Part shown: positions 1 through 64,000 of the stretch, one piece after another
Numbering within the stretch: the first letter of the stretch is position 1
Layout of the letters: the number at the start of each line of letters is the position of its first letter
NCBI RefSeq assembly: GCF_900102195.1
Contig: NZ_FNBE01000002.1
Coordinates: forward strand, 124,001-188,000
Source: Pseudonocardia oroxyli
GTDB taxonomy: Bacteria; Actinomycetota; Actinomycetes; Mycobacteriales; Pseudonocardiaceae
Length of the DNA: 64,000 bases
Direction: 5' to 3'
Notes under the pieces: model-generated
What the model saw: the letters and a program-made list of their open reading frames with translations, nothing else
Database searches by the model: none
Told to the model about the DNA's origin: nothing
Program-made: the position numbers and the translations under genes

Positions 1-986
1 AGGGTGAGGAACCCGGTCAGCAGCCGGGCGCCCGCGTTGCCCCACAGTGCGACCAGCACCGAGCGCCCGACCCTGGCCCGCTTGGCCTTGCGGGTGCTGC
101 GCAGCCGGGCCGGCACCTCTCCCGAGGTGACCTCCACCCACTTGGGGATGCGGGCGCTGAGCACGGCGCCCGCCAGGCCGAGCGCCGCGGTGAAGTACAG
201 CGCGCCCGGCGAGCCCCAGAAGTAGGCCACGCCGCTGGCGATGCCACCGAACACGCCGCCCGCGATCAGCCCGAACGTCGTCAGGCGGGAGTTGGTGGTG
301 GCGAGGGTGATGCCCTCGGGCAGCACCCTCGGGGTGATCGCCGCCTTGAGCACCGTGAACGACTTCGACAGCACCATCGCGCCGAGCGCGGCGGGGTAGA
401 GGATCCAGTTCTCGTAGTTCAGCGCCATGACCACGCACAGCGCGGCCCGGCCCACGAACGCGGCCGCCAGCGCGGCCCGCCTGCCCCGCTGCAGCCGGTC
501 CAGCAGCGGGCCGATCACCGGGGCGACCACGGCGAACGGGGCCACGGTGATCAGCAGGTAGAGCGCCACGTTCGTCTTCGACTCGGCGGTGGCCGCGGCG
601 AAGAACAGGGTGTTGGCCAGCGCGACGGCCACGGCGGCGTCGACCGCGTAGTCCATCATCGAGGCGTAGGTGAGGCTGGTGAGCCCGGAGCGGTCGGCGC
701 CGTCCGCGTGCGCGGCGCGCTTGAAGGTGTTCACCGCGCGGCCGGTCAGCTGCCGGGTGCGCATCCCGGCCACCCGGGTGACCGTGAGCTTCTTCGGCAT
801 GCCCGGCGGAGCCTGGTCGGGCCGGGGTTCGGGCTCGGGTTCCGGGGCGGGCCCCGGCGGTGGCGGGGCCGGGTCCGGGGGCGCCGCGTTCGGGTCCCGG
901 CGGTACTGGTGCGGGTCGTAGTCCGGGTCGTCGTGCCACGGGTAGCGGCGACGCACCGTGGGCTCGTAGGGGTCGTCGCGCGCCAT
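1..986 (-). CDS. MFS-type membrane transporter, C-terminus cut off by the window edge
   Basis: Read on the minus strand from ATG at 986; 328 residues are visible and the frame stays open to base 1. The first 85 or so residues are hydrophilic, rich in Asp, Tyr and Pro. Hydrophobic membrane segments follow, with short basic loops such as LDRLQRGRRAA between them, typical of major facilitator proteins. The substrate cannot be told. It lies 23 bp downstream of the glutaminyl cyclase gene on the same strand, so the two may be co-transcribed. The family call rests on hydropathy and loop pattern only. Confidence 0.7.
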   Translation of the reverse strand, partial: MARDDPYEPTVRRRYPWHDDPDYDPHQYRRDPNAAPPDPAPPPPGPAPEPEPEPRPDQAPPGMPKKLTVTRVAGMRTRQLTGRAVNTFKRAAHADGADRSGLTSLTYASMMDYAVDAAVAVALANTLFFAAATAESKTNVALYLLITVAPFAVVAPVIGPLLDRLQRGRRAALAAAFVGRAALCVVMALNYENWILYPAALGAMVLSKSFTVLKAAITPRVLPEGITLATTNSRLTTFGLIAGGVFGGIASGVAYFWGSPGALYFTAALGLAGAVLSARIPKWVEVTSGEVPARLRSTRKAKRARVGRSVLVALWGNAGARLLTGFLT

Positions 987-1009
987 GGGTCCCATTCTGC
1001 CCGGCGGGC

Positions 1010-1756
1010 TCAGCGCAGGCGCACCCGAAACGTCGACGGCCACCACTTTCCGGTGAGCAGGTACTCGTCGCCGGTGACGTGGGCGATGCCGTTGAGCACG
1101 TCGGCGTCCGCCCGCTGCGCGGCCGGGAGCAGACCCGAGGCGTCGATCTCGGCGGTCACCGCGCCTGTCTCGGGGTCCAGGCGCACGATCCGGTCGGTCT
1201 GCCAGACGTTCGCCCACACCTGGCCGTCGACGCACTCCAGCTCGTTGAGGTTCGTCACGCCGACGCTCACCGAGCCGGTCTCGGCGAACGTGCGCGGATC
1301 GTGGAAGTGCAGCCGGTCGGTGCCGTCGGAGCGGATGAGCCGGTCGCGGCCCGCGTCGAGGCAGAGCCCCCACCCCTCGCCCTCGTAGGGGACCCGGCGC
1401 AGCAGGGTCAGGGTGGCCCGGTCCCACTCCAGCGCGACGCCGTCCTGCCAGGTCAGCTGCCAGATCGTCGGCCCGACGACGGTGATCCCCTCGCCGAACA
1501 GCTCCGCCGGGATCGGCACGGCGCGGCGGGCGGCGCCGGTGGCCGGGTCGAGCTCGCGCAGCTGGGACCGCCCGACCAGCCCGGTGCCCTCGTAGAGGAC
1601 GCCGTCCGCCAGCTCGAGGCCCTGGGTGAAGGCCGTGGGGTCGTGCGGGATCGTCTCCAGGACCTGCGGGCGCACCGGAGTCGGGGGTGCCGCGGTCGCC
1701 GCGCAGGCCGAGAGCAGGGCGGCCGCGGCGAGCAGAGCGGTGAGGGTCCGGCGCAT
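1010..1756 (-). CDS. glutaminyl-peptide cyclotransferase (glutamine cyclotransferase family), lipoprotein
   Basis: Would convert N-terminal glutamine of peptides to pyroglutamate outside the membrane. The ATG at 1756 is preferred over one 42 bp upstream because it begins a lipoprotein signal (MRRTLTALLAAAALLSAC, lipobox LSAC). The body has the beta-propeller signature of the plant/bacterial type: DPTAFTQGLE near the start, LYEGTG, then NELECVDGQVWANVWQTD and LNGIAH, with KWW near the end. About 248 residues, normal for the family. Upstream is the divergent DUF3027 gene; downstream on the same strand is the MFS gene. Confidence 0.85.
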   Translation of the reverse strand: MRRTLTALLAAAALLSACAATAAPPTPVRPQVLETIPHDPTAFTQGLELADGVLYEGTGLVGRSQLRELDPATGAARRAVPIPAELFGEGITVVGPTIWQLTWQDGVALEWDRATLTLLRRVPYEGEGWGLCLDAGRDRLIRSDGTDRLHFHDPRTFAETGSVSVGVTNLNELECVDGQVWANVWQTDRIVRLDPETGAVTAEIDASGLLPAAQRADADVLNGIAHVTGDEYLLTGKWWPSTFRVRLR

Positions 1757-1806
1757 CGCGGGTGATGATGCCGGCCGCCGACGGCGCGGATGGCACAATC
1801 GGACCC

Positions 1807-2586
1807 ATGTCCACCCTCAGTGCGCCCCCCGCCCACGGCGTCGCCCTCGACCTGGCCGTCGAGGCCGTCGAGACCGCCCGGGCGGCGGCCGTCGAGGAGG
1901 CCACCGCCGACCTCGGCCCGGAGGCGGCGGCGGTCGCGGTCGGCGCGCACCTGGGCGCGGTCGTGGAGGACGGGTCGGCGGTCACGCACCGGTTCGCGGC
2001 GGACGTCGCGGGCTACCGCGGCTGGCTGTGGTCGGTGACCGTGGCCGCGGTCGAGGACGGGCCGGTCACGGTGTCCGAGGTGGTGCTGCTGCCCGGCGAG
2101 TCCGCGCTGGTCGCGCCGGGATGGGTGCCGTGGAGCGAGCGGATCCGGCCCGGTGACCTCGGCCCCGGCGACCTGCTGCCCGTGGAGCCGGACGACTCGC
2201 GCCTGGTGCCCGCGTACGTGCAGTCGGACGACCCGGCCGTCGAGGAGGTCGCGGTCGAGATCGGCCTCGGCCGCACCCGGGTGCTGTCCCGCGAGGCCCG
2301 CCAGGACGCGGCGGAGCGCTGGCAGGACACCCACGGTCCCGACTCGGACATGGCCCGCGCCGCCACCGAGGTGTGCGGGACCTGCGGCTTCTTCCTGCCC
2401 CTGGAGGGCTCCCTGCGCGGCGGCTTCGGCGCCTGCGCCAACCAGTACTCGCCCGCGGACGGCACGGTCGTGTCCGTGGAGTTCGGGTGCGGTGCGCACT
2501 CCGAGATCGAGGTGCGGGTCGGCTCGCCGGTCCCCGTCTCCGCCCTGGTCTACGACGACGGCGTGGACCTCGAGGACCGCTCCTGA
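1807..2586 (+). CDS. DUF3027 family protein with a probable zinc site
   Basis: 259 residues, conserved in actinobacteria, function unknown. A Cys set near the C-terminus (C190 and C193 in a CGTCGF motif, then C210 and C228) looks like a structural zinc site. The gene ends in a 4-bp overlap with the next ORF (stop TGA 2584-2586, CTG 2583-2585), so the two are translationally coupled. CACAAT at 1794-1799, 7 nt before the ATG, could be a -10 box giving a leaderless message. The product may work with the ATPase encoded next; that is inference from the coupling. Confidence 0.75.
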   Translation: MSTLSAPPAHGVALDLAVEAVETARAAAVEEATADLGPEAAAVAVGAHLGAVVEDGSAVTHRFAADVAGYRGWLWSVTVAAVEDGPVTVSEVVLLPGESALVAPGWVPWSERIRPGDLGPGDLLPVEPDDSRLVPAYVQSDDPAVEEVAVEIGLGRTRVLSREARQDAAERWQDTHGPDSDMARAATEVCGTCGFFLPLEGSLRGGFGACANQYSPADGTVVSVEFGCGAHSEIEVRVGSPVPVSALVYDDGVDLEDRS

Positions 2587-5500
2587 ACGACCCGGTCGAC
2601 CCGTTCGACACCGCGGGTCTGCGCGCCGCCCTGCTCGCCGCCTGGGCGGACTCCCCGACGCGCTTCCGGGAGGACGCCAACGCCGAGGAGGACCTGGTCC
2701 TCGGCGGGTACGCCGCGACCTGGTTCGTCGAGCTCGCGCAGAACGCCGCCGACGCGGCCGGCGTGCCCGGCCGGGTCCGGGTCGCGGTGGCGGAGGACGA
2801 GCTCCGGGTCGCGAACACCGGTGCCCCGCTGACCGCCGCGGGCGTCGCCGCGCTCGCCTCCCTGCGTGCCTCGGCGAAGCGGGACGACCCCGGCTCGGCG
2901 GGGCGCTTCGGCGTCGGGTTCGCGGCGGTGCTGCCGCTGTCGTCCGCGCCGCGGGTCGTGGTCGGGACCGGCGTCGGGGTGCGGTTCTCCGAGGCGGACA
3001 CGCTCGCCGCCGTGCGGGAGCTCCCCGGGCCCGCCGCCGAGCTCGCGCGCCGCGGCGGGGACACGGCGCCGGGGCGGGCCCCGGTGCTGCGGCTGGTCTG
3101 GCCGGTCGAGGCGGACGAGCCCGGCCCGCCCGCCGGGTACACGACCGAGGTGCGGCTGCCGTTGCGCGAGCCCGGGTCGGCGGCCCGCCTGCTCGCCGCG
3201 GCCCGCGCGGCGGCGCCCGACCTGCTGCTCGCCCTGCCCGACCTCGCGGAGATCGAGGTCGACGGGGCCGTGGTGTCCCGGAGCCACACCGACGGCGTGA
3301 CGGACGTGGGCGGGGCGCGCTACCGCCTGGTGCGTGCGGTGGCCCGGGTCGACGAGCCCGGTACCGCCCTCGAGGAACGCGGGCGGCGCGAGCGCGGGGT
3401 GTGCTGGGCGCTGCCGGTGTCCGCGGACGGGTCGCCCGCGCCGTTCGCACCGGACGCGGGCGAGGTGCTGCACGCGCCCACCCCCTCCGCGGAGCGGCTG
3501 AGCCTGCCCGCCCGGTTGCTCGCCGACCTGCCGATGGATCCCGACCGCCGTCGCTTCCGGGCGGGCCCGGCCGCGGACGCCGTGCTGGGCGCCGCGGCGT
3601 CGGCGTACGTGGAGCTGGTGCGCGCGGTGGCGCCCGCGGACCGGTTGTCGCTGGTCCCGGCTCCGGGTTTCCCGCTCTCCGAGCTCGACGGGGCCCTGCG
3701 CACGGGGGTGCTCGAGGAGCTGGCGGGCCGCGCCTGGCTGCCCGCCGCGCAGGCGGAGGTGTCGGAGCTGGTGCCGCGGCGGGCCGAGTGGCTCGACCTG
3801 CCGGGCGCCGACGGGCTCGCCGCGCTGCTCGCCGCGGCCGACGACGGCTTCGCCCGGCTCGCCGCGGTGGACCCGCGGGACGCGGCGCTGCTCACCGGGC
3901 TCGGGGTGCGGCGGGTGTCCGCGGCGGAGCTGACCGACCGCCTGCACGCGGTGGAGCGGGAGCCGGGCTGGTGGCGCGGGCTGTACGCGGTGCTGGAACC
4001 CGCGCTGGACACCGTGCCGGGGCTCGCGGAGGACCTGCGCGCCCTGCCCGTGCCGCTGGTCGACGGGCGGCTGGTCGCCGGGCCGCCGTCGGTCGTGATC
4101 GGCGCCGACGAGGGGGGCGGGAGCGTCGCGGGCCGGACGCTCTCGTCACCGTCGGCGGGCGAGGCGTCCGGTGAGTGGGACAGGAGCGTCCCGGGCCGGA
4201 CGCTCGGGTCACCCTCGCCGCGTGTGGGGGGCGGGGGGTTCGGGGCCGTCGCGGCGCTCGGGCTGCCGGGGTTGCACGTCGTCGCGCCCGAGGCCGTGCA
4301 CCCGCTGCTGCGCAGGCTCGGTGCCCGGGAGGTCGACGGGCCCGCGTTGCTGGAGCACCCGGCGCTGCGCGCGGCCGTGGAGCGGTCGGTGGACGACGCG
4401 GAGGCGGGCCTCGACCCGGCGCCGCTGGCCGCCGCGGTCCTCGGGTTGCTGCGGGAGCCGACGCCGGGGTTCGGCGCGCTCGCGCTGCCGGACGACGAGG
4501 GGGTGCCCAGTCGCGCCGACGAGCTGGTGCTGCCGGACGCCGCCGTCCGGCCGCTGCTGGACGCCGACGCCCCGGTCGGCGTCCTCGCCGCCGACTGGGC
4601 CGCCCGGTTCCCCCGCGAGGCGCTGGTGGCGGCGGGGGTGCTCGACGGGTTCGCGGTCGTCGTCGACGAGGAGCCCACGGGCCCCGACCACGACCTGCAC
4701 GACGAGGACCTCTGGTGGGACCGCGCCGGGGACGCCGAGCCGACCCGGGTCGTCGCGGTGCGCGACCTCGACCTCGTCGCCGACGACGCCTGGCCGGGCG
4801 CCCTCGCGCTCCTCGCGGGCACGCCCGCCACCCGCGCCGCGCTGCTCGAACCCGGCGGCTACACGAGCTGGTGGCTCGCCCGCCACGCGCTGCTCGCCGG
4901 CCGGGAACCGGGCTTCTGGCGGTCGCCGTCGGCCGAGACGATCGCGGGCCTCTACGACCCCGCCCCGAGCAGCCTCGACGACGCCGTGCTCGCGGCGGTC
5001 GGGGTGCGGACCGGGCTCGCCGTCGCGGACACGCGTGAGGCCGCCGACCTGCTGGAACGGCTCGCCGACCCGAGCCGCACGGTGTCGCCGGAGCTCGGGG
5101 CGCGGGCGCACGAGGCGCTGGCGGACGCGGTCGCGGACGGCCGGGTGGACGTGGCCGCGCTCGACCTGCCGGACCGGGTCCGGTCGCTGGCCGGCACGGT
5201 CGTGTCCGTCGACGACGCCGTCGTCCTCGACGCGCCGTGGACGGCCGCGGTGCTGCCCGCCGCCGAGCTCGTGGTGGGCGGCGAGCCGACGGCGCTGGCC
5301 GAGATCCTGGATCTCCCGCTCGCGTCGGAGGTCGTCGCGGGCGAGGTGGTCGGTGCGGGCCGGGCGGTCGCCTGGGTGGACCTGCCGGAGGTCGTGGTGG
5401 CGTGCCGCACAGCGGGCCTCGCGCCGCCCGCCGGATTCGTCTGGTCCCACGACACCCTGGAGATCGACCTGACCCGGCCCGAGAAGGCCAGGCGCAGGGT

Positions 5501-5618
5501 CCCGACCTGGGTCGACGAGGCCGGGCGGGTGCACGCCGACGATCCCGTCCGGGCCCTGCTCGCCCACCGCGCCGCCCACCCCGGGCGACCGGCGGGCGGC
5601 GCGGTGCCGGGCGCGTGA
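2583..5618 (+). CDS. sacsin-like GHKL ATPase-domain protein, about 1011 residues, probable CTG start
   Basis: The N-terminus has a GHKL/HSP90-type ATP fold: N-box [11 protein letters not shown] (about residues 48-58), RVANTGAPL, and glycine loop RFGVGFAAV. This is the sacsin N-terminal ATPase-like group of actinobacteria; cellular role unknown. No ATG or GTG lies near the expected N-terminus ([11 protein letters not shown]). A CTG at 2583 overlaps the stop of the DUF3027 gene and has GAGG 7 nt upstream, so it is the best start. Residues about 512-550 come from an in-frame palindromic repeat insertion (4120-4213) rich in Gly, Ser and Arg. The rest is Ala/Leu/Asp-rich without a domain I can name. 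Confidence 0.75.
4120..4213 (+). repeat. two copies of a palindromic element inside the sacsin-like ATPase gene
   Basis: Direct copies at 4120-4150 and 4183-4213 differ at three positions and are 63 bp apart (21 codons), so both are read in the same frame ([10 protein letters not shown] and [10 protein letters not shown]). Each holds GAGCGTC and GACGCTC around a GC-rich centre, making a short hairpin; the second is flanked by GGTGAGTGG and GGTCACC. The translated segment is low-complexity and out of character with the protein around it. Confidence 0.7.
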
Positions 5619-5624
5619 GCGTGC

Positions 5625-5630
5625 TAGGAA
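5625..5630 (+). promoter_or_regulatory. possible -10 box of mshA
   Basis: TAGGAA, 7 nt before the GTG start of mshA, so transcription would begin at or next to the start codon. The last base does not match TANNNT, and no -35 is clear. Confidence 0.3.
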
Positions 5631-5637
5631 GAAGCAT

Positions 5638-6933
5638 GTGAACATCCCGGTCCGTGGGCGTGTCGCCGTCCTGTCGGTGCACACCTCCCCGCTCGAGCAA
5701 CCCGGCACGGGCGATGCGGGCGGGATGAACGTCTACATCGCCGAGACCGCCACCCGCATGGCGCGCCGCGGGGTCCCCGTGGAGATCTTCACCAGGGCCA
5801 CGTCGTCGGAGCAGCCGCCGGTCGCCGAGCTCGCGCCCGGCGTGCTCGTCCGGCACATCGCCGCGGGTCCGTTCGAGGGGCTCGGGAAGAACGACCTCCC
5901 CGGTCAGCTGTGCGCCTTCACCGCGGGCGTGCTGCGGACCGAGGCGCACCACGAGCCGGGCTGGTACGGCGCGGTGCACTCGCACTACTGGCTCTCCGGT
6001 CAGGTCGGGTGGCTGGCCAGGGACCGCTGGGGCGTGCCGCTGGTGCACACCGCGCACACCCTCGCCCGGGTCAAGAACGCCGCGCTCGCCGAGGGCGACG
6101 AGCCCGAGCCGATGGTCCGGGTCATCGGCGAGGACCAGGTCGTCGCCGAGGCGGACCGGCTGACCGCGAACACCGACACCGAGGCCCGCCAGCTGGTGGA
6201 GCTGTGCGGGGCGGACCCGCTGCGCACGGTCGTGATCCCGCCCGGGGTGGACCTCGACCGCTTCCGTCCCGGCGACCGGGTGGCCGCGCGGGCCCGGCTG
6301 GGCATCCCGCGGGACGCCGTGGTGCTCGGGTTCGTGGGGCGGATCCAGCGGCTCAAGGCCCCGGACGTGCTGTTGCGGGCGGCCGCCGAGATGCTGCGCC
6401 GCGATCCCGGGCTGCGCGCGCGCCTGGTGGTGCTGGTCGCGGGCGGGCCCTCCGGGTCCGGGCTCGCCGAGCCCACGTCGCTGCAGGAGCTGGCGGCGCA
6501 CCTGGGGATCGCCGACATCGTCCGGTTCCTGCCGCCCCAGGCGGGCGCCGCGCTGGCCACGGTCTACCGGGCCGCGGACGTCATGGCGGTGCCCAGCCAC
6601 AACGAGTCGTTCGGGCTGGTCGCCCTGGAGGCCCAGGCCTGCGGGACGCCGGTCGTGGCGGCGGACGTCGGCGGGCTGCCGGTCGCCGTCGCCGACGAGC
6701 GGTCCGGGCTCCTGGTCCCGGGGCACGGGTCGGAGCAGTGGGCCTCGGCGTTGGCCTCGGTGGCGCTGGACCCGGCGCGGCGCGAGCGGCTGGCGGCGGG
6801 CGCCGTGGCGCACGCCCGGGACTTCTCCTGGGACCGCACGACGGACGCGCTGCTGGCCACCTACGCGGACGCGGGCCGCGAACACGCGGCCCGGCTGCGG
6901 CGCAGGCTCGTCGCGGGCATCATCGAGGGGTGA
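5638..6933 (+). CDS. mshA: MshA, D-inositol-3-phosphate glycosyltransferase (mycothiol synthesis)
   Basis: First step of mycothiol synthesis: transfers N-acetylglucosamine from UDP-GlcNAc to 1L-myo-inositol 1-phosphate in the cytoplasm. 431 residues, the usual size. Visible GT-B features are the [12 protein letters not shown] donor/acceptor loop near residue 24, [23 protein letters not shown], and the retaining-enzyme motif [24 protein letters not shown] start at 5638. It overlaps the YbjN gene by 4 bp (GTGA), the same order as Rv0486-Rv0487 in M. tuberculosis. Confidence 0.95.
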
Positions 6934-7412
6934 ACCCGGAGATCATCGCAGGGATCGAGAAGGCGCTCGACGAGCTGGAGGTCCCGCACACCCGCCGGGA
7001 GCCGGGCCAGTACCTGGTCACGCTGGAGGGCGAGAACCGGCTCAACACCCCGACCTGGCTGATCGTGCGCGAGCAGACCGTGTTCGTGCAGGCCTTCGTG
7101 TGCAGGCAGCCCGACGAGAACCACGAGGGCGTCTACCGGTTCATGCTGCAGCGCAACGCCCGGCTCTACGGCGTGCACTACGCGCTGGACCGGGTCGGGG
7201 ACATCCATCTCGTCGGGCGCATCCCCTTCGCGGCGGTGAGCGCGGACGAGGTCGACCGGGTGCTCGGGCAGGTGCTCGAGGCCGCGGACGGGGACTTCAA
7301 CACCTTCCTCGAGCTGGGCTTCGCGGAGTCGATCAAGCGCGAGTACGCCTGGCGGAGCGACCGGGGCGAGTCGCTGGCGAACCTGAAGGCCTTCGAGCAC
7401 CTCGTCACGTGA
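6930..7412 (+). CDS. YbjN-domain protein coupled to mshA
   Basis: 160 residues, GTG start overlapping the mshA stop. The fold resembles the type III secretion chaperone-like/YbjN family ([18 protein letters not shown], then the conserved [20 protein letters not shown] region). This is the counterpart of Rv0487, which follows mshA in mycobacteria. No catalytic residues can be named; a chaperone-like or regulatory role is inference. Confidence 0.85.
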
Positions 7413-7481
7413 GTTCCCCCCGGTGCAACCCGATCGGCCACTTCCTCCGTCCTGGGGTCGAACCGGACCTCGGAGGGTGAC

Positions 7482-8474
7482 ATGCAGCTGGTGGCGGAGC
7501 GGGCGGGGCTGTCCCGGACCCCAGGGACCCCACGGACCCCGCGGACCCCACGGACACGGCGTGGGCGCTGGGTCGCGGGGATCGTCGCGGGGGTGATCGT
7601 GCTGGGCTCCGCCTCGGTCGTGGCGGGGGTGGCACTGGAGTCCGGCGGGGTGAGCGGCGCCGCCGCGCCGGACACCGGCACCGCGGAGGTCGGGGGCTAC
7701 AGCGGTCCGACTGCGGAGTTCGCCCCGAGCAGCCCGGCGATCGCGGACCGCAGCAGCGCGCCGGGGATCGCGCCGCTGGATCCCGGCCTCGCGGGGATGG
7801 ACGTGATCCGCACCGCGACGCTGACCCTGCAGGTCGCCGACCCGGCGGTCGCGGCGGGCGAGGTCCGTGGCGCGGTGGCCGCCGTGGGCGGGTTCGTGGC
7901 GCAGGAGCGCAGCGTGGGGACCTCCTCGGCCGGGTTCACCCTGCGCGTGCCGACCGACCGGCTCGACGCGTTCACCGAGCGGATCGCGGGCCTCGGCACG
8001 GTGACCGCGCGGGGCGGCGAGACCCAGGACGTCGGTGGGCAGGTCGCCGACCTCGACGGCCGGGTCGCGGCCCAGCAGGCGAGCGTCGCGCGGGTGCGCG
8101 GGCTGCTCGACCGGGCCACCACGATCAGCGAGATCGTCTCCGTGGAGGCGGAGCTCGCCTCCCGCGAGGCGGACCTGGAGTCCCTGCAGCGGCGGGTCGC
8201 GGTGCTGCGGGACCAGGTCTCGATGGCGACCGTGGAGCTCTCCCTGACCCCGGTCGTCGCGCCGCCGCCGCCCGCGACCGGCGGTTTCCTCGGCGGCCTC
8301 GCCGTGGGGTGGCAGGGGCTGCAGTCCATCGGCGTGGCGGTGCTCGCGGTACTGGGGTTCGTGGTGCCGATGCTCCCGGTCGTCGGGGTGCTGGTGGGAC
8401 TCGGCTGGTTCGTCCGACGGCGAGTGGTGCGGCGCCGCCGTCCGGCACCGACGGTGGACGAGCCGGTGTCGTGA
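7482..8474 (+). CDS. DUF4349 membrane protein
   Basis: 330 residues, probably anchored at both ends: a basic N-terminus with a TPRTPRTPRT repeat (a 9-bp tandem repeat in the DNA), a membrane segment at about 31-51, an extracytoplasmic DUF4349 region with a coiled-coil stretch (about 190-240, heptad-rich VEAELASREADLESLQRRV), and a hydrophobic C-terminal segment followed by RRRVVRRRR. Function unknown. ATG start at 7482 with GGAGG just upstream. Its stop codon lies inside a palindromic element (8471-8510). Confidence 0.8.
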   Translation: MQLVAERAGLSRTPGTPRTPRTPRTRRGRWVAGIVAGVIVLGSASVVAGVALESGGVSGAAAPDTGTAEVGGYSGPTAEFAPSSPAIADRSSAPGIAPLDPGLAGMDVIRTATLTLQVADPAVAAGEVRGAVAAVGGFVAQERSVGTSSAGFTLRVPTDRLDAFTERIAGLGTVTARGGETQDVGGQVADLDGRVAAQQASVARVRGLLDRATTISEIVSVEAELASREADLESLQRRVAVLRDQVSMATVELSLTPVVAPPPPATGGFLGGLAVGWQGLQSIGVAVLAVLGFVVPMLPVVGVLVGLGWFVRRRVVRRRRPAPTVDEPVS

Positions 8475-8510
8475 GTGGCGATAGTCGCCATGGCGACCAT
8501 CGCCGCTCAC
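8471..8510 (+). repeat. 40-bp palindromic element, family A, copy 1
   Basis: Arms GTGAGTGGCGATAGTCGCCA (8471-8490) and TGGCGACCATCGCCGCTCAC (8491-8510) pair at 18 of 20 positions without a loop. The stop codon of the DUF4349 gene (8472-8474) is part of the left arm. The same sequence recurs as a perfect palindrome at 55983-56022. Could act as a terminator or attenuator before the GntR gene. Confidence 0.85.
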
Positions 8511-8558
8511 AGGGCGGGTTACCCTTTCGCGACGCACCTGCGAACCCGGGAGGACGCG

Positions 8559-9317
8559 ATGGGCGCGCGCCCCCTGGTGCGCAAGGGAGTCGAGCCGCTG
8601 TGGGCCCAGCTCCTCGCCGACCTGCGGGACCGGCTGGAGGCCCACGAGTTCGACTCGGCCTTCCCCGGCGAGCTCGCTCTCGTCGCCGAGTACAAGGTCA
8701 GCAGGCACACCGTCCGCGAGGCGCTGCGCAGGCTGCGCGAGGAGGGCCTGGTCGTCGCCGGGCGGGGGCGGACGCCGCGGCTGGCCGGGCCGGTCGAGAT
8801 CGAGCAGCAGCTCGGGTCGCTCTACAGCCTCTTCTCCGCCGTCGAGTCGACCGGGCGGGAGCAGCGCAGCGTCGTCCGGACGCTCGACGTCCGGGCGGAC
8901 GGGGTCGTCGCCGCGCGGCTCGGGCTGGAGGAGTCCACCCCGCTGGTGCACCTCGAGCGGTTGCGCCTCGCCGAGGGCGAGCCGCTGGCCGTGGACCGGG
9001 TCTGGCTGCCCGAGGAGGTCGCGGCCCCGCTGCTCGACGTCGACTTCACCCACACCGGCGTCTACCCCGAGCTGGAGCGGCTCTGCGGGATCCGGGTCGC
9101 CGGGGGCCGGGAGAACATCAGGGCCGTGGTGCCCTCCGCGGAGGAGCGCAGGCTGCTGGAGATCGGCCCGGGCGTCGCGGCGTTGGCCATCGAGCGGTTG
9201 GGCCGCTCGCGCGGCGCGGCCGTCGAGTGGCGGCACACGCTGGTGCGCGGGGACCGGTTCACGCTGACCGCGCAGTTCAGCGCCAAGGACGGGTATCTCG
9301 TCGGCGCCACCCCATAA
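8559..9317 (+). CDS. GntR family regulator, HutC/UTRA subfamily
   Basis: 252 residues. N-terminal winged helix (about 10-75: PLWAQLLADLRDRLEAHEF, then VSRHTVREALRRLREEGLV) and a C-terminal UTRA ligand domain (about 90-245). The start was set at ATG 8559 because of the GGGAGG about 7 nt upstream; the frame continues upstream through the palindrome but that part has no family character. Neighbours give no clear ligand. A divergent target gene is absent, so self-regulation is the only guess. Confidence 0.85.
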   Translation: MGARPLVRKGVEPLWAQLLADLRDRLEAHEFDSAFPGELALVAEYKVSRHTVREALRRLREEGLVVAGRGRTPRLAGPVEIEQQLGSLYSLFSAVESTGREQRSVVRTLDVRADGVVAARLGLEESTPLVHLERLRLAEGEPLAVDRVWLPEEVAAPLLDVDFTHTGVYPELERLCGIRVAGGRENIRAVVPSAEERRLLEIGPGVAALAIERLGRSRGAAVEWRHTLVRGDRFTLTAQFSAKDGYLVGATP

Positions 9318-9318
9318 G

Positions 9319-9330
9319 TTGAGTTCTCAA
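9319..9330. promoter_or_regulatory. inverted repeat before the MarR gene, probable operator
   Basis: TTGAG-TT-CTCAA, a perfect 5-bp inverted repeat ending 13 bp before the MarR start and directly upstream of a TATGCT box. Position and symmetry fit an autoregulatory MarR site. Confidence 0.5.
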
Positions 9331-9331
9331 G

Positions 9332-9337
9332 TATGCT
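9332..9337 (+). promoter_or_regulatory. -10 box of the MarR gene
   Basis: TATGCT, 6 nt before ATG 9344; expected transcript start coincides with the start codon. Confidence 0.45.
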
Positions 9338-9343
9338 GGGGGC

Positions 9344-9835
9344 ATGACCGAACCCCGCTGGCTGACGCCCGCCGAGCTGAAGGCCTGGATGGCCTTCGTC
9401 GCGGCGACGACGCTGCTCGACGGTGCGCTCGACCGGCAGCTCCAGCGGGACTCCGGCATGCCGCACGCCTACTACCTGATCCTCGCGATGCTGTCCGACG
9501 CCGCGAACCACACGCTGCGGATGAGCGAGCTGGCCGCGGCCACGCAGAGCAGCCAGAGCAGGCTGAGCCACGCCGTCACGCGGCTGGAGCGGGAGGGCTG
9601 GGTCTCCCGCCGTCCCTGCCCGGACGACCGCCGCTCCACCTTCGCGACCCTGACCCCGGAGGGTCTCGACGCCCTGCGCCGGGCCGCCCCGGGCCACGTG
9701 GGCACCGTGCGGGACAACCTGTTCGACGCGTTGACCCCCGAGCAGGTCGGCCAGCTCGAGGCGATCTGCCGGGCGATGTTGGGCAGGCTCACCCGTGACC
9801 CGGACGCCACCCCCATGCCGGGGGTCTGCCCCTGA
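9344..9835 (+). CDS. MarR family transcriptional regulator
   Basis: 163 residues. Winged helix at about 55-115: LRMSELAAATQSSQSRLSHAVTRLEREGWV as recognition region and RRPCPDDRRSTFATLTPEG as wing. The operator-like inverted repeat just upstream suggests self-repression. No co-oriented partner gene nearby besides the metabolic gpmA, which is separated by a fold-back element. The ligand cannot be predicted. Confidence 0.9.
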   Translation: MTEPRWLTPAELKAWMAFVAATTLLDGALDRQLQRDSGMPHAYYLILAMLSDAANHTLRMSELAAATQSSQSRLSHAVTRLEREGWVSRRPCPDDRRSTFATLTPEGLDALRRAAPGHVGTVRDNLFDALTPEQVGQLEAICRAMLGRLTRDPDATPMPGVCP

Positions 9836-9999
9836 GGCCGTGTGCCGCACGCCGGAGGCCACGGCTTCCGCGCCGAGGCCGCCCCCGGCGGCGTTGTCCG
9901 CCCGACCATGGACGTCCAGTACACCGGCACGGGCCTCCGCCTTGCCGGAGGCGACCTCGATCACGGAATCCGTGGCCTCCGGCCTGCGGCACACGGCCT
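9835..9999 (+). repeat. 165-bp fold-back element between the MarR gene and gpmA
   Basis: Arm 9835-9864 and arm 9970-9999 are reverse complements with one mismatch in 30, and pairing continues inward over about six more bases. A smaller hairpin (CCTCCG / CGGAGG) lies in the loop near 9940. The left arm starts on the last base of the MarR stop codon. The right arm supplies the T that begins the likely -10 box of gpmA. No transposase and no sign of a coding function. Confidence 0.8.
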
Positions 10000-10004
10000 A
10001 GGCT
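9999..10004 (+). promoter_or_regulatory. -10 box of gpmA
   Basis: TAGGCT, 6 nt before the gpmA ATG. It starts on the last base of the fold-back element. Confidence 0.45.
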
Positions 10005-10010
10005 GCTCGC

Positions 10011-10745
10011 ATGCCGACTCTCGTGCTCCTGCGCCACGGCCAGAGCGACTGGAACGTGAAGAACCTGTTCACCGGGTGGGTGGACGTCCCGTTGTCCGAG
10101 GTGGGCGAGGGGGAGGCGCGCCGCGGCGGCGAGCTGCTCAAGGAGCAGGGCATCCTGCCGGACGTCGTGCACACGTCCCTGCTGCGCCGCGCCATCAACA
10201 CCGCGAACCTCGCGCTCGACGCCGCGGACCGGCACTGGATCCCGGTCCACCGCGACTGGCGGCTCAACGAGCGGCACTACGGCGCGCTGCAGGGCAAGGA
10301 CAAGAAGCAGATCCGCGAGGAGTTCGGCGACGAGCAGTTCATGGTGTGGCGCCGCTCCTACGACACCCCGCCGCCGCCCATCGAGAAGGGCTCGCAGTGG
10401 TCGCAGGACGCCGACCCGCGCTACGCCGGGATCGACGCGCCGCTGACCGAGTGCCTCGCGGACGTCGTCGTGCGGATGCGGCCGTACTGGGACGAGGCCA
10501 TCGCGCCCGACCTGCGCGCGGGCAAGGTCGTGCTGGTCGCCGCGCACGGCAACTCGCTGCGGGCGCTGGTCAAGGAGCTCGACGGCATCTCCGACGCCGA
10601 CATCGCCGGGCTGAACATCCCGACCGGCATCCCGCTGCGCTACGAGCTGGACGACGCGCTCGTCCCGATCACCAAGGGCGGCGAGTACCTGGATCCCGCC
10701 GCGGCCGAGGAGGCCATCGCGGGAGTGGCGAACCAGGGTCGGTGA
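10011..10745 (+). CDS. gpmA: 2,3-bisphosphoglycerate-dependent phosphoglycerate mutase
   Basis: Interconverts 3- and 2-phosphoglycerate in glycolysis and gluconeogenesis. 244 residues. Phosphohistidine motif [10 protein letters not shown] (His9), [22 protein letters not shown], and the second His in [13 protein letters not shown] start at 10011. The order gpm-senX3-regX3 is the same as Rv0489-Rv0491. A GC-rich hairpin follows the stop. Confidence 0.96.
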
Positions 10746-10773
10746 ACGCCTCCTGAACGGGGGTCGAACATCC
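10741..10773. promoter_or_regulatory. candidate PHO-box-like direct repeats upstream of senX3
   Basis: GAAC recurs at 10744, 10755 and 10766, exactly 11 bp apart. On the minus strand the three units begin GTTCGACC, GTTCAGGA and GTTCACCG, like the 11-bp GTTCA-type units bound by PhoP/RegX3 regulators of actinobacteria. It overlaps the hairpin at 10755-10780, so both readings share the same bases. Confidence 0.45.
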
Positions 10774-10780
10774 CCCGTTC
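10755..10780 (+). terminator. hairpin after gpmA
   Basis: Perfect 9-bp stem GAACGGGGG / CCCCCGTTC with an 8-nt loop, starting 9 bp after the gpmA stop. No T-tract, as is common in high-GC genomes. Confidence 0.55.
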
Positions 10781-10840
10781 CGGGAGTCAGGCCGCTCACC
10801 TTCGGCGGTTCGGGCTGGTGTTCGGCCTGGTCACCGGGCC

Positions 10841-10846
10841 TACGAT
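10841..10846 (+). promoter_or_regulatory. -10 box of senX3
   Basis: TACGAT, 6 nt before the senX3 GTG; predicts a leaderless transcript. Confidence 0.45.
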
Positions 10847-10852
10847 GGGTCC

Positions 10853-12025
10853 GTGAACCCCGTGGCGTCCGCGAGCCTGGTCGCCGTCGCCCTCGGCTTC
10901 GGCCTCTGGGCGGGCGTGCTGATCGGGCGCAGCATCAGCCGCCGACCCGCCACCCGACCCGACGTCCGCCGGGGCCCGACCCTCGCCGAGCTGCTGCAGC
11001 GCACCTTCCGCACCACGGGGTCCGGGCTGGCCGTGCTGTCCGGCTCCGGCGAGGTGGTGCTGCACAACCGGCGCGCCGCCGAGCTGGGCGTGGTCCGGGC
11101 CGGGCGGCCGGACCCCCGCGCCTGGGCCGCCTGCAGGCGGGTGCTCGACGGCGTCGTCGCGACGGACGTCGTCGACCTCGCCCCGCTCGAGGCCCGCGGC
11201 AGGCAGCCCGCCGCCGTGATGGCCACCGTGCAGGGGCTCGGTGACGGGTTCACCCTGGTCGAGGCCGCGGACATGTCCGAGTCGGTGCGCCTGGAGGCCA
11301 CCCGGCGGGACTTCGTCGCCAACGTGAGCCACGAGCTGAAGACGCCGGTCGGGGCCGTCGGGCTCCTCGCCGAGGCGGTGCTCGACTCCAAGGACGACCC
11401 GGAGACCGTCGAGCGGTTCGCCTCCAAGATCCTGCGCGAGTCCACCCGGCTCGGGCACCTCGTCACCGAGCTCATCGCGCTGTCGCGGCTCACCGGGGCC
11501 GAGGCGCTGCCGGACCTCGAGGAGGTCGAGGTCGACGAGGTCGTCAGCGAGGCGCTGGGCCGCTCCCGGCTCTCCGCCGAGTCCGCGCGGATCGACGTCA
11601 CCGTCGACGAGCCGTCCGGGATCACCGTCGACGGTGACCGGACGCTGCTGGTCACGGCCCTGTCGAACCTGCTGGAGAACGCCATCGCGTACTCCCCGCC
11701 TGACGCGTCGGTGTCGGTGAGCCGCACGGTCGAGGACGGCTGGGTGGAGGTCTCGGTGACCGACCGCGGCATCGGCATCGCCCCCGAGCACCAGGTGCGG
11801 GTGTTCGAGCGGTTCTTCCGCGTGGACCCGGCCCGCTCCCGGGCGACCGGGGGGACCGGGCTCGGGCTCGCGATCGTCAAGCACGTGCTGGCGAACCACG
11901 GCGGCGAGGTGCGGCTGTGGAGCCGCCCCGGCACCGGCTCGACGTTCACCATGCGACTCCCCGCGGCCCGACCGGTGGCGGGCGACCGAGATCCGGCCGG
12001 GGCATCCGGCGTCGGGGGTGTCTGA
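10853..12025 (+). CDS. senX3: SenX3, phosphate-responsive sensor histidine kinase
   Basis: Sensor of the SenX3-RegX3 pair that controls phosphate starvation genes in mycobacteria (the PhoR counterpart). 390 residues: one N-terminal membrane segment (about 7-24), a PAS-like domain (about 50-110), the phosphoacceptor box FVANVSHELKTP with His160, and an ATPase domain with N-box LLENAIAYSP, DRGIGI and GGTGLGLAIVK. GTG start at 10853. A fold-back element begins within the last codons and separates it from regX3. Confidence 0.94.
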   Translation: MNPVASASLVAVALGFGLWAGVLIGRSISRRPATRPDVRRGPTLAELLQRTFRTTGSGLAVLSGSGEVVLHNRRAAELGVVRAGRPDPRAWAACRRVLDGVVATDVVDLAPLEARGRQPAAVMATVQGLGDGFTLVEAADMSESVRLEATRRDFVANVSHELKTPVGAVGLLAEAVLDSKDDPETVERFASKILRESTRLGHLVTELIALSRLTGAEALPDLEEVEVDEVVSEALGRSRLSAESARIDVTVDEPSGITVDGDRTLLVTALSNLLENAIAYSPPDASVSVSRTVEDGWVEVSVTDRGIGIAPEHQVRVFERFFRVDPARSRATGGTGLGLAIVKHVLANHGGEVRLWSRPGTGSTFTMRLPAARPVAGDRDPAGASGVGGV

Positions 12026-12174
12026 TGAGCCCCCGACGGCCCGCGAAGTCCCAGGCGGGCACCTCGCGGCGTTCTCGTCGCGGCCGATCCAACCCCGGGA
12101 TCGGCCGCTCCCCGGCCTTGCGGGCTACCCACCTGGAACTCCGCGGACTCGACGGAGGCCCATCAGACACCCCC
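12014..12174 (+). repeat. 161-bp fold-back element, family B, between senX3 and regX3
   Basis: Outer arms GGGGGTGTCTGATG (12014-12027) and CATCAGACACCCCC (12161-12174) pair perfectly; imperfect pairing extends about 8 bp further in. A nested 11-bp hairpin lies at 12080-12108 (GCGGCCGATCC / GGATCGGCCGC). The senX3 stop codon (12023-12025) is inside the left arm. The right half resembles that of the element at 20742-20812. Confidence 0.8.
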
Positions 12175-12188
12175 ACCTGGAGGATGAG

Positions 12189-12872
12189 ATGACCCGTGTG
12201 CTGATCGTCGAGGACGAGGAGTCCTTCGCCGACCCGCTCGCGTTCCTGCTCCGCAAGGAAGGCTTCACCGCCGCCGTCGCCACCACGGGCCAGGAGGCCC
12301 TGGAGGAGTTCGACCGCAACGGCGCGGACATCGTGCTGCTCGACCTCATGCTCCCCGGCATGAGCGGCACGGACGTGTGCAAGGCGCTGCGCACCCGCTC
12401 CGCCGTCCCCGTGATCATGGTGACGGCGCGCGACTCGGAGATCGACAAGGTCGTCGGGCTGGAGCTGGGCGCGGACGACTACGTCACCAAGCCGTACTCG
12501 GCCCGCGAGCTGATCGCCCGCGTGCGGGCCGTGCTGCGGCGCGGCGGAGACGGCCCGGAGTCCGACGACGCCGGGGTCCTGGAGGCCGGTCCGGTGCGGA
12601 TGGACGTCGAACGGCACGTGGTGTCGGTCAACGGCGCGGACGTCCCGCTGCCGCTCAAGGAGTTCGACCTCCTCGAGTACCTGCTGCGCAACGCGGGCCG
12701 GGTGCTGACCCGCGGCCAGCTCATCGACCGGGTGTGGGGCGCGGACTACGTGGGCGACACCAAGACCCTCGACGTCCACGTGAAGCGGTTGCGCGCCAAG
12801 GTGGAACAGGACCCCGGCACCCCGCAGCACCTCGTCACCGTCCGCGGCCTCGGGTACAAGTTCGAGGGGTGA
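12189..12872 (+). CDS. regX3: RegX3, OmpR-family response regulator
   Basis: Partner of SenX3. 227 residues: receiver domain with the acidic pocket at EDEE, phospho-acceptor Asp52 (VLLDLMLPG) and Lys101 (VTKPYSA), then an OmpR/PhoB winged helix (about 130-225, ending VRGLGYKFEG). ATG 12189 has GGAGG 5 nt upstream, so it can be translated on its own despite the long spacer after senX3. Confidence 0.95.
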   Translation: MTRVLIVEDEESFADPLAFLLRKEGFTAAVATTGQEALEEFDRNGADIVLLDLMLPGMSGTDVCKALRTRSAVPVIMVTARDSEIDKVVGLELGADDYVTKPYSARELIARVRAVLRRGGDGPESDDAGVLEAGPVRMDVERHVVSVNGADVPLPLKEFDLLEYLLRNAGRVLTRGQLIDRVWGADYVGDTKTLDVHVKRLRAKVEQDPGTPQHLVTVRGLGYKFEG

Positions 12873-12908
12873 GGGTCACGCTCGGGGCACGGTCGGGGCA
12901 CGGGCCGG

Positions 12909-12914
12909 TAACCT
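12909..12914 (+). promoter_or_regulatory. -10 box of the ppx/gppA gene
   Basis: TAACCT, 8 nt before GTG 12923. Confidence 0.4.
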
Positions 12915-12922
12915 GACCCGCC

Positions 12923-13933
12923 GTGCGACTGGGAGTGCTCGACGTCGGGTCCAACACCGTCCATCTGCTGGTGGTGGACGCGCAGCGGGGCGGCCACCCC
13001 ACCCCGGCGACGTCGATCAAGTCGGAGCTGCGGCTCGCCGAGCACCTCGACGCCCGCGGGGCGCTGACCGACGCCGGCACGTCGTCCCTGCTCAAGGCCG
13101 TGGTGGCGGCGCGGGACTCGGCGGCCGACCTCGGCTGCGACGACATGATCGCGTTCGCGACCTCCGCCCTGCGGGACGCGTCGAACTCCGCGGCCGTGCT
13201 CGGCCGGGTCCGGTCCGAGACCGGGGTGGCCCTCGAGGTGCTGCCCGGGGAGGACGAGGCGCGGTACACCTTCCTGGCGGTGCGGCGCTGGTACGGCTGG
13301 TCGGCGGGGCGGCTGCTCTGCCTGGACATCGGCGGGGGCTCCCTGGAGCTCGCGGCGGGGCGGGACGAGCACCCGGCGGCCGCGGCCTCCCTGCCGCTCG
13401 GTGCGGGCAGGCTGACCCGCGAGTGGTTCTCCGCGGACCCGCCGTCCCGCCGCGAGATCGAGGCGCTGCGCGAGAAGGTGGACGCCGACCTGGCGCCGGT
13501 CGCCCGCGAGCTGCGGCGGGTGGGCGAGCCCGACCTCACGGTGGGCACGTCCAAGACCTTCCGCTCGCTGGCCCGCCTGACGGGCGCGGCGCCGTCCGGG
13601 GCGGGGCCGCGGGCCCGACGCGTGCTGACCCACCAGGGGCTGCGCCAGCTCGGCTCGTTCATCAGCCGGATGTCCTCCGGCGACCTGGCCGAACTGGAGG
13701 GCGTGAGCCCCTCCCGGGCGCACCAACTCGTCGCCGGGGCGGTCGTCGCGGAGGCCGCGATGCGGGCGTTGAAGATCACCGAACTCGACATCTGCCCCTG
13801 GGCGCTGCGCGAAGGGGTGATCTTCCGACGGCTCGACACGCTCGATGGGTCGACCCGTGGCGACCGCTCGGCGCAGGACGCGCCCACATCACTTGGACCC
13901 TTGACGCCGGAACAGGCACGGTGTAGCGGATGA
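12923..13933 (+). CDS. ppx: Ppx/GppA family exopolyphosphatase or pppGpp phosphatase
   Basis: Counterpart of Rv0496 (Ppx2). Actin-like ATPase fold with phosphate-1 loop VLDVGSNTVHLLV at the N-terminus and the second loop CLDIGGGSLELA near residue 135. 336 residues, the short form without the C-terminal HD domain. Should hydrolyse polyphosphate or (p)ppGpp; neighbourhood with senX3-regX3 links it to phosphate stress. GTG start; ends in an ATGA overlap with the next gene. Confidence 0.88.
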   Translation: MRLGVLDVGSNTVHLLVVDAQRGGHPTPATSIKSELRLAEHLDARGALTDAGTSSLLKAVVAARDSAADLGCDDMIAFATSALRDASNSAAVLGRVRSETGVALEVLPGEDEARYTFLAVRRWYGWSAGRLLCLDIGGGSLELAAGRDEHPAAAASLPLGAGRLTREWFSADPPSRREIEALREKVDADLAPVARELRRVGEPDLTVGTSKTFRSLARLTGAAPSGAGPRARRVLTHQGLRQLGSFISRMSSGDLAELEGVSPSRAHQLVAGAVVAEAAMRALKITELDICPWALREGVIFRRLDTLDGSTRGDRSAQDAPTSLGPLTPEQARCSG

Positions 13934-15378
13934 GCTCCGAAACCGACCAGCCGCGCCAGCGCACGGTCGCCGAGCTCCTCGCCGAGAACGGCGGGGCGGC
14001 GACCGGGCGTCGTCGGCGCCGCCGAGACGACGACGACCCCGCCGCCGGAGGCGTTCCCGGCTCGACCGGGGAGGCCCCCGCCCCGGGCACCTTCGTGGGC
14101 CGCCCCGGCGGGCGCGCCGAGCGGCGCGCCGCCGAGGAGGCGCGGCAGCAGCAGCCCGCGAGCTGGTTGGAGCGTGAGGAGCAGCCCGAGGGCGGCGGCG
14201 CGGGCGGCGCTGCGGGCGGCGCGGGTCGGAACGGCGGCTACGGCGCCGGAGCGAACGGCGCTGGGGCGAACGGCGCCGGGGCGAACGGTGCCGGGGCGAA
14301 CGGTGTGGGTGCCGATCCGCGCGCGGCCGGTCGTCGGCCGGGGCCCGCCCAGAACGGGTTCCCGCGCAACGGTTCGAGCCAGCCGGCCAGGCCGCCCGCC
14401 CCACCCGCCGCGATGCCGGGCGCCGGGGCGCCCGCGAACCCCTGGTCCGCGGCCGGGGACCGGTCCCGCAGCAACGCGCGGTCGGACTGGTCGCGCGGGG
14501 GCGTGCCCGCCCCCCAGGCCCAGTCCCCGTCCCAGTCCCCGCCCGCCCCCGAGCGGGACCGTGCCGCGCGCCAGGACTGGGACCGCAACGGCGCCCAGGC
14601 CTGGAACCGCGGCCCGGCGGCCACCCCCCGGACCAGCCCGCCGCAGGGCGCGCCCGCGCAGAGCCCCTGGCCCGGGCGTGGCGGCGCACAACCCGGCGCC
14701 GCGGGCGGCGCACCGAGCAACTCCCGCGGAGCGGGCGCGGCGAACGCGACAGGTGCGGCCGGTGCGGCCGGACTGTCCGGCGCGGCCTGGCCCGGCACGG
14801 CGGCCCGTCGAGGGACGGCCCCGGAACGCGAGACGGAGCAGCTGGGCAGGCTCGGCGCCGCCGAGGAGCCGCTGACCGCCCCGTTCACGGCGGCACCGGC
14901 GGTCTCCGACGGCGGCCCGCCCACCCAGCTGGGCGCCCCGCCGATCGAGGACGAGGACGCCGACGGCGGACCTCCGACGCAGCTCGGCGCTCCGCTCCTG
15001 GACGACGACGAGGACGAGGAGGGGGCCGGCACCGACTACGCCGCCCCCGCGGGCCTCGGCCGCCGCGCGGCCCGGGACGCCGACCACGTCGACGAGGACG
15101 AGGACGAGGACGAGGGCACGCCGCAGGGGTGGGCCGTCGTCATCGGGCAGTGGATCGCGGGCGCGCTGGTCGGCGCCGGGATCTGGGTCGGCTTCCGCTA
15201 CCTGTGGTTCAACCTGCCGGTCGTGGCCCTGGCCGCGGCGGTGATCATCACCGTGGGGCTGGTGCTCGGCGTCCGGGCCCTGCTGCGCAACGACGACCTG
15301 CGCACCACGGTCTTCGCCGTCGGCGTGGGGCTGCTGCTCACCGTCTCGCCCGCGATCCTGGTACTCCTGGAGAGGTGA
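13930..15378 (+). CDS. low-complexity protein with two C-terminal membrane segments (Rv0497-like position)
   Basis: 482 residues. The first 400 or so are disordered, rich in Gly, Ala, Pro and Arg, with tandem GANGA units (15-bp DNA repeat at about 14248-14310), a PPTQLGAP motif present twice (near residues 336 and 354) and a DEDEDE run. The end has two hydrophobic segments (about 405-470). Between ppx and the TIM-barrel gene, like Rv0497 in M. tuberculosis. Start and stop both overlap neighbours by 4 bp. Function unknown. Confidence 0.7.
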
Positions 15379-16172
15379 CCACCGGCCCACCGGTCGCGCT
15401 GTCGACCGCCTCGGTCTATCCCGAGCCCGCCGCGGCGGCCTTCGAGCTCGCGTCCGAGCTGGGGTACGACGGCGTCGAGCTGATGGTGTGGACGGACCCC
15501 GTGTCGCAGGACGTCCGGGCCGTGCGGCGGCTGTCGGAGCGCCACGGGATGCCGGTGCTGGCCGTGCACGCGCCCTGTCTGGCCGTGACGCAGCGGGTCT
15601 GGGGGTCGGACCCGATCGCCCGGCTCCGCCGCTCGGTGGCCGCCGCGGAGCACCTCGGGGCGCGCACGGTCGTCGTGCACCCGCCGTTTCGCTGGCAGCG
15701 CCGCTACGCCGCCGCCTTCGCCGACGAGGTGGCCCGCGCGGGCGAGGTCGCGGACGTCCGGCTCGCCGTGGAGAACATGTTCCCGGTGTCGCGGTTCGGG
15801 GTCCGGCGGGTGCCGTACGCGCCCGGGTTCGACCCCACCGAGGTCGGCCACCGCTTCTACACCCTCGACCTCTCGCACACGGCCGCCGCGGGCACGGACG
15901 CCCTGGAGCTGCTGGACCGGATGGGCGAGGGGCTCGTCCACCTGCACCTCACCGACGGCACCGGGGCACCGCGTGACGAGCACCTCGTCCCGGGCCGCGG
16001 GACCCAGCCCTGCGCGGAGGTGTGCGAACGCGTCGCCGGCTTCGACGGTGTCGTGGTGCTCGAGGTCAGCACCCGGCGCTGCCGCACCCGGGAGCAGCGG
16101 GCGGCCCTGCTCGCCGAGTCGCTGGTCTACGCCCGGCTGCACCTCGCCGCCGCCCCCGAGCCCTCGCTCTGA
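15375..16172 (+). CDS. sugar phosphate isomerase/epimerase-like TIM-barrel protein
   Basis: 265 residues, GTG start overlapping the previous stop. Xylose-isomerase-like (AP endonuclease 2) fold: [13 protein letters not shown] at the first strand, [37 protein letters not shown], and VHLHLTDG with metal-ligand candidates Glu, Asp, His and Glu. Counterpart of Rv0498. The substrate is not known for this group. Confidence 0.85.
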
Positions 16173-16210
16173 CGATCACGGGCGCCGGCGCCTGTGATAC
16201 GACTGCCTGC

Positions 16211-17032
16211 ATGACGACCACCGAGCGGCCGTTCTCGACGGCGACCGCCCTCACCGCGCACGACGGCGGCCGGTACACCGCGGAGCTGGGTACACGATTC
16301 ACCATCGGGGGGAAGGCCCACGGCGGCCTGTTGATGGTGCTGCTGGCCAAGGCGGGGCTCGCCCGGCTGGCCTCCGAACTCGGCCGCGAGGTCGACCCGG
16401 TGGTGGTGAGCACGGAGTTCCTGCGCGCGCCCGAGCTGGGCACGGTCGACCTGGACACCGAGGTGGTCAAGCTGGGCAGGCAGGCCTCGATCGCCACGGT
16501 GCGGATGGCGCAGGCCGGCAGGCTCGTGCTGTCCGCCACGGTCACCGGCGGCGCGCTGCCGGACGCGGACCCGCGGTGGCTCGTCCCCACAGAGATGCCC
16601 GCCGAGCCGCCCGCGGACGCGCAGGAGGCGGTCCCGGACGTCCGGACCCCCGGGGAGGGGCTCGCAGCCGCCACCGAGGCCCGCTACGACGCCGGCACCA
16701 TGGCCTTCCTGCGCGGCGAGACCGGCGACCCGCAGATCCGCGGGTGGATGCGCCCCCGCGGCGAGGACCCCGACCCGCTGTTCGCGCTGCTGGCGGGGGA
16801 CGCGCTGCCGCCCACCCTGTTCAACCTCGGCGGCGACTTCGGCTGGGCGCCGACGGTGCAGCTCACCGCGCTGCTGCGCGCCCACCCCGCGCCCGGCTGG
16901 CTGCGGCTGGAGTCCCGCTCGGAGATGGTCGCGGGCACCTGGTTCGACGAGGACTGCACCGTCCGGGACTCCCGCGGCATGATCGTCTGCCAGGCCCGCC
17001 AGCTCGCCCTGGCGCCCTTGCCGCACTCGTAG
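16211..17032 (+). CDS. thioesterase family protein (tandem hot-dog)
   Basis: 273 residues. Two hot-dog-like halves as in TesB-type acyl-CoA thioesterases: GKAHGGLLMVLLAKAGL with STEFLRAPELGTVDLDTEVVKLGRQ in the first, and LEGRSEM-like LRLESRSEMVAGTWFDEDCTVRDSRG in the second. Likely hydrolyses an acyl-CoA; chain length unknown. ATG start at 16211. A GATACGACT stretch ends 7 nt upstream and may hold the -10. Confidence 0.8.
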   Translation: MTTTERPFSTATALTAHDGGRYTAELGTRFTIGGKAHGGLLMVLLAKAGLARLASELGREVDPVVVSTEFLRAPELGTVDLDTEVVKLGRQASIATVRMAQAGRLVLSATVTGGALPDADPRWLVPTEMPAEPPADAQEAVPDVRTPGEGLAAATEARYDAGTMAFLRGETGDPQIRGWMRPRGEDPDPLFALLAGDALPPTLFNLGGDFGWAPTVQLTALLRAHPAPGWLRLESRSEMVAGTWFDEDCTVRDSRGMIVCQARQLALAPLPHS

Positions 17033-17063
17033 CCCGGGCGGGAGGACCGGCCTGCGCGCGGGC

Positions 17064-17069
17064 TACCGT
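17064..17069 (+). promoter_or_regulatory. -10 box of proC
   Basis: TACCGT, 7 nt before ATG 17077. Confidence 0.45.
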
Positions 17070-17076
17070 TCGGCGC

Positions 17077-17880
17077 ATGACACGAATCGCCGTGCTGGGT
17101 GCAGGGAAGATCGGGGAGGCGCTGCTCGCGGGGCTGTTGGCGGCGGGCCGACCGGCGGCCGACCTCGTGTTCACCGAGCGGCACCCGGAGCGGGCGGCGG
17201 AGCTCACCCGGCGGCTCGGGGTCGGGTCCGCCGACGTGCCGAAGGCCGCGGCGGAGGCGGACGTCGTCGTGGTCGCCGTCAAGCCCCAGGACATCGCCCC
17301 GGTGCTGACCGACCTGAAGCCGGCCCTGCGGCCCGGGACGCTCGTCGTGAGCCTGTGCGCGGGCCTGCCGACCGCGCTGTTCGAGAGCGGGCTGCCGGAG
17401 GGCACCCCGGTCGTGCGGGTCATGCCGAACACCCCGATGGTCGTCGGGGAGGCGATGAGCGCGGTCTCCGGCGGCACCCACGCCACCCCGGAGCACCTGG
17501 CGCTCGTCGAGGAGCTGCTGGGCGCCGTCGGCGCGGTCGTGCGGGTCCCGGAGAGCCAGCAGGACGCCGTCACCGCGCTGTCCGGCTCCGGGCCCGCGTA
17601 CTTCTTCTTCCTGGTCGAGGCCATGATCGACGCGGGGATCCTGCTCGGGCTGCCGCGCGCCGTCGCCGCCGACCTCATCATCCAGTCCGCCTACGGGGCC
17701 GCCACGATGCTGCGCGAGTCCAGCGACCACCCGGTCCTGCTGCGCGAGGCCGTGACCTCGCCCGCGGGCACCACGATCGCGGCGATCCGCGAGCTGGAGC
17801 GCCACGGTGTGCGGGCCGCGTTGATCGATGCCATCGAGGCCGCCCGGGACCGGAGCGTCGAGTTGGGACGCTCGGTGTAG
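17077..17880 (+). CDS. proC: pyrroline-5-carboxylate reductase
   Basis: Last step of proline synthesis, reducing pyrroline-5-carboxylate with NAD(P)H. 267 residues. Rossmann loop VLGAGKIGEALLAG, VAVKPQDI, VRVMPNTPMVVGEAMS, and the signature region SGSGPAYFFFLVEAMIDAGI and VTSPAGTTIAAIRELE. Same position as Rv0500. Confidence 0.95.
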   Translation: MTRIAVLGAGKIGEALLAGLLAAGRPAADLVFTERHPERAAELTRRLGVGSADVPKAAAEADVVVVAVKPQDIAPVLTDLKPALRPGTLVVSLCAGLPTALFESGLPEGTPVVRVMPNTPMVVGEAMSAVSGGTHATPEHLALVEELLGAVGAVVRVPESQQDAVTALSGSGPAYFFFLVEAMIDAGILLGLPRAVAADLIIQSAYGAATMLRESSDHPVLLREAVTSPAGTTIAAIRELERHGVRAALIDAIEAARDRSVELGRSV

Positions 17881-18027
17881 GTGCGTTGACCCGAATGTAG
17901 GAGCACGTGTCACCCTGACGCGCGCCTGAAGACCCCGCGCGTGTGGCATGGTGTGTCGAAGGCGTCACACCGGTCCCGCTATCCTCACAGGGAACAGTGG
18001 GTGGCGAACGGGGAAGGCGGTGTCCGG

Positions 18028-18246
18028 ATGGACGACCGAGAGCAGTCCGGCCGGCCCGAGAACCTCGCCGCGGTGCAGTTCCTGACCGTGGCCGAGGTCG
18101 CCGCGATGATGCGCGTCTCCAAGATGACCGTGTACCGGCTCGTGCACGGCGGGGAGCTGCCCGCCGCCCGGGTGGGACGGTCGTTCCGGGTACCCAAGCG
18201 TGCCGTCGAGGACTACCTGCGCCACGCGTACTTCGACGCGGGCTGA
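18028..18246 (+). CDS. small excisionase/AlpA-type HTH DNA-binding protein (Rv0500A-like)
   Basis: 72 residues. A MerR-like/excisionase helix-turn-helix: FLTVAEVAAMMRVSKMTVYRL then VHGGELPAARVGRSFRVPKRAVEDYL. Same place and nearly the same core as Rv0500A between proC and the bS22 peptide. ATG 18028 was chosen because the homologue begins near it; the frame is open further upstream. Its regulon is unknown; BldC (45485-45706) is a relative in this window. Confidence 0.85.
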   Translation: MDDREQSGRPENLAAVQFLTVAEVAAMMRVSKMTVYRLVHGGELPAARVGRSFRVPKRAVEDYLRHAYFDAG

Positions 18247-18281
18247 GCCGGCCCCCCGGGCGGCGGCGTCCGCCCGCCGGG

Positions 18282-18287
18282 TAGGAT
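18282..18287 (+). promoter_or_regulatory. possible -10 box for the bS22 gene
   Basis: TAGGAT, about 78 bp before the start; would give a leader of about 70 nt that ends with AGGAGG (18351-18356). Confidence 0.35.
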
Positions 18288-18364
18288 CGCCAGCCGGTAG
18301 TCGTCTCGCCGTGTGCACCCGCGTGCGCGGGAGTTGAGTGAAGCTGCAGTAGGAGGTACCGCGC

Positions 18365-18466
18365 ATGGGTTCGGTCATCAAGAAGCGTCGCAAGCGGATG
18401 TCGAAGAAGAAGCACCGCAAGCTGCTGCGCAAGACCCGCGTCCAGCGTCGCAAGCTCGGCAAGTGA
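18365..18466 (+). CDS. 33-residue bS22-type ribosomal peptide (AURKAIP1/COX24 domain)
   Basis: 33 residues, almost half Lys and Arg, start [19 protein letters not shown]. This is the tiny conserved actinobacterial protein found on the mycobacterial small ribosomal subunit (named bS22), counterpart of Rv0500B. ATG at 18365 has a perfect AGGAGG 8 nt upstream. A strong hairpin follows its stop. Too short for most gene finders, but order and sequence make it secure. Confidence 0.93.
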
Positions 18467-18472
18467 GGTACC

Positions 18473-18500
18473 GGGTCCCGTCCTGTTGAGGGCGGGGCCC
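18473..18500 (+). terminator. hairpin after the bS22 gene
   Basis: GGGTCCCGTCC and GGGCGGGGCCC pair over 11 positions (two G-U) with a 6-nt loop, 6 bp after the stop. Confidence 0.6.
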
Positions 18501-18544
18501 GCTTCCGTTCCGCGACGAACACCCGTTCCGCGACGAGACAGGTC

Positions 18545-19615
18545 GTGCCCGTGACGCCTTCGGGACCGCAGCCCCTGGACCGGCCCTCCGTCGTGCTCGT
18601 GACCGGTGTCAGCCGCTTCCTCGGCGGCAACCTCGCGGCCCGGCTGGCCGCGGATCCCGCTATCGAGCGCGTCCTCGGGGTGGACACGGTCCCACCCTCG
18701 CGGGACATGCTCCGCCGGATGGGCCGCGCCGAGTTCGTCCGCGCGGACATCCGCAACCCCCTCATCTCCAAGGTCATCGCCGGTGCCGGCGTCGACACCG
18801 TGGTGCACGCCGCGTTGTCGGCGAGCCCCGGTTCGTCCGGCGGGCGCACGGCGATGAAGGAGATGAACGTCATCGGCACCATGCAGCTGCTCGCCGCCTG
18901 CCAGAAGGCGGAGCGGGTGCGGCGCGTGGTGCTCAAGTCGACGACCGCGGTCTACGGCTCCGGGTCCCGCGACCCCGCGTTGTTCGACGAGTCGATGACC
19001 CCCAAGGACCTCCCGTCCGGCGGCTACGCGAAGGACGCCGCCGAGATCGAGGGGTACCTGCGCGGCTTCGCCCGCCGCCGCCCGGACGTCGGGACCACGG
19101 TGCTGCGGTTCTGCAACTACGTCGGCCCGCGCATCGACACCGTGATGACCCGGTACTTCGCGCTCCCCGTGGTGCCGACCGTCCTCGGGTTCGACGCGCG
19201 CATGCAGCTCCTCCACGAGGAGGACGCGCTCGCGGTGCTGGAACGGGCGGCCACCCACGACCTCCCGGGCGTCTACAACGTGGCGGCGGACGGCGTGCTG
19301 ATGCTGTCGCAGGCCATCCGCCGGGCCGGTCAGGTCCAGGTCCCGGTGCCCTCCCCGGCCGTCGGCCCGGTCGGCAGGCTGCTGCGGGGCGCGCGGATCG
19401 TGGACTACAGCCCCGAGCAGATGCGGTTCCTGCACTTCGGCCGGGTGGTCGACACGACCAGGCTCAAGGAGCGCTTCGGCTTCGCCCCGCGGTGGACCAC
19501 CGTGCAGGCCTTCGACGACTACGTCCGCGGCCGCGCGCTGCGTCCCGTCCTCGGGCGGGCCCGGCTCGAGGCGGCCGAGCGGACCGTGCTGCGCGCCGCG
19601 AAGGTGCTCGGCTGA
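18545..19615 (+). CDS. NAD-dependent epimerase/dehydratase (GalE2-like)
   Basis: 356 residues. Extended short-chain dehydrogenase: VLVTGVSRFLGGNLAARL nucleotide loop near residue 18, KSTTAVYGSGS, and Y-x3-K as GGYAKDAAE. Counterpart of Rv0501 (galE2). The sugar substrate is not clear from sequence. GTG at 18545 or 18551 are both possible starts. It shares one base with the acyltransferase gene (TGATG), so the two are co-translated. Confidence 0.85.
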   Translation: MPVTPSGPQPLDRPSVVLVTGVSRFLGGNLAARLAADPAIERVLGVDTVPPSRDMLRRMGRAEFVRADIRNPLISKVIAGAGVDTVVHAALSASPGSSGGRTAMKEMNVIGTMQLLAACQKAERVRRVVLKSTTAVYGSGSRDPALFDESMTPKDLPSGGYAKDAAEIEGYLRGFARRRPDVGTTVLRFCNYVGPRIDTVMTRYFALPVVPTVLGFDARMQLLHEEDALAVLERAATHDLPGVYNVAADGVLMLSQAIRRAGQVQVPVPSPAVGPVGRLLRGARIVDYSPEQMRFLHFGRVVDTTRLKERFGFAPRWTTVQAFDDYVRGRALRPVLGRARLEAAERTVLRAAKVLG

Positions 19616-20742
19616 TGGTGGAGAAGAACGGGAAGGGGGCTCGGGTGCCGGAGGCACGCGTCATCCCGCTGCACGCCGACGACACGGGTGGGCGCACGCG
19701 GTGGCGGCTGGGGGCGGGGGAGACCCGTCCGCGGGGCCGCGCCGACCGCGAACCGTCCGGACGCGCCCGCCGTTCCGACGCGGGCACCTCGTCGTCCTCG
19801 AGCACCTCGAGGACGACGACCACGCCGCGCCCGCGGCCGCCCGCGGACGACGCGCCACCGCAGACGCCGCCGATCGCGGTCGTCCCGGACCCGGAGCCCC
19901 CGGCCTGGGAGTCGGCGCTGGAGTCGGCGCTGCGGTTCGTGCGGCGCAGGCTCGCGGGCGACTACCCGGTCGACGAGTTCGGCTACGACCCCGAGCTCGC
20001 CGAGTCCGTGATCGCCCCCGTGCTCCAGCCGCTCTACCAGCACTGGTTCCGGGTCGAGACGATCGGGATGCAGCACGTGCCGGACAGCGGCGGCGCCCTG
20101 ATCGTCGCCAACCACTCCGGCACCCTGCCGCTCGACGCGCTGATGACCATCCAGGCCCTGCACAGCGAGCACCCCGCGCGGCGGCGGCTGCGGCTGCTCG
20201 GCGCGGACCTGATGTTCCGGCTGCCGATCGTGGGCGAGCTCGCCCGCAAGAACGGCGCCACGCTGGCCTGCAACCCCGACGCGGAGCGGCTGATGGGCTC
20301 CGGGGAGCTCGTCGGCGTCTTCCCCGAGGGCTTCAAGGGGATCGGGAAGCCCTTCGCGGACCGCTACAAGCTGCAGCGCTTCGGCCGCGGCGGGTTCGTC
20401 TCGGCCGCGCTGCGCACCGGCGTGCCGATCATCCCGTGCTCCATCGTCGGGGCCGAGGAGACCTACCCGAAGATCGGCGACGTGGCGCCCCTGGCCCGGC
20501 TGCTGGGCGCGCCGTACTTCCCGATCACGCCGACCTTCCCGCTGCTCGGCCCGCTGGGTCTCGTGCCGCTGCCGTCGAAGTGGTACATCGAGTTCGGCGA
20601 GCCGATCGTGCTGGACCGCTACACCCCGGCGGACGCCGAGGACCCCATGCTCGTCTTCAACCTCACCGACCAGGTGCGCGAGACGATCCAGCACACGCTC
20701 TACCGGCTGCTGTCCCAACGCCGGAACGTCTTCCTCGGTTAG
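19615..20742 (+). CDS. lysophospholipid acyltransferase family protein (Rv0502-like)
   Basis: 375 residues. The first 95 are disordered, with Ser/Thr and Pro runs. The catalytic domain (about 130-370) has NHSGTLPLDA as the His-Asp acyltransferase motif and GVFPEGFKGIGK as the acceptor-binding FPEG motif, then PIIPCSIVGAEETYP. Same position as Rv0502. Probably a membrane-associated acyltransferase of glycerolipids. The stop TAG ends on the first base of a palindromic element. Confidence 0.85.
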   Translation: MVEKNGKGARVPEARVIPLHADDTGGRTRWRLGAGETRPRGRADREPSGRARRSDAGTSSSSSTSRTTTTPRPRPPADDAPPQTPPIAVVPDPEPPAWESALESALRFVRRRLAGDYPVDEFGYDPELAESVIAPVLQPLYQHWFRVETIGMQHVPDSGGALIVANHSGTLPLDALMTIQALHSEHPARRRLRLLGADLMFRLPIVGELARKNGATLACNPDAERLMGSGELVGVFPEGFKGIGKPFADRYKLQRFGRGGFVSAALRTGVPIIPCSIVGAEETYPKIGDVAPLARLLGAPYFPITPTFPLLGPLGLVPLPSKWYIEFGEPIVLDRYTPADAEDPMLVFNLTDQVRETIQHTLYRLLSQRRNVFLG

Positions 20743-20812
20743 GGGGTGTCTGGTGGATCTCCAGCCGGCCCGCGGGGCCCGCGGACTCGGCATGGATCCA
20801 CCAGACACCCCC
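20742..20812 (+). repeat. 71-bp palindromic element, family B, copy 2
   Basis: Perfect 18-bp arms GGGGGTGTCTGGTGGATC (20742-20759) and GATCCACCAGACACCCCC (20795-20812). The 35-bp centre has its own small GC hairpin. Its arms share GGGGGTGTCTG-TG with the element at 12014-12174. It starts on the last base of the acyltransferase stop codon. Confidence 0.85.
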
Positions 20813-20826
20813 TGGGGCTCCGCAGG

Positions 20827-21677
20827 GTGATCCGGTTCGAACCGCCCGCGGGCCCGGTCCTCGGGCGCCGCGACGGGGCCGTCGTCCGGGTGCGCGGGGT
20901 GCCCTACGCCCACGCCGCGCGGTTCGGCCTGCCGCGCCCGCCCGCGCGCTTCACGGAGCCGTTCCCCGCGCTGGAGGCGGGTCCGGCCGCGCCCCAGGAG
21001 CGGTCGGCGACGCTCACGGCGCTGGTCGGCGAGGTCACGGGCGGGACCGTCGGGGAGGACTGTCAGCGGCTCACGATCACCCTGCCCGCGGACGTCCGGC
21101 CGGAGGAGCGGCTGCCGGTGCTCGTCTGGATCCACGGCGGGTCCTACGAGACGGGTGCGGGGGACGCCCCCGTCTACGACCCGCGGGCGCTGGTCGAGGA
21201 GCAGCGGCTCGTCGTGGTGACCGTGGGCTACCGGCTCGGGCTCCTCGGCTACCTGGGCAGGGACGGCGTCGCGCCGGCGAACCTGGGGCTGGTCGACCAG
21301 CTCGCGGCGCTGCGGTGGGTGCACACGAACATCGCGGCCTTCGGCGGTGACCGGCCGCCGTCACCGTGGCGGGGCAGTCCGCGGGCGGAGACGCGGTGGC
21401 GCACCTGATGATGCCGTTCGGGGTCCGGTACGGGCGCCCGCCGCTGCCGCCGCAACGGCAGCGGGCGGCGGCCTGGCGGGCCTGCGCCCCGGAGATCGAC
21501 CTGCTGTTCGGCGCCCGCACGGGCTGGGCGGGCGCCGCCCTGCTCGGCGACACCCCGTGGGCGGAGGTCGACGAGCTCGGCCGCCGCTTCCGCGCCGTCT
21601 GGGGCGCCTTCGTCCGCACCGGCGAGATCCCGGCCCCGGTGGCGGACGCCGCCCGGGACGTCCTCACCCTGAGCTGA
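20827..21677 (+). pseudogene. broken type-B carboxylesterase
   Basis: Begins at GTG 20827 as a para-nitrobenzyl-esterase-like protein (VRVRGVPYAHAARFG, VLVWIHGGSYETGAGD oxyanion region, ANLGLVDQLAALRWVHTNIAAFGGD). At about 21350 the frame shifts: the nucleophile motif VTVAGQSAGGDAVAHLM continues one base out of frame. Directly after that the sequence jumps to C-terminal material (PFGVRYGRPPLPP ... RFRAVWGAFVRTGEIP). About 150-200 residues of the usual middle are missing. Total coding potential is only about 280 residues against roughly 450-500. A sequencing error could explain the shift but not the deletion. Confidence 0.75.
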
Positions 21678-21680
21678 GGC

Positions 21681-22628
21681 TCAGCGCTTGCGGTAGGCCA
21701 GTCCCGCGGCGACCGCACCCGCGACCGCACCCGCGCCGAGCACGCTCGGCACGCCGATGCGGGCGGCCTTGCGGCCGGTGCGGAAGTCCCGGACCTGCCA
21801 GCCGCGCTCCTTGGCCACGTCCCGCAGCTCGGAGTCCGGGTTGACGGCCACGGCGGTGCCCACGGCCGAGAGCATGGGCACGTCGTTCACCGAGTCCGAG
21901 TAGGCGGTGCAGCGGCGCAGGTCCAACCCCTCGGTCACGGCCAGCGCGCGCACCGCGTGCGCCTTCGCCGGGCCGTGCAGGATCTCGCCGACCAACCGGC
22001 CCGTGTAGTGCCCGTCGACGCTCTCGGCGACGGTCCCGAGCGCCCCGGTCAGCCCCAGCCTGCGCGCGATGATCAGCGCGAGCTCCACCGGGGTGGCGGT
22101 GACCAGCCAGACGCGCTGCCCGGCGTCGAGGTGCATCTGGGCCAGCGCGCGGGTGCCCGCCCAGATGCGGTCCGCCATCAGCTCGTCGTAGATCTCCTCG
22201 CCGAGCGCCACGACCTCGTCGACCGGGCGCCCGGCCACGAACGACAGCGCGGTGTCCCGGTGCCCCGCGATCCCGGTCTTGTCCTCGCGGCCGCCGACCC
22301 GGAACTTGAGCTGCTGCCAGGCGAACCCGGCCAGGTCCGAGGTGGTGAAGAACTTGCGCGCGGCCAGCCCGCGGGCGAAGTGGAAGATCGAGGCGCCGAC
22401 CATCATCGTGTTGTCGACGTCGAAGAAGGCGGCGGCGGTCAGGTCCAGCTCGGCCGCCGCGAGCGAGCCCGCGGGCGGCGCGGTCTCCCCGGCGGCCACG
22501 GCGGCGGCCGCGGAGGCCTCACCCGCCCGCTGCGACCGGTCCAGCGCGCTGACCGACGCCATCACGTCGGCGGACTCGGCGACACCCGCGACCTGTGCCC
22601 GCCCGTCCGCGTCCTGCTCCCTGACCAC
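21681..22628 (-). CDS. HAD-IB family phosphatase (SerB1-like, Rv0505c position)
   Basis: 315 residues. HAD motif [10 protein letters not shown] near residue 68, motif II VTATP, motif III Lys in HGPAKAHAV, and motif [13 protein letters not shown]. It ends with a hydrophobic stretch and AYRKR. Phosphoserine is the textbook substrate of the family, but the IB subgroup also acts on other phosphates. The first 60 residues are low-complexity; GTG 22628 is the longest start and ATG 22562 an alternative. Tail-to-tail with the esterase pseudogene. Confidence 0.85.
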
Positions 22629-22655
22629 CTGTATCTACCGCCACCTCGGAGTCGA

Positions 22656-22691
22656 CCAGCCGGTCACCACAGTCCAGCCGGTGACCACAGT
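22656..22691. repeat. tandem 18-bp repeat upstream of the HAD phosphatase gene
   Basis: CCAGCCGGTCACCACAGT (22656-22673) is followed at once by CCAGCCGGTGACCACAGT (22674-22691). Each holds a GGTNACC core. It lies 28-63 bp before the GTG start of the minus-strand gene, where an operator pair would be expected. Confidence 0.6.
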
Positions 22692-22715
22692 ACCGACGCG
22701 GGCCCGCACGGAACG

Positions 22716-22763
22716 AGGGCCGCGCGGTGCCCCTCGTCGTGAGAGGAGCCACCGCGCGGCCCT
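22716..22763 (-). terminator. hairpin downstream of the DUF5667 gene
   Basis: Perfect 14-bp stem AGGGCCGCGCGGTG / CACCGCGCGGCCCT with a 20-nt loop, 23 bp beyond the stop of the minus-strand gene. Confidence 0.65.
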
Positions 22764-22786
22764 GAGGCGGAGCTCGGTCTCCCGGG

Positions 22787-24145
22787 TCAGCCCAGCGTGA
22801 TGGAGGGCAGGCCCGGCAGCAGCGGCGGCAGGTTGATCGGGGGCAGCAGCCCGCCGCCCCCGCCGCTCCCGCCGCCGTTGTGCCGGTCGTCGGATCCCGA
22901 GGAACCCGTGGACGAGCCGCTCGACGTCGTGGAGCTCGGGCTCCCCGGCGTCGTCGACGTGGTCGAGGACTCCTGCCCGCCCAGCAGCGGGTCGAGGAGG
23001 TCGCCCTCCTGCTGCGGGGCGGTGGTGCCGGTCGGCGCCGTGGTCTCGGTGGCCGACTCCGGCGTGGCGGACTCGGTGCCCGCCCCGCCGCGTGCGGACG
23101 ACGACCCCGAGGGGCCCGCCTGCACGGCCGAGCCGGACGAGCGCGCGGCGTTCGGGGCCGGGACGCACGTGCCGGTCGCCGGGATCGGGCCGAGGTCGTC
23201 GACGCCGTCGCTGACCTCGGTGCACCCCATCCGGGCCTGCAGCGCGGCGGACCGCTCGGCCACCCGCTCCATCAGCCGCGCGGAGTCGGCCGCGCCCGGG
23301 ACCTGACCGCTCCCGGACTGCAGCGCGGCGAGCGTGTCCGACTGGCGGTGCGCCCAGGCGCCCAGGTCCTCGAGGCTCGCCTCGCTCGGGTCCGGGCCGG
23401 CGAGCACCATCCGGGAGCCTTCGCTCGCGGCGGTGTCGAAGGCCCGCAGCGCGGCCTCGTAGGTCGCGGCGTCCGGGGTCCGGCCCGCCTGGCGCAGCGA
23501 CTCGATCTCGGCCAGCCGGGTCGCGGCGATGTCGAGATGGCGCTTCGCCTGGGCGGCGTCCCCGAAGGTGAAGGCCGAGCCCGTGGACTCGGACATCAGC
23601 TTCATGGAGTAGAGCGAGTCCCCGGGCAGCGCGCCCTGGCTCATCGCCGCGGTGCCGCCGACCAGCGCGACCAGCCCGGCCGCCGCGGCCGCGCCGACCA
23701 GCGCGACGCGCCGCCCGGTCTTGGGCCGCCGCGGGTTCTCCGGGTGGTTGGCGGGCAGGTTGTGCCGCTTGCGGCCCTTGCGGCCGACCATCGAGACGAC
23801 GTCGGCGACCGGCTCGGCGACCGGCTCGGCGTCCTCGGGCGCGGGCTCCTCGTCCCGGGCCGCGGCGATCACCTGGGTCGGGCCGAGGTCGACGGGCGGG
23901 ATCGGCGCCATGACGGCGGTGCGCTCCGCGTCGGACTCGGGCGGAGCGGTCTGCCACTCCTGCTCGAGGCGGGCGAAGAAGTCCCCCCGCATGCGGTCGG
24001 CCGCGTCCGGGTCCGGGCTGAGGTCGACACGGCTGCGGTCGAGGGCGGCCGCGAGCGCGAGCTCGTGCTCCAGCTCCTCGTCCGGGCCGTAGTACAGCTC
24101 GGCGTCCCAGCGCTCCTCGTCGGAGCCCCATCGTCCCGAGGCCAT
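22787..24145 (-). CDS. DUF5667 membrane protein, probable anti-sigma factor for the adjacent BldN-like sigma
   Basis: 452 residues. An acidic cytoplasmic part with a conserved RWDAELYYGPDEE start, a basic stretch (RKGRKRH), one membrane segment (about 146-165), the extracellular DUF5667 region (GALPGDSLYSMKLMSE ... AKRHLDIAATRLAEI), then a Ser/Thr/Gly-rich tail. Topology and position fit RsbN, which holds sigma BldN in Streptomyces; this role is inferred. ATG 24145 has GAGG upstream; ATG 24214 is the alternative. A BldN-like promoter lies upstream at 24229-24256. Confidence 0.75.
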   Translation of the reverse strand: MASGRWGSDEERWDAELYYGPDEELEHELALAAALDRSRVDLSPDPDAADRMRGDFFARLEQEWQTAPPESDAERTAVMAPIPPVDLGPTQVIAAARDEEPAPEDAEPVAEPVADVVSMVGRKGRKRHNLPANHPENPRRPKTGRRVALVGAAAAAGLVALVGGTAAMSQGALPGDSLYSMKLMSESTGSAFTFGDAAQAKRHLDIAATRLAEIESLRQAGRTPDAATYEAALRAFDTAASEGSRMVLAGPDPSEASLEDLGAWAHRQSDTLAALQSGSGQVPGAADSARLMERVAERSAALQARMGCTEVSDGVDDLGPIPATGTCVPAPNAARSSGSAVQAGPSGSSSARGGAGTESATPESATETTAPTGTTAPQQEGDLLDPLLGGQESSTTSTTPGSPSSTTSSGSSTGSSGSDDRHNGGGSGGGGGLLPPINLPPLLPGLPSITLG

Positions 24146-24228
24146 GTTCGCCGTCCTCACTGCATCCCTGCGCTGTTCGCCTGCGCTCGGCCCGATCGGG
24201 GCCTCGCGCTCCATCGACGTTCACCCAC

Positions 24229-24256
24229 ACAACGAGGCGAACGGTCGTCGGTTACG
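24229..24256 (-). promoter_or_regulatory. candidate BldN-type promoter for the anti-sigma gene
   Basis: On the minus strand CGTAAC (24256-24251), a 16-nt spacer, then CGTTGT (24234-24229). From memory, sigma BldN promoters of Streptomyces read CGTAAC and CGTTGA with this spacing, so 11 of 12 bases agree. It lies between the sigma gene and the gene it would control. Confidence 0.55.
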
Positions 24257-24371
24257 GCACAGGGACCGTTCACCGCTTGGTGTAGGTCACTCGCCGCAGG
24301 AGTAACGACAAGCATGTAGTTCGCGATATGTGGCGCACTCATCGCGGAGGCGGAGCTCGCGGGGTCGACCC

Positions 24372-25394
24372 TCATCGGAGCCCCTCCGGCATGAGCTGCG
24401 CCAGCCGACGGACGGCGCGGTGCTGGAGGGCCTTGACCGCGCCCTCCGCGCGGTTCATCCGCTCGGCGGTCTCGGCGACGGAGAGCCCCTGGAGGAAGCG
24501 CATCCGGATGCAGTCCTGCTGGTCGGCGTTGAGCTTCTCGATCGCCTTGAGCAGCTCGGAGTTCGTGGCGTTCTCGATGACCTGCTGCTCGGGGCCGTGC
24601 GTGGTCGGGGAGTGCTCGACCATGTCGGCCGTCGTGGACTCCAGTCGGTAGCGGCTGGACTTCACGTGGTCGAAGATCAGGTTCCGGGCGATGGTGACGA
24701 ACCACGCCCCGATGTCGCGGCCCTGGTAGCTGACCGACGAGATGCGGCGCAGCGCGCGCAGGAAGGTCTCCTGGGTGAGGTCCTCGGCCAGGGTGCGGTC
24801 ACCCAGCCGGAACAGCACGTACCGGAACACGACGTCCTGGTACCGCGCGTACAGCTCGCGGAACGCGTCCTGGTCGCCCGCCTGGCAGGCCTTGACCAGG
24901 ACCCAGCTGCCCATGGACTCGTCGTTGGGGTCCGGCATGGCCTGGGCCTGCGGGGCCTGGGTGGCCTCGGGGGCCTGCGCGGCCTGCGGCGGCTGCGTCC
25001 GACCCGGCGGCGGTCCGCCCGCGGGCGGCCGTCCCTGGACGGGCGGCGCCTGCGGCCGCGAGAAGGGAGGAGCGACGGGGGGAGCGGTCACGGGCGCCTG
25101 CCGGGGAGTGGGCCGACCGTCCACCGCCGCGCGGCCGAGGCTCGCGGTGGCGGTGTGGTCGGGCTGGGCCGGGGGAGCGGAGGTCTCCGGGGTACCGGGG
25201 ACGACGTCGGCGGGGGTACCGGGCGGCGGGGCCGCGGGGAGCTCGGCCCCGCCCGCGCCGGTGCGGGCCACGCCGGGTCCGACCTGCCTGGGCAGGCCGG
25301 ACCACGCCGCGGAACCCCGTCCGGAGGAGACCTGACCCGCGGAGCCGAACCGCTCCACCGGGAGCAGTCCCTCGGGTCGCATCGAGGAGGTCAT
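24372..25394 (-). CDS. bldN: BldN-like ECF RNA polymerase sigma factor with a long N-terminal extension
   Basis: About 340 residues from ATG 25394; no good ribosome site marks the start, and ATG 25382 is equally possible. The first 165 residues are Pro/Ala/Gln-rich. The rest is an ECF core: sigma2 DAFRELYARYQDVVFRYVLFRLG with LAEDLTQETFLRALRR, then sigma4 LNADQQDCIRMRFLQGLSVAETAERMNRAEGAVKALQ (positions about 270-330). Spelling of both regions follows Streptomyces BldN, which is also made with a leader that is cleaved off. Followed after 226 bp by the membrane anti-sigma candidate. Confidence 0.85.
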   Translation of the reverse strand: MTSSMRPEGLLPVERFGSAGQVSSGRGSAAWSGLPRQVGPGVARTGAGGAELPAAPPPGTPADVVPGTPETSAPPAQPDHTATASLGRAAVDGRPTPRQAPVTAPPVAPPFSRPQAPPVQGRPPAGGPPPGRTQPPQAAQAPEATQAPQAQAMPDPNDESMGSWVLVKACQAGDQDAFRELYARYQDVVFRYVLFRLGDRTLAEDLTQETFLRALRRISSVSYQGRDIGAWFVTIARNLIFDHVKSSRYRLESTTADMVEHSPTTHGPEQQVIENATNSELLKAIEKLNADQQDCIRMRFLQGLSVAETAERMNRAEGAVKALQHRAVRRLAQLMPEGLR

Positions 25395-25745
25395 GAAGCC
25401 TGGGCGACCCGGTCGCGAAGGGCGGGACCGGGGCGGCACCCGGGAACCCGCGGTGCGCCGGCGACAGACTGCATGCCACTCCCTTGGGTGAGGTCTCGTG
25501 CCGTTCCCGCAGGAGCGGCGTTGGAAGGTTGTGGGGGTGGACCCTAGGGGAGCCCGGCGCCACCACCGAGGGCGCCACCGCTCGCCGAGTCTCTTATCCG
25601 GTGAGCGGACGGTCACGCGCGGTCAACGTGGTGGTAGCGCAGTGTGTCCGGTCGATCGCACCGAATCGGGCGTGTCGGCGCACCGTCGGGCGCATGCCCC
25701 TTGCGCCCTACGGCCCCGCCCCGCAACGCCACTAGTCTTGCCGGG
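25395..25745. other. 351-bp divergent intergenic region between the sigma factor and acyl-CoA ligase genes
   Basis: No gene is evident. The only signal I can support is TAGTCT at 25733-25738 for the rightward gene. No BldN-type box was seen for the sigma gene itself. Confidence 0.5.
25733..25738 (+). promoter_or_regulatory. -10 box of the acyl-CoA ligase gene
   Basis: TAGTCT, 7 nt before GTG 25746; leaderless geometry. Confidence 0.45.
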
Positions 25746-27278
25746 GTGCAGCCAACCGAGTCGGTCTCCCACCTCGGCGCGCTGGTCCGCCGCGCGGCGG
25801 TCCGGGCACCCGAGCACGCCGCGGTCGTGGACGTCACCGCCGGACGCACGCTGACCTGGGCGGAGCTCGACGCCGCCGCGAGCGCCGAGGCCGCGCGCCT
25901 CGCCGCCGCCGGGATCGCGCCGGGGGACCGGGTCGTGCTGGTCCTGCCCAACGGGGTCGGCTTCTGCGTCGCCCTGTTCGGGGCGCTGCGGGCCGGGGCG
26001 ATCGCGGTCCCCGTCGGTCAGCGGTCCGTGGCGCGCGAGGTCGCCGAGATCCTCGCGGACGCCCGCCCCGCAGCGGTCGTCACGGAGGCGGGCGTGGCCG
26101 CGGACGTCGCCGCGGAGGCGGCCGTCCCGGTGCTGTCGCCGCCGGACCCGGACGCCCGGACGGGTGAGCCGCTCGCCGACCCGCCGGGCGGCGAGGCGAT
26201 CGCCCTGCTCGTCTACACCTCCGGCACCACCGGACGCCCCCGCGGCGTCCAGCTGTCGCACCGGGCGCTGCTCGCGAACCGGGAGCAGACCGCCGCCCTG
26301 CGGCCCGCGCCGGTCACCCCCGCGGACCGGGTGCTGCTCGCGCTCCCGCTGTTCCACAGCTTCGGCCTGGCGGCGGGCCTGCTGCAGGTCGCCTGGTCCG
26401 GGGCCACCGCGGTGCTCACCGAGCGGTTCGACCCGCAGGCCACCCCGGCGATCCTGCGCGAGCACCGGGTGAGCGGGGTCGCGGGCGTGCCGTCGATGTA
26501 CCGGGCCCTGCTGGACGTCGACCCCGCCGAGCTGCGCGCGGCCCTGGAGGGCGTCCGCATCTGCACCTCGGGCGGCGCGCCGCTGCCCCCCGCGTGGATG
26601 ACGGCGTTCCGCGAGGCCACCGGGATGGAGGTCCTGGAGGGCTACGGGCTGTCCGAGGCGGGGCCGGTGGTCACCAGCACCGTGCCCGGCCGGTCCAAGC
26701 CCGGTTCGGTGGGGCGCCCGCTGCCCGGCGTCGAGCTGCGGTTGGTCGACGCCGAGGGGCAGCCGCTCGCGGACCGGCCCGCCGAGGAGCTGGAGGAGGG
26801 AGACCCCTCGGACGACTTCTCCGACACCGGGGACGACACCGGGCTGGTGTCCGTCCGCGGCCCCAACCTGTTCTCCGGCTACTGGCCGGACGGCGCGGGC
26901 GGCCCGGACGCGGACGGCTGGTTCCGCACCGCGGACGTCGGCTACCTCGACGCCGAGGGCGACCTCCACCTCGTCGACCGTTCCTCCGATCTGGTGATCG
27001 TCAACGGCTTCAACGTCTACCCGCGCGAGGTGGAGCAGGTGCTGCTCGCCCTCGACGGGGTGCAGGAGGTGGCCGTCGTCGGGATCCCGGACGACCGGAC
27101 CGGCGCCGCGGTCAAGGCGGTGCTGGTGGCCGAGGGGGTGGACGAGGACGCGGTCCGGCAGTGGTGCGCCCTGCGGCTGGCCCGGTTCAAGCGGCCCACC
27201 GTGATCTCCTTCGTCGACGAGCTGCCGCGCACGCCCACCGGCAAGATCGCGCGCCGGGTCCTGGCGGTGACCTCGTGA
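25746..27278 (+). CDS. AMP-forming acyl-CoA ligase (ANL superfamily)
   Basis: 510 residues. Adenylation motifs in order: VYTSGTTGRPRGV (phosphate loop, near residue 157), EGYGLSEAGPVV, GWFRTADVGYLD, DLVIVNGFNVYPREVE hinge, and PTGKIARR with the catalytic Lys. All key residues are present. Fatty or aromatic acid activation is likely; the substrate is not readable. An acidic insert (about residues 345-370) is unusual. Its stop overlaps the glutaredoxin start by 4 bp. Confidence 0.88.
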   Translation: MQPTESVSHLGALVRRAAVRAPEHAAVVDVTAGRTLTWAELDAAASAEAARLAAAGIAPGDRVVLVLPNGVGFCVALFGALRAGAIAVPVGQRSVAREVAEILADARPAAVVTEAGVAADVAAEAAVPVLSPPDPDARTGEPLADPPGGEAIALLVYTSGTTGRPRGVQLSHRALLANREQTAALRPAPVTPADRVLLALPLFHSFGLAAGLLQVAWSGATAVLTERFDPQATPAILREHRVSGVAGVPSMYRALLDVDPAELRAALEGVRICTSGGAPLPPAWMTAFREATGMEVLEGYGLSEAGPVVTSTVPGRSKPGSVGRPLPGVELRLVDAEGQPLADRPAEELEEGDPSDDFSDTGDDTGLVSVRGPNLFSGYWPDGAGGPDADGWFRTADVGYLDAEGDLHLVDRSSDLVIVNGFNVYPREVEQVLLALDGVQEVAVVGIPDDRTGAAVKAVLVAEGVDEDAVRQWCALRLARFKRPTVISFVDELPRTPTGKIARRVLAVTS

Positions 27279-27505
27279 GGGTCACCGTGCTGACGCGGGT
27301 GGGCTGTCACCTCTGCGAGGTCGCCGAGTCCGACGTGGCCCGGATCTGCGGTGAGCTGGGCGTGGAGTGGACCACCGAGGACGTCGACGCCGACGACGAG
27401 CTGCGCGCCGAGTACGGCGACATGGTCCCGGTCATCCAGATCGACGGGAGGACCCACGGCTACTACGCGGTCGAGGAGGCGCGCCTCCGCAAGGCCCTGA
27501 CCTGA
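27275..27505 (+). CDS. glutaredoxin-like protein (Rv0508-like)
   Basis: 76 residues, GTG start. Thioredoxin-fold mini-protein with the redox pair CHLC near residue 11 and the cis-Pro MVPVIQID. In mycobacteria the equivalent gene lies just before hemA; here the molybdopterin oxidoreductase, fasciclin and rex genes are in between. Confidence 0.85.
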   Translation: MRVTVLTRVGCHLCEVAESDVARICGELGVEWTTEDVDADDELRAEYGDMVPVIQIDGRTHGYYAVEEARLRKALT

Positions 27506-27593
27506 CGGAGTGTGGCTCCACGATGCGGGGCGACGGTGGGGAGATCACCGTTTCGTCACATCCTCCGGGACCGCCCTGGCGGAGGATGGTCCG

Positions 27594-29117
27594 GTGAAGC
27601 CCTCTCTCGCCACGACCCTCCGCGCGCCCGTCGCGATCGGGGTGCTGCTCCTCGCGATCGTGGCCGCGCTCGCCGCCGGGCAGCTGGTGGCCGGGTTGGT
27701 GGCGCCGTCGTCGTCGCCGTTCCTGCAGGTGGGGGACGCGGTGGTGCGGCTGGCGCCTGCGCCCGTGGTCGAGTTCGCCAAGTCCGCGTTCGGCACCGCG
27801 GACAAGCCGGTGCTGCTGGTCGGGATCGGCGTGGTGCTGCTGCTGGTCGCGGTCGGCGCGGGCCTGGCCTCGCGCCGGTTCGCCACCGTCGGGCAGGTCA
27901 CGGTGGGGGTGCTCGGCGTGCTCGGCATCGCCGCGACCGCCACGAACCCGACCTTCGCGCCCACCGACCTGCTCGCGCCGGTCGTGGCCGCGGGGGTGGG
28001 CTGGTGGGTGTTCCGCGAGCTGCACCGGCGGGCCATGGAGTACACGGGATCGGCCGACGGGATCACCCGGCGGCGGTTCCTCCAGGCCACCGCGGTGGTC
28101 GGCGGGCTCTCCGTCGTCGGCGGCGGCGCGGGCGTGCTGCTCGGTCGGCCCACGATCGACTCCCGCGCGGTCGTGACCGCCCGGCTGGCCGCCGCGTCGG
28201 TCGCCCGCGAGACGGGGGCCGGCACGGACTTCGGGCTCACCCCCTACCTCACGCCGAACACCGACTTCTACCGGATCGACACGGCCCTGCGGGTGCCCCA
28301 GCTGCGGGCCGAGGACTGGAGCCTGCGCGTCCACGGGATGGTGGACCGCGAGCTCACGTTGACCTTCGACGACCTCCTGGCCCGACCGCTCGTCGAGCGG
28401 ACCGTGACGCTCACCTGCGTGTCCAACGACGTCGGTGGCGACCTGATCTCCACGGCCCGGTTCGTCGGCGTCGAGCTGGCGGACGTGCTGCGCGCCGCAG
28501 GCCCGCGGCCGGGCGCCGACCAGGTGTTCTCCACCAGCTCGGACGGCTGGACGGCGGGCACCCCCACCGAGGTGCTGCTCGAACCCGGGCGGGGCGCGCT
28601 GCTGGCCGTCGGGATGAACGGGGAGGCGCTGCCCACCGAGCACGGGTTCCCGGTGCGGATGGTCGTCCCCGGCCTCTACGGCTACGTCTCGGCGACCAAG
28701 TGGGTCACCGACCTCGAGCTGACGACGTTCGCCGCCCGCGAGTCCTACTGGGAGCAGCGCGGCTGGGGCGAACGCGGCCCGATCAAGACCGAGGCCCGCA
28801 TCGACCTCCCGCGCCCGTTCGCCGCCGTGCCCGCGGGCGCGGTCACGGTCGCCGGGATCGCGTGGTCGCAGCCGCGCGGGATCTCGCGGGTGGAGTACAG
28901 CGTCGACGGCGGGCCCTGGGCCGAGGCCGAGCTGGCCGACACGGTCGGGGGCGACACGTGGCGGATGTGGCGGGGTTCCGTCGAGGTCGGCGCGGGCAGC
29001 CATACGATGCGCGTCCGGGCGACCGACGGGACGGGTGCGCTGCAGACCGAGCGGGCCGCAGACGTCCTGCCGGACGGCGCGACCGGCTGGCCTGCGGTGA
29101 TCTTCACCGCGCGGTAG
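27594..29117 (+). CDS. molybdopterin-dependent oxidoreductase, sulfite-oxidase family, membrane-anchored
   Basis: 507 residues. N-terminal membrane helices (about four, to residue 145), RRRFLQ, then the oxidoreductase molybdopterin-binding domain (about 200-390) with Mo-ligand Cys275 in VTLTCVSNDVGG and LYGYVSATKWV, and the C-terminal dimerisation beta-sandwich (GISRVEYSVDGGPW ... MRVRATDGTG). GTG start with GGAGG 8 nt upstream. Probably acts outside the membrane on an unknown substrate; often found with fasciclin lipoproteins, as here. Confidence 0.88.
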   Translation: MKPSLATTLRAPVAIGVLLLAIVAALAAGQLVAGLVAPSSSPFLQVGDAVVRLAPAPVVEFAKSAFGTADKPVLLVGIGVVLLLVAVGAGLASRRFATVGQVTVGVLGVLGIAATATNPTFAPTDLLAPVVAAGVGWWVFRELHRRAMEYTGSADGITRRRFLQATAVVGGLSVVGGGAGVLLGRPTIDSRAVVTARLAAASVARETGAGTDFGLTPYLTPNTDFYRIDTALRVPQLRAEDWSLRVHGMVDRELTLTFDDLLARPLVERTVTLTCVSNDVGGDLISTARFVGVELADVLRAAGPRPGADQVFSTSSDGWTAGTPTEVLLEPGRGALLAVGMNGEALPTEHGFPVRMVVPGLYGYVSATKWVTDLELTTFAARESYWEQRGWGERGPIKTEARIDLPRPFAAVPAGAVTVAGIAWSQPRGISRVEYSVDGGPWAEAELADTVGGDTWRMWRGSVEVGAGSHTMRVRATDGTGALQTERAADVLPDGATGWPAVIFTAR

Positions 29118-29141
29118 ACGAGGGCGACAGACGAGGTGGAC

Positions 29142-29768
29142 ATGAGGAAGCTCTGGGCGGTACTCCCGGCACTGGCGATCGTGGGCGCGTGTTCGGCGCC
29201 CAGCCAGCAGGCGTCGACCGCCACGGACGTGCCGCCGGTCCCGACCGTCGCCGCGCAGGGTGCGAAGACCCCGGCCCCCTCGCCGGACGTCGCCGTGGCG
29301 GCGTTCGGGCCCGGCTGCGCCGACCTCCCGCTGTCCGACGACCCGGGCTCGTTGGACAACGTGCGCCTGCAGCCGGTCGCCGCGGCCATCGAGTCGAGCC
29401 CGGAGCTGAGCAGGCTGCACGAGGCGATCGTGCGGGCGGGGCTGACCGACCTGCTGAACACCGCCCCGGGGCTGACCGTCTTCGCGCCGACCAACGCGGC
29501 CTTCGAGGCGGCGCCCGCCCTGTCCGACCCCGCCCGGCTGCGCGCGCTGCTGGAGTACCACGTGTCGAACACCCGGGAGACCGGCGCCCAGCTGCGCGCC
29601 GCGGGGGTCTCGCAGCAGCTCGAGGGCGGCGAGGTCCGGGTCGGCGGCACCCCGGAGGAGACGACGGTCACGGACGGCGCGGGCACCGAGGCGGCCGTGA
29701 CGTGCGGGGACATCACCACGGAGAACGCGAACGTGTTCCTGGTCGACCACGTGTTGCAGCCGTCCTGA
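29142..29768 (+). CDS. fasciclin (FAS1) domain lipoprotein
   Basis: 208 residues. Signal peptide with lipobox IVGAC, a Thr/Pro linker, then one FAS1 domain (about 85-205): GLTDLLNTAPGLTVFAPTNAAF and EYHVSN, ending in ANVFLVDHVLQPS. Surface adhesion-type domain like MPT70/MPT83 of mycobacteria. 24 bp after the molybdopterin oxidoreductase gene, likely one operon, closed by a perfect hairpin. Confidence 0.9.
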   Translation: MRKLWAVLPALAIVGACSAPSQQASTATDVPPVPTVAAQGAKTPAPSPDVAVAAFGPGCADLPLSDDPGSLDNVRLQPVAAAIESSPELSRLHEAIVRAGLTDLLNTAPGLTVFAPTNAAFEAAPALSDPARLRALLEYHVSNTRETGAQLRAAGVSQQLEGGEVRVGGTPEETTVTDGAGTEAAVTCGDITTENANVFLVDHVLQPS

Positions 29769-29805
29769 GCAGGCGCAGGCCCGGCCGGGCGCGGTGAACG
29801 GCCGT

Positions 29806-29832
29806 CGGCGGGCGACCACCGGTCGCCCGCCG
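29806..29832 (+). terminator. hairpin after the fasciclin gene
   Basis: Perfect 12-bp stem CGGCGGGCGACC / GGTCGCCCGCCG with a 3-nt loop, 37 bp past the stop. Confidence 0.65.
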
Positions 29833-29874
29833 TGGGTCGCGTACGAGACCACGCCGCGGACCAAGATCGCAACT

Positions 29875-29903
29875 TTGTGCGCACGTTCACGAGCGACTAC
29901 CGT
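29875..29903 (+). promoter_or_regulatory. promoter of the rex-hem operon with a candidate Rex operator
   Basis: TTGTGC (29875-29880), 17-nt spacer, TACCGT (29898-29903). The bases 29876-29891, TGTGCGCACGTTCACG, match the Rex operator TGTGAAC-N2-GTTCACA at 11 of 14 defined positions and overlap the -35 box, the place for repression. Rex autoregulates rex-hemACD in Streptomyces coelicolor. Confidence 0.55.
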
Positions 29904-30011
29904 GTGATGGCGTCGCCGCCAGGGTATTCACCGCGTGATCCTCCGGCCGCGCAGGCCGTCGGCCCCAGCCCGCGGCCCATCGACGAGTAGGACACCTCGA
30001 GGAGCCGCCGC

Positions 30012-30746
30012 GTGATGCTGCCGCCGCAGGCCGACCCCGGTGACTCCGAGAAGGTCGTCAAGGTCATCCCGGAGGCGACCGTCGCCCGGCTCGCGGTCTA
30101 CCTGCGGGTGCTCGGCCAGCTGGCGGACGGCGGCGCCGAGACGGTGTCGTCGGAGGAGCTCGCGGCGGTCAGCGGGGTCAACTCGGCCAAGCTGCGCAAG
30201 GACCTCAGCCACCTCGGCACCTACGGGATCCGCGGCGTGGGCTACGACGTGGCGTCCCTGCAGCACGAGCTGGAGAAGGTGCTGGGGCTCGACCACCCGC
30301 AGGCCGTCGCGCTGGTCGGGGTCGGGAACCTCGGGCACGCGCTCGCGGGCTACGGCGGCTTCGGCGGCCGCGGCTTCCCCGTCACCGCCATGTTCGACGT
30401 CGACCCCGACCTGGTCGGCACGCCGATCAACGGCATCGAGGTCCGGCACGTGCGGGACATCCCCGCGGTCTGCCCGGCGGTGGGCGTCACCATCGGCATG
30501 ATCGCCACGCCCGCGCAGGCCGCCCAGCAGGTGTGCGACCAGCTCGTGGCCGCCGGCGTGCACTCCATCCTGAACTTCGCCCCCACCGTGCTGCAGGTGC
30601 CTGCGGAGGTGGAGGTCCGCAAGGTCGACCTCGCCGTGGAGCTGCAGGTGCTCGCCTTCCACGTGGCGGGGCGTATCAACGAGGGCGGGCCGACCTCTCC
30701 CCAGGTCGTGCACGGACGCAACGGATCGGCGGTAGCCACATCATGA
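30012..30746 (+). CDS. rex: Rex, redox-sensing NADH/NAD+ repressor
   Basis: 244 residues. N-terminal winged helix ([28 protein letters not shown] region, about 45-75) and a Rossmann domain starting [18 protein letters not shown]. Binds DNA when NADH is low. GTG 30012 has GAGGAG 7 nt upstream. Overlaps hemA by 4 bp (ATGA), which couples redox sensing to heme synthesis as in Streptomyces; mycobacteria lack this gene at the locus. Confidence 0.95.
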
Positions 30747-32098
30747 GCGTGCTGGTCGTCGGCTTGTCGCACCACAGTGCGCCGGTCGATGTGCTGGAGA
30801 AGGTCGCGGTCTCGGCCGACGACGTGCCCAAGCTGCTGGACGAGATGGTCCGGCGGGCGCACGTCTCCGAGGTCACCCTGCTCTCGACCTGCAACCGGGT
30901 CGAGGTCTACGCGGTCGTGGACGCCTTCCACGGCGGCCTCGCGGACGTCTCCGAGGTGCTCGGCAGGCACTCCGGGCTGCCGATGGCCGACCTCACCGAG
31001 CACTTCTTCGTGCACTACGCGGGCTCCGCGGTGCAGCACCTGTTCTCCGTGGCCGCGGGTCTGGACTCGATGGTCGTCGGCGAGTCGCAGATCCTCGGCC
31101 AGCTCCGCCAGGCCTACGCCACCGCGGACCAGACCGGGACCGTCGGCCGGGTGCTCCACGAGCTCGCCCAGCAGGCGCTGCGCGTCGGCAAGCGGGTGCA
31201 GGCCACCACGGGCATCGACGGCGCGGGCGCGTCGGTCGTGTCCGAGGCCCTCGCGGACGCCTCGACCGTGCTCGACGGGTTGGCCGGGCGCAAGGCGGTG
31301 CTGGTCGGGGCGGGCGCGATGGGCGCACTGGCCGCCGCGCACCTGCGCCGGGCGGGCGCCGCCGAGATCACCGTGCTCAACCGCAGCCTGGACCGGGCGC
31401 AGCGGCTCGCGGAGAAGTCCGGCGAGGCGGGCCTGCCCGCCCGCGCGGGGCTGCTCACCGACCTGCCCGCCGAGCTGGCGGACGCGGACCTGCTCGTCGC
31501 CTGCACCGGGGCGATCGGCACGGTCGTCGAGGCCGGTGCCGTCGCCCAGGGGCTCGCGGGCCGCGCGGCGCCGCTCGTGGTGTGCGACCTCGGCCTGCCG
31601 AAGGACGTCGACGCCGCGGTGGCCGAGCTGCCCCGGGTCACCGTCGTCGACCTCGCGGCCCTGCAGCAGCGGCTCGCGGGTCCCGCGAACAACGGCGCCG
31701 TCGCCAAGGCCGCCGAGCTGGTCGCCGAGGAGGCCCAGCACTACCTGGCCGCGCAGCGGTCCGCGGAGGTCACCCCGACCGTCACCGCCCTGCGCCGCCG
31801 CGCCTCCGAGGTGGTGGACGCCGAGCTGCTGCGGCTCGACTCCCGCCTCCCCGAGCTGCCGGACGCGGTGCGGGACGAGTTCACCAAGACCGTCCGCCGC
31901 GTCGTCGACAAGCTGCTGCACACGCCGACCGTGCAGGTCAAGCGGCTCGCCGAGGGCCCGGACGGGGACAGCTACGCCGCCGCGCTGCGCACCCTGTTCG
32001 AGCTCGACCCGGGCAAGCCCGCCGCCGTGGCGGGCTCGTCGATCCGGGGCAAGGACGTGGCCGTGGCCATCGACGCGCCGGTGGAGGACGAGCGATGA
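30743..32098 (+). CDS. hemA: glutamyl-tRNA reductase
   Basis: First committed step of C5-pathway heme synthesis: reduces glutamyl-tRNA to glutamate-1-semialdehyde with NADPH. 451 residues. Catalytic Cys50 in [32 protein letters not shown], and the NADPH loop [17 protein letters not shown]-terminal dimerisation helix is complete. Overlaps rex and hemC by 4 bp each. Confidence 0.97.
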
Positions 32099-33018
32099 CA
32101 CTCCGCGTGGGCACCCGCCCGTCCACCCTCGCGATGGCCCAGTCCGGCACCGTGCGGGACCTCATCAGCGCCGCAGGCCGGGACGCCGAGCTGGTCGACG
32201 TCCACACGACCGGCGACCGCTCGCTCGCCCCGATCGAGCAGCTCGGCGTGGGCGTGTTCGTCTCGCAGCTGCGCGAGGCGCTCGTCGCGGGCGAGGTGGA
32301 CGTGGCGGTGCACTCCTACAAGGACCTGCCCACCGCGCCGGACCCGCGGCTCGCGCTGGCCGCCGTGCCCGTCCGCGAGGACCCGCGGGACGCGTTGGTG
32401 GCCGACACCGTGCTCGGCGCGCTGCGGCCCGGGTCGCGGATCGGCACCGGGTCGCCGCGGCGGACCGTGCAGCTGCACGCGCTCGGGCTCGGCCTGGTGG
32501 TCGTCCCGATCCGCGGCAACGTGGACACCCGGATCGGCAAGGTCCGCTCCGGCGAGCTCGACGGCGTGGTCGTCGCGGCCGCGGGACTGCGCCGGTTGGG
32601 CCGGGTGTCGGAGGCGAGCGAACTGCTCGACCCCCTGCAGATGTTGCCCGCCCCCGCCCAGGGGGCGCTGGCGATCGAGTGTCGGGCCGGGGACACGGAG
32701 CTGATCGAGTTCCTGTCCGCCGTGCTCGACGACGCGGGCGTCCGGGCGGCGGTCAGCGCCGAGCGGGCCGTGCTCGCGGCGTTGGAGGCCGGATGCAGCG
32801 CACCCGTGGCCGCCCACGCGGACGTGGTGGAGGACCTCGACGACGAGGGGCGCGTGGTCGAGCGGCTGTCGCTGCGCGCCGTGGTCGGGATCGGAGAGGT
32901 GACCGAGGGCGCACTGCTGCGCGCGTCCGTCACCGGGGATATCGAGAACGCCGAGAAGCTCGGCGCGTCCCTCGCGCTCGAGCTGCTCGACATGGGCGCC
33001 GACGAGCTTGCGCGCTAG
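32095..33018 (+). CDS. hemC: porphobilinogen deaminase (hydroxymethylbilane synthase)
   Basis: Joins four porphobilinogens to hydroxymethylbilane. 307 residues. [14 protein letters not shown] start, [28 protein letters not shown], and dipyrromethane cofactor Cys234 in [12 protein letters not shown]. Confidence 0.97.
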
Positions 33019-33049
33019 AGAAGAAGACGCTGGGAGCGTAGGAACAACA

Positions 33050-34579
33050 ATGACTCGCACAACCCCGACCGCCGGTCGGATCGCCTTCGTGGGCTCCGGC
33101 CCCGGGGACCCCGGACTGCTGACCGTGCGCGCCCGCGAGGTGCTGTCCACGGCGCCGCTCGTGGTCAACGACCCGGACGTGCCCGAGGCGGTGTTGGGCC
33201 TGGTGGCCGAGGGCGCCGAGGTGCGGCCCGCCGTCGGCCAGCCCGCGGACGTCGCAGGCGACCTGGTCACCGAGGCGAAGTCCGGCCGCCCCGTGGTCCG
33301 GCTCGTCTCGGGCGACCCGCTGACCGTCGACGCCGTGGTGGCCGAGGCCCGGGCCGTGGCCGCCGCCGGGCTCGCCTTCGACGTGGTGCCCGGGGTCCCC
33401 GCCGGGACCGCCGTGCCCGCGTACGCGGGCGTCGCGCTCGGGTCCGGGCACGTCGAGGCGGACGTGCGCGCCGGCGTCGACTGGGCCGCGCTCTGCGCCT
33501 CCCCCGGCCCGCTGGTGCTGCACGCGGGCGCCGCCCACCTGGCCGAGGTCGCCACCGCGCTGACCGGCCAGGGCCGCGCCTCCGACAGCCCCGTCGCGGT
33601 CACCGCGCACGGCACCGAGAACACCCAGAAGACGGTCTCGACCACGATCGGCGCCATGGCGTCGGACGCCGCCGAGCTCGAGGGCCCGCTGGTCGTGACC
33701 GTCGGCGGCGCGCTCGACCTGGCCTGGTGGGAGTCCCGCGCGCTGTACGGCTGGCGCGTGCTGGTCCCGCGCACCAAGGACCAGGCGGGCGTGATGAGCG
33801 ACCGGCTGCGCATGCACGGGGCCATCCCCGAGGAGGTCCCGACCATCGCCGTCGAGCCGCCGCGCTCGCCCACCCAGATGGAGCGGGCGGTCAAGGGCCT
33901 GGTCGACGGGCGCTACGCCTGGGTCGTGTTCACCTCGACCAACGCCGTGCGCGCGGTCTGGGAGAAGTTCCACGAGTTCGGGCTGGACGCGCGGGCCTTC
34001 TCCGGCGTGAAGATCGCCTGCGTCGGCACCGCGACCGCCGAGAAGGTGCGCGAGTTCGGGATCGTCCCCGAGCTGGTCCCGGACATCGACGAGGCGCAGA
34101 CCAGCACGTCGGAGGGGCTGCTCGAGCTCTTCCCGCCGCACGACGACATCCTCGACCCGGTGGACCGCGTCCTGCTCCCGCGGGCGGACATCGCCACCGA
34201 GACCCTCGCCGCCGGGCTCACCGACCGCGGCTGGGAGATCGACGACGTGACCGCCTACCGAACCGTGCGCGCGGCCCCGCCGCCCGCCCCGATCCGCGAG
34301 GCGATCAAGACCGGCGGGTTCGACGCGGTCTGCTTCACCTCGTCGTCGACGGTGCGGAACCTGGTGGGCATCGCGGGCAAGCCGCACGCGCGCACGCTGG
34401 TGGCCTGCATCGGCCCGGCCACGGCGGAGACGGCCCGCGAGTTCGGCCTGCGCGTGGACGTCCAGCCGGAGGAGGCCCGCGTCCCGGCCCTGGTCGACGC
34501 GCTGGCGGCGCACGCGGCCAAGCTCCGCGCGGAGGGCGCCCTGCCGCCGCCGAAGAAGGTCAAGGCCCGCCGCCGCTGA
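33050..34579 (+). CDS. hemD: HemD fusion: divergent uroporphyrinogen methyltransferase domain plus uroporphyrinogen-III synthase
   Basis: 509 residues. Residues about 10-225 have the tetrapyrrole methylase fold (AFVGSGPGDPGLLTVRARE, RLVSGDPLTVDAV, VPGVPAGTAVPAYAGVALG). Residues about 240-495 are uroporphyrinogen-III synthase (VLVPRTKDQAGVMSDRL ... AFTSSSTVRNLVGIAGKP-type end, here VCFTSSSTVRNLVG). The methylase part lacks the usual GGDPFVFGRGGEE loop, so it may be inactive; the same arrangement is known in Streptomyces. Separated from hemC by 31 bp with a weak GGAAC site. Confidence 0.92.
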   Translation: MTRTTPTAGRIAFVGSGPGDPGLLTVRAREVLSTAPLVVNDPDVPEAVLGLVAEGAEVRPAVGQPADVAGDLVTEAKSGRPVVRLVSGDPLTVDAVVAEARAVAAAGLAFDVVPGVPAGTAVPAYAGVALGSGHVEADVRAGVDWAALCASPGPLVLHAGAAHLAEVATALTGQGRASDSPVAVTAHGTENTQKTVSTTIGAMASDAAELEGPLVVTVGGALDLAWWESRALYGWRVLVPRTKDQAGVMSDRLRMHGAIPEEVPTIAVEPPRSPTQMERAVKGLVDGRYAWVVFTSTNAVRAVWEKFHEFGLDARAFSGVKIACVGTATAEKVREFGIVPELVPDIDEAQTSTSEGLLELFPPHDDILDPVDRVLLPRADIATETLAAGLTDRGWEIDDVTAYRTVRAAPPPAPIREAIKTGGFDAVCFTSSSTVRNLVGIAGKPHARTLVACIGPATAETAREFGLRVDVQPEEARVPALVDALAAHAAKLRAEGALPPPKKVKARRR

Positions 34580-34590
34580 CCCCTGCTGCG

Positions 34591-34637
34591 ACGAACGGCG
34601 CGTTCGCTCCTACCTGGTGAGCGAACGCGCCGTTCGT
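34591..34637. repeat. 47-bp palindromic element, family C, copy 1
   Basis: Perfect 19-bp arms ACGAACGGCGCGTTCGCTC and GAGCGAACGCGCCGTTCGT around a 9-nt loop (ctacctggt). Lies 12 bp after the hemD stop, between convergent genes, and can serve as a terminator in both directions. Confidence 0.88.
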
Positions 34638-34654
34638 GTCTCGGGCCCGGATGA

Positions 34655-34701
34655 GCGAACGGCGCGTTGGTTCCCACCTGGTCGGCGAACGCGCCGTTCG
34701 C
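34655..34701. repeat. 47-bp palindromic element, family C, copy 2
   Basis: Arms GCGAACGGCGCGTT (34655-34668) and AACGCGCCGTTCGC (34688-34701), perfect over 14 bp, with a partly degraded inner part that still has the cacctggt loop. It ends 9 bp from the stop of the convergent vWA-domain gene. Confidence 0.85.
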
Positions 34702-34710
34702 CGGGGGCGG

Positions 34711-35505
34711 TCAGACCTTGGCGGGGCGGCGGAGCAGGTGCTCCCACCAGCGGCGTCGGCTCTCGGCGTCGGCGCGGTCGGCCTCGGCCAGGCGCTCGGC
34801 GGTGATCACCGGGATGACGGTGGTCTCGTCCGCGCCCGCCTCGTCGGCGTGGAAGGCGGGCGGGTAGGCGGCCCAGCGCTCCTCCTGGGAGAACCCCGCG
34901 ACGGGCTCCCACGGACCGACCTCGCGGGCGCGCGCCACGTACGCCGACGCGGCGGCGACACCCGCGCGCACGCCCTCGGCGGTCGGGGCCGCACCGATCG
35001 AGCGGAAGCCCTCGCCCCACGGCGCGAGCCCGGCGTGCTCGGCGACCGTGACGGTCACGACCTCCCACGCGTAGTCGCGCTCCTGCGTGGCGACCAGGTC
35101 GCGCAGCTCGTCCGGACCCCAGGTGGCGCTGCCCTCGTCGGCGCCCCCGGTGACGACCACCAGGAACACCCGCGCGGGGCGCTCGTCCTCCGGCATCCCG
35201 GCGAGGGCGGACCCCAGCCCGCCGACCAGCGCGCCGAGCGAGTCCCGGACCGCGGCCGTGCCCCGCCCGCGCAGCTTCGGGACGGCGGCGTCCCCGGCCG
35301 GGATCCCGCCGCCGAGCCTCCCGGCGCGACGACCGGTCGTGGTGACGTACACCTCGACCTCGCCGGGCCGGGCGGCCTGCTCGGTGAGGAGCCCGGCGAC
35401 GGCGGCGCGCACCTCGTCGCGCAGCGGGCCGAGCGAGCTGGATCGATCGAGAAGGAGGGCGATGACGCTGCGTCCCGGTTTGGTCACGCGCGCAGGATGC
35501 CCCAT
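34711..35505 (-). CDS. von Willebrand factor A-like domain protein
   Basis: 264 residues. MIDAS-type motif [10 protein letters not shown] (DxSxS) near residue 17 and [13 protein letters not shown] further on, in a Rossmann-like alternation. Function unknown. ATG 35505 or GTG 35487 can start it. It is transcribed away from hemB with only 45 bp between starts, so the two promoters overlap. It interrupts the otherwise co-oriented heme genes. Confidence 0.7.
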
Positions 35506-35538
35506 GGGGTGACCCGCCCCGGCACCCACCCCCGGTCG

Positions 35539-35544
35539 TACGCT
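35539..35544 (+). promoter_or_regulatory. -10 box of hemB
   Basis: TACGCT, 6 nt before ATG 35551. Confidence 0.45.
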
Positions 35545-35550
35545 GGGCGC

Positions 35551-36522
35551 ATGGGCTTCCCTGTGCAGCGGCCGCGGCGGTTGCGGACCACCCCCGCGCT
35601 CCGACGGCTGGTGGCCGAGACCGACGTCCGGCCCCGCCACCTCGTCCTGCCGATGTTCGTGCGCGAGGGCGCGGCCGAGCCCACCCCGATCGCGTCCATG
35701 CCCGGCGTGGTCCAGCACACCCGCGACAGCCTCCGCAAGGCGGCGGTCGAGGCGGTGCAGCGCGGCGTCGGCGGGATCATGCTGTTCGGCGTCCCCGCGA
35801 CCCACGACGCGGTCGGCTCCGGCGCCACGGACCCCGACGGGATCCTCAACGTCGCGCTGCGCGACCTGCGGGCGGAGCTCGGCGACGACACCGTCCTCAT
35901 GTCGGACCTCTGCCTCGACGAGTTCACCGACCACGGGCACTGCGGCGTCCTGGACGACCAGGGTCGCGTGGACAACGACGCCACCCTGGAGGTCTACGCC
36001 CGCATGGGCGTGGCGCAGGCCGAGGCGGGCGCCCACGTCGTGGGGCCGAGCGGGATGATGGACGGCCAGATCGGCGTCATCCGCGAGGCGCTCGACGAGG
36101 CGGGGCACACCGACACCGGCATCCTCGCGTACACCGCCAAGTACACCAGCGCCTTCTACGGCCCGTTCCGGGACGCCGTCGAGAGCCAGCTCAAGGGCGA
36201 CCGCAAGACCTACCAGCAGGACGGCGCGAACCTGCGGGAGTCGCTGCGCGAGCTCGCGCTCGACCTCGAGGAGGGCGCCGACATGGTCATGGTCAAGCCG
36301 GGCCTGCCCTACCTCGACGTGCTGCGGACCGTCGCCGACACCGCGGACGTCCCGGTCGCCGCGTACCAGGTCAGCGGCGAGTACGCGATGATCGAGGCCG
36401 CCGCCGCGAACGGGTGGCTGGAGCGCGAGCGCACCATCCTCGAGTCCCTGACCAGCTTCCGACGGGCCGGTGCGGACTTCGTCCTCACCTACTGGGCCGC
36501 GGAGGCCGCGGAGTGGCTGTGA
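35551..36522 (+). CDS. hemB: delta-aminolevulinic acid dehydratase (porphobilinogen synthase)
   Basis: Condenses two 5-aminolevulinates to porphobilinogen. 323 residues. Schiff-base lysines in [17 protein letters not shown] and [12 protein letters not shown]. The metal-site segment reads [14 protein letters not shown]: two of the three zinc cysteines with Asp in place of the middle one, the form seen in actinobacteria. GTGA overlap with the next gene. Confidence 0.97.
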
Positions 36523-36800
36523 ACGAACCCGGGGTGCTCACCGCGCTCACGGACCTGGACTTCGACCGCTTCGCCACGCCCGCGGTCGCCCGGCTGCTCT
36601 ACGTCGTGGGCATCGTGCTCATCGTCGTCGGGTACGTCGGCGTGGTGCTGGTGACCTTCTCCCGCGGCTTCGGCCTCGGGATCGCCGCGCTGGTGGGCGG
36701 GGCGGTGGCGGCGGTCTTCTCGCTGCTGCTCCTGCGGGTGGTCCTGGAGTTCCTCGTGGCGGTCGTCCGCCTGTCGCAGCGGACCCGTCGGGAGCCCTGA
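36519..36800 (+). CDS. DUF4282 small membrane protein
   Basis: 93 residues, GTG start overlapping the hemB stop. [26 protein letters not shown] and the second hydrophobic helix [24 protein letters not shown] are typical of DUF4282. Two membrane segments; function unknown. Confidence 0.8.
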
Positions 36801-36804
36801 CCGG

Positions 36805-36810
36805 TACCCT
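36805..36810 (+). promoter_or_regulatory. -10 box upstream of the 36818 gene
   Basis: TACCCT, 7 nt before GTG 36818. Confidence 0.4.
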
Positions 36811-36817
36811 GGCCTGC

Positions 36818-37435
36818 GTGAGCAGCGGCGAGGACGGCCCCCGATACATCCCCCCGAGGTCGGGTGGGGGCTACGCGCAGTACCCGCAGAACCCCTACGG
36901 GGCGAACGCCGGACAGCCCTACCCGTACACCCCTTACTCCGCGCCGTCGCAGCCCTCCTCGCCGCAGGACCACACCCCCGCCCCGCCGCGCCGCAGGCCG
37001 GGCACGGTGGTCGCCGGGGTGGTGCTGCTGGTGGTCGCGGCGCTGCCGTTCGTGGTGCTGGGCGTGCTGTCGCTGGTCACCCCGCTCACCCAGGCCGAGC
37101 TGCAGTCCGTGCTGCCGCCGGACCTGAACCTGGAGCAGACCCTGGCGCAGGCGAACGTCACGTTCGACCAGCTCCTGCAGGCGCTGCGGCTGATGTTCGC
37201 GATCATCACCCTGCTGGCGCTCGCCTTCGTCGCGGTGTCGCTCACGGCGCTGACCGGCAGGCGCTGGGCCCGCACGGTCGCCACGGTGCTCGGCGTGCTC
37301 TTCGCGATCTTCCTCGTGCTGAACCTCTCCGTGAGCGCCGCGGGCCTGGTCGTGGCCGTGCCGCTGGTCCTCCTGATCGCGGGGATCGTGCTGCTGCACC
37401 GCCGCCCGTCGTCGGACTGGTTCGCGAAGCTGTAA
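36818..37435 (+). CDS. Tyr/Pro-rich membrane protein of unknown function
   Basis: 205 residues. The first 55 are rich in Tyr, Pro and Asn ([22 protein letters not shown]). Four hydrophobic segments follow (about 60-85, 125-145, 155-175, 178-195). One of few genes here ending in TAA. No catalytic motif. Lies between hemB and hemL and may be co-transcribed with hemL, whose start is 10 bp downstream. Confidence 0.65.
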
Positions 37436-37445
37436 GACTGACGGG

Positions 37446-38741
37446 GTGAGCACCACCGAGTCGGCCGCCCTCTTCGCCCGCGCCTCGGGGGTCATCCCCG
37501 GCGGGGTCAACTCCCCGGTCCGCGCGTTCAACGCGGTCGGCGGCACCCCGCGGTTCATGGCGTCCGCGCGCGGCGCGTGGCTGACGGATGCGGACGACAA
37601 CCGCTACGTCGACCTGGTCTCCTCGTGGGGCCCGATGATCCTCGGCCACGCACACCCGGCCGTCGTCGAGGCGGTGCGGGAGGCGGCGCTGGGCGGCCTG
37701 TCGTTCGGGGCGCCCACCGAGGCGGAGATCCAGCTCGCCGAGGCGATCATCGGCCGGGTCGAGCCGGTCGAGCAGGTCCGGCTGGTGAACTCGGGCACCG
37801 AGGCGACCATGAGCGCGATCCGGCTGGCCAGGGGGATCACCGGGCGCACGGTCGTCGTGAAGTTCGCGGGCTGCTACCACGGCCACGTCGACGCGCTGCT
37901 CGCCCAGGCGGGCTCCGGTGTCGCGACGCTCGGGCTGCCCACCAGCCCCGGCGTCACCGGCGCGCAGGCCCAGGACACCGTGGTGCTGCCGTACAACGAC
38001 CTGGACGCGGTCCGCGCCGTGTTCGCCGAGCGCGGCGCCGAGATCGCCTGCGTGATCACCGAGGCGGCGGCCGGGAACATGGGCGCGGTGGCGCCCGTCG
38101 CGGGCTTCAACGAGGGCCTGCGGGAGATCACCCGCGAGCACGGCGCGCTGCTGGTGATGGACGAGGTGATGACCGGGTTCCGCGTCTCGCCCGCCGGGTG
38201 GTTCGGGCTCGACGGCGTGGCCGGTGACCTCTACACCTTCGGCAAGGTCATGTCCGGTGGCCTGCCCGCCGCGGCCTTCGGCGGCTCGGCCGAGCTCATG
38301 TCGTACCTGGCGCCGAAGGGCCCGGTCTACCAGGCCGGGACGCTGTCCGGGAACCCCGTCGCCGTCGCCGCCGGGCTGGCCACGCTGCGCACCGCGGACA
38401 AGGCCGTCTACGAGACGCTCGACGCGAACGCGGCCCGCCTCGTCGGCCTGTTCGGGGACGCGCTGTCCGCCGCGGGCGTGCCGCACCGGGTGCAGACGGC
38501 GGGCAACATGTTCTCGGTCTTCTTCACCGAGTCGCCGGTGGTGGACTACGAGACCGCGAAGGCCGCCGAGACCTGGCGCTTCCCCGCCTTCTTCCACGCC
38601 CTGCTCGACGCCGGCGTCTACGGGCCGCCCAGCGCCTTCGAGGCCTGGTTCGTCTCCGCGGCCCTGGACGACGACGCGTTCGCCGTCATCGAGCGGGCCC
38701 TCCCGGCGGCGGCGCAGGCCGCGGCGGCGGCCGTCCAGTGA
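37446..38741 (+). CDS. hemL: glutamate-1-semialdehyde 2,1-aminomutase
   Basis: Converts glutamate-1-semialdehyde to 5-aminolevulinate. 431 residues, class III aminotransferase fold. [12 protein letters not shown] start, [25 protein letters not shown], and pyridoxal-phosphate Lys267 in [21 protein letters not shown] start; GTGA overlap with the histidine phosphatase gene, as Rv0524-Rv0525. Confidence 0.97.
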
Positions 38742-39400
38742 GCGGTGACCGCAGCTCCCCGCCGGTCAGCGGCCCGCGCACGGTGGTGCACCTGCTGCGC
38801 CACGGCAAGGTCCACAACCCCGACGGCATCCTCTACGGCCGCATCCCGGGCTACCGGCTCGCGGAGGAGGGGCAGGAGCAGGCGGGGATCGTCGCGAAGT
38901 ACCTGGCGTCGAACGACATCGCCGCCGTGGTGGCGTCCCCGCTGCAGCGGGCGCAGGAGACCGCCGCCCCGATCGCGGACACCCACGGCCTCGAGATCGT
39001 CACCGAGGACGGGCTGATCGAGTCCGGCAACCTGTTCGAGGGCGAGACCTTCGGCGTCGGGGACGGCGCGCTGCGGCGCCCCGCGAACTGGCGGCTCGTG
39101 CGGGACCCGTTCACCCCGTCCTGGGGCGAGCCCTACCTCAGGATCGCGCACCGGATGTTCGGCGCGGTGCACCGCGCCCGCGCGCTGGCCGAGGGCCGTG
39201 AGGCGGTCTGCGTGTCGCACCAGCTGCCGATCTGGACGCTGCGCCGCTACCTGCTCGGGCAACGCCTCTGGCACGACCCCCGCTCGCGCCAGTGCGCCCT
39301 CGCCTCGCTGACCAGCGTCGAGTTCACCGGCACCACGATGACCGGACTCACCTACGCCGAGCCCGCGGGTGCCTCCGACCCCACGGTGACGGGCGCATGA
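38738..39400 (+). CDS. histidine phosphatase (phosphoglycerate mutase-like, Rv0525-like)
   Basis: 220 residues. [12 protein letters not shown] with the catalytic His near residue 23 and a second His in [13 protein letters not shown]. The substrate is not known; GpmA activity is unlikely because the mutase inserts are missing. Coupled by 4-bp overlaps to hemL before it and the thioredoxin-like gene after it. Confidence 0.88.
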
Positions 39401-39981
39401 GGAGGGTTCTGCCGCTGCTGCTCGGCCTGCTCGTGCTGGCGGGCTGTTCCACCAGCAAGGACGCCGTCGCGACGGGCGCGCAGGAGTTCACGTTCGTCGC
39501 CCCCGGCGGGCAGACGACGATCCTGTACGACCCGCCGTCGTCCCGCGGGGTCGCCCCGAACCTGTCCGGCGACTCGCTGATGAACGAGGGCGCCCAGGTC
39601 GGGCTCGACGACTACGCGGGCCGGGTCGTGGTCGTCAACATCTGGGGTTCGTGGTGCGGCCCGTGCCGGACCGAGGCCCCCGACCTGCAGTTCGTCGCCG
39701 ACCAGACGAAGGACCTGGGCGTCTCGGTGCTCGGGATCGACGTGCGCGACGACCGGGACGCCGCCCGGGACTTCAAGGCCGACCGTGGCCTGACGTTCGA
39801 CTCGATCTTCGATCCCGCCTCGCGCAGCCTCGCGGCCCTGGACGGCTACCCGCGCAACGTCGTGCCCAGCACGCTGGTCCTGGACCGGCAGCACCGGGTG
39901 GCCGCGGTCTACCTGACCGTGATCCGCCCCAGCGACCTGCTCAGCACCGTGCAACGCGTGGCGGCCGAACCCGCTGCCTGA
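39397..39981 (+). CDS. TlpA/ResA-like thioredoxin lipoprotein (cytochrome c maturation)
   Basis: 194 residues. Lipobox LVLAGC, then a thioredoxin fold with active site SWCGPCRTE (Cys87, Cys90). Reduces apocytochrome c cysteines outside the membrane, fed with electrons by CcdA. Counterpart of Rv0526. Followed by a cluster of small palindromes before ccdA. Confidence 0.92.
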   Translation: MRRVLPLLLGLLVLAGCSTSKDAVATGAQEFTFVAPGGQTTILYDPPSSRGVAPNLSGDSLMNEGAQVGLDDYAGRVVVVNIWGSWCGPCRTEAPDLQFVADQTKDLGVSVLGIDVRDDRDAARDFKADRGLTFDSIFDPASRSLAALDGYPRNVVPSTLVLDRQHRVAAVYLTVIRPSDLLSTVQRVAAEPAA

Positions 39982-39994
39982 CGCGGGGGCCCCT

Positions 39995-40120
39995 GACGCT
40001 TGGGACGCCCAAGCGCCATGCAGCGACGCTTGGGACGCCCAAGCTTCAGCGGCTCTGGCGCGGCACTGACGCTTGGGACGCCCAAGCGCCATGCAGCGAC
40101 GCTTGGGCGTCCCAAGCGTC
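39995..40120. repeat. cluster of four GCTTGGG-N3-CCCAAGC palindromes between the thioredoxin-like gene and ccdA
   Basis: Copies at 39998-40014, 40028-40044, 40071-40087 and 40101-40117. They form two pairs, each joined by GCCATGCA-type spacers (GCGCCATGCAGCGAC), so a pair was duplicated. The last copy has 10-bp arms (GACGCTTGGG / CCCAAGCGTC). No ORF of substance. Confidence 0.88.
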
Positions 40121-40174
40121 ATCTCACCCCGCACCACCCGCCCGCCCGGCGCACTACGACGCGTAGAAGGTGCG

Positions 40175-40180
40175 TACTCT
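40175..40180 (+). promoter_or_regulatory. -10 box of ccdA
   Basis: TACTCT, 8 nt before ATG 40189; a start of its own downstream of the palindrome cluster. Confidence 0.4.
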
Positions 40181-40188
40181 GGCGAGCG

Positions 40189-40938
40189 ATGGATGCGTCG
40201 ACCACCCTCGCGGTCAGCGGCCCGCTGCTCGTCGCAGCGGTGGTCGCCGTCCTCGCGGGCGCGGTGAGCTTCGCGTCGCCCTGCGTGGTCCCGCTCGTCC
40301 CCGGCTATCTCGCCTACCTGGCGGGGCTCGTCGGGGTGGACCGCAACCGCACCGAGGGCCGGTTCCGGGTCGCCGGTGCCGCCGGGCTGTTCGTCGCGGG
40401 CTTCACGGTGGTGTTCGGCGCGATCCTGGTCGGTGTCGTGTGGCTCGCGGACGTGCTCGTGCGCAACGAGCAGGTGCTCCAGCGGGTCGGCGGGATCGTC
40501 ATGATCGTGATGGGGCTGGCGTTCGTCGGGCTCATCCCGGTGCTGCAGAACGAGCGCCGCGTGCACTGGGTCCCGAAGCTCGGTCTCTGGGGCGCCCCGC
40601 TGCTCGGCGCGGTGTTCGGGCTGGGCTGGGTGCCCTGCATCGGCCCGACGCTCGCGGGCGTCGTCGCGGTGGCGGCGGGGACCGGCGGCGGGAGCATGCG
40701 CGGCGTCGTGCTCACGCTCGCCTACTGCGCCGGGCTCGGGCTGCCGTTCGTGCTGATCGCGCTGGGCGCCTCCCGCGCGGTCGCCGCGCTCGGCTGGCTG
40801 CGCCGCAACACCCGCTCCATCCAGATCGCGGGCGGGGTGCTCATGGTCGCCGTCGGGGTGCTGCTGGTCAGCGGCCTGTGGGGGCAGCTGCTCGCCGAGC
40901 TGCAGGTCTCGATCGCAGGGTTCACCCCGGCCCTATGA
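40189..40938 (+). CDS. ccdA: CcdA, cytochrome c biogenesis thiol-disulfide membrane transporter
   Basis: 249 residues, six hydrophobic segments. Redox cysteines in FASPCVVPLVPGYLAYL and GWVPCIGPTLAG, the paired CxxP-like motifs that carry electrons across the membrane to the thioredoxin-like lipoprotein. Counterpart of Rv0527. Overlaps resB by 4 bp. Confidence 0.95.
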   Translation: MDASTTLAVSGPLLVAAVVAVLAGAVSFASPCVVPLVPGYLAYLAGLVGVDRNRTEGRFRVAGAAGLFVAGFTVVFGAILVGVVWLADVLVRNEQVLQRVGGIVMIVMGLAFVGLIPVLQNERRVHWVPKLGLWGAPLLGAVFGLGWVPCIGPTLAGVVAVAAGTGGGSMRGVVLTLAYCAGLGLPFVLIALGASRAVAALGWLRRNTRSIQIAGGVLMVAVGVLLVSGLWGQLLAELQVSIAGFTPAL

Positions 40939-42539
40939 GCACCACGATCCCCGCGCCGCCCGCCGCCGCGCCGCCGCCCCCGCACCGCACCCGTGCGGTC
41001 CTGGCGTTCGCGCGGAACGCCTGGCGCGGGCTCACGAGCATGCGCACCGCCCTGGTGCTGCTGTTCCTGCTGGCCCTGGCCTCGCTGCCCGGCGCGCTCC
41101 TGCCGCAGCGCTCGCTGAACGCCCAGCTCGTCGACCAGTACTTCGCCGACTACCCGCAGCTCGCGCCGCTGCTGGACAAGGTCGGCGCGTTCGAGGTCTT
41201 CGCCACCCCCTGGTTCGCCGCGATCTACCTGCTGCTGATGATCTCGCTCGTCGGGTGCCTCACGCCCCGCACGGTCGAGTACTGGCGCGCGATGCGGCAG
41301 CGGCCGGTCGCCACCCCGCGCAACCTGGCGCGGATGCCGCACCATGCCGTCGACGTCGTCGAGGGGACCCCCGACCAGGTCCTCGACCGGATGGACGCGC
41401 AGCTGAAGGGCTGGCGCCGGGTCCGCTCGGCGGACACGATCTCCGCGGAGAAGGGCTACCTGCGCGAGACGGGCAACCTCGTCTTCCACGTGAGCATCGT
41501 GGGTCTGCTGATCGCGATGGCCGTCGGGAAGCTGTTCGGGTACGAGGGCCAGGTCATCGTGCTGGCCAACGGCAGCCAGTTCTGCAACACCTCGATCCTC
41601 GGCTACGACTCCTTCCGCCCCGGCCTGCAGGTCGACGGCACCGAGCTCGCCCCCTTCTGCATCCAGGTGAACTCCTTCCAGGCCGACTACCTGTCCAACG
41701 GCCAGCCCGAGCAGTACCGCGCCCAGCTCGGCTACCAGACGGCCGCCCAGGTCGAGTCCGGTGACGCCGCCGACTGGCAGGACTACGAGCTCGCCGTCAA
41801 CCACCCCCTGCGGATCGACGGCGAGCGGGTCTACCTGCTCAACCACGGGTACGCCCCGAGATTCACCGTGACCTGGCCCGACGGCACGCAGCGGACCGGG
41901 GAGATCCAGTGGCAGCCCGTGGACCTGCGGACCTACCTCTCGCAGGGCGCCACCAAGTTCGAGCGCCCCGGCATCGCGGACCCCGCGGAGCGCCAGCGCA
42001 GCTCGATCGCGGTCACCGGCCTGTTCGCCCCGACGAGCTCGGGCGGCCAGGTCGTCACCTCCACCTTCCCGGACCTGCTCGCGCCCGAGGCCGCCGTGGA
42101 CGTCATGCGCGGCGACCTGGGTCTCGACGACGGCCGCGGCCAGTCGATCTTCTCGGTCGACCAGTCGAAGGTCGACTCGGGCGAGCTCACCCGGGTCGCC
42201 CGCGAGAACATGGTCCCGGGCCAGAGCATCACCCTCGACGACGGCACGCAGATCCGCTTCGACGACGTCACCCAGTGGGTGGCCCTGCAGATCAGCCACG
42301 ACCCGGGGCAGGAGGCGGTGCTGGTGTTCGCGCTGCTCATGCTCGGCGGGCTCGCGCTGTCGCTGTCGATCAAGCGGCGGCGGTTCTGGGTGCGCGTCAC
42401 GCCCGAGGGCGAAGGCCGTAGCCGGGTCGAGCTGGGCGGGCTCGCCCGCACCGACCGCGCGGGCTACGGCGAGGAGTTCGACCGTCTGCGCACGACACTG
42501 ACGGACCTGCTGGAACCGACCGGAAGCGGAGCACGCTGA
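40935..42539 (+). CDS. resB: ResB, cytochrome c synthase subunit (system II)
   Basis: 534 residues. Membrane segments at about 37-60, 90-110, 185-205 and a last one near 465, with a large outer domain between the last two. LLFLLALASLPGALLPQRSLN, ISLVGCLTPRT and ETGNLVFHVSIVGLL are typical of ResB. Forms the heme ligation complex with CcsB. Confidence 0.94.
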   Translation: MSTTIPAPPAAAPPPPHRTRAVLAFARNAWRGLTSMRTALVLLFLLALASLPGALLPQRSLNAQLVDQYFADYPQLAPLLDKVGAFEVFATPWFAAIYLLLMISLVGCLTPRTVEYWRAMRQRPVATPRNLARMPHHAVDVVEGTPDQVLDRMDAQLKGWRRVRSADTISAEKGYLRETGNLVFHVSIVGLLIAMAVGKLFGYEGQVIVLANGSQFCNTSILGYDSFRPGLQVDGTELAPFCIQVNSFQADYLSNGQPEQYRAQLGYQTAAQVESGDAADWQDYELAVNHPLRIDGERVYLLNHGYAPRFTVTWPDGTQRTGEIQWQPVDLRTYLSQGATKFERPGIADPAERQRSSIAVTGLFAPTSSGGQVVTSTFPDLLAPEAAVDVMRGDLGLDDGRGQSIFSVDQSKVDSGELTRVARENMVPGQSITLDDGTQIRFDDVTQWVALQISHDPGQEAVLVFALLMLGGLALSLSIKRRRFWVRVTPEGEGRSRVELGGLARTDRAGYGEEFDRLRTTLTDLLEPTGSGAR

Positions 42540-43555
42540 TGCCTGTCGACCCCCTGCTCTCCCAGTACAGCGACCTGCTGTTCGAGGGCACCGTGGTGGT
42601 GTACCTGCTGGCCATGGTGTTCTCGGCGGTCGAGTACGTGACGGCCCGGCAGAGCACGCCCGCCGCGGAGCCCGCCGAGGTCGTCGCCGTCGCGGCGACC
42701 AGCGCCGAGCCCGTGGCCGTCTCGGGCTCCGCCGGCTCGGCGGGCTCCGCGGCGGACGAGATCCCGCCGCCCCCGGTGAGGACGCCGAAGCCGGAGCGCA
42801 GCCGGGCGGACCGCTTCGGCCGGATGGCCGTCTCGCTGACCATCCTCGGCGTACTGCTGCATCTGGGCTCGATCGCGCTGCGCGGGCTGGCCGCCGAGCG
42901 GTGGCCGCTGGGCAACATGTACGAGTACACCTCGGCCGTCTGTCTCGCGGCGATGGTCGCGTGGCTGGTGGTGCTCCAGCGCGGGGCGGGCCGGAGTCGG
43001 GGGATCCGCAGGCTCGGGGTGTTCCTCTACGCCCCGATCCTCGTCCTGATGGTGCTGGCGGGCACCGTGCTCTACGCGCAGGCCGCACCCGTCGTGCCCG
43101 CGCTGCAGTCGTACTGGCTGGTCATCCACGTGACCACCATCACGCTGTCGACAGGGCTGTTCATCGTCCCCGGCGTCGCGAGCATCCTGTACCTGATGAA
43201 GCGGTCCGGGCGGCCCGCCGGGTTCGTCGCGAAGCTGCCCGCCCAGGAGACGCTGGACCGGCTCGCGTACCGGACCACGGTGGTCGCGTTCCCGATGTTC
43301 ACCTTCGCCGTGATCTGCGGCGCGATCTGGGCCGAGGCGGCCTGGGGCCGGTTCTGGGGCTGGGACCCCAAGGAGACCGTCGCGTTCATCTCCTGGGTCG
43401 TCTACGCGGCCTACCTGCACGCGCGGGCGACCGCGGGCTGGCGCCACGCCCCGGCCGCGTGGATCAACATCGTGGGACTCGCCACGGTGATCTTCAACCT
43501 CTTCTTCGTCAACATGGTCATCGCCGGCCTTCACTCGTACGCGGGGCTGGGCTGA
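42539..43555 (+). CDS. ccsB: CcsB/CcsA-type cytochrome c synthase subunit
   Basis: 338 residues. Heme-handling tryptophan motif WGRFWGWDPKETVAFISW near residue 270 and conserved His in LVIHVTTITLSTG. Eight hydrophobic segments. A Ser/Ala-rich loop after the first helix (about 40-80) is an insertion. Its ATG shares a base with the resB stop (TGATG). Counterpart of Rv0529. Confidence 0.95.
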   Translation: MPVDPLLSQYSDLLFEGTVVVYLLAMVFSAVEYVTARQSTPAAEPAEVVAVAATSAEPVAVSGSAGSAGSAADEIPPPPVRTPKPERSRADRFGRMAVSLTILGVLLHLGSIALRGLAAERWPLGNMYEYTSAVCLAAMVAWLVVLQRGAGRSRGIRRLGVFLYAPILVLMVLAGTVLYAQAAPVVPALQSYWLVIHVTTITLSTGLFIVPGVASILYLMKRSGRPAGFVAKLPAQETLDRLAYRTTVVAFPMFTFAVICGAIWAEAAWGRFWGWDPKETVAFISWVVYAAYLHARATAGWRHAPAAWINIVGLATVIFNLFFVNMVIAGLHSYAGLG

Positions 43556-43586
43556 CCGTCACCTCGACCGAGACGGCTCGCACGAC

Positions 43587-43592
43587 TACCGT
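43587..43592 (+). promoter_or_regulatory. -10 box of the MinD/EspI-like gene
   Basis: TACCGT, 8 nt before GTG 43601. Confidence 0.4.
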
Positions 43593-43600
43593 CGGCGACC

Positions 43601-45163
43601 GTGAGCGACAGTAGGCCGGACGAGTACCCCGACGGTTCCGTGGGCCGCTACGTCCGGGAGCGGTGGGCGGCGAACGCCCGTGCCGCCCAGGAGCGCCGGG
43701 AGCAGCAGCCCGGCATCGGCGCCCGGCGCGACGAGGCCTGGGGCGTGGTCCCGGAGGACGCGACCTGGGGTTCGGACGTCCTGGAGATCGACGAGCAGGA
43801 CGACGCCGAGGAGCCCGCGGCGCAGGCTCCGCAGGCCTACACCCCGGCACCGCAGGAGCCGGTCCACCCTGGCCCGGTCCCACCCCAGGAGGACCGCTCC
43901 GAGTGGTTCCAGGCTCCGGAACCGACGTCGTCGACACCCCCGGTGTCTCCGCCCGCGCCACCCCCGGCCGCCGTGCCTCCGCCCGCCGTGCCCCCGGCCG
44001 CCGTGCCTCCGCCCGCCGTGCCCCCGCCCGTCGCACCGGCGGTGCCCGACCGTGACGTGACGTCCACCCCTGCGCGGCCGTACCGGCTGCCGGCCACCGA
44101 GGACCTCGCCGAGGTCCCCGACGACGCCACCCCGCCCGACGGGGTGCCTGCGCCGCAGCGGCCGATCCGGGACGTCGGGCGCTGGACGGATCCCGGGGCC
44201 GTCGCGGCGCAGGAGGCGCAACGGCACCGCGCCGACTCCTCCGACGAGTCCGCGGACCTCTCCACGGCCCGCCTGCTGCGGCCCAGCCGCAGGCGGCCGC
44301 CGCGCACCGGGTGGCGCAAGTTCCTCTACCTGCTCACCGGGCGCCTGATCAACCCGGGGGAGAGCCCGCAGGACGTTCGGGAGCGCGAGCTGATCTCCCG
44401 GATCAACCAGCCGCTGCTGGGCTGCCACAAGATCGCGACGCTGAGCCTCAAGGGCGGCGTCGGCAAGACGACGATCACCGCCACCCTGGGTGCGACGTTC
44501 GCCTCCAAGCGCGGGGACCGGGTCGTCGCCGTCGACGCGAACCCCGACCGCGGCACGCTCGCGCAGAAGATCCCGCTCGAGACCAGCGCCACCGTGCGCC
44601 ACCTGCTGCGAGACGCCCAGCGCGTGCGCCGCTACACCGACGTCCGGGCCTACACGTCCCAGGGGCCGTCCCGGCTGGAGGTGCTGGCCAGCGAGGAGGA
44701 CCCCGCGGTCTCGGAGGCCTTCAGCGAGGACGACTACCGCCGCACGGTCACGCTGCTCGAGCACTTCTACAACATCGTGCTCACCGACTGCGGGACCGGC
44801 CTGATGCACTCGGCCATGTACGGCGTGCTGGGCGTGGCGGACCAGCTGATCATCGTGTCGTCGGGCTCGATCGACGGAGCGCGCAGCGCCTCCGCGACGA
44901 TGGACTGGCTGGAGGCGCACGACCACGGCGACCTCGTCCGCAACGGGATTTCCGTGATCAACAACGTGCACCGGCAGGCCGGGGCCGTGGACCTGGACCA
45001 GGTGGCGCGGCACTTCGCCGGACGCTGCCGCGCGGTGGTCCAGATCCCGTTCGACCCGCACCTCGAGGAGGGCGCGGAGGTCGACCTGGACCGCCTCTCG
45101 GCGCCTACGCGGATCGCCCTGTTGGAGCTGGCCGCGTACGTGGCCGACGGGTTCCCCCGCTAG
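43601..45163 (+). CDS. MinD/ParA-type ATPase with a proline-rich N-terminus, EspI-like (Rv0530 position)
   Basis: 520 residues. The first 250 are disordered, with a Pro/Ala/Val repeat (PPAAVPPPAVPP, about 118-150). A conserved KFLYLLTGRLINPGES linker leads to a deviant Walker A loop, LKGGVGKTT (Lys284), then VVAVDANPDRG, LTDCGTGLM and VINNVHRQ. The layout and LTGRLIN linker match EspI of the ESX-1 secretion locus. No ESX genes are nearby, so its partner is unknown. Tail-to-tail with the next gene, sharing CTAG. Confidence 0.8.
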   Translation: MSDSRPDEYPDGSVGRYVRERWAANARAAQERREQQPGIGARRDEAWGVVPEDATWGSDVLEIDEQDDAEEPAAQAPQAYTPAPQEPVHPGPVPPQEDRSEWFQAPEPTSSTPPVSPPAPPPAAVPPPAVPPAAVPPPAVPPPVAPAVPDRDVTSTPARPYRLPATEDLAEVPDDATPPDGVPAPQRPIRDVGRWTDPGAVAAQEAQRHRADSSDESADLSTARLLRPSRRRPPRTGWRKFLYLLTGRLINPGESPQDVRERELISRINQPLLGCHKIATLSLKGGVGKTTITATLGATFASKRGDRVVAVDANPDRGTLAQKIPLETSATVRHLLRDAQRVRRYTDVRAYTSQGPSRLEVLASEEDPAVSEAFSEDDYRRTVTLLEHFYNIVLTDCGTGLMHSAMYGVLGVADQLIIVSSGSIDGARSASATMDWLEAHDHGDLVRNGISVINNVHRQAGAVDLDQVARHFAGRCRAVVQIPFDPHLEEGAEVDLDRLSAPTRIALLELAAYVADGFPR

Positions 45164-45414
45164 TCGCGGTCACCCTTGTCGGACGGGGGCCCGTCGGTCT
45201 CGCCCGGGCCCTCGTCCGGCTTGCGCAGGTTCGTGTCGAGGCTGCGCAGGAAGTCCGCATCGTCGTCCGGACCCGTGGGCCGCGGCTTGCGCGGCACGTC
45301 CGAGGCCCGCGGGGCGCTCGTGCCGCGCGGGATCTCGGCGCGGTCACCGTTCATCGCCCGCCACAGCAGGAACGCGATGACCGCCGCGCCGACGAATGCC
45401 ACGAGATAGAGCAC
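45160..45414 (-). CDS. small single-pass membrane protein
   Basis: 84 residues, GTG start with GGAGG 7 nt upstream. One membrane helix (LYLVAFVGAAVIAFLLWRAM) and a charged, Pro/Asp-rich cytoplasmic tail. Function unknown. Its stop codon and that of the convergent ATPase gene overlap in the palindromic CTAG at 45160-45163. Confidence 0.65.
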   Translation of the reverse strand: MLYLVAFVGAAVIAFLLWRAMNGDRAEIPRGTSAPRASDVPRKPRPTGPDDDADFLRSLDTNLRKPDEGPGETDGPPSDKGDRD

Positions 45415-45484
45415 ACCATCACCTCCGGTACCGAGCGTACCGAAGGGACGGGCAATGCCCCGGTAAAGAACCCCGGGTGGGGGA

Positions 45485-45706
45485 TCAGCGGTGGTGCGTC
45501 CCCATGGTCGCCTCGCTGGTGAGGTCGGCGAGCATGCCGCGCACCTCGGACTCACGGAAGCGGCGGTGGCCGCCGGGGGTCCGGATCGAGCCGATCCGAC
45601 CGGCCGAGGCCCAACGGGTCACGGTCTTCGGGTCGACACGGAAGAGGGTCGCCACCTCGCCGGGGGTGAGCAGGCGCTCGTTCGCGTTCTGGGTCGGAGC
45701 AGACAT
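45485..45706 (-). CDS. bldC: BldC, MerR-like developmental DNA-binding protein
   Basis: 73 residues. LLTPGEVATLFRVDPKTVTRWASAGRIGSIRTPGGHRRFRESEV is the BldC helix-turn-helix and wing, nearly identical to the Streptomyces protein that controls the onset of aerial growth. ATG 45706 has GGAGG about 6 nt upstream. Confidence 0.94.
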   Translation of the reverse strand: MSAPTQNANERLLTPGEVATLFRVDPKTVTRWASAGRIGSIRTPGGHRRFRESEVRGMLADLTSEATMGTHHR

Positions 45707-45989
45707 CCGTGCCTCCGCAAGAGAATCCGTATCGTCGATTACCGGGCCATCGTGACACCGAGGACCCCGGGTACTCGAACGGTTGGGCGGAGGTAAAGGG
45801 CTCTTAAAGGGCAAAGCGGACTTCCGGGCGAAAGCCGGGCGGGAGTCTGAGAGGAGCCTGAGCGCCGCGACAGAGGGGCCTGAGCTGCGGAATCGCTCGT
45901 GTTCCCGAGGATGCCCGCGATCCGGTGGGGCGCGTGTGAGGCCGGGCTCGGGACCGCCGGACGGTGAACCCGCGGCGGCGAGCGGTCGG

Positions 45990-45995
45990 TACCCT
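45990..45995 (+). promoter_or_regulatory. -10 box of the DUF4229 gene
   Basis: TACCCT, 7 nt before ATG 46003. The 296 bp between bldC and this gene hold nothing else I can support. Confidence 0.4.
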
Positions 45996-46002
45996 CGTCG
46001 CC

Positions 46003-46464
46003 ATGTCCGCCGACACCGAGACCCGCGGCGCGCCGTCGCTGGGCGCCACCATCGCCCTCTACACGCTCGCTCGGCTCGGGCTGCTCGCCCTGATCGCCGC
46101 CGTGCTGGCGCTCGTCGGGGTCCCGGTGCTCTTGGCGATCCTGATCGGGCTGGTCGTGGCGCTGCCCCTGTCCATGGTGCTGTTCCGTGGCCTGCGCGGA
46201 CGCCTGGACGCGGCCTTGTCCGCCGCCCGCGAGCGCCGCGGCGCCGAGCGCGCCGTACTCCGTGCCGGCCTCCGTGGCGACGACGCAGGGCACCCCGACC
46301 CTCTCGAGCGCACCGGGCCGGCCGACGGTCCCGCCAAGCCCGTCGCCGACCGCACAGCCGAGGCCGAGGCGGAGGCCGACAAGCCTGACACCGAACCGGC
46401 CGGTCCTGCCGCTGCCCCTGCCGTCGCCGCCTCGAAGTCCGACGAGCCCCTCGACCGTTCCTGA
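46003..46464 (+). CDS. DUF4229 membrane protein
   Basis: 153 residues. Two close membrane segments (about 18-60: LYTLARLGLLALIAAVLALVG and the next), then FRGLRGRLDAALSAARERR and an acidic, Ala/Pro-rich tail. Found beside menA in many actinobacteria; function unknown. After its stop the gene-free repeat region begins. Confidence 0.78.
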   Translation: MSADTETRGAPSLGATIALYTLARLGLLALIAAVLALVGVPVLLAILIGLVVALPLSMVLFRGLRGRLDAALSAARERRGAERAVLRAGLRGDDAGHPDPLERTGPADGPAKPVADRTAEAEAEADKPDTEPAGPAAAPAVAASKSDEPLDRS

Positions 46465-47778
46465 GACCTCGCGCCCATGGTCACCGCACCCTGGAGTCAA
46501 CGGGGACGTTCGCCGGACCGATGGGCAGGTTCCTGACGCTTCGCCTGCCAGGTCATCCGAACCCCATCGGAGCTTGCGGGCCCAACGCCGAGCGATGCGC
46601 AGGAGCCTGACGCTCCGCGCCCCCGACGATCCGGACGCCCTCCGACCCGGCAGACCCAACGCCACACCATGCCCAGGGCCCGAACGCTCCAGACCCCCGA
46701 CCATCCGAAGGCCCTCAAACCCGCCACGCACACCCCGGCGCGATGCTCAGGTTCCGGATGCTCCGCCTTCCCGACGATCCGGAGGGTCTCAGAGCCACCA
46801 GGCATCCCGCCACACGATGCTCAGGGTCCGGATGGTCCGGGCCGACGATCATCCGGACGCCTCGGAGTGAACCTGCGTGCCTCACCGCGATGCTCAGGTT
46901 CCTGACAGTCCACGTCCCGACCCATCCGAGCAGTACCGGACCCGCCACGCGCACCGCGGGGCGATGCTCAGGATCCTGATGCTCAGATGAGCCGAGATCC
47001 GACGTCCGGCGCATCTGGTCGACGCGCCGCCGCGCGATGCTCAGCTTCCTGGCGCTCTTGGCGCTCGGGTCATCCGGTCGCGGCATCCGATCACAGGCGA
47101 GATCCGACGGCGCCGCGATCAGTCTGACTCAGGCTCCTGACGGTCCTGTGTGCCGACCGTCCGGCGACCGGCGTACTTGGTCGACCCGCTGCGGTGCGTT
47201 GCTCAGCTTGCTGACGATCCGAGGGCGGACGCTCCCGCGCAGGATGAATCGGGTGCCGGACCATCAGGGACCCGAGTCGGCGTCGAGGTGCACCCACCCG
47301 GCCCGCAGGCGCTCGGATGGCCAGTGGCGTGGACCATCAGGATCCTGAGCATCGCGCCGGGTTGTGTGTGGCGGTTCTGAGGGTGTTCGGATGGGTCGGG
47401 AAGCAGGAGCGTCAGGGTCCTCAGCATCGCCCCGAGGTCTGTGTGGCGGGTCTGAGGGCCTTCGGATGGTCGGGGGTCCGGAGCATCCGAGACCTGGGCA
47501 TGGTGTGGCGTTGTGCCTAGCGGGTCGTGGGCCGGCCGGATCGTCGGGGGCCCGGACCATCCGGAACCTGAGCATCGCGCCGGGGTGTGCGTGGCGGGTC
47601 GGAGGGCCTTCGGATGGTCGGGGGTCTGGAGCGTCCGAAACCTGGGCATCGTGTGTCGTTGGGCCTGGCGGGTCTGAGGTCGCTCGGATCGTCGGGAAGG
47701 CGGAGCATCAGGAACCGGAGCGTCTCGCCTGGCGGGTCCGACGGTCCCGGGCCACCTGGATCGTGGCCGGGGCCGCCG
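46465..47778. repeat. gene-free region with about 74-bp degenerate repeats in two opposed blocks
   Basis: Forward units start (CGATGCTCAGG-like) at 46519, 46593, 46667, 46741, 46815, 46888, 46962 and 47035, with period 73-74; two decayed ones start near 47116 and 47197. Reverse units end (CCTGAGCATCG-like) at 47354, 47429, 47503, 47577, 47651 and about 47725. Units also share CCCCCGACCATCCGAAGG and GACCCGCCACGCACA. Several can fold through CCGGATG and CATCCGG (46815 unit). Short ORFs occur but have no family character. It fills the space between convergent genes. Confidence 0.85.
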
Positions 47779-48660
47779 CTAGAACGCCAGGCCGAGTGCG
47801 AGCCCGACGGCCGTCAGGGTGGACCAGGCCAGCAGCACCATGCCCGTCTGCTGCAGCACGCGGATGAGGGGGCGGCCGTCCGCGCCCCGGAGGACGGCGC
47901 GGGTCGGTGGGATCGCGAGGGGGAGCGCGAGCAGGCCGAGCAGGACGGGCAGGCTGAGCACGCCCATTCCGATCGTGAGCACGAACGGGAGCAGGGCGAG
48001 GGCCGCGTAGAAGCGGCGGGTGTCCCGATCGCCGAGCGCGACGGCGAGCGTGCGCTTGCCGACCTCGGTGTCTCCCGCGATGTCTCGCAGGTTGTTCGCG
48101 ACGAGCACCGCGCAGCAGAGCAGGCCGACCCCCACCGCCCCGACGACCGCGAGCGGGCCGATCGTGCCCGACTGGGTGTACGTGGTGCCGAGCGTGCCGA
48201 CCAGGCCGAAGAACACGAACACCGCGACCTCGCCGAGCCCCGCGTAGCCGTAGGGCCGCTTGCCGCCGGTGTAGAACCACGCGCCCGCGATGCACAGCGC
48301 GCCCACCGCGATCAGCCACCACGCGCGGGCCAGTGAGACGAGCGTCAGGCCGGCGAGGGCCGCGATCGCGAAGCACACGAACGCGGCCGTGCGCACCGCT
48401 GCGGGGGTGGCCGCCTTCGAGCCGACGAGCCGCATGGGGCCCACCCGCTCGTCGTCGGTGCCGCGGATGCCGTCGGAGTAGTCGTTGGCGAAGTTGACGC
48501 CGATGACGAGGGCCGCCGCCACGATCAGCGCGAGCACGGCCCGCCCGATCGACACCGTCCCGGACCCGATCGCCGCCCCGGTCCCGACCAGCACCGGCGC
48601 GACGGCCGTGGGCAGGGTCCGCGGCCGTGCGCCCTGGACCCACTGCGCGAGAGAAGCCAC
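47779..48660 (-). CDS. menA: 1,4-dihydroxy-2-naphthoate polyprenyltransferase
   Basis: Attaches the prenyl chain in menaquinone synthesis, in the membrane. 293 residues, about eight hydrophobic segments. Asp-rich motif NFANDYSDGIRGTD near residue 68 and second motif NNLRDIAGDTEVGKRT binds the Mg-diphosphate. GTG start at 48660 gives the family N-terminus WVQGARPRTLP. Counterpart of Rv0534c. Confidence 0.95.
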   Translation of the reverse strand: MASLAQWVQGARPRTLPTAVAPVLVGTGAAIGSGTVSIGRAVLALIVAAALVIGVNFANDYSDGIRGTDDERVGPMRLVGSKAATPAAVRTAAFVCFAIAALAGLTLVSLARAWWLIAVGALCIAGAWFYTGGKRPYGYAGLGEVAVFVFFGLVGTLGTTYTQSGTIGPLAVVGAVGVGLLCCAVLVANNLRDIAGDTEVGKRTLAVALGDRDTRRFYAALALLPFVLTIGMGVLSLPVLLGLLALPLAIPPTRAVLRGADGRPLIRVLQQTGMVLLAWSTLTAVGLALGLAF

Positions 48661-48751
48661 GCCGAAATCTAACCCGCGCGCCCGGCCGATCGACCCCCGC
48701 CCCGGAAGGGTTCCGCGGCGGATCACCAGGCTCCGCAGGCCGCCCGGGCGG

Positions 48752-50341
48752 TCAGCCCGTCGCGGTGGGCTGCTCGACGGTCGCGGCGCCGGCCCGCACC
48801 GCCGCCGCGCCGCCGACCTCCGCGCTGCTCGGCGCCGTCACAGGCCCGGTGTCCGCCGGGTCCGCTGCACCCGCGCCACTCGCGCCCGCGCCGCCGGAAC
48901 CTGCGTCACTCGCGCCCGCGCCGCCGGAACCCGCGCCACTCGCGCCCGCTCCGCCCGCATCCGCGCGACCACCCGCACCCACCACGGAAGCACCCTCACC
49001 CACCGAGCCCGACGCCGTCGGAGCCGCGTCGGAGGCGGCATTCCCGGCGGCGTCCGACCCGGAGCCCGCCGAACCCGGTGCAGCCGCGGCGGCGTGAGTC
49101 GGCTCCTCGCCCGGCGCCGCCGCACCACCCGCGACCGCGTCGCCCGCCGCGGCGCAGGAGGGGGCATCGGTCGCCTCCGGGAGCACCGAGGCGGTGAGGA
49201 ACTGGCCCTCGCCGATCCGGGCCCAGCCCGCGGAGACGCACTCGACCGGGACGTCCGCGCTGTCCGCGGCCACGCCGACCACCGACGCGTCGTCCGAGGG
49301 CGCCGAGCGCACCTGCGCGACCCCCTCGGCGGAGACCTTCGACAGCCGCACCGAGCCGGTCCACAGGTAGTCGACCTGCACCTGGGAGTTGTCCTTGAGG
49401 CCCAACGCGTCCCAGAACACCCCGTCGCCCAGGTCGATGCCGGCGGGGTTCGCGGCCTTGCGGCCGAACTGGTCGTTGCCACCGTTGTAGCCGTCGCGGT
49501 AGGCGGCCTGCGCCTGCGGGACGCCCTGGGGCAGGTCCTTCCACTCCTGGCGCTGGTCGGCGGAGTTCCAGTAGTCGTCGCGGGTGTTCCACGGGCCGAC
49601 GTCCCACACCGGCGCGAACGCGCACTGCCCGTTCGGCGCGCAGACCCGCACCGAGTAGTCGCTGGTGTCGCGCGGGGACAGCGCCCGCCGCGAGGGCAGC
49701 GCCACGAAGTGGTCCCGCTCGGTGATCACGTGTCCGTTGGCGGTGGTGCCGCCCACGAGCCCCTCCCGCGTCGCGAACACGTTGTAGGACAGGGGCGCCT
49801 GCTCGGTCAGCCCTTCGACACCACCCGTCGAGGGCTCGGCCCGCAGCGTCGCCCCGCGGACCGTCGCATCCCCGGTCACGACGAGCCGCCCCTGCACCTC
49901 GGAGGTCCGGGTGGGCAGCTCCGCCACGCCGGCGTCCGAGGACGGGATCCACTCGGTCCAGCCGCCGGTGGCCGTCCGCCCGCGCACGTCCATGGAGGCG
50001 CTGGAACCCGGCGGAACGGTCGCGTCGAGCACCGACTCCACCGCCGACGTCGGGGTGTTCAGGTCCTGGGGTGCGAGCGTCAGCAGCCCGGTGGAGACCA
50101 GGTCGGCGGCGCCCTCGGTGAGCGCCTCGCCGGCAGGTGCGTCCGCGGGCGCACGGAACGCGGTGGCCGGGTCGAGCCGCACCGCACCACCGGACGTCGT
50201 CACCCCCGCCGCCTCGCCGGAGGCGAGATCGGCGGTCCAGGACGTACCGCTCGGTTCGGCCGCGATCGCGGGTGCGATCCCGGCGAGCGTGAGCGCTGCG
50301 GTCGCGGCGGCCAGGACCGCCGTGCGCCACCTCATACGCAT
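48752..50341 (-). CDS. secreted protein with a conserved domain and Gly/Ala/Ser repeat tail
   Basis: 529 residues. Sec signal peptide to about AIAAEPS. A beta-rich first half (SMDVRGRTATGGWTEWIP), a conserved block (NGQCAFAPVWDVGPWNTRDDYW ... NPAGIDLGDGVFWDALGL), an SH3-like stretch (AQVRSAPSDDASVVGVAA), then a tail with GSGGAGASGAG repeats of 30 bp. The middle block occurs in actinobacterial secreted proteins I cannot assign a function to. Cell-wall association is a guess. Confidence 0.7.
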   Translation of the reverse strand: MRMRWRTAVLAAATAALTLAGIAPAIAAEPSGTSWTADLASGEAAGVTTSGGAVRLDPATAFRAPADAPAGEALTEGAADLVSTGLLTLAPQDLNTPTSAVESVLDATVPPGSSASMDVRGRTATGGWTEWIPSSDAGVAELPTRTSEVQGRLVVTGDATVRGATLRAEPSTGGVEGLTEQAPLSYNVFATREGLVGGTTANGHVITERDHFVALPSRRALSPRDTSDYSVRVCAPNGQCAFAPVWDVGPWNTRDDYWNSADQRQEWKDLPQGVPQAQAAYRDGYNGGNDQFGRKAANPAGIDLGDGVFWDALGLKDNSQVQVDYLWTGSVRLSKVSAEGVAQVRSAPSDDASVVGVAADSADVPVECVSAGWARIGEGQFLTASVLPEATDAPSCAAAGDAVAGGAAAPGEEPTHAAAAAPGSAGSGSDAAGNAASDAAPTASGSVGEGASVVGAGGRADAGGAGASGAGSGGAGASDAGSGGAGASGAGAADPADTGPVTAPSSAEVGGAAAVRAGAATVEQPTATG

Positions 50342-50471
50342 TCCGTGCTCCGTCCCGTGTGATCGGTGTGACTACAGGTGAACCTGTGTCGCATGGGACG
50401 AGAGCACAACGGATGAATGTGTAGTGGTCAATCAACGGAGAGTAAGCGACCCCATGGGGTGTCACGATCCG

Positions 50472-51638
50472 TCACCGAGTCGGGGGGTCTCCCACCCGAT
50501 CGAGCAGCGCGGCGACCGCCGTGCGGTCCGGCTTGCCCACGCCCCGCAGCGGAAGCTCGGCCACCAGCTGCATCCGTCGGGGGACGGCGGCCCGTCCCTC
50601 GGTCGCTCGGACGGCCGCGCGCACCGCCTCCAGGTCTGGTCCGGCCCCGGACGGGACGATCGCGGCGGCCACCACCTGCCCCCATTCGGGGTCCGGCAGG
50701 CCGACGACGCACACCGCCGCCACCCCGGCCTGCGCCGCCAGCACCCGCTCGACGGCCGCGGGTGCCACCTTCTCCCCGCCGGTGACGATCACGTCGTCCG
50801 CCCGGCCCAGCACGACGAGCCGCTCCCCGTCCCAGCGGCCGAGGTCCCCGGTCACGAACCGCCCCCCGACGAACGACGCCGCGGTCGCGGCGGGATCGCC
50901 CAGGTAACCCGACGCGAGCACCGGACCGCCGAGGGAGAGCCTGCCGGCGGGGTCCACCCGCGCGTCCACCCCCGCGAGCGGCAGCCCGTCGTAGACACAG
51001 CCCCCGCAGGTCTCGCTCATCCCGTAGGTCGCGACGACCCGGATGCCGGCCGCCTCGGCCCGCTCCCGCAGGGCGGGGGCCAGTGCCGCACCCCCGACGA
51101 GCACGGCGTCGTAGCCGGCGAGGGCGTACATCGCGGCCGCGCCCTCGTCGAGGATCCGACCGAGCTGGGTGGGGACGAGGCTGGTGTAGCGCCGAGCGCC
51201 GTGCGGCAGCCGTCCGGTGGCCCGGGCGAACCCGGCGGGCCGGAACCCGTCCCGGACGTCCTGCAGCACCGGCGGCGCCCCCGCGGCCAGGGCGCGCAGC
51301 ACGACCTGCACCCCGGCGACGTGGTCGACCGGCAGCGCGAGCACCCAGCGCCCGGGACCCCCGAGCCGTTCCTCGGTCGCACGCGCGGAGGCGGTGAGGG
51401 CCGCGGCGGAGAGCATGACGTGCTTGGGCCGGCCGGTGGACCCCGACGTCGAGATGACGACGGCGACCTCGTCCGGCACTTCGTCCGCGGGCGGGGCCGA
51501 CGCGCCGCGCCGATGGTCCGCGGCGGCGAGGGGCAGGACGGCGGGCCCGCTTCCGTCCGTCGCGGCGGTCAACGCGCCGACCAGGTCGTCGAGCGAGTCG
51601 GGCGACCCGTCCAGGGGGAGCACGGACAACGGACGCAT
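50472..51638 (-). CDS. menE: o-succinylbenzoate-CoA ligase
   Basis: Activates o-succinylbenzoate in menaquinone synthesis. 388 residues, shorter than other ANL enzymes, as usual for actinobacterial MenE. ISTSGSTGRPKHVMLS loop, LPVDHVAGVQVV, ATYGMSETCGGCVYDG, VTGDLG, GRADDVIVTGGEKVAP and Lys in GVGKPDR. ATG 51638 was chosen over an upstream ATG located in the palindrome. Downstream of menB on the same strand. Confidence 0.93.
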   Translation of the reverse strand: MRPLSVLPLDGSPDSLDDLVGALTAATDGSGPAVLPLAAADHRRGASAPPADEVPDEVAVVISTSGSTGRPKHVMLSAAALTASARATEERLGGPGRWVLALPVDHVAGVQVVLRALAAGAPPVLQDVRDGFRPAGFARATGRLPHGARRYTSLVPTQLGRILDEGAAAMYALAGYDAVLVGGAALAPALRERAEAAGIRVVATYGMSETCGGCVYDGLPLAGVDARVDPAGRLSLGGPVLASGYLGDPAATAASFVGGRFVTGDLGRWDGERLVVLGRADDVIVTGGEKVAPAAVERVLAAQAGVAAVCVVGLPDPEWGQVVAAAIVPSGAGPDLEAVRAAVRATEGRAAVPRRMQLVAELPLRGVGKPDRTAVAALLDRVGDPPTR

Positions 51639-51655
51639 GTCGCGCACCGTACCGG

Positions 51656-51723
51656 CGCCTCCGGCGCTCGTGAGTGGTAAGTGGTGCCAGAGCACCACTT
51701 ACCACTCACAGGCGCCGGAGGCG
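51656..51723. repeat. 68-bp palindrome between menB and menE
   Basis: Inner arms GTGAGTGGTAAGTGGTGC and GCACCACTTACCACTCAC (51670-51687, 51692-51709) are perfect with a 4-nt loop. Outer arms of 14 bp (CGCCTCCGGCGC core) pair with two mismatches. It ends 4 bp from the menB stop and could end or attenuate the menB-menE message. Confidence 0.85.
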
Positions 51724-51727
51724 CGGA

Positions 51728-52636
51728 TCAGTAGTGCCAGGGGTAGGGCGCCCAGTCGGGGTCGCGCTTCTCGAGGAAGGCGTCGCGGCCCTCGACGGCC
51801 TCGTCGGTCATGTAGGCCAGGCGGGTCGCCTCGCCCGCGAAGAGCTGCTGGCCGACCAGGCCGTCGTCGGTGAGGTTGAACGCGTACTTGAGCATGCGCT
51901 GGGCCTGCGGGGACTTGCCCAGGATCTCCCGCCCCCACTGGAGGGCCTCGGCCTCGAGGGAGGCGTGCGGGTAGACGGCGTTCACCGCGCCCATGGCGTG
52001 CATCTGCTCGGCGGTGTAGGTCCGGCCGAGGAAGAAGATCTCCCGGGCGAACTTCTGGCCGACCTGCTTGGCCAGGTAGGCCGAGCCGTAGCCGCCGTCG
52101 AAGGAGCCGACGTCGGCGTCCGTCTGCTTGAACCGGGCGTGCTCGGCGGAGGCCAGGGTGAGGTCGGCGACGGCGTGCAGGGAGTGCCCGCCGCCCGCCG
52201 CCCAGCCGTTGACCACGGCGATGACGGGCTTGGGCATGAAGCGGATCAGGCGCTGGCACTCCAGGATGTGCAGCCGCCCGGCCCGGCCCGCCTGCACGGT
52301 GTCGGCGGTGTCCCCGTCCGCGTACTGGTAGCCGGTGCGGCCGCGGATGCGCTGGTCGCCGCCGGAGCAGAAGGCCCAGCCCCCGTCCTTCGGGGAGGGC
52401 CCGTTCCCGGTGAGCAGCACGGCGCCGACGTCCGCGCTCGTGCGGGCGTGCTCGAGCGCGGCGTAGAGCTCGTCCACGGTGTGCGGGCGGAAGGCGTTGC
52501 GGACCTGGGGGCGGTCGAACGCGATCCGCACGACGCCGCAGTCCACGGCCCGGTGGTAGGTGATGTCGGAGAACGCGAACCCCGACACCGGGGACCAGGC
52601 CGCCGGGTCGAAGGTCTCCGAGACGAAATCGCTCAC
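51728..52636 (-). CDS. menB: 1,4-dihydroxy-2-naphthoyl-CoA synthase
   Basis: Crotonase-fold ring closure in menaquinone synthesis. 302 residues. FDRPQVRNAFRPHTVDEL, CSGGDQRIRG, VVNGWAAGGGHSLH, and KQTDADVGSFDGGYGSAYLA with the catalytic Asp and Tyr. GTG start at 52636, 9 bp after the ANTAR gene on the same strand. Counterpart of Rv0548c. Confidence 0.96.
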   Translation of the reverse strand: MSDFVSETFDPAAWSPVSGFAFSDITYHRAVDCGVVRIAFDRPQVRNAFRPHTVDELYAALEHARTSADVGAVLLTGNGPSPKDGGWAFCSGGDQRIRGRTGYQYADGDTADTVQAGRAGRLHILECQRLIRFMPKPVIAVVNGWAAGGGHSLHAVADLTLASAEHARFKQTDADVGSFDGGYGSAYLAKQVGQKFAREIFFLGRTYTAEQMHAMGAVNAVYPHASLEAEALQWGREILGKSPQAQRMLKYAFNLTDDGLVGQQLFAGEATRLAYMTDEAVEGRDAFLEKRDPDWAPYPWHY

Positions 52637-52645
52637 CGCCCGACC

Positions 52646-52939
52646 CTAACGGCGCCGCTCCACGTCGAACGCGTCGGCGATGTCGGCGGCGAGGGTCCCT
52701 CCGCTCGGCAGCACCTCCACGATCTCCGTCGCGATCTCCCGCAGCTTGCGGTTGCTGCTCTGCGACACCGCGATGAGCATGCGGAAGGCCTGCTCCTCGT
52801 CGCACCGGTGGACGAGCATGAGCATGCCCTTGGCCTGTTCGATCACCGGCCGGCTGCGCAGCGCGCTCTCGAGCTGGGCGATGCGTTCGACCAGCAGTGC
52901 GGCCTCGTCCGGGCGTGACGGATCGAGGTCTTCGGGCAT
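52646..52939 (-). CDS. ANTAR-domain RNA-binding regulator
   Basis: 97 residues. A short coiled coil (VERIAQLESALRS) then an ANTAR domain (about 30-85: VIEQAKGMLMLVHRCDEEQAFRMLIAVSQ). Such proteins bind tandem hexaloop hairpins and prevent termination. There is no GAF or receiver input domain, so the signal is unknown. ATG 52939 has AGGTGG upstream; GTG 52945 is possible. It probably heads an ANTAR-menB-menE operon. Confidence 0.85.
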   Translation of the reverse strand: MPEDLDPSRPDEAALLVERIAQLESALRSRPVIEQAKGMLMLVHRCDEEQAFRMLIAVSQSSNRKLREIATEIVEVLPSGGTLAADIADAFDVERRR

Positions 52940-53047
52940 GTCCACCTGTCCAGCGGGTCTCGGTCTACTGGGACCGCGGGCCTCGCTGCTGGACTCGCGC
53001 GGAGGACGTTACCAAGCACCGGCCCGCGCCCGGGGCCAAGGTCCGAA

Positions 53048-53076
53048 TTGACCGGTGACGTGTCGCATGCCACTCT
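53048..53076 (+). promoter_or_regulatory. promoter and operator of the GntR/FadR-type gene
   Basis: TTGACC (53048-53053), 17 nt, CACTCT (53071-53076). The bases 53063-53074, GTCGCATGCCAC overlap the spacer and -10 box and match the palindrome GTGGCATGCCAC at 11 of 12. The same arrangement recurs at 53808-53836. Confidence 0.5.
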
Positions 53077-53100
53077 CGCCGACGAGCCGGTGGGAGGCCC

Positions 53101-53811
53101 ATGAAACCCCTGCGGGAGACGACGAGTGTCAACGCACAGGTGCTCTCCGCCCTGCGCGCCGCGGTGATCAGCGGGGAGCTCGCACCCGGGAGTCTCTACT
53201 CGGTCCAGACCCTCGCGACCCAGCTGGGCGTGTCCCGGACGCCCGTCCGCGAGGCGCTGATCAAGCTCGCGCAGCAGGGCATGGTGCGCTTCGAGCGCAA
53301 CCGCGGGGTCCGGGTGCTGCTCACCAGCCTGCACGACCTCGAGGAGGTCTTCGCGCTGCGGCTGCTGCTCGAGCCGGCGGCCACCCGACGCGCCGTCGAC
53401 CGGCTGGACGCCGCCCAGCTCAAGGAGCTGCGGCGCACGTTCGCGCACATGGAGAAGGCCGCGAAGTCCGACGACGAGTTCACGATGTTCGAACACGACC
53501 GCCGCTTCCACCGGGTGCTGCTGGAGGCGGCGGGCAACGCCCGGCTGGCCGGGATCGTCGACGGCCTGCGGGACATGGTGCTGCGCCGCGGCGTGTCGAC
53601 CGCGCGGGAGTCCCGCAGCCTGGACGACATCGTCGCCGAGCACCGGGTGATCCTCGACCTGGTCGAGGACGGGGACGCGGTCGGCGCGGCGGAGGCGATG
53701 CGCGCGCACGTGGAGCACACCGCGGCCCTGCTGATCGCGCAGGAGGCGGGCGGCGAGCCCGTCGACGTCGACCTCTCCTGGACGACAGGTGCGGTGATGC
53801 GCACGAATTGA
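53101..53811 (+). CDS. GntR family regulator, FadR/FCD subfamily
   Basis: 236 residues. Winged helix at about 10-75 (LATQLGVSRTPVREALIKLAQQGMVRFERNRGVRV) and an all-helical FCD ligand domain (about 85-220) with metal-ligand candidates in EHDRRFHRVLLEAAGN and EHRVILDLVEDGD. ATG 53101 with GGGAGG upstream. Palindromic sites at its own promoter and at that of the lactonase gene make it the likely repressor of the 53.9-59.4 kb cluster. Confidence 0.88.
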   Translation: MKPLRETTSVNAQVLSALRAAVISGELAPGSLYSVQTLATQLGVSRTPVREALIKLAQQGMVRFERNRGVRVLLTSLHDLEEVFALRLLLEPAATRRAVDRLDAAQLKELRRTFAHMEKAAKSDDEFTMFEHDRRFHRVLLEAAGNARLAGIVDGLRDMVLRRGVSTARESRSLDDIVAEHRVILDLVEDGDAVGAAEAMRAHVEHTAALLIAQEAGGEPVDVDLSWTTGAVMRTN

Positions 53812-53836
53812 CGAGTGGCATGCCACATGCCACGGT
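53808..53836 (+). promoter_or_regulatory. promoter and operator of the lactonase gene cluster
   Basis: TTGACG (53808-53813), 17 nt, CACGGT (53831-53836). The spacer holds the perfect 12-bp palindrome GTGGCATGCCAC (53815-53826). Both this promoter and the one at 53048 begin with GAATTGAC, so the regulator should control both. Confidence 0.55.
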
Positions 53837-53871
53837 GTCACCGCCCACCCCTCAGTGCCGAAGGGACCATC

Positions 53872-54684
53872 GTGGCCACTGCGAACCGAGTCTCCGTGAT
53901 CCCGTGCGGAGCCATGACCGCCGACCTGACCTGGCTGCTGCTCAAGCCGGGTGTGAGCATCAAGCCCCGCCAGGAGAAGGGGTCCCCGATCGACTGGGTC
54001 GACGTCCCGACGCACTGCGTGCTCGTCGAGACCGACGAGGGGAAGCTCCTGTGGGACACCTCCTGTCCGGCCGACTGGGAGGAGCGCTGGGGCCCGACGG
54101 GCCTGCAGGACTTCTTCCCCTACGACAAGGCCGGGCCGGACGACTACCTCGACTCCCGGCTGAACCAGATGGGCGTCGGCCTGGACGAGATCGACTACGT
54201 CGTGCTCTCGCACCTGCACTTCGACCACGCGGGCAACGCGAACCTGTTCAAGAACACCCACGCGAAGATGGTGTGCTCGGACAAGGAGAAGGAGTTCGCG
54301 CTGAACTTCGAGGGCGACTTCAACGGCGCGCACCTCAAGGCGGACTACGAGGGCCTGAACTGGGAGACCGTCAGCGGTGACGTGGACTTCCTGCCCGGCG
54401 TCAAGCTGATCCAGACGCCCGGGCACACCGTCGGCTGCATGTCCATGCAGGTCGACCTGCCGGACACCGGGACGATGATCTTCACCTCGGACGCGGTGTA
54501 CATGGGGGACAGCTACGGCCCGCCCGCCGCGCCCGCCGCGATCGTGAACAACCTGGAGCAGTGGTTCAGCTCGGTGGAGAAGCTGCGCGGTATCCAGGAG
54601 CAGACCTCCGCGCAGATGATCTTCGGGCACGACGCGAACCAGATCCACGAGCTGCGCAAGGCGCCTGAGGGGTCCTACACGTGA
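53872..54684 (+). CDS. metallo-beta-lactamase-fold lactonase (N-acyl homoserine lactonase family)
   Basis: 270 residues, GTG start after AAGGGA. Complete dinuclear metal site: HLHFDH (His114, His116, Asp118, His119), His185 in TPGHTVGC, Asp207 in FTSDAV and His253 in FGHDAN. AiiA/BlcC-type lactonases open homoserine lactones or gamma-butyrolactone. In this cluster a gamma-lactone yielding a hydroxyacid for the next enzyme is the likely substrate, which is inference. 4-bp overlap with the next gene. Confidence 0.85.
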   Translation: MATANRVSVIPCGAMTADLTWLLLKPGVSIKPRQEKGSPIDWVDVPTHCVLVETDEGKLLWDTSCPADWEERWGPTGLQDFFPYDKAGPDDYLDSRLNQMGVGLDEIDYVVLSHLHFDHAGNANLFKNTHAKMVCSDKEKEFALNFEGDFNGAHLKADYEGLNWETVSGDVDFLPGVKLIQTPGHTVGCMSMQVDLPDTGTMIFTSDAVYMGDSYGPPAAPAAIVNNLEQWFSSVEKLRGIQEQTSAQMIFGHDANQIHELRKAPEGSYT

Positions 54685-55979
54685 CGAGCTTCGAGGTACC
54701 CGAGCTGACCGAGGAGACGATCTTCACCTGGGGTGCGCCGCCCCTGAAGTTCGGCGCGGGCGCCATCGACGAAGTCGGCTTCGAGCTGACCGCGTACGGC
54801 GTCAAGCGGGTGCTGATCGTCACCGACCCGGGGGTCAACGCCCTCGGCGCGCCCCAGCGCCTGGCGGACACCCTCAAGCGCTACGACATCGACTCTGAGA
54901 TCTTCGACGGCGTGCACGTCGAGCCGACCGACGACTCGATGAACAAGGCGACCGAGTACGCCCGGGTGCAGGGGCCGTGGGACGGGTTCGTGGCCGTCGG
55001 CGGCGGGTCCGCGATCGACACGGCCAAGGCCATCAACCTGCTGACCAGCCACCCCGGCGAGCTGATGGACTACATCAACAAGCCGATCGGCAACGCGAAG
55101 GTCCCGCCGGGGCAGCTCAAGCCCCTGATCGCGGTCCCGACGACGGCGGGCACCGGCTCGGAGTCCACCGCCATGTGCGTGTTGGACATCCTGTCGATGA
55201 AGGTCAAGACGGGGATCAGCCACTGGCGCCTGCGCCCGACCCTGGCCGTGATCGACCCGCTGCTCACCATGACGCTCCCGCCGGAGGTCACGGCGGCGGC
55301 GGGGATGGACATCACCTGCCACGCGGTGGAGAGCTACACGGCGCGGTACTACACCACGTTCGACCGCAAGAAGCCCGAGGAGCGGGTCACCTACTGCGGC
55401 TCGAACCCGGTCTCGGACCTGTGGTGCGAGAAGGCGATGACCCTGCTGGCCAAGAGCTTCCGCAACGCCGTGCACCGCGGCGCGGACGACCTCGAGGCCC
55501 GCTCGGACATGATGATGGCCGCGACGTTCGCGGGCATGGGGTTCGGCAACTCCGGGGTGCACATCCCGCACGCGAACGCCTACCCGATCGCGGGCATGGT
55601 CAAGGACTACGTCCCGGACGGCTACCCGCCGGACGAGCCGATGGTCCCGCACGGGCAGTCGGTGTCGCTGACCGCGCCGGAGGCGTTCCGGTTCTCCTTC
55701 GAGTCGGCGCCCGAGCGGCACCTTCGCGCGGCGGAGCTCATGGACCCGCGGGCCGACACCCACAACGACCCCCGCGAGCAGCTGCCGAGCGTGCTGACCC
55801 GGCTGATGCAGGACATCGGGATCCCCAACGGGATCGGCGGCGTCGGCTACACCGAGGCGGACGTCCCGGACCTGGTGCCCGGCACGATGAAGCAGCAGCG
55901 CCTGCTCGCCACGTGCCCCAAGGTCCCGACCGAGGACGACATCGCCGACATCCTCACGAAGTCCATCCAGAACTGGTGA
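54681..55979 (+). CDS. iron-dependent alcohol dehydrogenase, hydroxyacid-oxoacid transhydrogenase (HOT/ADHFE1) type
   Basis: 432 residues. It follows human HOT along its length: KFGAGAIDEVG, VEPTDDSMNKATEYA, FVAVGGGSAIDTAKAINL, PLIAVPTTAGTGSE, SNPVSDLWCEKAM, MVPHGQSVSLTAPEAF and the end EEDIADILTKS. Candidate metal ligands are Asp210, His214, His297 and His324. HOT oxidises 4-hydroxybutyrate to succinic semialdehyde while reducing 2-oxoglutarate to D-2-hydroxyglutarate, without free NAD. Methanol dehydrogenase (Mno) was considered and fits less well. Confidence 0.85.
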   Translation: MTSFEVPELTEETIFTWGAPPLKFGAGAIDEVGFELTAYGVKRVLIVTDPGVNALGAPQRLADTLKRYDIDSEIFDGVHVEPTDDSMNKATEYARVQGPWDGFVAVGGGSAIDTAKAINLLTSHPGELMDYINKPIGNAKVPPGQLKPLIAVPTTAGTGSESTAMCVLDILSMKVKTGISHWRLRPTLAVIDPLLTMTLPPEVTAAAGMDITCHAVESYTARYYTTFDRKKPEERVTYCGSNPVSDLWCEKAMTLLAKSFRNAVHRGADDLEARSDMMMAATFAGMGFGNSGVHIPHANAYPIAGMVKDYVPDGYPPDEPMVPHGQSVSLTAPEAFRFSFESAPERHLRAAELMDPRADTHNDPREQLPSVLTRLMQDIGIPNGIGGVGYTEADVPDLVPGTMKQQRLLATCPKVPTEDDIADILTKSIQNW

Positions 55980-55982
55980 CCC

Positions 55983-56022
55983 GTGAGCGGCGATGGTCGC
56001 CATGGCGACCATCGCCGCTCAC
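55983..56022. repeat. 40-bp perfect palindrome, family A, copy 2
   Basis: Arm GTGAGCGGCGATGGTCGCCA and its exact complement, with no loop. It starts 3 bp after the stop of the transhydrogenase gene, inside the operon. It differs by two bases from the element at 8471-8510. Confidence 0.9.
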
Positions 56023-56041
56023 GACCCCGGAGAGGCCTCGA

Positions 56042-56536
56042 ATGCCGATCTACGTGTTCCGTTGTGAGTGCGGGACCCGCTTCGAGCACCTGACGTCGAT
56101 GACCTCGACCGACGCACCCGGCTGTCCGCGGTGCGGGGGTGCCACCACGAAGGTGCCCGCCGGGTTCTCGCTCGGTGGGCAGGCGAGCCCCGGCCTGTCG
56201 AAGGACGAGATGCCCCAGACCTGGAAGGGCGTCTACAACGGGAACTCCGAGTACATCGACTCCATGCGCCGCAGCTGGGACTCCCGGCAGAAGCTCGAGG
56301 AGAAGTACCCGGAGATCGCGGGCGACCAGCGGCCGATCCTGGCCCACGAGGGCCGCTACCACGACGCGCCGCTGCGCGCGGGGGACATCCAGCTCTCCGG
56401 CACCGCACCCGTCCCGGGCGCCAAGGCCCACGGGCACAGCCACGGTCATGGGCACGGTCATGGGCACGGTCATGGGCACGGCCACGCCGAGCCGACGCCC
56501 GCGTCGAGCCCCGACCCGGCGCCGACGTCAGACTGA
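56042..56536 (+). CDS. FmdB-type zinc ribbon protein with a His-Gly tail
   Basis: 164 residues. N-terminal ribbon MPIYVFRCECG ... GCPRCGG (Cys8, Cys10, Cys28, Cys31), then YNGNSEYIDSMRRSWDSRQKLEEKYPEIAG, a conserved extension. Residues about 129-148 alternate His and Gly (a 12-bp DNA repeat), a likely metal-binding tail. FmdB proteins accompany C1 and amide enzymes; a role in metal delivery to the iron enzyme upstream is speculation. Next gene starts 5 bp after the stop. Confidence 0.8.
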   Translation: MPIYVFRCECGTRFEHLTSMTSTDAPGCPRCGGATTKVPAGFSLGGQASPGLSKDEMPQTWKGVYNGNSEYIDSMRRSWDSRQKLEEKYPEIAGDQRPILAHEGRYHDAPLRAGDIQLSGTAPVPGAKAHGHSHGHGHGHGHGHGHGHAEPTPASSPDPAPTSD

Positions 56537-56541
56537 GGCCC

Positions 56542-59409
56542 GTGACCGCGCTCGAACCCACCACCACGACCGACGCCGCCGCAGCCCTGGCCGCCGACCT
56601 GCAGAGGGTCGTCGGCGGGGAGGTGCGCTTCGACCCGGCGCACCGCGCGATGTGGTCGGCGGACGCGTCGAACTACCGCAAGGTGCCGATCGGGGTCGTG
56701 CGCCCGCGCGACGCGGCGGACGTCGAGGCCGCGCTCGCGGTGTGCCGGGAGCACCAGGTCCCCGTGCTCCCGCGCGGCGCGGGCACCTCGATCGCGGGCC
56801 AGGCCGTGAACACGGCGGTGGTGCTGGACTTCACCCGGCACATGAACCGCATCCTGGAGATCGACCCGGAGGCCCGCACCGCCCGCGTCGAGCCGGGGGT
56901 GATCTGCGACCAGCTGCGAGACGCCGCCGCCCCGCACGGCCTGACGTTCGGCCCCGACCCCAGCACGCACAACCGCTGCACGATCGGCGGGATGATCGGC
57001 AACAACGCGTGCGGGTCGCACTCCGTGGCCTGGGGCAAGACGGTCGACAACACCGTCCGGCTCGAAGCCCTCACCTACCGCGGCGAGCGGATCGACACGC
57101 GGGACGCCATGCCCGCCGCGCTGCTGGCCCTGCACGAGCGCATCGGCCCCCGCATCGCCGAGACCTTCCCCGACCTCACGCGCCGGGTGTCCGGCTACAA
57201 CCTCGACCAGCTGCCGCACGACCTGGCGAAGGCGATGGTCGGGTCCGAGGGCACCCTCGCCGTCACGACGGCCGCGACCATGCGGCTCGTCGAGTCCCCG
57301 CCCGCCCGGGCCCTGGCCGTCCTCGGCTTCGAGTCGGCGTACGTCGCCGCGGACAACGTCATGGTGGTCCGCGAGCACGCGCCGCTGACGATCGAGGGCA
57401 TGGACTCCGGGCTGATCGCCGCCCTGCGCGCGCAGGACCCGGTGTCCACCAGCTGGCGCGCGCTGCCCCCGGGCGGGGGCTGGCTCTACGTCGAGACGGG
57501 CGGGGCGGACAAGGCCGAGGCGCGGGCCAAGGCCCAGGCCATCGCCGCGGCGATGAAGCCCTACGGCCTCACCGAGGCCATCGTCGAGGACGACGCGGCC
57601 CGGATGAAGGCGTTATGGCGCATCCGCGAGGACGGCGCCGGGATCCTCACCCGCAGCCCGGACGGCGGCGAGGCGTGGCCCGGGTGGGAGGACGCGGCCG
57701 TCCCGCCCGAGCGGTTCGGCTCCTACCTGCGCGAGTTCGACCGCGTCCTGGAGCGGCACGGCCGCAAGGGCGTGTACTACGGCCACTTCGGCGACGGCTG
57801 CCTGCACGTCCGGATCGACTTCGACCTGCTCACCGAGCCCGGGGTCGCCAACTTCCGGGCCTTCATGGAGGACGCGGCGGACGCCGTCGTCGCCCACGGC
57901 GGCTCGCTGTCGGGGGAGCACGGGGACGGGCGGGCCCGCTCCGAGCTGCTGCCGCGGATGTACCCGCCGGACGTCATCGCCGCGTTCGAGGAGTTCAAGG
58001 GGATCTTCGACCCGGACGACCGGATGAACCCCGGCTGCATCGTCCGCTCGGCCCGGCTGGACGAGGACCTGCGGATCTTCATGGGCATGCCGGCGCTCGG
58101 CACCCCGGCGCTCGGGTTCACCCACGACCGGGGCGAGTTCGGTCGGGCGCTGCGCCGCTGCCTGGGCGTCGGCAAGTGCGTGACGAGCCACGGCGGCGTG
58201 ATGTGCCCCAGCTACCGCGCCACCGGCGACGAGCAGCACTCCACCCGCGGCCGCGCGCGGCTGCTGTTCGAGATGGCCAACGGCGAGGTGGTCACCGGCG
58301 GCTTCCAGGACGACGACGTCGCCGACGCGCTGGACCTCTGCCTGTCCTGCAAGGGCTGCAAGACCGACTGCCCGGTCGGCGTGGACATGGCCGCCTACAA
58401 GACCGAGTTCCTGGCGCAGCGGTACCGCAACAAGCTGCGTCCGGCGTCGCACTACTCGATGGGTGCGTTGCCGCGGTGGATGCGGCTGGTCGGGAAGCTG
58501 CCGGCGAGCGCCGTCACCGGGCTCAACGCGCTCGCCCGGGTGAAGCCCCTCGCCGCCCTCGCCAAGCGGGTCGGCGGGATCGCGCCGGAGCGCGAGATCC
58601 CGGCGATCGCGCCCGAGACGTTCACCACCACCGCCCGCGCCCGGGCGCTGGAGACCGCGGTGCGGCCCGCGCCGCGGGGGCGCCTGCTGCTCTGGCCGGA
58701 CACCTTCACCGACCACTTCGACCCGTCCATCGCCGAGGACGCCGTCGCCGTCCTGGAGTCCCTCGGCTACGGCGTCGAGCTGCCGCCGCGCACCGTCTGC
58801 TGCGGGCTGACGTGGACCTCGACCGGCCAGGTCGGCGCCGCCCGCCGGGTGCTGCGGCGCTCGCTGCGCACGATCGCGCCGTGGGTGGAGCAGGGGGTGC
58901 CGGTGGTCGGCCTCGAGCCGTCCTGCACCGCCGCGCTGCGCACCGACGCCGAGGAGCTGCTGCCCGACGAGCCGCTGGTCGCCGCCCTCGACGTCCGCAC
59001 CTTCGCCGAGCTGCTCGCCGAGCACACCGACGAGCTTCGCGAACGCGTCTCCGGCGGCGCGCGGGCGCTCGTGCAGCTGCACTGCCACCAGTACGCCGAC
59101 CTCGGCAGCGAGGCCGACCGCGCGGTCATGGCCGCGCTCGGCATCGAGGCGGAGGTGCTGGACTCCGGGTGCTGTGGGCTCGCGGGCAACTTCGGGTTCG
59201 AGAAGGGCCACTACGAGGTCTCGATGGCGGCCGCCGAGCGGGTGCTGCTGCCCGCCGTCCGCACCGCGGACCCGGACGTCGCGGTGATCGCGGACGGATT
59301 CTCCTGCCGCACCCAACTCCGCCAGGCGGGGACCAGAGAGCCGGTACACCTCGCCCGGATGGCGGCACAGGCGCTCGGCCTGAGGGCCGAACTTCGCCCT
59401 GACGGGTGA
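56542..59409 (+). CDS. FAD-linked oxidase fused to Fe-S subunit, D-2-hydroxyglutarate dehydrogenase (YdiJ)-like
   Basis: 955 residues. PCMH-type FAD domain (about 30-210: VLPRGAGTSIAGQAVN, TIGGMIGNNACGSHS), FAD-oxidase C domain (KGVYYGHFGDGCLHVRIDFDL, GSLSGEHGDGRARS), then 4Fe-4S motifs CLGVGKC and CLSCKGCKTDCPVG (about 538 and 599) and two CCG domains (CCGLTWTSTGQ near 752, CCGLAGNFGFEKG near 876). This architecture is that of E. coli YdiJ, which oxidises D-2-hydroxyglutarate, the by-product expected from the upstream transhydrogenase. Codon 358 is TTA, rare here. Confidence 0.85.
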   Translation: MTALEPTTTTDAAAALAADLQRVVGGEVRFDPAHRAMWSADASNYRKVPIGVVRPRDAADVEAALAVCREHQVPVLPRGAGTSIAGQAVNTAVVLDFTRHMNRILEIDPEARTARVEPGVICDQLRDAAAPHGLTFGPDPSTHNRCTIGGMIGNNACGSHSVAWGKTVDNTVRLEALTYRGERIDTRDAMPAALLALHERIGPRIAETFPDLTRRVSGYNLDQLPHDLAKAMVGSEGTLAVTTAATMRLVESPPARALAVLGFESAYVAADNVMVVREHAPLTIEGMDSGLIAALRAQDPVSTSWRALPPGGGWLYVETGGADKAEARAKAQAIAAAMKPYGLTEAIVEDDAARMKALWRIREDGAGILTRSPDGGEAWPGWEDAAVPPERFGSYLREFDRVLERHGRKGVYYGHFGDGCLHVRIDFDLLTEPGVANFRAFMEDAADAVVAHGGSLSGEHGDGRARSELLPRMYPPDVIAAFEEFKGIFDPDDRMNPGCIVRSARLDEDLRIFMGMPALGTPALGFTHDRGEFGRALRRCLGVGKCVTSHGGVMCPSYRATGDEQHSTRGRARLLFEMANGEVVTGGFQDDDVADALDLCLSCKGCKTDCPVGVDMAAYKTEFLAQRYRNKLRPASHYSMGALPRWMRLVGKLPASAVTGLNALARVKPLAALAKRVGGIAPEREIPAIAPETFTTTARARALETAVRPAPRGRLLLWPDTFTDHFDPSIAEDAVAVLESLGYGVELPPRTVCCGLTWTSTGQVGAARRVLRRSLRTIAPWVEQGVPVVGLEPSCTAALRTDAEELLPDEPLVAALDVRTFAELLAEHTDELRERVSGGARALVQLHCHQYADLGSEADRAVMAALGIEAEVLDSGCCGLAGNFGFEKGHYEVSMAAAERVLLPAVRTADPDVAVIADGFSCRTQLRQAGTREPVHLARMAAQALGLRAELRPDG

Positions 59410-59448
59410 ACCTTTCGCCCCGTCGACTCGTGACCGTAATGAGACCGA

Positions 59449-59468
59449 CCGACTTCGCGAGAAGTCGG
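59449..59468 (+). terminator. hairpin after the FAD/Fe-S gene
   Basis: CCGACTTC-GCGA-GAAGTCGG, perfect 8-bp stem with a 4-nt loop, 40 bp after the stop; probable end of the cluster. Confidence 0.5.
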
Positions 59469-59513
59469 ACAACGGGCCCAGGACGGGACCAGACCGAGGC
59501 GGGGGCTGACGGG

Positions 59514-60239
59514 ATGACGATCGTGGCGGAGCAGCACCGGACCGGGACCTTCGGGCCGGTCGGGGCGGATGCCGAGCTCACGGCTCTGCTCGGGCTGGTG
59601 GTGGCGAGCGCCGGGGTGGGCGCCGCGGCCGTGGAGGTCGGGGCCACCCCGGGACACGAGGTCGCCCGCTGGGGCGTCCTCGGGCCGAAGGTCGTCCGGG
59701 TGCCGCTGCGCTACGGCAACGAGTTCGTGGGATCGCTCGTCGTGCCGACGGTGGGTCACCGGCCGCACCTGCTCGCGGCCGTCGCCGCCCGGCTCGCCGC
59801 CGGGCTGCGGTCCCACGTCGTCGCCCGGTCCGCCGAGCGGGCCCGCGCTGATCTCGTCCCGCTGGAGGACGGGCTGACCGCCGCGCTGTACCGGGCGGCT
59901 CGGGGTGCGGCCGTCGAGGTGTGGCCGTTGCCGGTGATGGGCGCGCAGGTCGAGTCGGCGGCCGCGTCGATCGCCACCGAGGCACTCGCCAACGCCGCCC
60001 GGCACGCCCCGGGGGCGCCCGCCCGCGTCCGGGTCCGGGTGCGCGGCCCGTACCTGGAGGTCCAGGTCACCGACGAGGGTCCCGGTCTGCCTGCGGATTT
60101 CGTCGCGGGCAGCGGCGTCCCGGCCATGCGCGGCCGGGCCGCCGCGGTCGGCGGCACCTGCGTGGTCCGTCGCTCGGTGACCGGGACGCTGGTCGAGGCC
60201 ATGCTCCCGCTGGGCCCGCACATCCCGTTCCCGCGGTGA
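59514..60239 (+). CDS. orphan histidine-kinase-like ATPase domain protein
   Basis: 241 residues from ATG 59514; a GTG at 59406 overlapping the previous stop is the alternative, but a hairpin lies between. The C-terminal half is a NarX/UhpB-type HATPase: TEALANAARHAPGAPARV (N-box), VQVTDEGPGLP and GSGVPAMRGRAAAVGG. The region before it lacks a dimerisation/phospho-His helix. It may be an anti-sigma-like or partner-dependent kinase fragment. No response regulator is adjacent. Confidence 0.72.
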   Translation: MTIVAEQHRTGTFGPVGADAELTALLGLVVASAGVGAAAVEVGATPGHEVARWGVLGPKVVRVPLRYGNEFVGSLVVPTVGHRPHLLAAVAARLAAGLRSHVVARSAERARADLVPLEDGLTAALYRAARGAAVEVWPLPVMGAQVESAAASIATEALANAARHAPGAPARVRVRVRGPYLEVQVTDEGPGLPADFVAGSGVPAMRGRAAAVGGTCVVRRSVTGTLVEAMLPLGPHIPFPR

Positions 60240-60318
60240 GACGATCCCGCGACATTCCCGCCGCCGGCGTGAGGATGCTCGCGGGGTAACCGAAGCGATC
60301 GAGGGGTAGACCTGAGGC

Positions 60319-61146
60319 ATGTCTGTTCCGACCATCACCCTGAACGACGGTGTCCAGATTCCGCAGCTCGGGTTCGGCGTCTGGCAGGTCGACGCGGGCA
60401 CCGAGGCCGAGGAGGCCGTCGCCCGCGCCCTCGACGCCGGATACCGCCACATCGACACCGCGCAGATGTACGGCAACGAGGAGTCCGTGGGCAAGGCGAT
60501 CGCGAAGTCCGGGATCGCCCGCGGGGAGCTCTTCGTCACCACGAAGCTGAACAACGACCGCCACGGCCGCCAGGAGGCCCAGAAGGCGCTCGACGAGAGC
60601 CTGGCCAAGCTGGGGCTCGACCAGGTGGACCTCTACCTGATCCACTGGCCGCAGCCGAAGCGGGACGCCTACGTCGACACCTGGCGCGGGTTCGAGGAGG
60701 CCAAGGCCGCGGGGAAGACCCGGTCCATCGGCGTCTCGAACTTCCAGATCCCGCACCTGGACCGGCTCGCGGCCGAGACCGACACGGTGCCCTCGGTCAA
60801 CCAGATCGAGGTGCACCCGGACTTCGGCCAGGCCGTGCTGCGCGCATACCACCGCGACCACGGCATCGCGACCGAGGCGTGGAGCCCGCTGGGGCAGGGC
60901 GGACCGCTGCTGCAGGACGGGGTGGTGCTCGCGCTCGCCGAGAAGTACGGCCGCACCCCGGCGCAGATCGTGCTCCGCTGGCACATCCAGCTCGGCAACA
61001 TCGTGTTCCCCAAGTCCGTGACGCCGTCGCGGATCGTCGAGAACTTCGATGTCTTCGGCTTCGAGCTGGCCGACGACGACGTGGCCACCCTGACCGGCCT
61101 CGACGCGGGCAACCGGATCGGCCCGGACCCCGACACCTTCGGCTGA
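60319..61146 (+). CDS. aldo/keto reductase
   Basis: 275 residues, about the usual size. IPQLGFGVWQVD start, GYRHIDTAQMYGNEESVG (catalytic Asp and Tyr), TTKLNND (Lys), LYLIHWPQP (His), then IGVSNFQIPHL and the NADP-binding end VFPKSVTPSRIVENFDVFGFEL. Reduces an aldehyde or ketone; substrate unknown. Could deal with a reactive aldehyde from neighbouring pathways. Confidence 0.92.
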   Translation: MSVPTITLNDGVQIPQLGFGVWQVDAGTEAEEAVARALDAGYRHIDTAQMYGNEESVGKAIAKSGIARGELFVTTKLNNDRHGRQEAQKALDESLAKLGLDQVDLYLIHWPQPKRDAYVDTWRGFEEAKAAGKTRSIGVSNFQIPHLDRLAAETDTVPSVNQIEVHPDFGQAVLRAYHRDHGIATEAWSPLGQGGPLLQDGVVLALAEKYGRTPAQIVLRWHIQLGNIVFPKSVTPSRIVENFDVFGFELADDDVATLTGLDAGNRIGPDPDTFG

Positions 61147-61172
61147 GCTCTGCAGGCGCCCGGGATTCTCGG

Positions 61173-61178
61173 TACGGT
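61173..61178 (+). promoter_or_regulatory. -10 box of the HesB-like gene
   Basis: TACGGT, 7 nt before ATG 61186. Confidence 0.45.
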
Positions 61179-61185
61179 CGGTCGA

Positions 61186-61491
61186 ATGTTGGCAATCACC
61201 GATACCGCGGCCGAAGCCATCAAGACGCTGACCACCGACGCGGAGCTGCCCGACGGCGGCGGCCTGCGGATCGCGGCCACCGATCCCGAGCAGGGTCTGG
61301 AGCTCTCCCTCGCCGCCCAGGCGGACGGGAGTGACACGGTTCTCACGGGGGAGGGGCTGAACGTGTTCCTCGAGCCCATGGCGGCCGAGGTGCTGGAGGA
61401 CAAGGTCCTCGACGTGCAGCCCTTCACCAACGACGAGGGCCAGGAGGAGCTCCGCTTCGCCATCGGCCCGCAGGAGACCGCGCAGGCCTGA
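61186..61491 (+). CDS. HesB/IscA-like protein lacking the cluster cysteines
   Basis: 101 residues. It has the A-type carrier pattern (ITDTAAEAIKTL, GLRIAATDPEQGLELSL, VFLEPMAAEVLEDKVLDV), but no cysteine at all, so it cannot hold an Fe-S cluster in the usual way. Small actinobacterial relatives share this loss. Function unknown. Confidence 0.75.
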   Translation: MLAITDTAAEAIKTLTTDAELPDGGGLRIAATDPEQGLELSLAAQADGSDTVLTGEGLNVFLEPMAAEVLEDKVLDVQPFTNDEGQEELRFAIGPQETAQA

Positions 61492-61507
61492 TCCCGCCCC
61501 TCCATCG

Positions 61508-61554
61508 ACGAACGGCGCGTTCGCTCACTCTTGGTGAGCGGACGCGTCGTTCGC
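61508..61554. repeat. 47-bp palindromic element, family C, copy 3
   Basis: Arm ACGAACGGCGCGTTCGCTCAC (21 bp, split here as ACGAACGGCGCG and TTCGCTCAC) pairs with 61534-61554 at 18 of 21 positions around a 5-nt loop. It fills the gap between convergent genes (stops at 61491 and 61557), like copies 1 and 2. Confidence 0.85.
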
Positions 61555-61556
61555 CG

Positions 61557-63275
61557 TCAGGGGGGTGGGGCGAGCTCGGCGTCGAGGCTGTCGGTCACCT
61601 GGCTCAAGGTGTCGATGTGGTGGGCCAGCCAGATCATGAACTGGGTGTCCGCCGACCGGATGTCCATGCCGAGCACCCGCGAGACCCGGTCGAGCTTGTA
61701 CAGCGTGGTGTTGCGGTGCAGGCCCAGCCGCCGCGCGGCGGCGTTGAGGTTGCCCGACTCGGCGATGTAGGCCGTGACGACGCTCTCCAGGCTGCGGGCG
61801 TGCCCGTCGGCGCGGCGCAGTGGGGCGAGCATCTCGGCGGCGAAGGTGCGGCCGTTCTCCGAGTCGGCGAGGTCCTGCAGTGCCACGAAGATGCGCAGGT
61901 CGTCGTACCCGGCGACCGGCGGCACGTCGACCCGCCTGCCCAGGGCGAGCGCGGTCCGCGCCTCGCGGTAGCTCGCCGCGACGCCGCGGGCACCGGTGCC
62001 GACCCGGCCGTACGCCACCCGGGCGTCGGAGCCCAGCCGCTCGCGCAGCACCCGCCGGACGGCTCCCGCGTGGTCGCGGACGGCCGCGGCGTCGCTCGGG
62101 TGCGCCGTGGGCCGCACGACGACGAGGTTGCCGCCCACCTGCGTGGCCAGCGTGGGAGCCGCGCCGTCGGGATCGAGCCGCTCGACGGCGCGGGCGGCCG
62201 CGTTGAACCGGCGGACCGCCCGCGGATCGTCGGAGATCGGCGGGTCGAGCTCGGCGACGTGCACGGCGTAGGCGCCGTCGACGGCGAACCCGTGGTGGCG
62301 CGCCCGGGCCTGCAGCTGCCCTCCGTCGGCGAACCGGCCGTGCACCAGGTCGACGACGAAGTCGCCGCGGGTCCGCTCCTCGGCCTCGGTCATCGACCGC
62401 AGCCGCAGCATCTCCGAGCCGATCAGGGTGGCGCCCTCCTGCGCGACGATCCGCCGCTGCGCCCGGTCGTGGGGGTCGGCGTCTCGCGGCTCGAGCACCG
62501 CGACCAGGCCGTTCACCTCGCCGCCGAAGGTCACCGCCGCCACGATCGGCACCACGTCGGCGACCGTCTCGAGCACCTCGGCGCCGTGCGGCAGCGGCCC
62601 GCCCGAGACCGTCTCCAGGTACCGCGCCAACGCTGCGGCGACCGGTTCGACCGCCGGCCTGCCGGTCGCCGCCGTGGCTTCGACGGCGAGCACGGCGCCG
62701 TCCGCGTCGACCACCACGACCGGGGCCTCACCCATCCGCGCCATGCCGTACGCCAGGGGCGAGATCCCCGCGCCGCGGGCCAGGATCTCTCCCAGCGAGC
62801 GGTGCACCCGGTCGCTGTACTCCAGGACGTGGGTGGTCTGGGCCAGGACCTTGGTGGCGACGAGCTGGCTGACCGTGCGGTACCCGGCCGACGGCGGGAG
62901 CAGCGCCAGCGGCAGCGCGGCCGCGTCGGCGGCGCCCCGGGCCTGGGGGAACAGGGCCGGCAGCGGCTCCGGACCGGCGAGGTCCTCCGGGGTCAGCCGG
63001 ACGAGCAGCGCCACCGTGCCCGCCGCCGCCACCCGCTCGACCAGCGCCGCCCCGGCCTCGTCCCGCAGCGCGGCCGCGGCGGCGTGGACGGCGGTGCCCG
63101 GCTCACCGGGACCGTCCGAGTCGTCGAGCTCGGAGAGGGGCAGACACCAGCGCACCGCCCGGGTCACCCCGTCGGCCCCGGCGACGAGGGTGTTGCGGAG
63201 CAACGGCTCGGCCAGCAGGTCCGCCACCGTGACCGACTGCCAGCCCGTGTCGGTCGGATGCGCGTCCTGTGCCAT
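61557..63275 (-). CDS. PucR family transcriptional regulator
   Basis: 572 residues. N-terminal PucR domain (VTVADLLAEPLLRNTLVAGADG), a central GGDEF-like CdaR domain (about 290-400, GDFVVDLVHGRF), and the C-terminal HTH_30 (SLESVVTAYIAESGNLNAAARRLGLHRNTTLYKLDR). Such regulators govern amino acid, purine or aldehyde catabolism. Divergent from the aldehyde dehydrogenase gene with 111 bp between, so that is its probable target. Confidence 0.9.
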   Translation of the reverse strand: MAQDAHPTDTGWQSVTVADLLAEPLLRNTLVAGADGVTRAVRWCLPLSELDDSDGPGEPGTAVHAAAAALRDEAGAALVERVAAAGTVALLVRLTPEDLAGPEPLPALFPQARGAADAAALPLALLPPSAGYRTVSQLVATKVLAQTTHVLEYSDRVHRSLGEILARGAGISPLAYGMARMGEAPVVVVDADGAVLAVEATAATGRPAVEPVAAALARYLETVSGGPLPHGAEVLETVADVVPIVAAVTFGGEVNGLVAVLEPRDADPHDRAQRRIVAQEGATLIGSEMLRLRSMTEAEERTRGDFVVDLVHGRFADGGQLQARARHHGFAVDGAYAVHVAELDPPISDDPRAVRRFNAAARAVERLDPDGAAPTLATQVGGNLVVVRPTAHPSDAAAVRDHAGAVRRVLRERLGSDARVAYGRVGTGARGVAASYREARTALALGRRVDVPPVAGYDDLRIFVALQDLADSENGRTFAAEMLAPLRRADGHARSLESVVTAYIAESGNLNAAARRLGLHRNTTLYKLDRVSRVLGMDIRSADTQFMIWLAHHIDTLSQVTDSLDAELAPPP

Positions 63276-63338
63276 GTGCCTAGATCCGATCCGTCGCGGG
63301 GTGCACTTCGTCCAGTGTCAGCCATGGTGACGCGACCG

Positions 63339-63371
63339 CACAATCGGCGGTAGCCACCACTTTCCACAATC
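63339..63371. promoter_or_regulatory. direct repeats in the pucR-aldehyde dehydrogenase intergenic region
   Basis: CACAATC at 63339-63345 and 63365-63371, each followed by GC-rich GGCGG or CGCCGG, 26 bp apart. Possible PucR sites or promoter parts; weak on sequence alone. Confidence 0.3.
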
Positions 63372-63386
63372 CGCCGGAGGTTCTTC

Positions 63387-64000
63387 GTGCACTCTGCACT
63401 CTCACTCGCGCCGGCTGCGCGCTCCGATCCGCCGGCGGGTCGCTCCGTCGATCCCTCCGCGCCGGGCCGCATCGTGCACAGCTTCCGCCCGGCCACCGCC
63501 GCGGACGCCCGGGCGGCCGTCGAGGCCGCGGCTGCGGCCGCCCCCGGGTGGGCCGCGCTGCCGCCGCTGCGTCGGGCGACCGCGCTGGGTGGGCTGGCCG
63601 ACCTGCTGGAACGGCGGGCCGACGAGATCGCCGCGCAGATCACCCGCGAGGAGGGCAAGCCGCTGGGGGCCGCCCGCGGGGAGGTGGGCAAGTCCGCGGA
63701 GCAGTTCCGGCTGGCCGCGCAGCTCGCCTACCTGGTCGAGGGCACCAGCTTCCCGACCGAGACCCCCGGCACCTTCGCCTACACCCTGCGCGGCCCGCTC
63801 GGCGTCGTCGCGGCGGTCACGCCCTGGAACTTCCCGCTGTCCCTCGCCGCCCGCAAGATCGCTCCGGCCCTCGCCGCGGGCAATGCGGTGGTGTTCAAAC
63901 CCTCCCCGGTCGCCGCCGGGGTCGGCGCGCTGCTGGCCGAGATCGCCGTCGAGGCGGGTGTGCCCGCCGCGGTCCTGCCGGTGCTGCAGGGCCACGACCC
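63387..64000 (+). CDS. aldehyde dehydrogenase, N-terminal part (cut by the window edge)
   Basis: At least 204 residues from GTG 63387, which has CGGAGG 6 nt upstream. RPATAADARAAVEAAAAAAPGWA, ITREEGKPLGAARGEVGKSAEQFR, VVAAVTPWNFPLSLAARKIAPALAAGNAVVFKPSP are typical of NAD(P)-dependent aldehyde dehydrogenases. The catalytic Cys lies outside the window. A succinic or 2-oxoglutaric semialdehyde substrate is possible but not shown. Confidence 0.9.
   Translation, partial: MHSALSLAPAARSDPPAGRSVDPSAPGRIVHSFRPATAADARAAVEAAAAAAPGWAALPPLRRATALGGLADLLERRADEIAAQITREEGKPLGAARGEVGKSAEQFRLAAQLAYLVEGTSFPTETPGTFAYTLRGPLGVVAAVTPWNFPLSLAARKIAPALAAGNAVVFKPSPVAAGVGALLAEIAVEAGVPAAVLPVLQGHD

Follow-up and report, generated by a model that had tools for sequence, protein, structure and literature searches.

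A predicted gamma-lactone operon in Pseudonocardia pairs a putative hydroxyacid-oxoacid transhydrogenase with a probable D-2-hydroxyglutarate dehydrogenase

Agrobacterium degrades gamma-butyrolactone through the blcABC (attKLM) system of a lactonase, an alcohol dehydrogenase and a succinate-semialdehyde dehydrogenase, and this system is not known to include a transhydrogenase, a D-2-hydroxyglutarate dehydrogenase or an FmdB gene. D-2-hydroxyglutarate itself has mostly been treated as a by-product or oncometabolite. E. coli YdiJ is reported to be strictly specific for D-2-hydroxyglutarate (PMC9504171), DhdR is a GntR-family repressor of a D-2-hydroxyglutarate dehydrogenase gene that responds to D-2-hydroxyglutarate (PMC8651671), and the tetrahydrofuran degradation route passes through 4-hydroxybutyrate (PMC7758286).

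Within a 64,000-nucleotide stretch of the Pseudonocardia oroxyli genome (the window), five tightly spaced genes are co-oriented on the + strand and encode a GntR/FCD-type transcriptional regulator (53101..53811), a metallo-beta-lactamase-fold lactonase (53872..54684), an iron-containing dehydrogenase of the hydroxyacid-oxoacid transhydrogenase (HOT) type (54681..55979), an FmdB-type zinc ribbon with a conserved extension and a His-rich tail (56042..56536) and a YdiJ-like FAD/Fe-S dehydrogenase (56542..59409). The lactonase and iron dehydrogenase genes overlap by 4 bp, only 5 bp separate the FmdB gene from the FAD/Fe-S gene, and a 20-bp perfect hairpin without a T-run lies between the HOT and FmdB genes (55982..56023). 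Domain models over cut-off, together with this spacing, confirmed the five genes listed in an initial annotation of the locus, whose module start at 53048 falls in the leader. Sought across genomes under strict thresholds, as that annotation had suggested, the five-gene order was present at 20 of the 80 named loci, every one of them in the single genus Pseudonocardia, and recurred at 2 of the 53 class-wide loci, which both belong to another family; many contigs stop too soon to display the order, and near-identical or related genomes among both sets mean that these counts are not independent events. This recurrence means that the order is not a product of chance.

We consider it likely that the operon directs the regulated breakdown of a gamma-lactone, for which gamma-butyrolactone is the most probable candidate, by HOT hydride transfer and D-2-hydroxyglutarate recycling. 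The lactonase would open gamma-butyrolactone to 4-hydroxybutyrate, which the HOT-type dehydrogenase, holding NAD as a hydride relay, would oxidize to succinic semialdehyde while reducing 2-oxoglutarate to D-2-hydroxyglutarate. The FAD/Fe-S dehydrogenase is predicted to return D-2-hydroxyglutarate to 2-oxoglutarate and to pass the electrons onward, probably to quinone and, we infer, into the respiratory chain, and an aldehyde dehydrogenase encoded elsewhere would make succinate. The net effect would be an alcohol oxidation without free NAD+, with D-2-hydroxyglutarate serving as a recyclable carrier. The route from lactone through 4-hydroxybutyrate to succinic semialdehyde, as proposed initially, is upheld as a working model by the HOT clade, the YdiJ grouping and the gene neighbours described below, while its description as a 'complete cycle' was too strong: the operon lacks a succinate-semialdehyde dehydrogenase gene, and the 18 aldehyde dehydrogenases in the host genome that match TIGR01780, the model for this enzyme, all fall below its cut-off (best 573.6 of 646.35).

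The iron dehydrogenase (PF00465, 151.3 bits, over cut-off) falls inside a clade of 47 sequences (support 1.0) that NCBI names hydroxyacid-oxoacid transhydrogenase (cd08190), and relatives at 63–78% identity bear the same name. The HOT assignment made earlier was therefore borne out by phylogeny, in a tree built without eukaryotic HOTs that has 10 sequences outside the clade (one a PGAP-named HOT from Peribacillus) and takes in only two other iron dehydrogenases of the host genome, though six places match the family. HOT-specific inserts are present in the alignment, including Arg235, for which one idea is that it holds 2-oxoglutarate.

The FAD/Fe-S protein, which exceeds the cut-offs of PF02913, PF01565, PF13183 and PF02754, groups with E. 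coli YdiJ (support 1.0) in a tree that omitted L050, L051 and L122 and retained a number of reading frames that align poorly, L151_5492 among them. It scores 455.8 bits against a cut-off of 1350 on the YdiJ equivalog model NF049975, and we therefore call it YdiJ-like rather than YdiJ. The residues for Zn, the C1-carboxyl and the C2-hydroxyl (human R386, H434, H441, E475 and H476) correspond to R362, H415, H422, E459 and H460, which do not discriminate because GlcD has them too. At the C5-carboxylate site, human T390, K401, Y432 and N443 are matched by A, W, Y and R in the FAD/Fe-S protein, by V, A, F and R in YdiJ and by F, C, V and L in GlcD, such that only Tyr432 of the human residues is retained and a Trp stands opposite Lys401. 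Position 443 is Asn in human D2HGDH and hydrophobic in GlcD and most D-lactate dehydrogenases (PMC7801405); the Arg shared here with YdiJ argues against the preference for lactate or glycolate that would have counted against the initial annotation, although the same Arg also occurs in related proteins flanked by other genes (L158–L161). These features make the protein a probable D-2-hydroxyglutarate dehydrogenase; a 54% paralogue is encoded elsewhere in the host genome.

Gene neighbourhoods in other genomes point to 4-hydroxybutyrate as the HOT substrate. HOT and FAD/Fe-S genes lie within 6 kb of one another in 31 of 53 class-wide loci, across five families, and in the other 22 a FAD/Fe-S gene of the YdiJ-like family is absent from that interval. 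This census covers 53 of 56 HOT places, the window, G050 (the same locus as L039) and G355 (a partial hit) being left out, and the class searches scored at most 4, 6 and 11 first-look candidates from each genome rather than all of them. On tetrahydrofuran plasmids, the regulator, HOT and FAD/Fe-S gene adjoin the ring monooxygenase, with identities to the pPSED02 relatives of 67%, 78% and 69%, respectively. The lactonase gene adjoins HOT in Deinococcus and on three haloarchaeal plasmids, one of which carries lactonase, HOT and succinate-semialdehyde dehydrogenase genes consecutively; a lactonase beside HOT was not found in 13 of 17 plasmid HOT loci. The original guess of 4-hydroxybutyrate as substrate gains support from these cassettes and lactonase–HOT pairs. 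Separately, growth of the host strain on tetrahydrofuran was considered and rejected, since the monooxygenase alpha subunit has no closer counterpart in its genome than one at 44%.

The same machinery, with HOT still using 2-oxoglutarate as acceptor, might instead serve another substrate such as gamma- or delta-valerolactone, 3-hydroxypropionate or 2-hydroxyethoxyacetate. We regard this as unlikely but worth serious attention: the C. elegans HOT orthologue acts on 3-hydroxypropionate, according to PMC10096224, a HOT–FAD/Fe-S pair sits beside glyoxylate genes on the plasmid of M. dioxanotrophicus, which degrades dioxane, and the host genome encodes no close tetrahydrofuran monooxygenase, whereas the tetrahydrofuran cassette carries both HOT and the FAD/Fe-S gene, and 4 of the 17 plasmid loci that were inspected have an annotated succinate-semialdehyde dehydrogenase close to HOT. 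Less probable again is an ordinary NAD-dependent 4-hydroxybutyrate dehydrogenase acting with the lactonase as in Agrobacterium blc, with the FAD/Fe-S protein clearing D-2-hydroxyglutarate or another D-2-hydroxyacid from elsewhere. The NAD-binding motif GGGS (107–110) and metal ligands D210, H214, H297 and H324 are indeed intact, and invariant in 35 aligned sequences except for S110 (90% or more), and 27 of 80 named loci have lactonase, HOT and FmdB without a nearby FAD/Fe-S gene. The Cupriavidus 4-hydroxybutyrate dehydrogenase model, however, reaches just 196.8 bits on this protein against a cut-off of 500, and the distinct HOT clade and the recurrent pairing of HOT with the FAD/Fe-S gene both count against this reading.

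The lactonase (PF00753, 77.6 bits, over cut-off) has the HxHxDH metal motif as SHLHFDH. Its frame is open from 53815, and we place the likely start at GTG 53872 because GAAGGGA stands before that codon. That the operon destroys signals, its lactonase cleaving acyl-homoserine lactones or A-factor-type butyrolactones, is very improbable, and the initial annotation's suggestion to this effect found no positive support in an analysis of the lactonase and its neighbours. In its favour, the closest solved structures are quorum-quenching lactonases (GcL-type, E about 1e-43) and AhlS is the top NCBIfam match, but the equivalog cut-offs are missed (AhlS 156.3 of 475, AiiA 116.6 of 375, AttM (BlcC) 104.7 of 390 bits) and the enzyme, found in 7 of 394 class genomes, accompanies HOT in all seven, adjoining it in six, and in one instance a succinate-semialdehyde dehydrogenase.

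The FmdB protein (TIGR02605, 42.4 bits, cut-off 31.3; PF09723, 44.8 bits, cut-off 34.4) proves to be a constant companion of the lactonase, its subfamily occurring in the identical 7 of 394 genomes. Its probable role is to assist the lactonase, perhaps as a supplier of metal. FmdB had been listed earlier with no role given, and neither its lactonase-linked subfamily nor the palindrome described next had been recorded.

The regulator contains a GntR helix-turn-helix (PF00392, 58.4 bits, cut-off 27) and an FCD domain (PF07729, 102.9 bits, cut-off 24.3). The exact palindrome GTGGCATGCCAC lies before the lactonase gene (53815..53826), where it is the sole exact copy in the genome, and an operator-like copy with one mismatch lies 5′ of the regulator gene (53062..53073). 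Among 25 loci that carry the regulator, 23 have the palindrome, compared with 1 of 59 that lack the regulator, and the zone before the regulator gene holds a site in 11 of the 25. The GntR protein probably binds this proposed operator and would be released by an intermediate. A role for the palindrome as the operator of a genome-wide regulon was not supported: 9 places match with at most one mismatch, 7 of them outside the operon, versus 19 for the backwards control.

A broader proposal, about which we are somewhat more doubtful than confident, is that prokaryotes breaking down lactones and cyclic ethers use D-2-hydroxyglutarate as a purpose-made electron carrier that can be recycled, with HOT and a YdiJ-like FAD/Fe-S dehydrogenase as a dedicated NAD-independent couple that occurs on plasmids as well as in several families of actinobacteria, lactonase–HOT pairs reaching Deinococcus and haloarchaea, and the His-rich-tailed FmdB subfamily as the lactonase's metal-delivery partner. 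If true, D-2-hydroxyglutarate would here be a deliberate redox carrier, an FmdB family member would gain a defined partner, and HOT with the FAD/Fe-S enzyme would account for the 4-hydroxybutyrate step in the degradation of tetrahydrofuran. We found no paper that names HOT for that step in the literature searched, whose coverage is incomplete, also for the original CB1190 work. The operator makes regulation testable.

Among described systems, Agrobacterium blc breaks down gamma-butyrolactone with a lactonase and a dehydrogenase, as is predicted here, but the AttM/BlcC-type model scores below its cut-off on the Pseudonocardia lactonase. E. coli YdiJ carries its FAD and Fe-S domains on one chain and has Arg at the human 443 position, as the FAD/Fe-S protein does, yet the two share only 28% identity. 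The Achromobacter DhdR system resembles the operon, by family description, in joining a GntR-family regulator to a D-2-hydroxyglutarate dehydrogenase gene, and differs in that no hydroxycarboxylic-acid gene adjoins it, according to PMC8651671. In the thm tetrahydrofuran cassette (pPSED02, pYYL1.1), genes related to those for the regulator, HOT and FAD/Fe-S protein keep the operon's order; the cassette has no lactonase or FmdB gene, and its monooxygenase and aldehyde dehydrogenase genes lie on the opposite strand. By analogy, the enzyme pairing itself is already known from an animal: in the C. elegans propionate shunt, as PMC10096224 describes it, HOT (ADHFE1/HPHD-1) uses 2-oxoglutarate to accept the hydride of a hydroxyacid and DHGD-1, a D2HGDH orthologue not named there as YdiJ-like, recycles the D-2-hydroxyglutarate, although that shunt operates in animal mitochondria on 3-hydroxypropionate, with no operon and no lactonase.

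Five genes on the + strand of the window (53101–59409), all in one orientation and each with a Pfam match over cut-off, bear out the gene set of the initial annotation: a GntR/FCD regulator (53101–53811), a lactonase, an iron dehydrogenase of the hydroxyacid-oxoacid transhydrogenase (HOT) type (54681–55979), an FmdB zinc-ribbon protein (56042–56536) and a YdiJ-like FAD/Fe-S dehydrogenase (56542–59409). The proposed operon model, in which a lactone is opened to 4-hydroxybutyrate, HOT forms succinic semialdehyde by passing hydride to 2-oxoglutarate, and the FAD/Fe-S enzyme reoxidizes the resulting D-2-hydroxyglutarate, is in our view probably correct. The lactonase frame is open as far back as a GTG at 53815; we placed its start at the GTG at 53872 because GAAGGGA precedes it and the palindrome described below starts at 53815. 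Upstream, the other strand carries an ANTAR-like protein and MenB-like and MenE-like genes (by eye), while a histidine-kinase-type ATPase gene and an aldo/keto reductase gene follow on the + strand. The ATPase gene (59406–60239) and the FAD/Fe-S gene share 4 bp, and relatives of the former (48–54%) come after the FAD/Fe-S gene in loci L050, L051, L053 and L124. Elsewhere in the window, ARAGORN places a tRNA of unassigned type with the four-base anticodon gcga on the − strand (25329–25417).

Phylogenetic analysis of 57 sequences (FastTree) placed the dehydrogenase inside a clade of 47 with support of 1.0, upholding its assignment to the HOT type; the ten sequences outside were FucO, EutG, YqhD, four plain iron dehydrogenases, two paralogues from the P. 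oroxyli genome and one Peribacillus protein named HOT. The clade is characterized by two inserts (228–238 and 309–321) and by Arg235, present in at least 46 of its 47 members vs none of the ten others, which may contribute to 2-oxoglutarate binding. No NCBIfam equivalog matched the dehydrogenase at its cut-off. Among plasmid-borne relatives, the nearest three (63–78%) are all annotated as HOT, a name carried by 17 of the best 40 plasmid records and reaching haloarchaea at 33–38%; Rhizobium proteins about 35% identical are, where annotated, plain iron dehydrogenases. The HOT subfamily cd08190 is reported from bacteria and archaea, and the mammalian enzyme is described as coupling gamma-hydroxybutyrate oxidation to 2-oxoglutarate reduction with a tightly bound cofactor (PMC5125639). 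A hotdog-thioesterase-like gene (by eye) repeatedly neighbours HOT (L211, L216, L224, L231, L232, L235 and L043), and an annotated thioesterase adjoins it in L131, perhaps marking another HOT pathway.

The FAD/Fe-S protein groups with Escherichia coli YdiJ (support 1.0), apart from GlcD, and scores 455.8 of the 1350 bits needed to pass the YdiJ model; a 54% paralogue lies elsewhere in the genome. YdiJ is described as strict for D-2-hydroxyglutarate (PMC9504171). Aligned with human D2HGDH, using functional residues reported in PMC7801405, the protein retains the Zn, C1 and C2 residues, but so does GlcD. At the C5-carboxylate site, human Thr390, Lys401, Tyr432 and Asn443 correspond to Ala, Trp, Tyr and Arg in the window protein, Val, Ala, Phe and Arg in YdiJ, and Phe, Cys, Val and Leu in GlcD, the 401 column being hard to align. 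Taken together, this makes a second carboxylate on the substrate likely and D-2-hydroxyglutarate the probable substrate; against it stand the score below the YdiJ model cut-off and the identical Arg in relatives beside other genes (L158–L161).

The dehydrogenase has its nearest named relatives in Pseudonocardia and is found in 31 of 35 other genomes of the genus (E ≤ 1e-60). Under strict thresholds, 20 of the 80 named loci show the five-gene order that the initial annotation had singled out for a genome search, every one of them in Pseudonocardia, as do two of 53 class-wide loci (L190 and L193), both from another family with dehydrogenases 64–65% identical. Across the 80 named loci, lactonase, FmdB and FAD/Fe-S genes all lie near HOT in 26, lactonase and FmdB without the FAD/Fe-S gene in 27, lactonase only in one and no lactonase in 26. 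An Actinomycetota bog genome (L106) retains lactonase–HOT–FmdB–FAD/Fe-S at 55–76% identity.

Lactonase occurs in seven of 394 class genomes, the window included (E ≤ 1e-50); all seven have HOT, adjoining in six, with the two on separate contigs in genome G424, where FmdB adjoins the lactonase. A search at E ≤ 1e-12 with the 115 N-terminal residues of FmdB found exactly these seven genomes. Among the loci retrieved, it accompanies lactonase in 53 of 54 named and five of five class-wide, the remaining named locus (L098) having a 30% match, and appears without lactonase in one of 26 named loci (L122, whose contig starts inside HOT) and none of 48 class-wide. Because FmdB thus tracks lactonase across genomes and loci, its partner is the lactonase; it may deliver metal. 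The tail holds at least eight histidines in 22 of 60 FmdB proteins.

Among the 53 class-wide HOT loci, 31 have a YdiJ-like FAD/Fe-S gene within 6 kb, downstream on the same strand in 29, and 22 have none within that distance. Family f41 accounts for 24 of the 31, the others falling in f1, f31, f34 and f54; the f41 pairings may be one event, since HOT there often lies near apparent RNA-polymerase and ribosomal genes (by eye). Further pairs occur in Blastococcus loci and, with a 4-bp overlap, on a plasmid of the dioxane degrader Mycobacterium dioxanotrophicus (L129, 6646–23006). That plasmid also bears succinate-semialdehyde dehydrogenase, glyoxylate carboligase and glycerate kinase genes, and HOT may be active there in dioxane breakdown.

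Neighbouring genes offer clues to the substrate. On pPSED02 of P. dioxanivorans CB1190 (L101), regulator, HOT and FAD/Fe-S genes stand in this order and run divergently from an EthD-like gene and aldehyde dehydrogenase and monooxygenase genes; thmADBC, the tetrahydrofuran/dioxane monooxygenase, is reported on this plasmid (PMC5743803). The same set, annotated, occurs on pYYL1.1 (L128) of Rhodococcus ruber YYL, described as a tetrahydrofuran degrader (PMC4429620), with an IS1380 transposase separating regulator from HOT. Being 99.5–99.7% identical across 7.8 and 5.3 kb, the two count as one case. The common cassette spans about 13 kb (L101 1–13122; L128 4322–19122), interrupted at the transposase, and appears to have been exchanged recently between Pseudonocardia and Rhodococcus plasmids. 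The accepted tetrahydrofuran route is given as reaching gamma-hydroxybutyrate via either gamma-butyrolactone or gamma-hydroxybutyraldehyde and then leading to succinate (PMC7758286). Lactonase adjoins HOT in four of the 17 plasmid loci named HOT among the matches listed (Deinococcus wulumuqiensis, two Haladaptatus and Halobacterium hubeiense), these lactonases being 28.6–30.2% identical to that of the window and retaining HxHxDH. The H. hubeiense plasmid pSTJ001 (L252, 3162–6660) carries lactonase, HOT and then an NAD-dependent succinate-semialdehyde dehydrogenase, a candidate archaeal version of the whole route. No lactonase adjoins HOT in the other 13 (L247 being visible on one side only, where the record ends), three of which have a succinate-semialdehyde dehydrogenase annotated within the stretch.

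A candidate operator, GTGGCATGCCAC, has an exact copy at 53815–53826 and a one-mismatch copy at 53062–53073. If one mismatch is allowed, its 10-base core should turn up by chance 1.05 times on average in the window; two were found, so the window alone proves nothing. Of the 84 loci surveyed (1.295 Mb), 25 carry the regulator, most of them closely related; 23 of these have a copy with no more than one mismatch in the gap from the regulator to the gene after it, vs one of the 59 regulator-less loci in the matching zone. Three other matches fall in the whole survey, and 11 of the 25 have a site ahead of the regulator gene. The sites in L190 and L193 both carry two mismatches, that of L190 still being a perfect palindrome. 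The P. oroxyli genome holds nine places with at most one mismatch, vs 19 for the backwards control, and its only exact copy is the one at 53815–53826. The plasmids pPSED02 and pYYL1.1 have one-mismatch sites after the regulator gene and within the region of divergence, and sites with two mismatches directly precede the annotated EthD start of pYYL1.1; because of these positions, both strands of the tetrahydrofuran cassette may be under control of such sites. The window also contains five perfect hairpins with stems of at least 12 bp and no T-run (55982–56023, 51670–51709, 34591–34637, 19789–19819 and 29806–29832), vs 0, 0, 1, 0 and 0 in five triplet shuffles. The HOT–FmdB gap holds a perfect stem of at least 11 bp, varying in sequence, in 23 of 54 loci, and in none of those where it is shorter than 20 bp; these hairpins may be terminators lacking a tail or members of a repeat family.

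With free NAD+ as the acceptor, turning a primary alcohol into an aldehyde is an uphill reaction. Passing the hydride to 2-oxoglutarate, with a flavin enzyme draining the D-2-hydroxyglutarate, would pull the alcohol oxidation forward. The substrate, reactions and electron path of the operon are inferred. The kinds of enzyme are already known, and in the literature searched (titles and abstract openings, with most subscription papers, the CB1190 originals included, outside reach) we found neither such a prokaryotic operon nor this arrangement described. A GntR repressor responsive to D-2-hydroxyglutarate is reported from Achromobacter (PMC8651671), and in Caenorhabditis elegans such hydride passing and D-2-hydroxyglutarate draining are described with 3-hydroxypropionate (PMC10096224).
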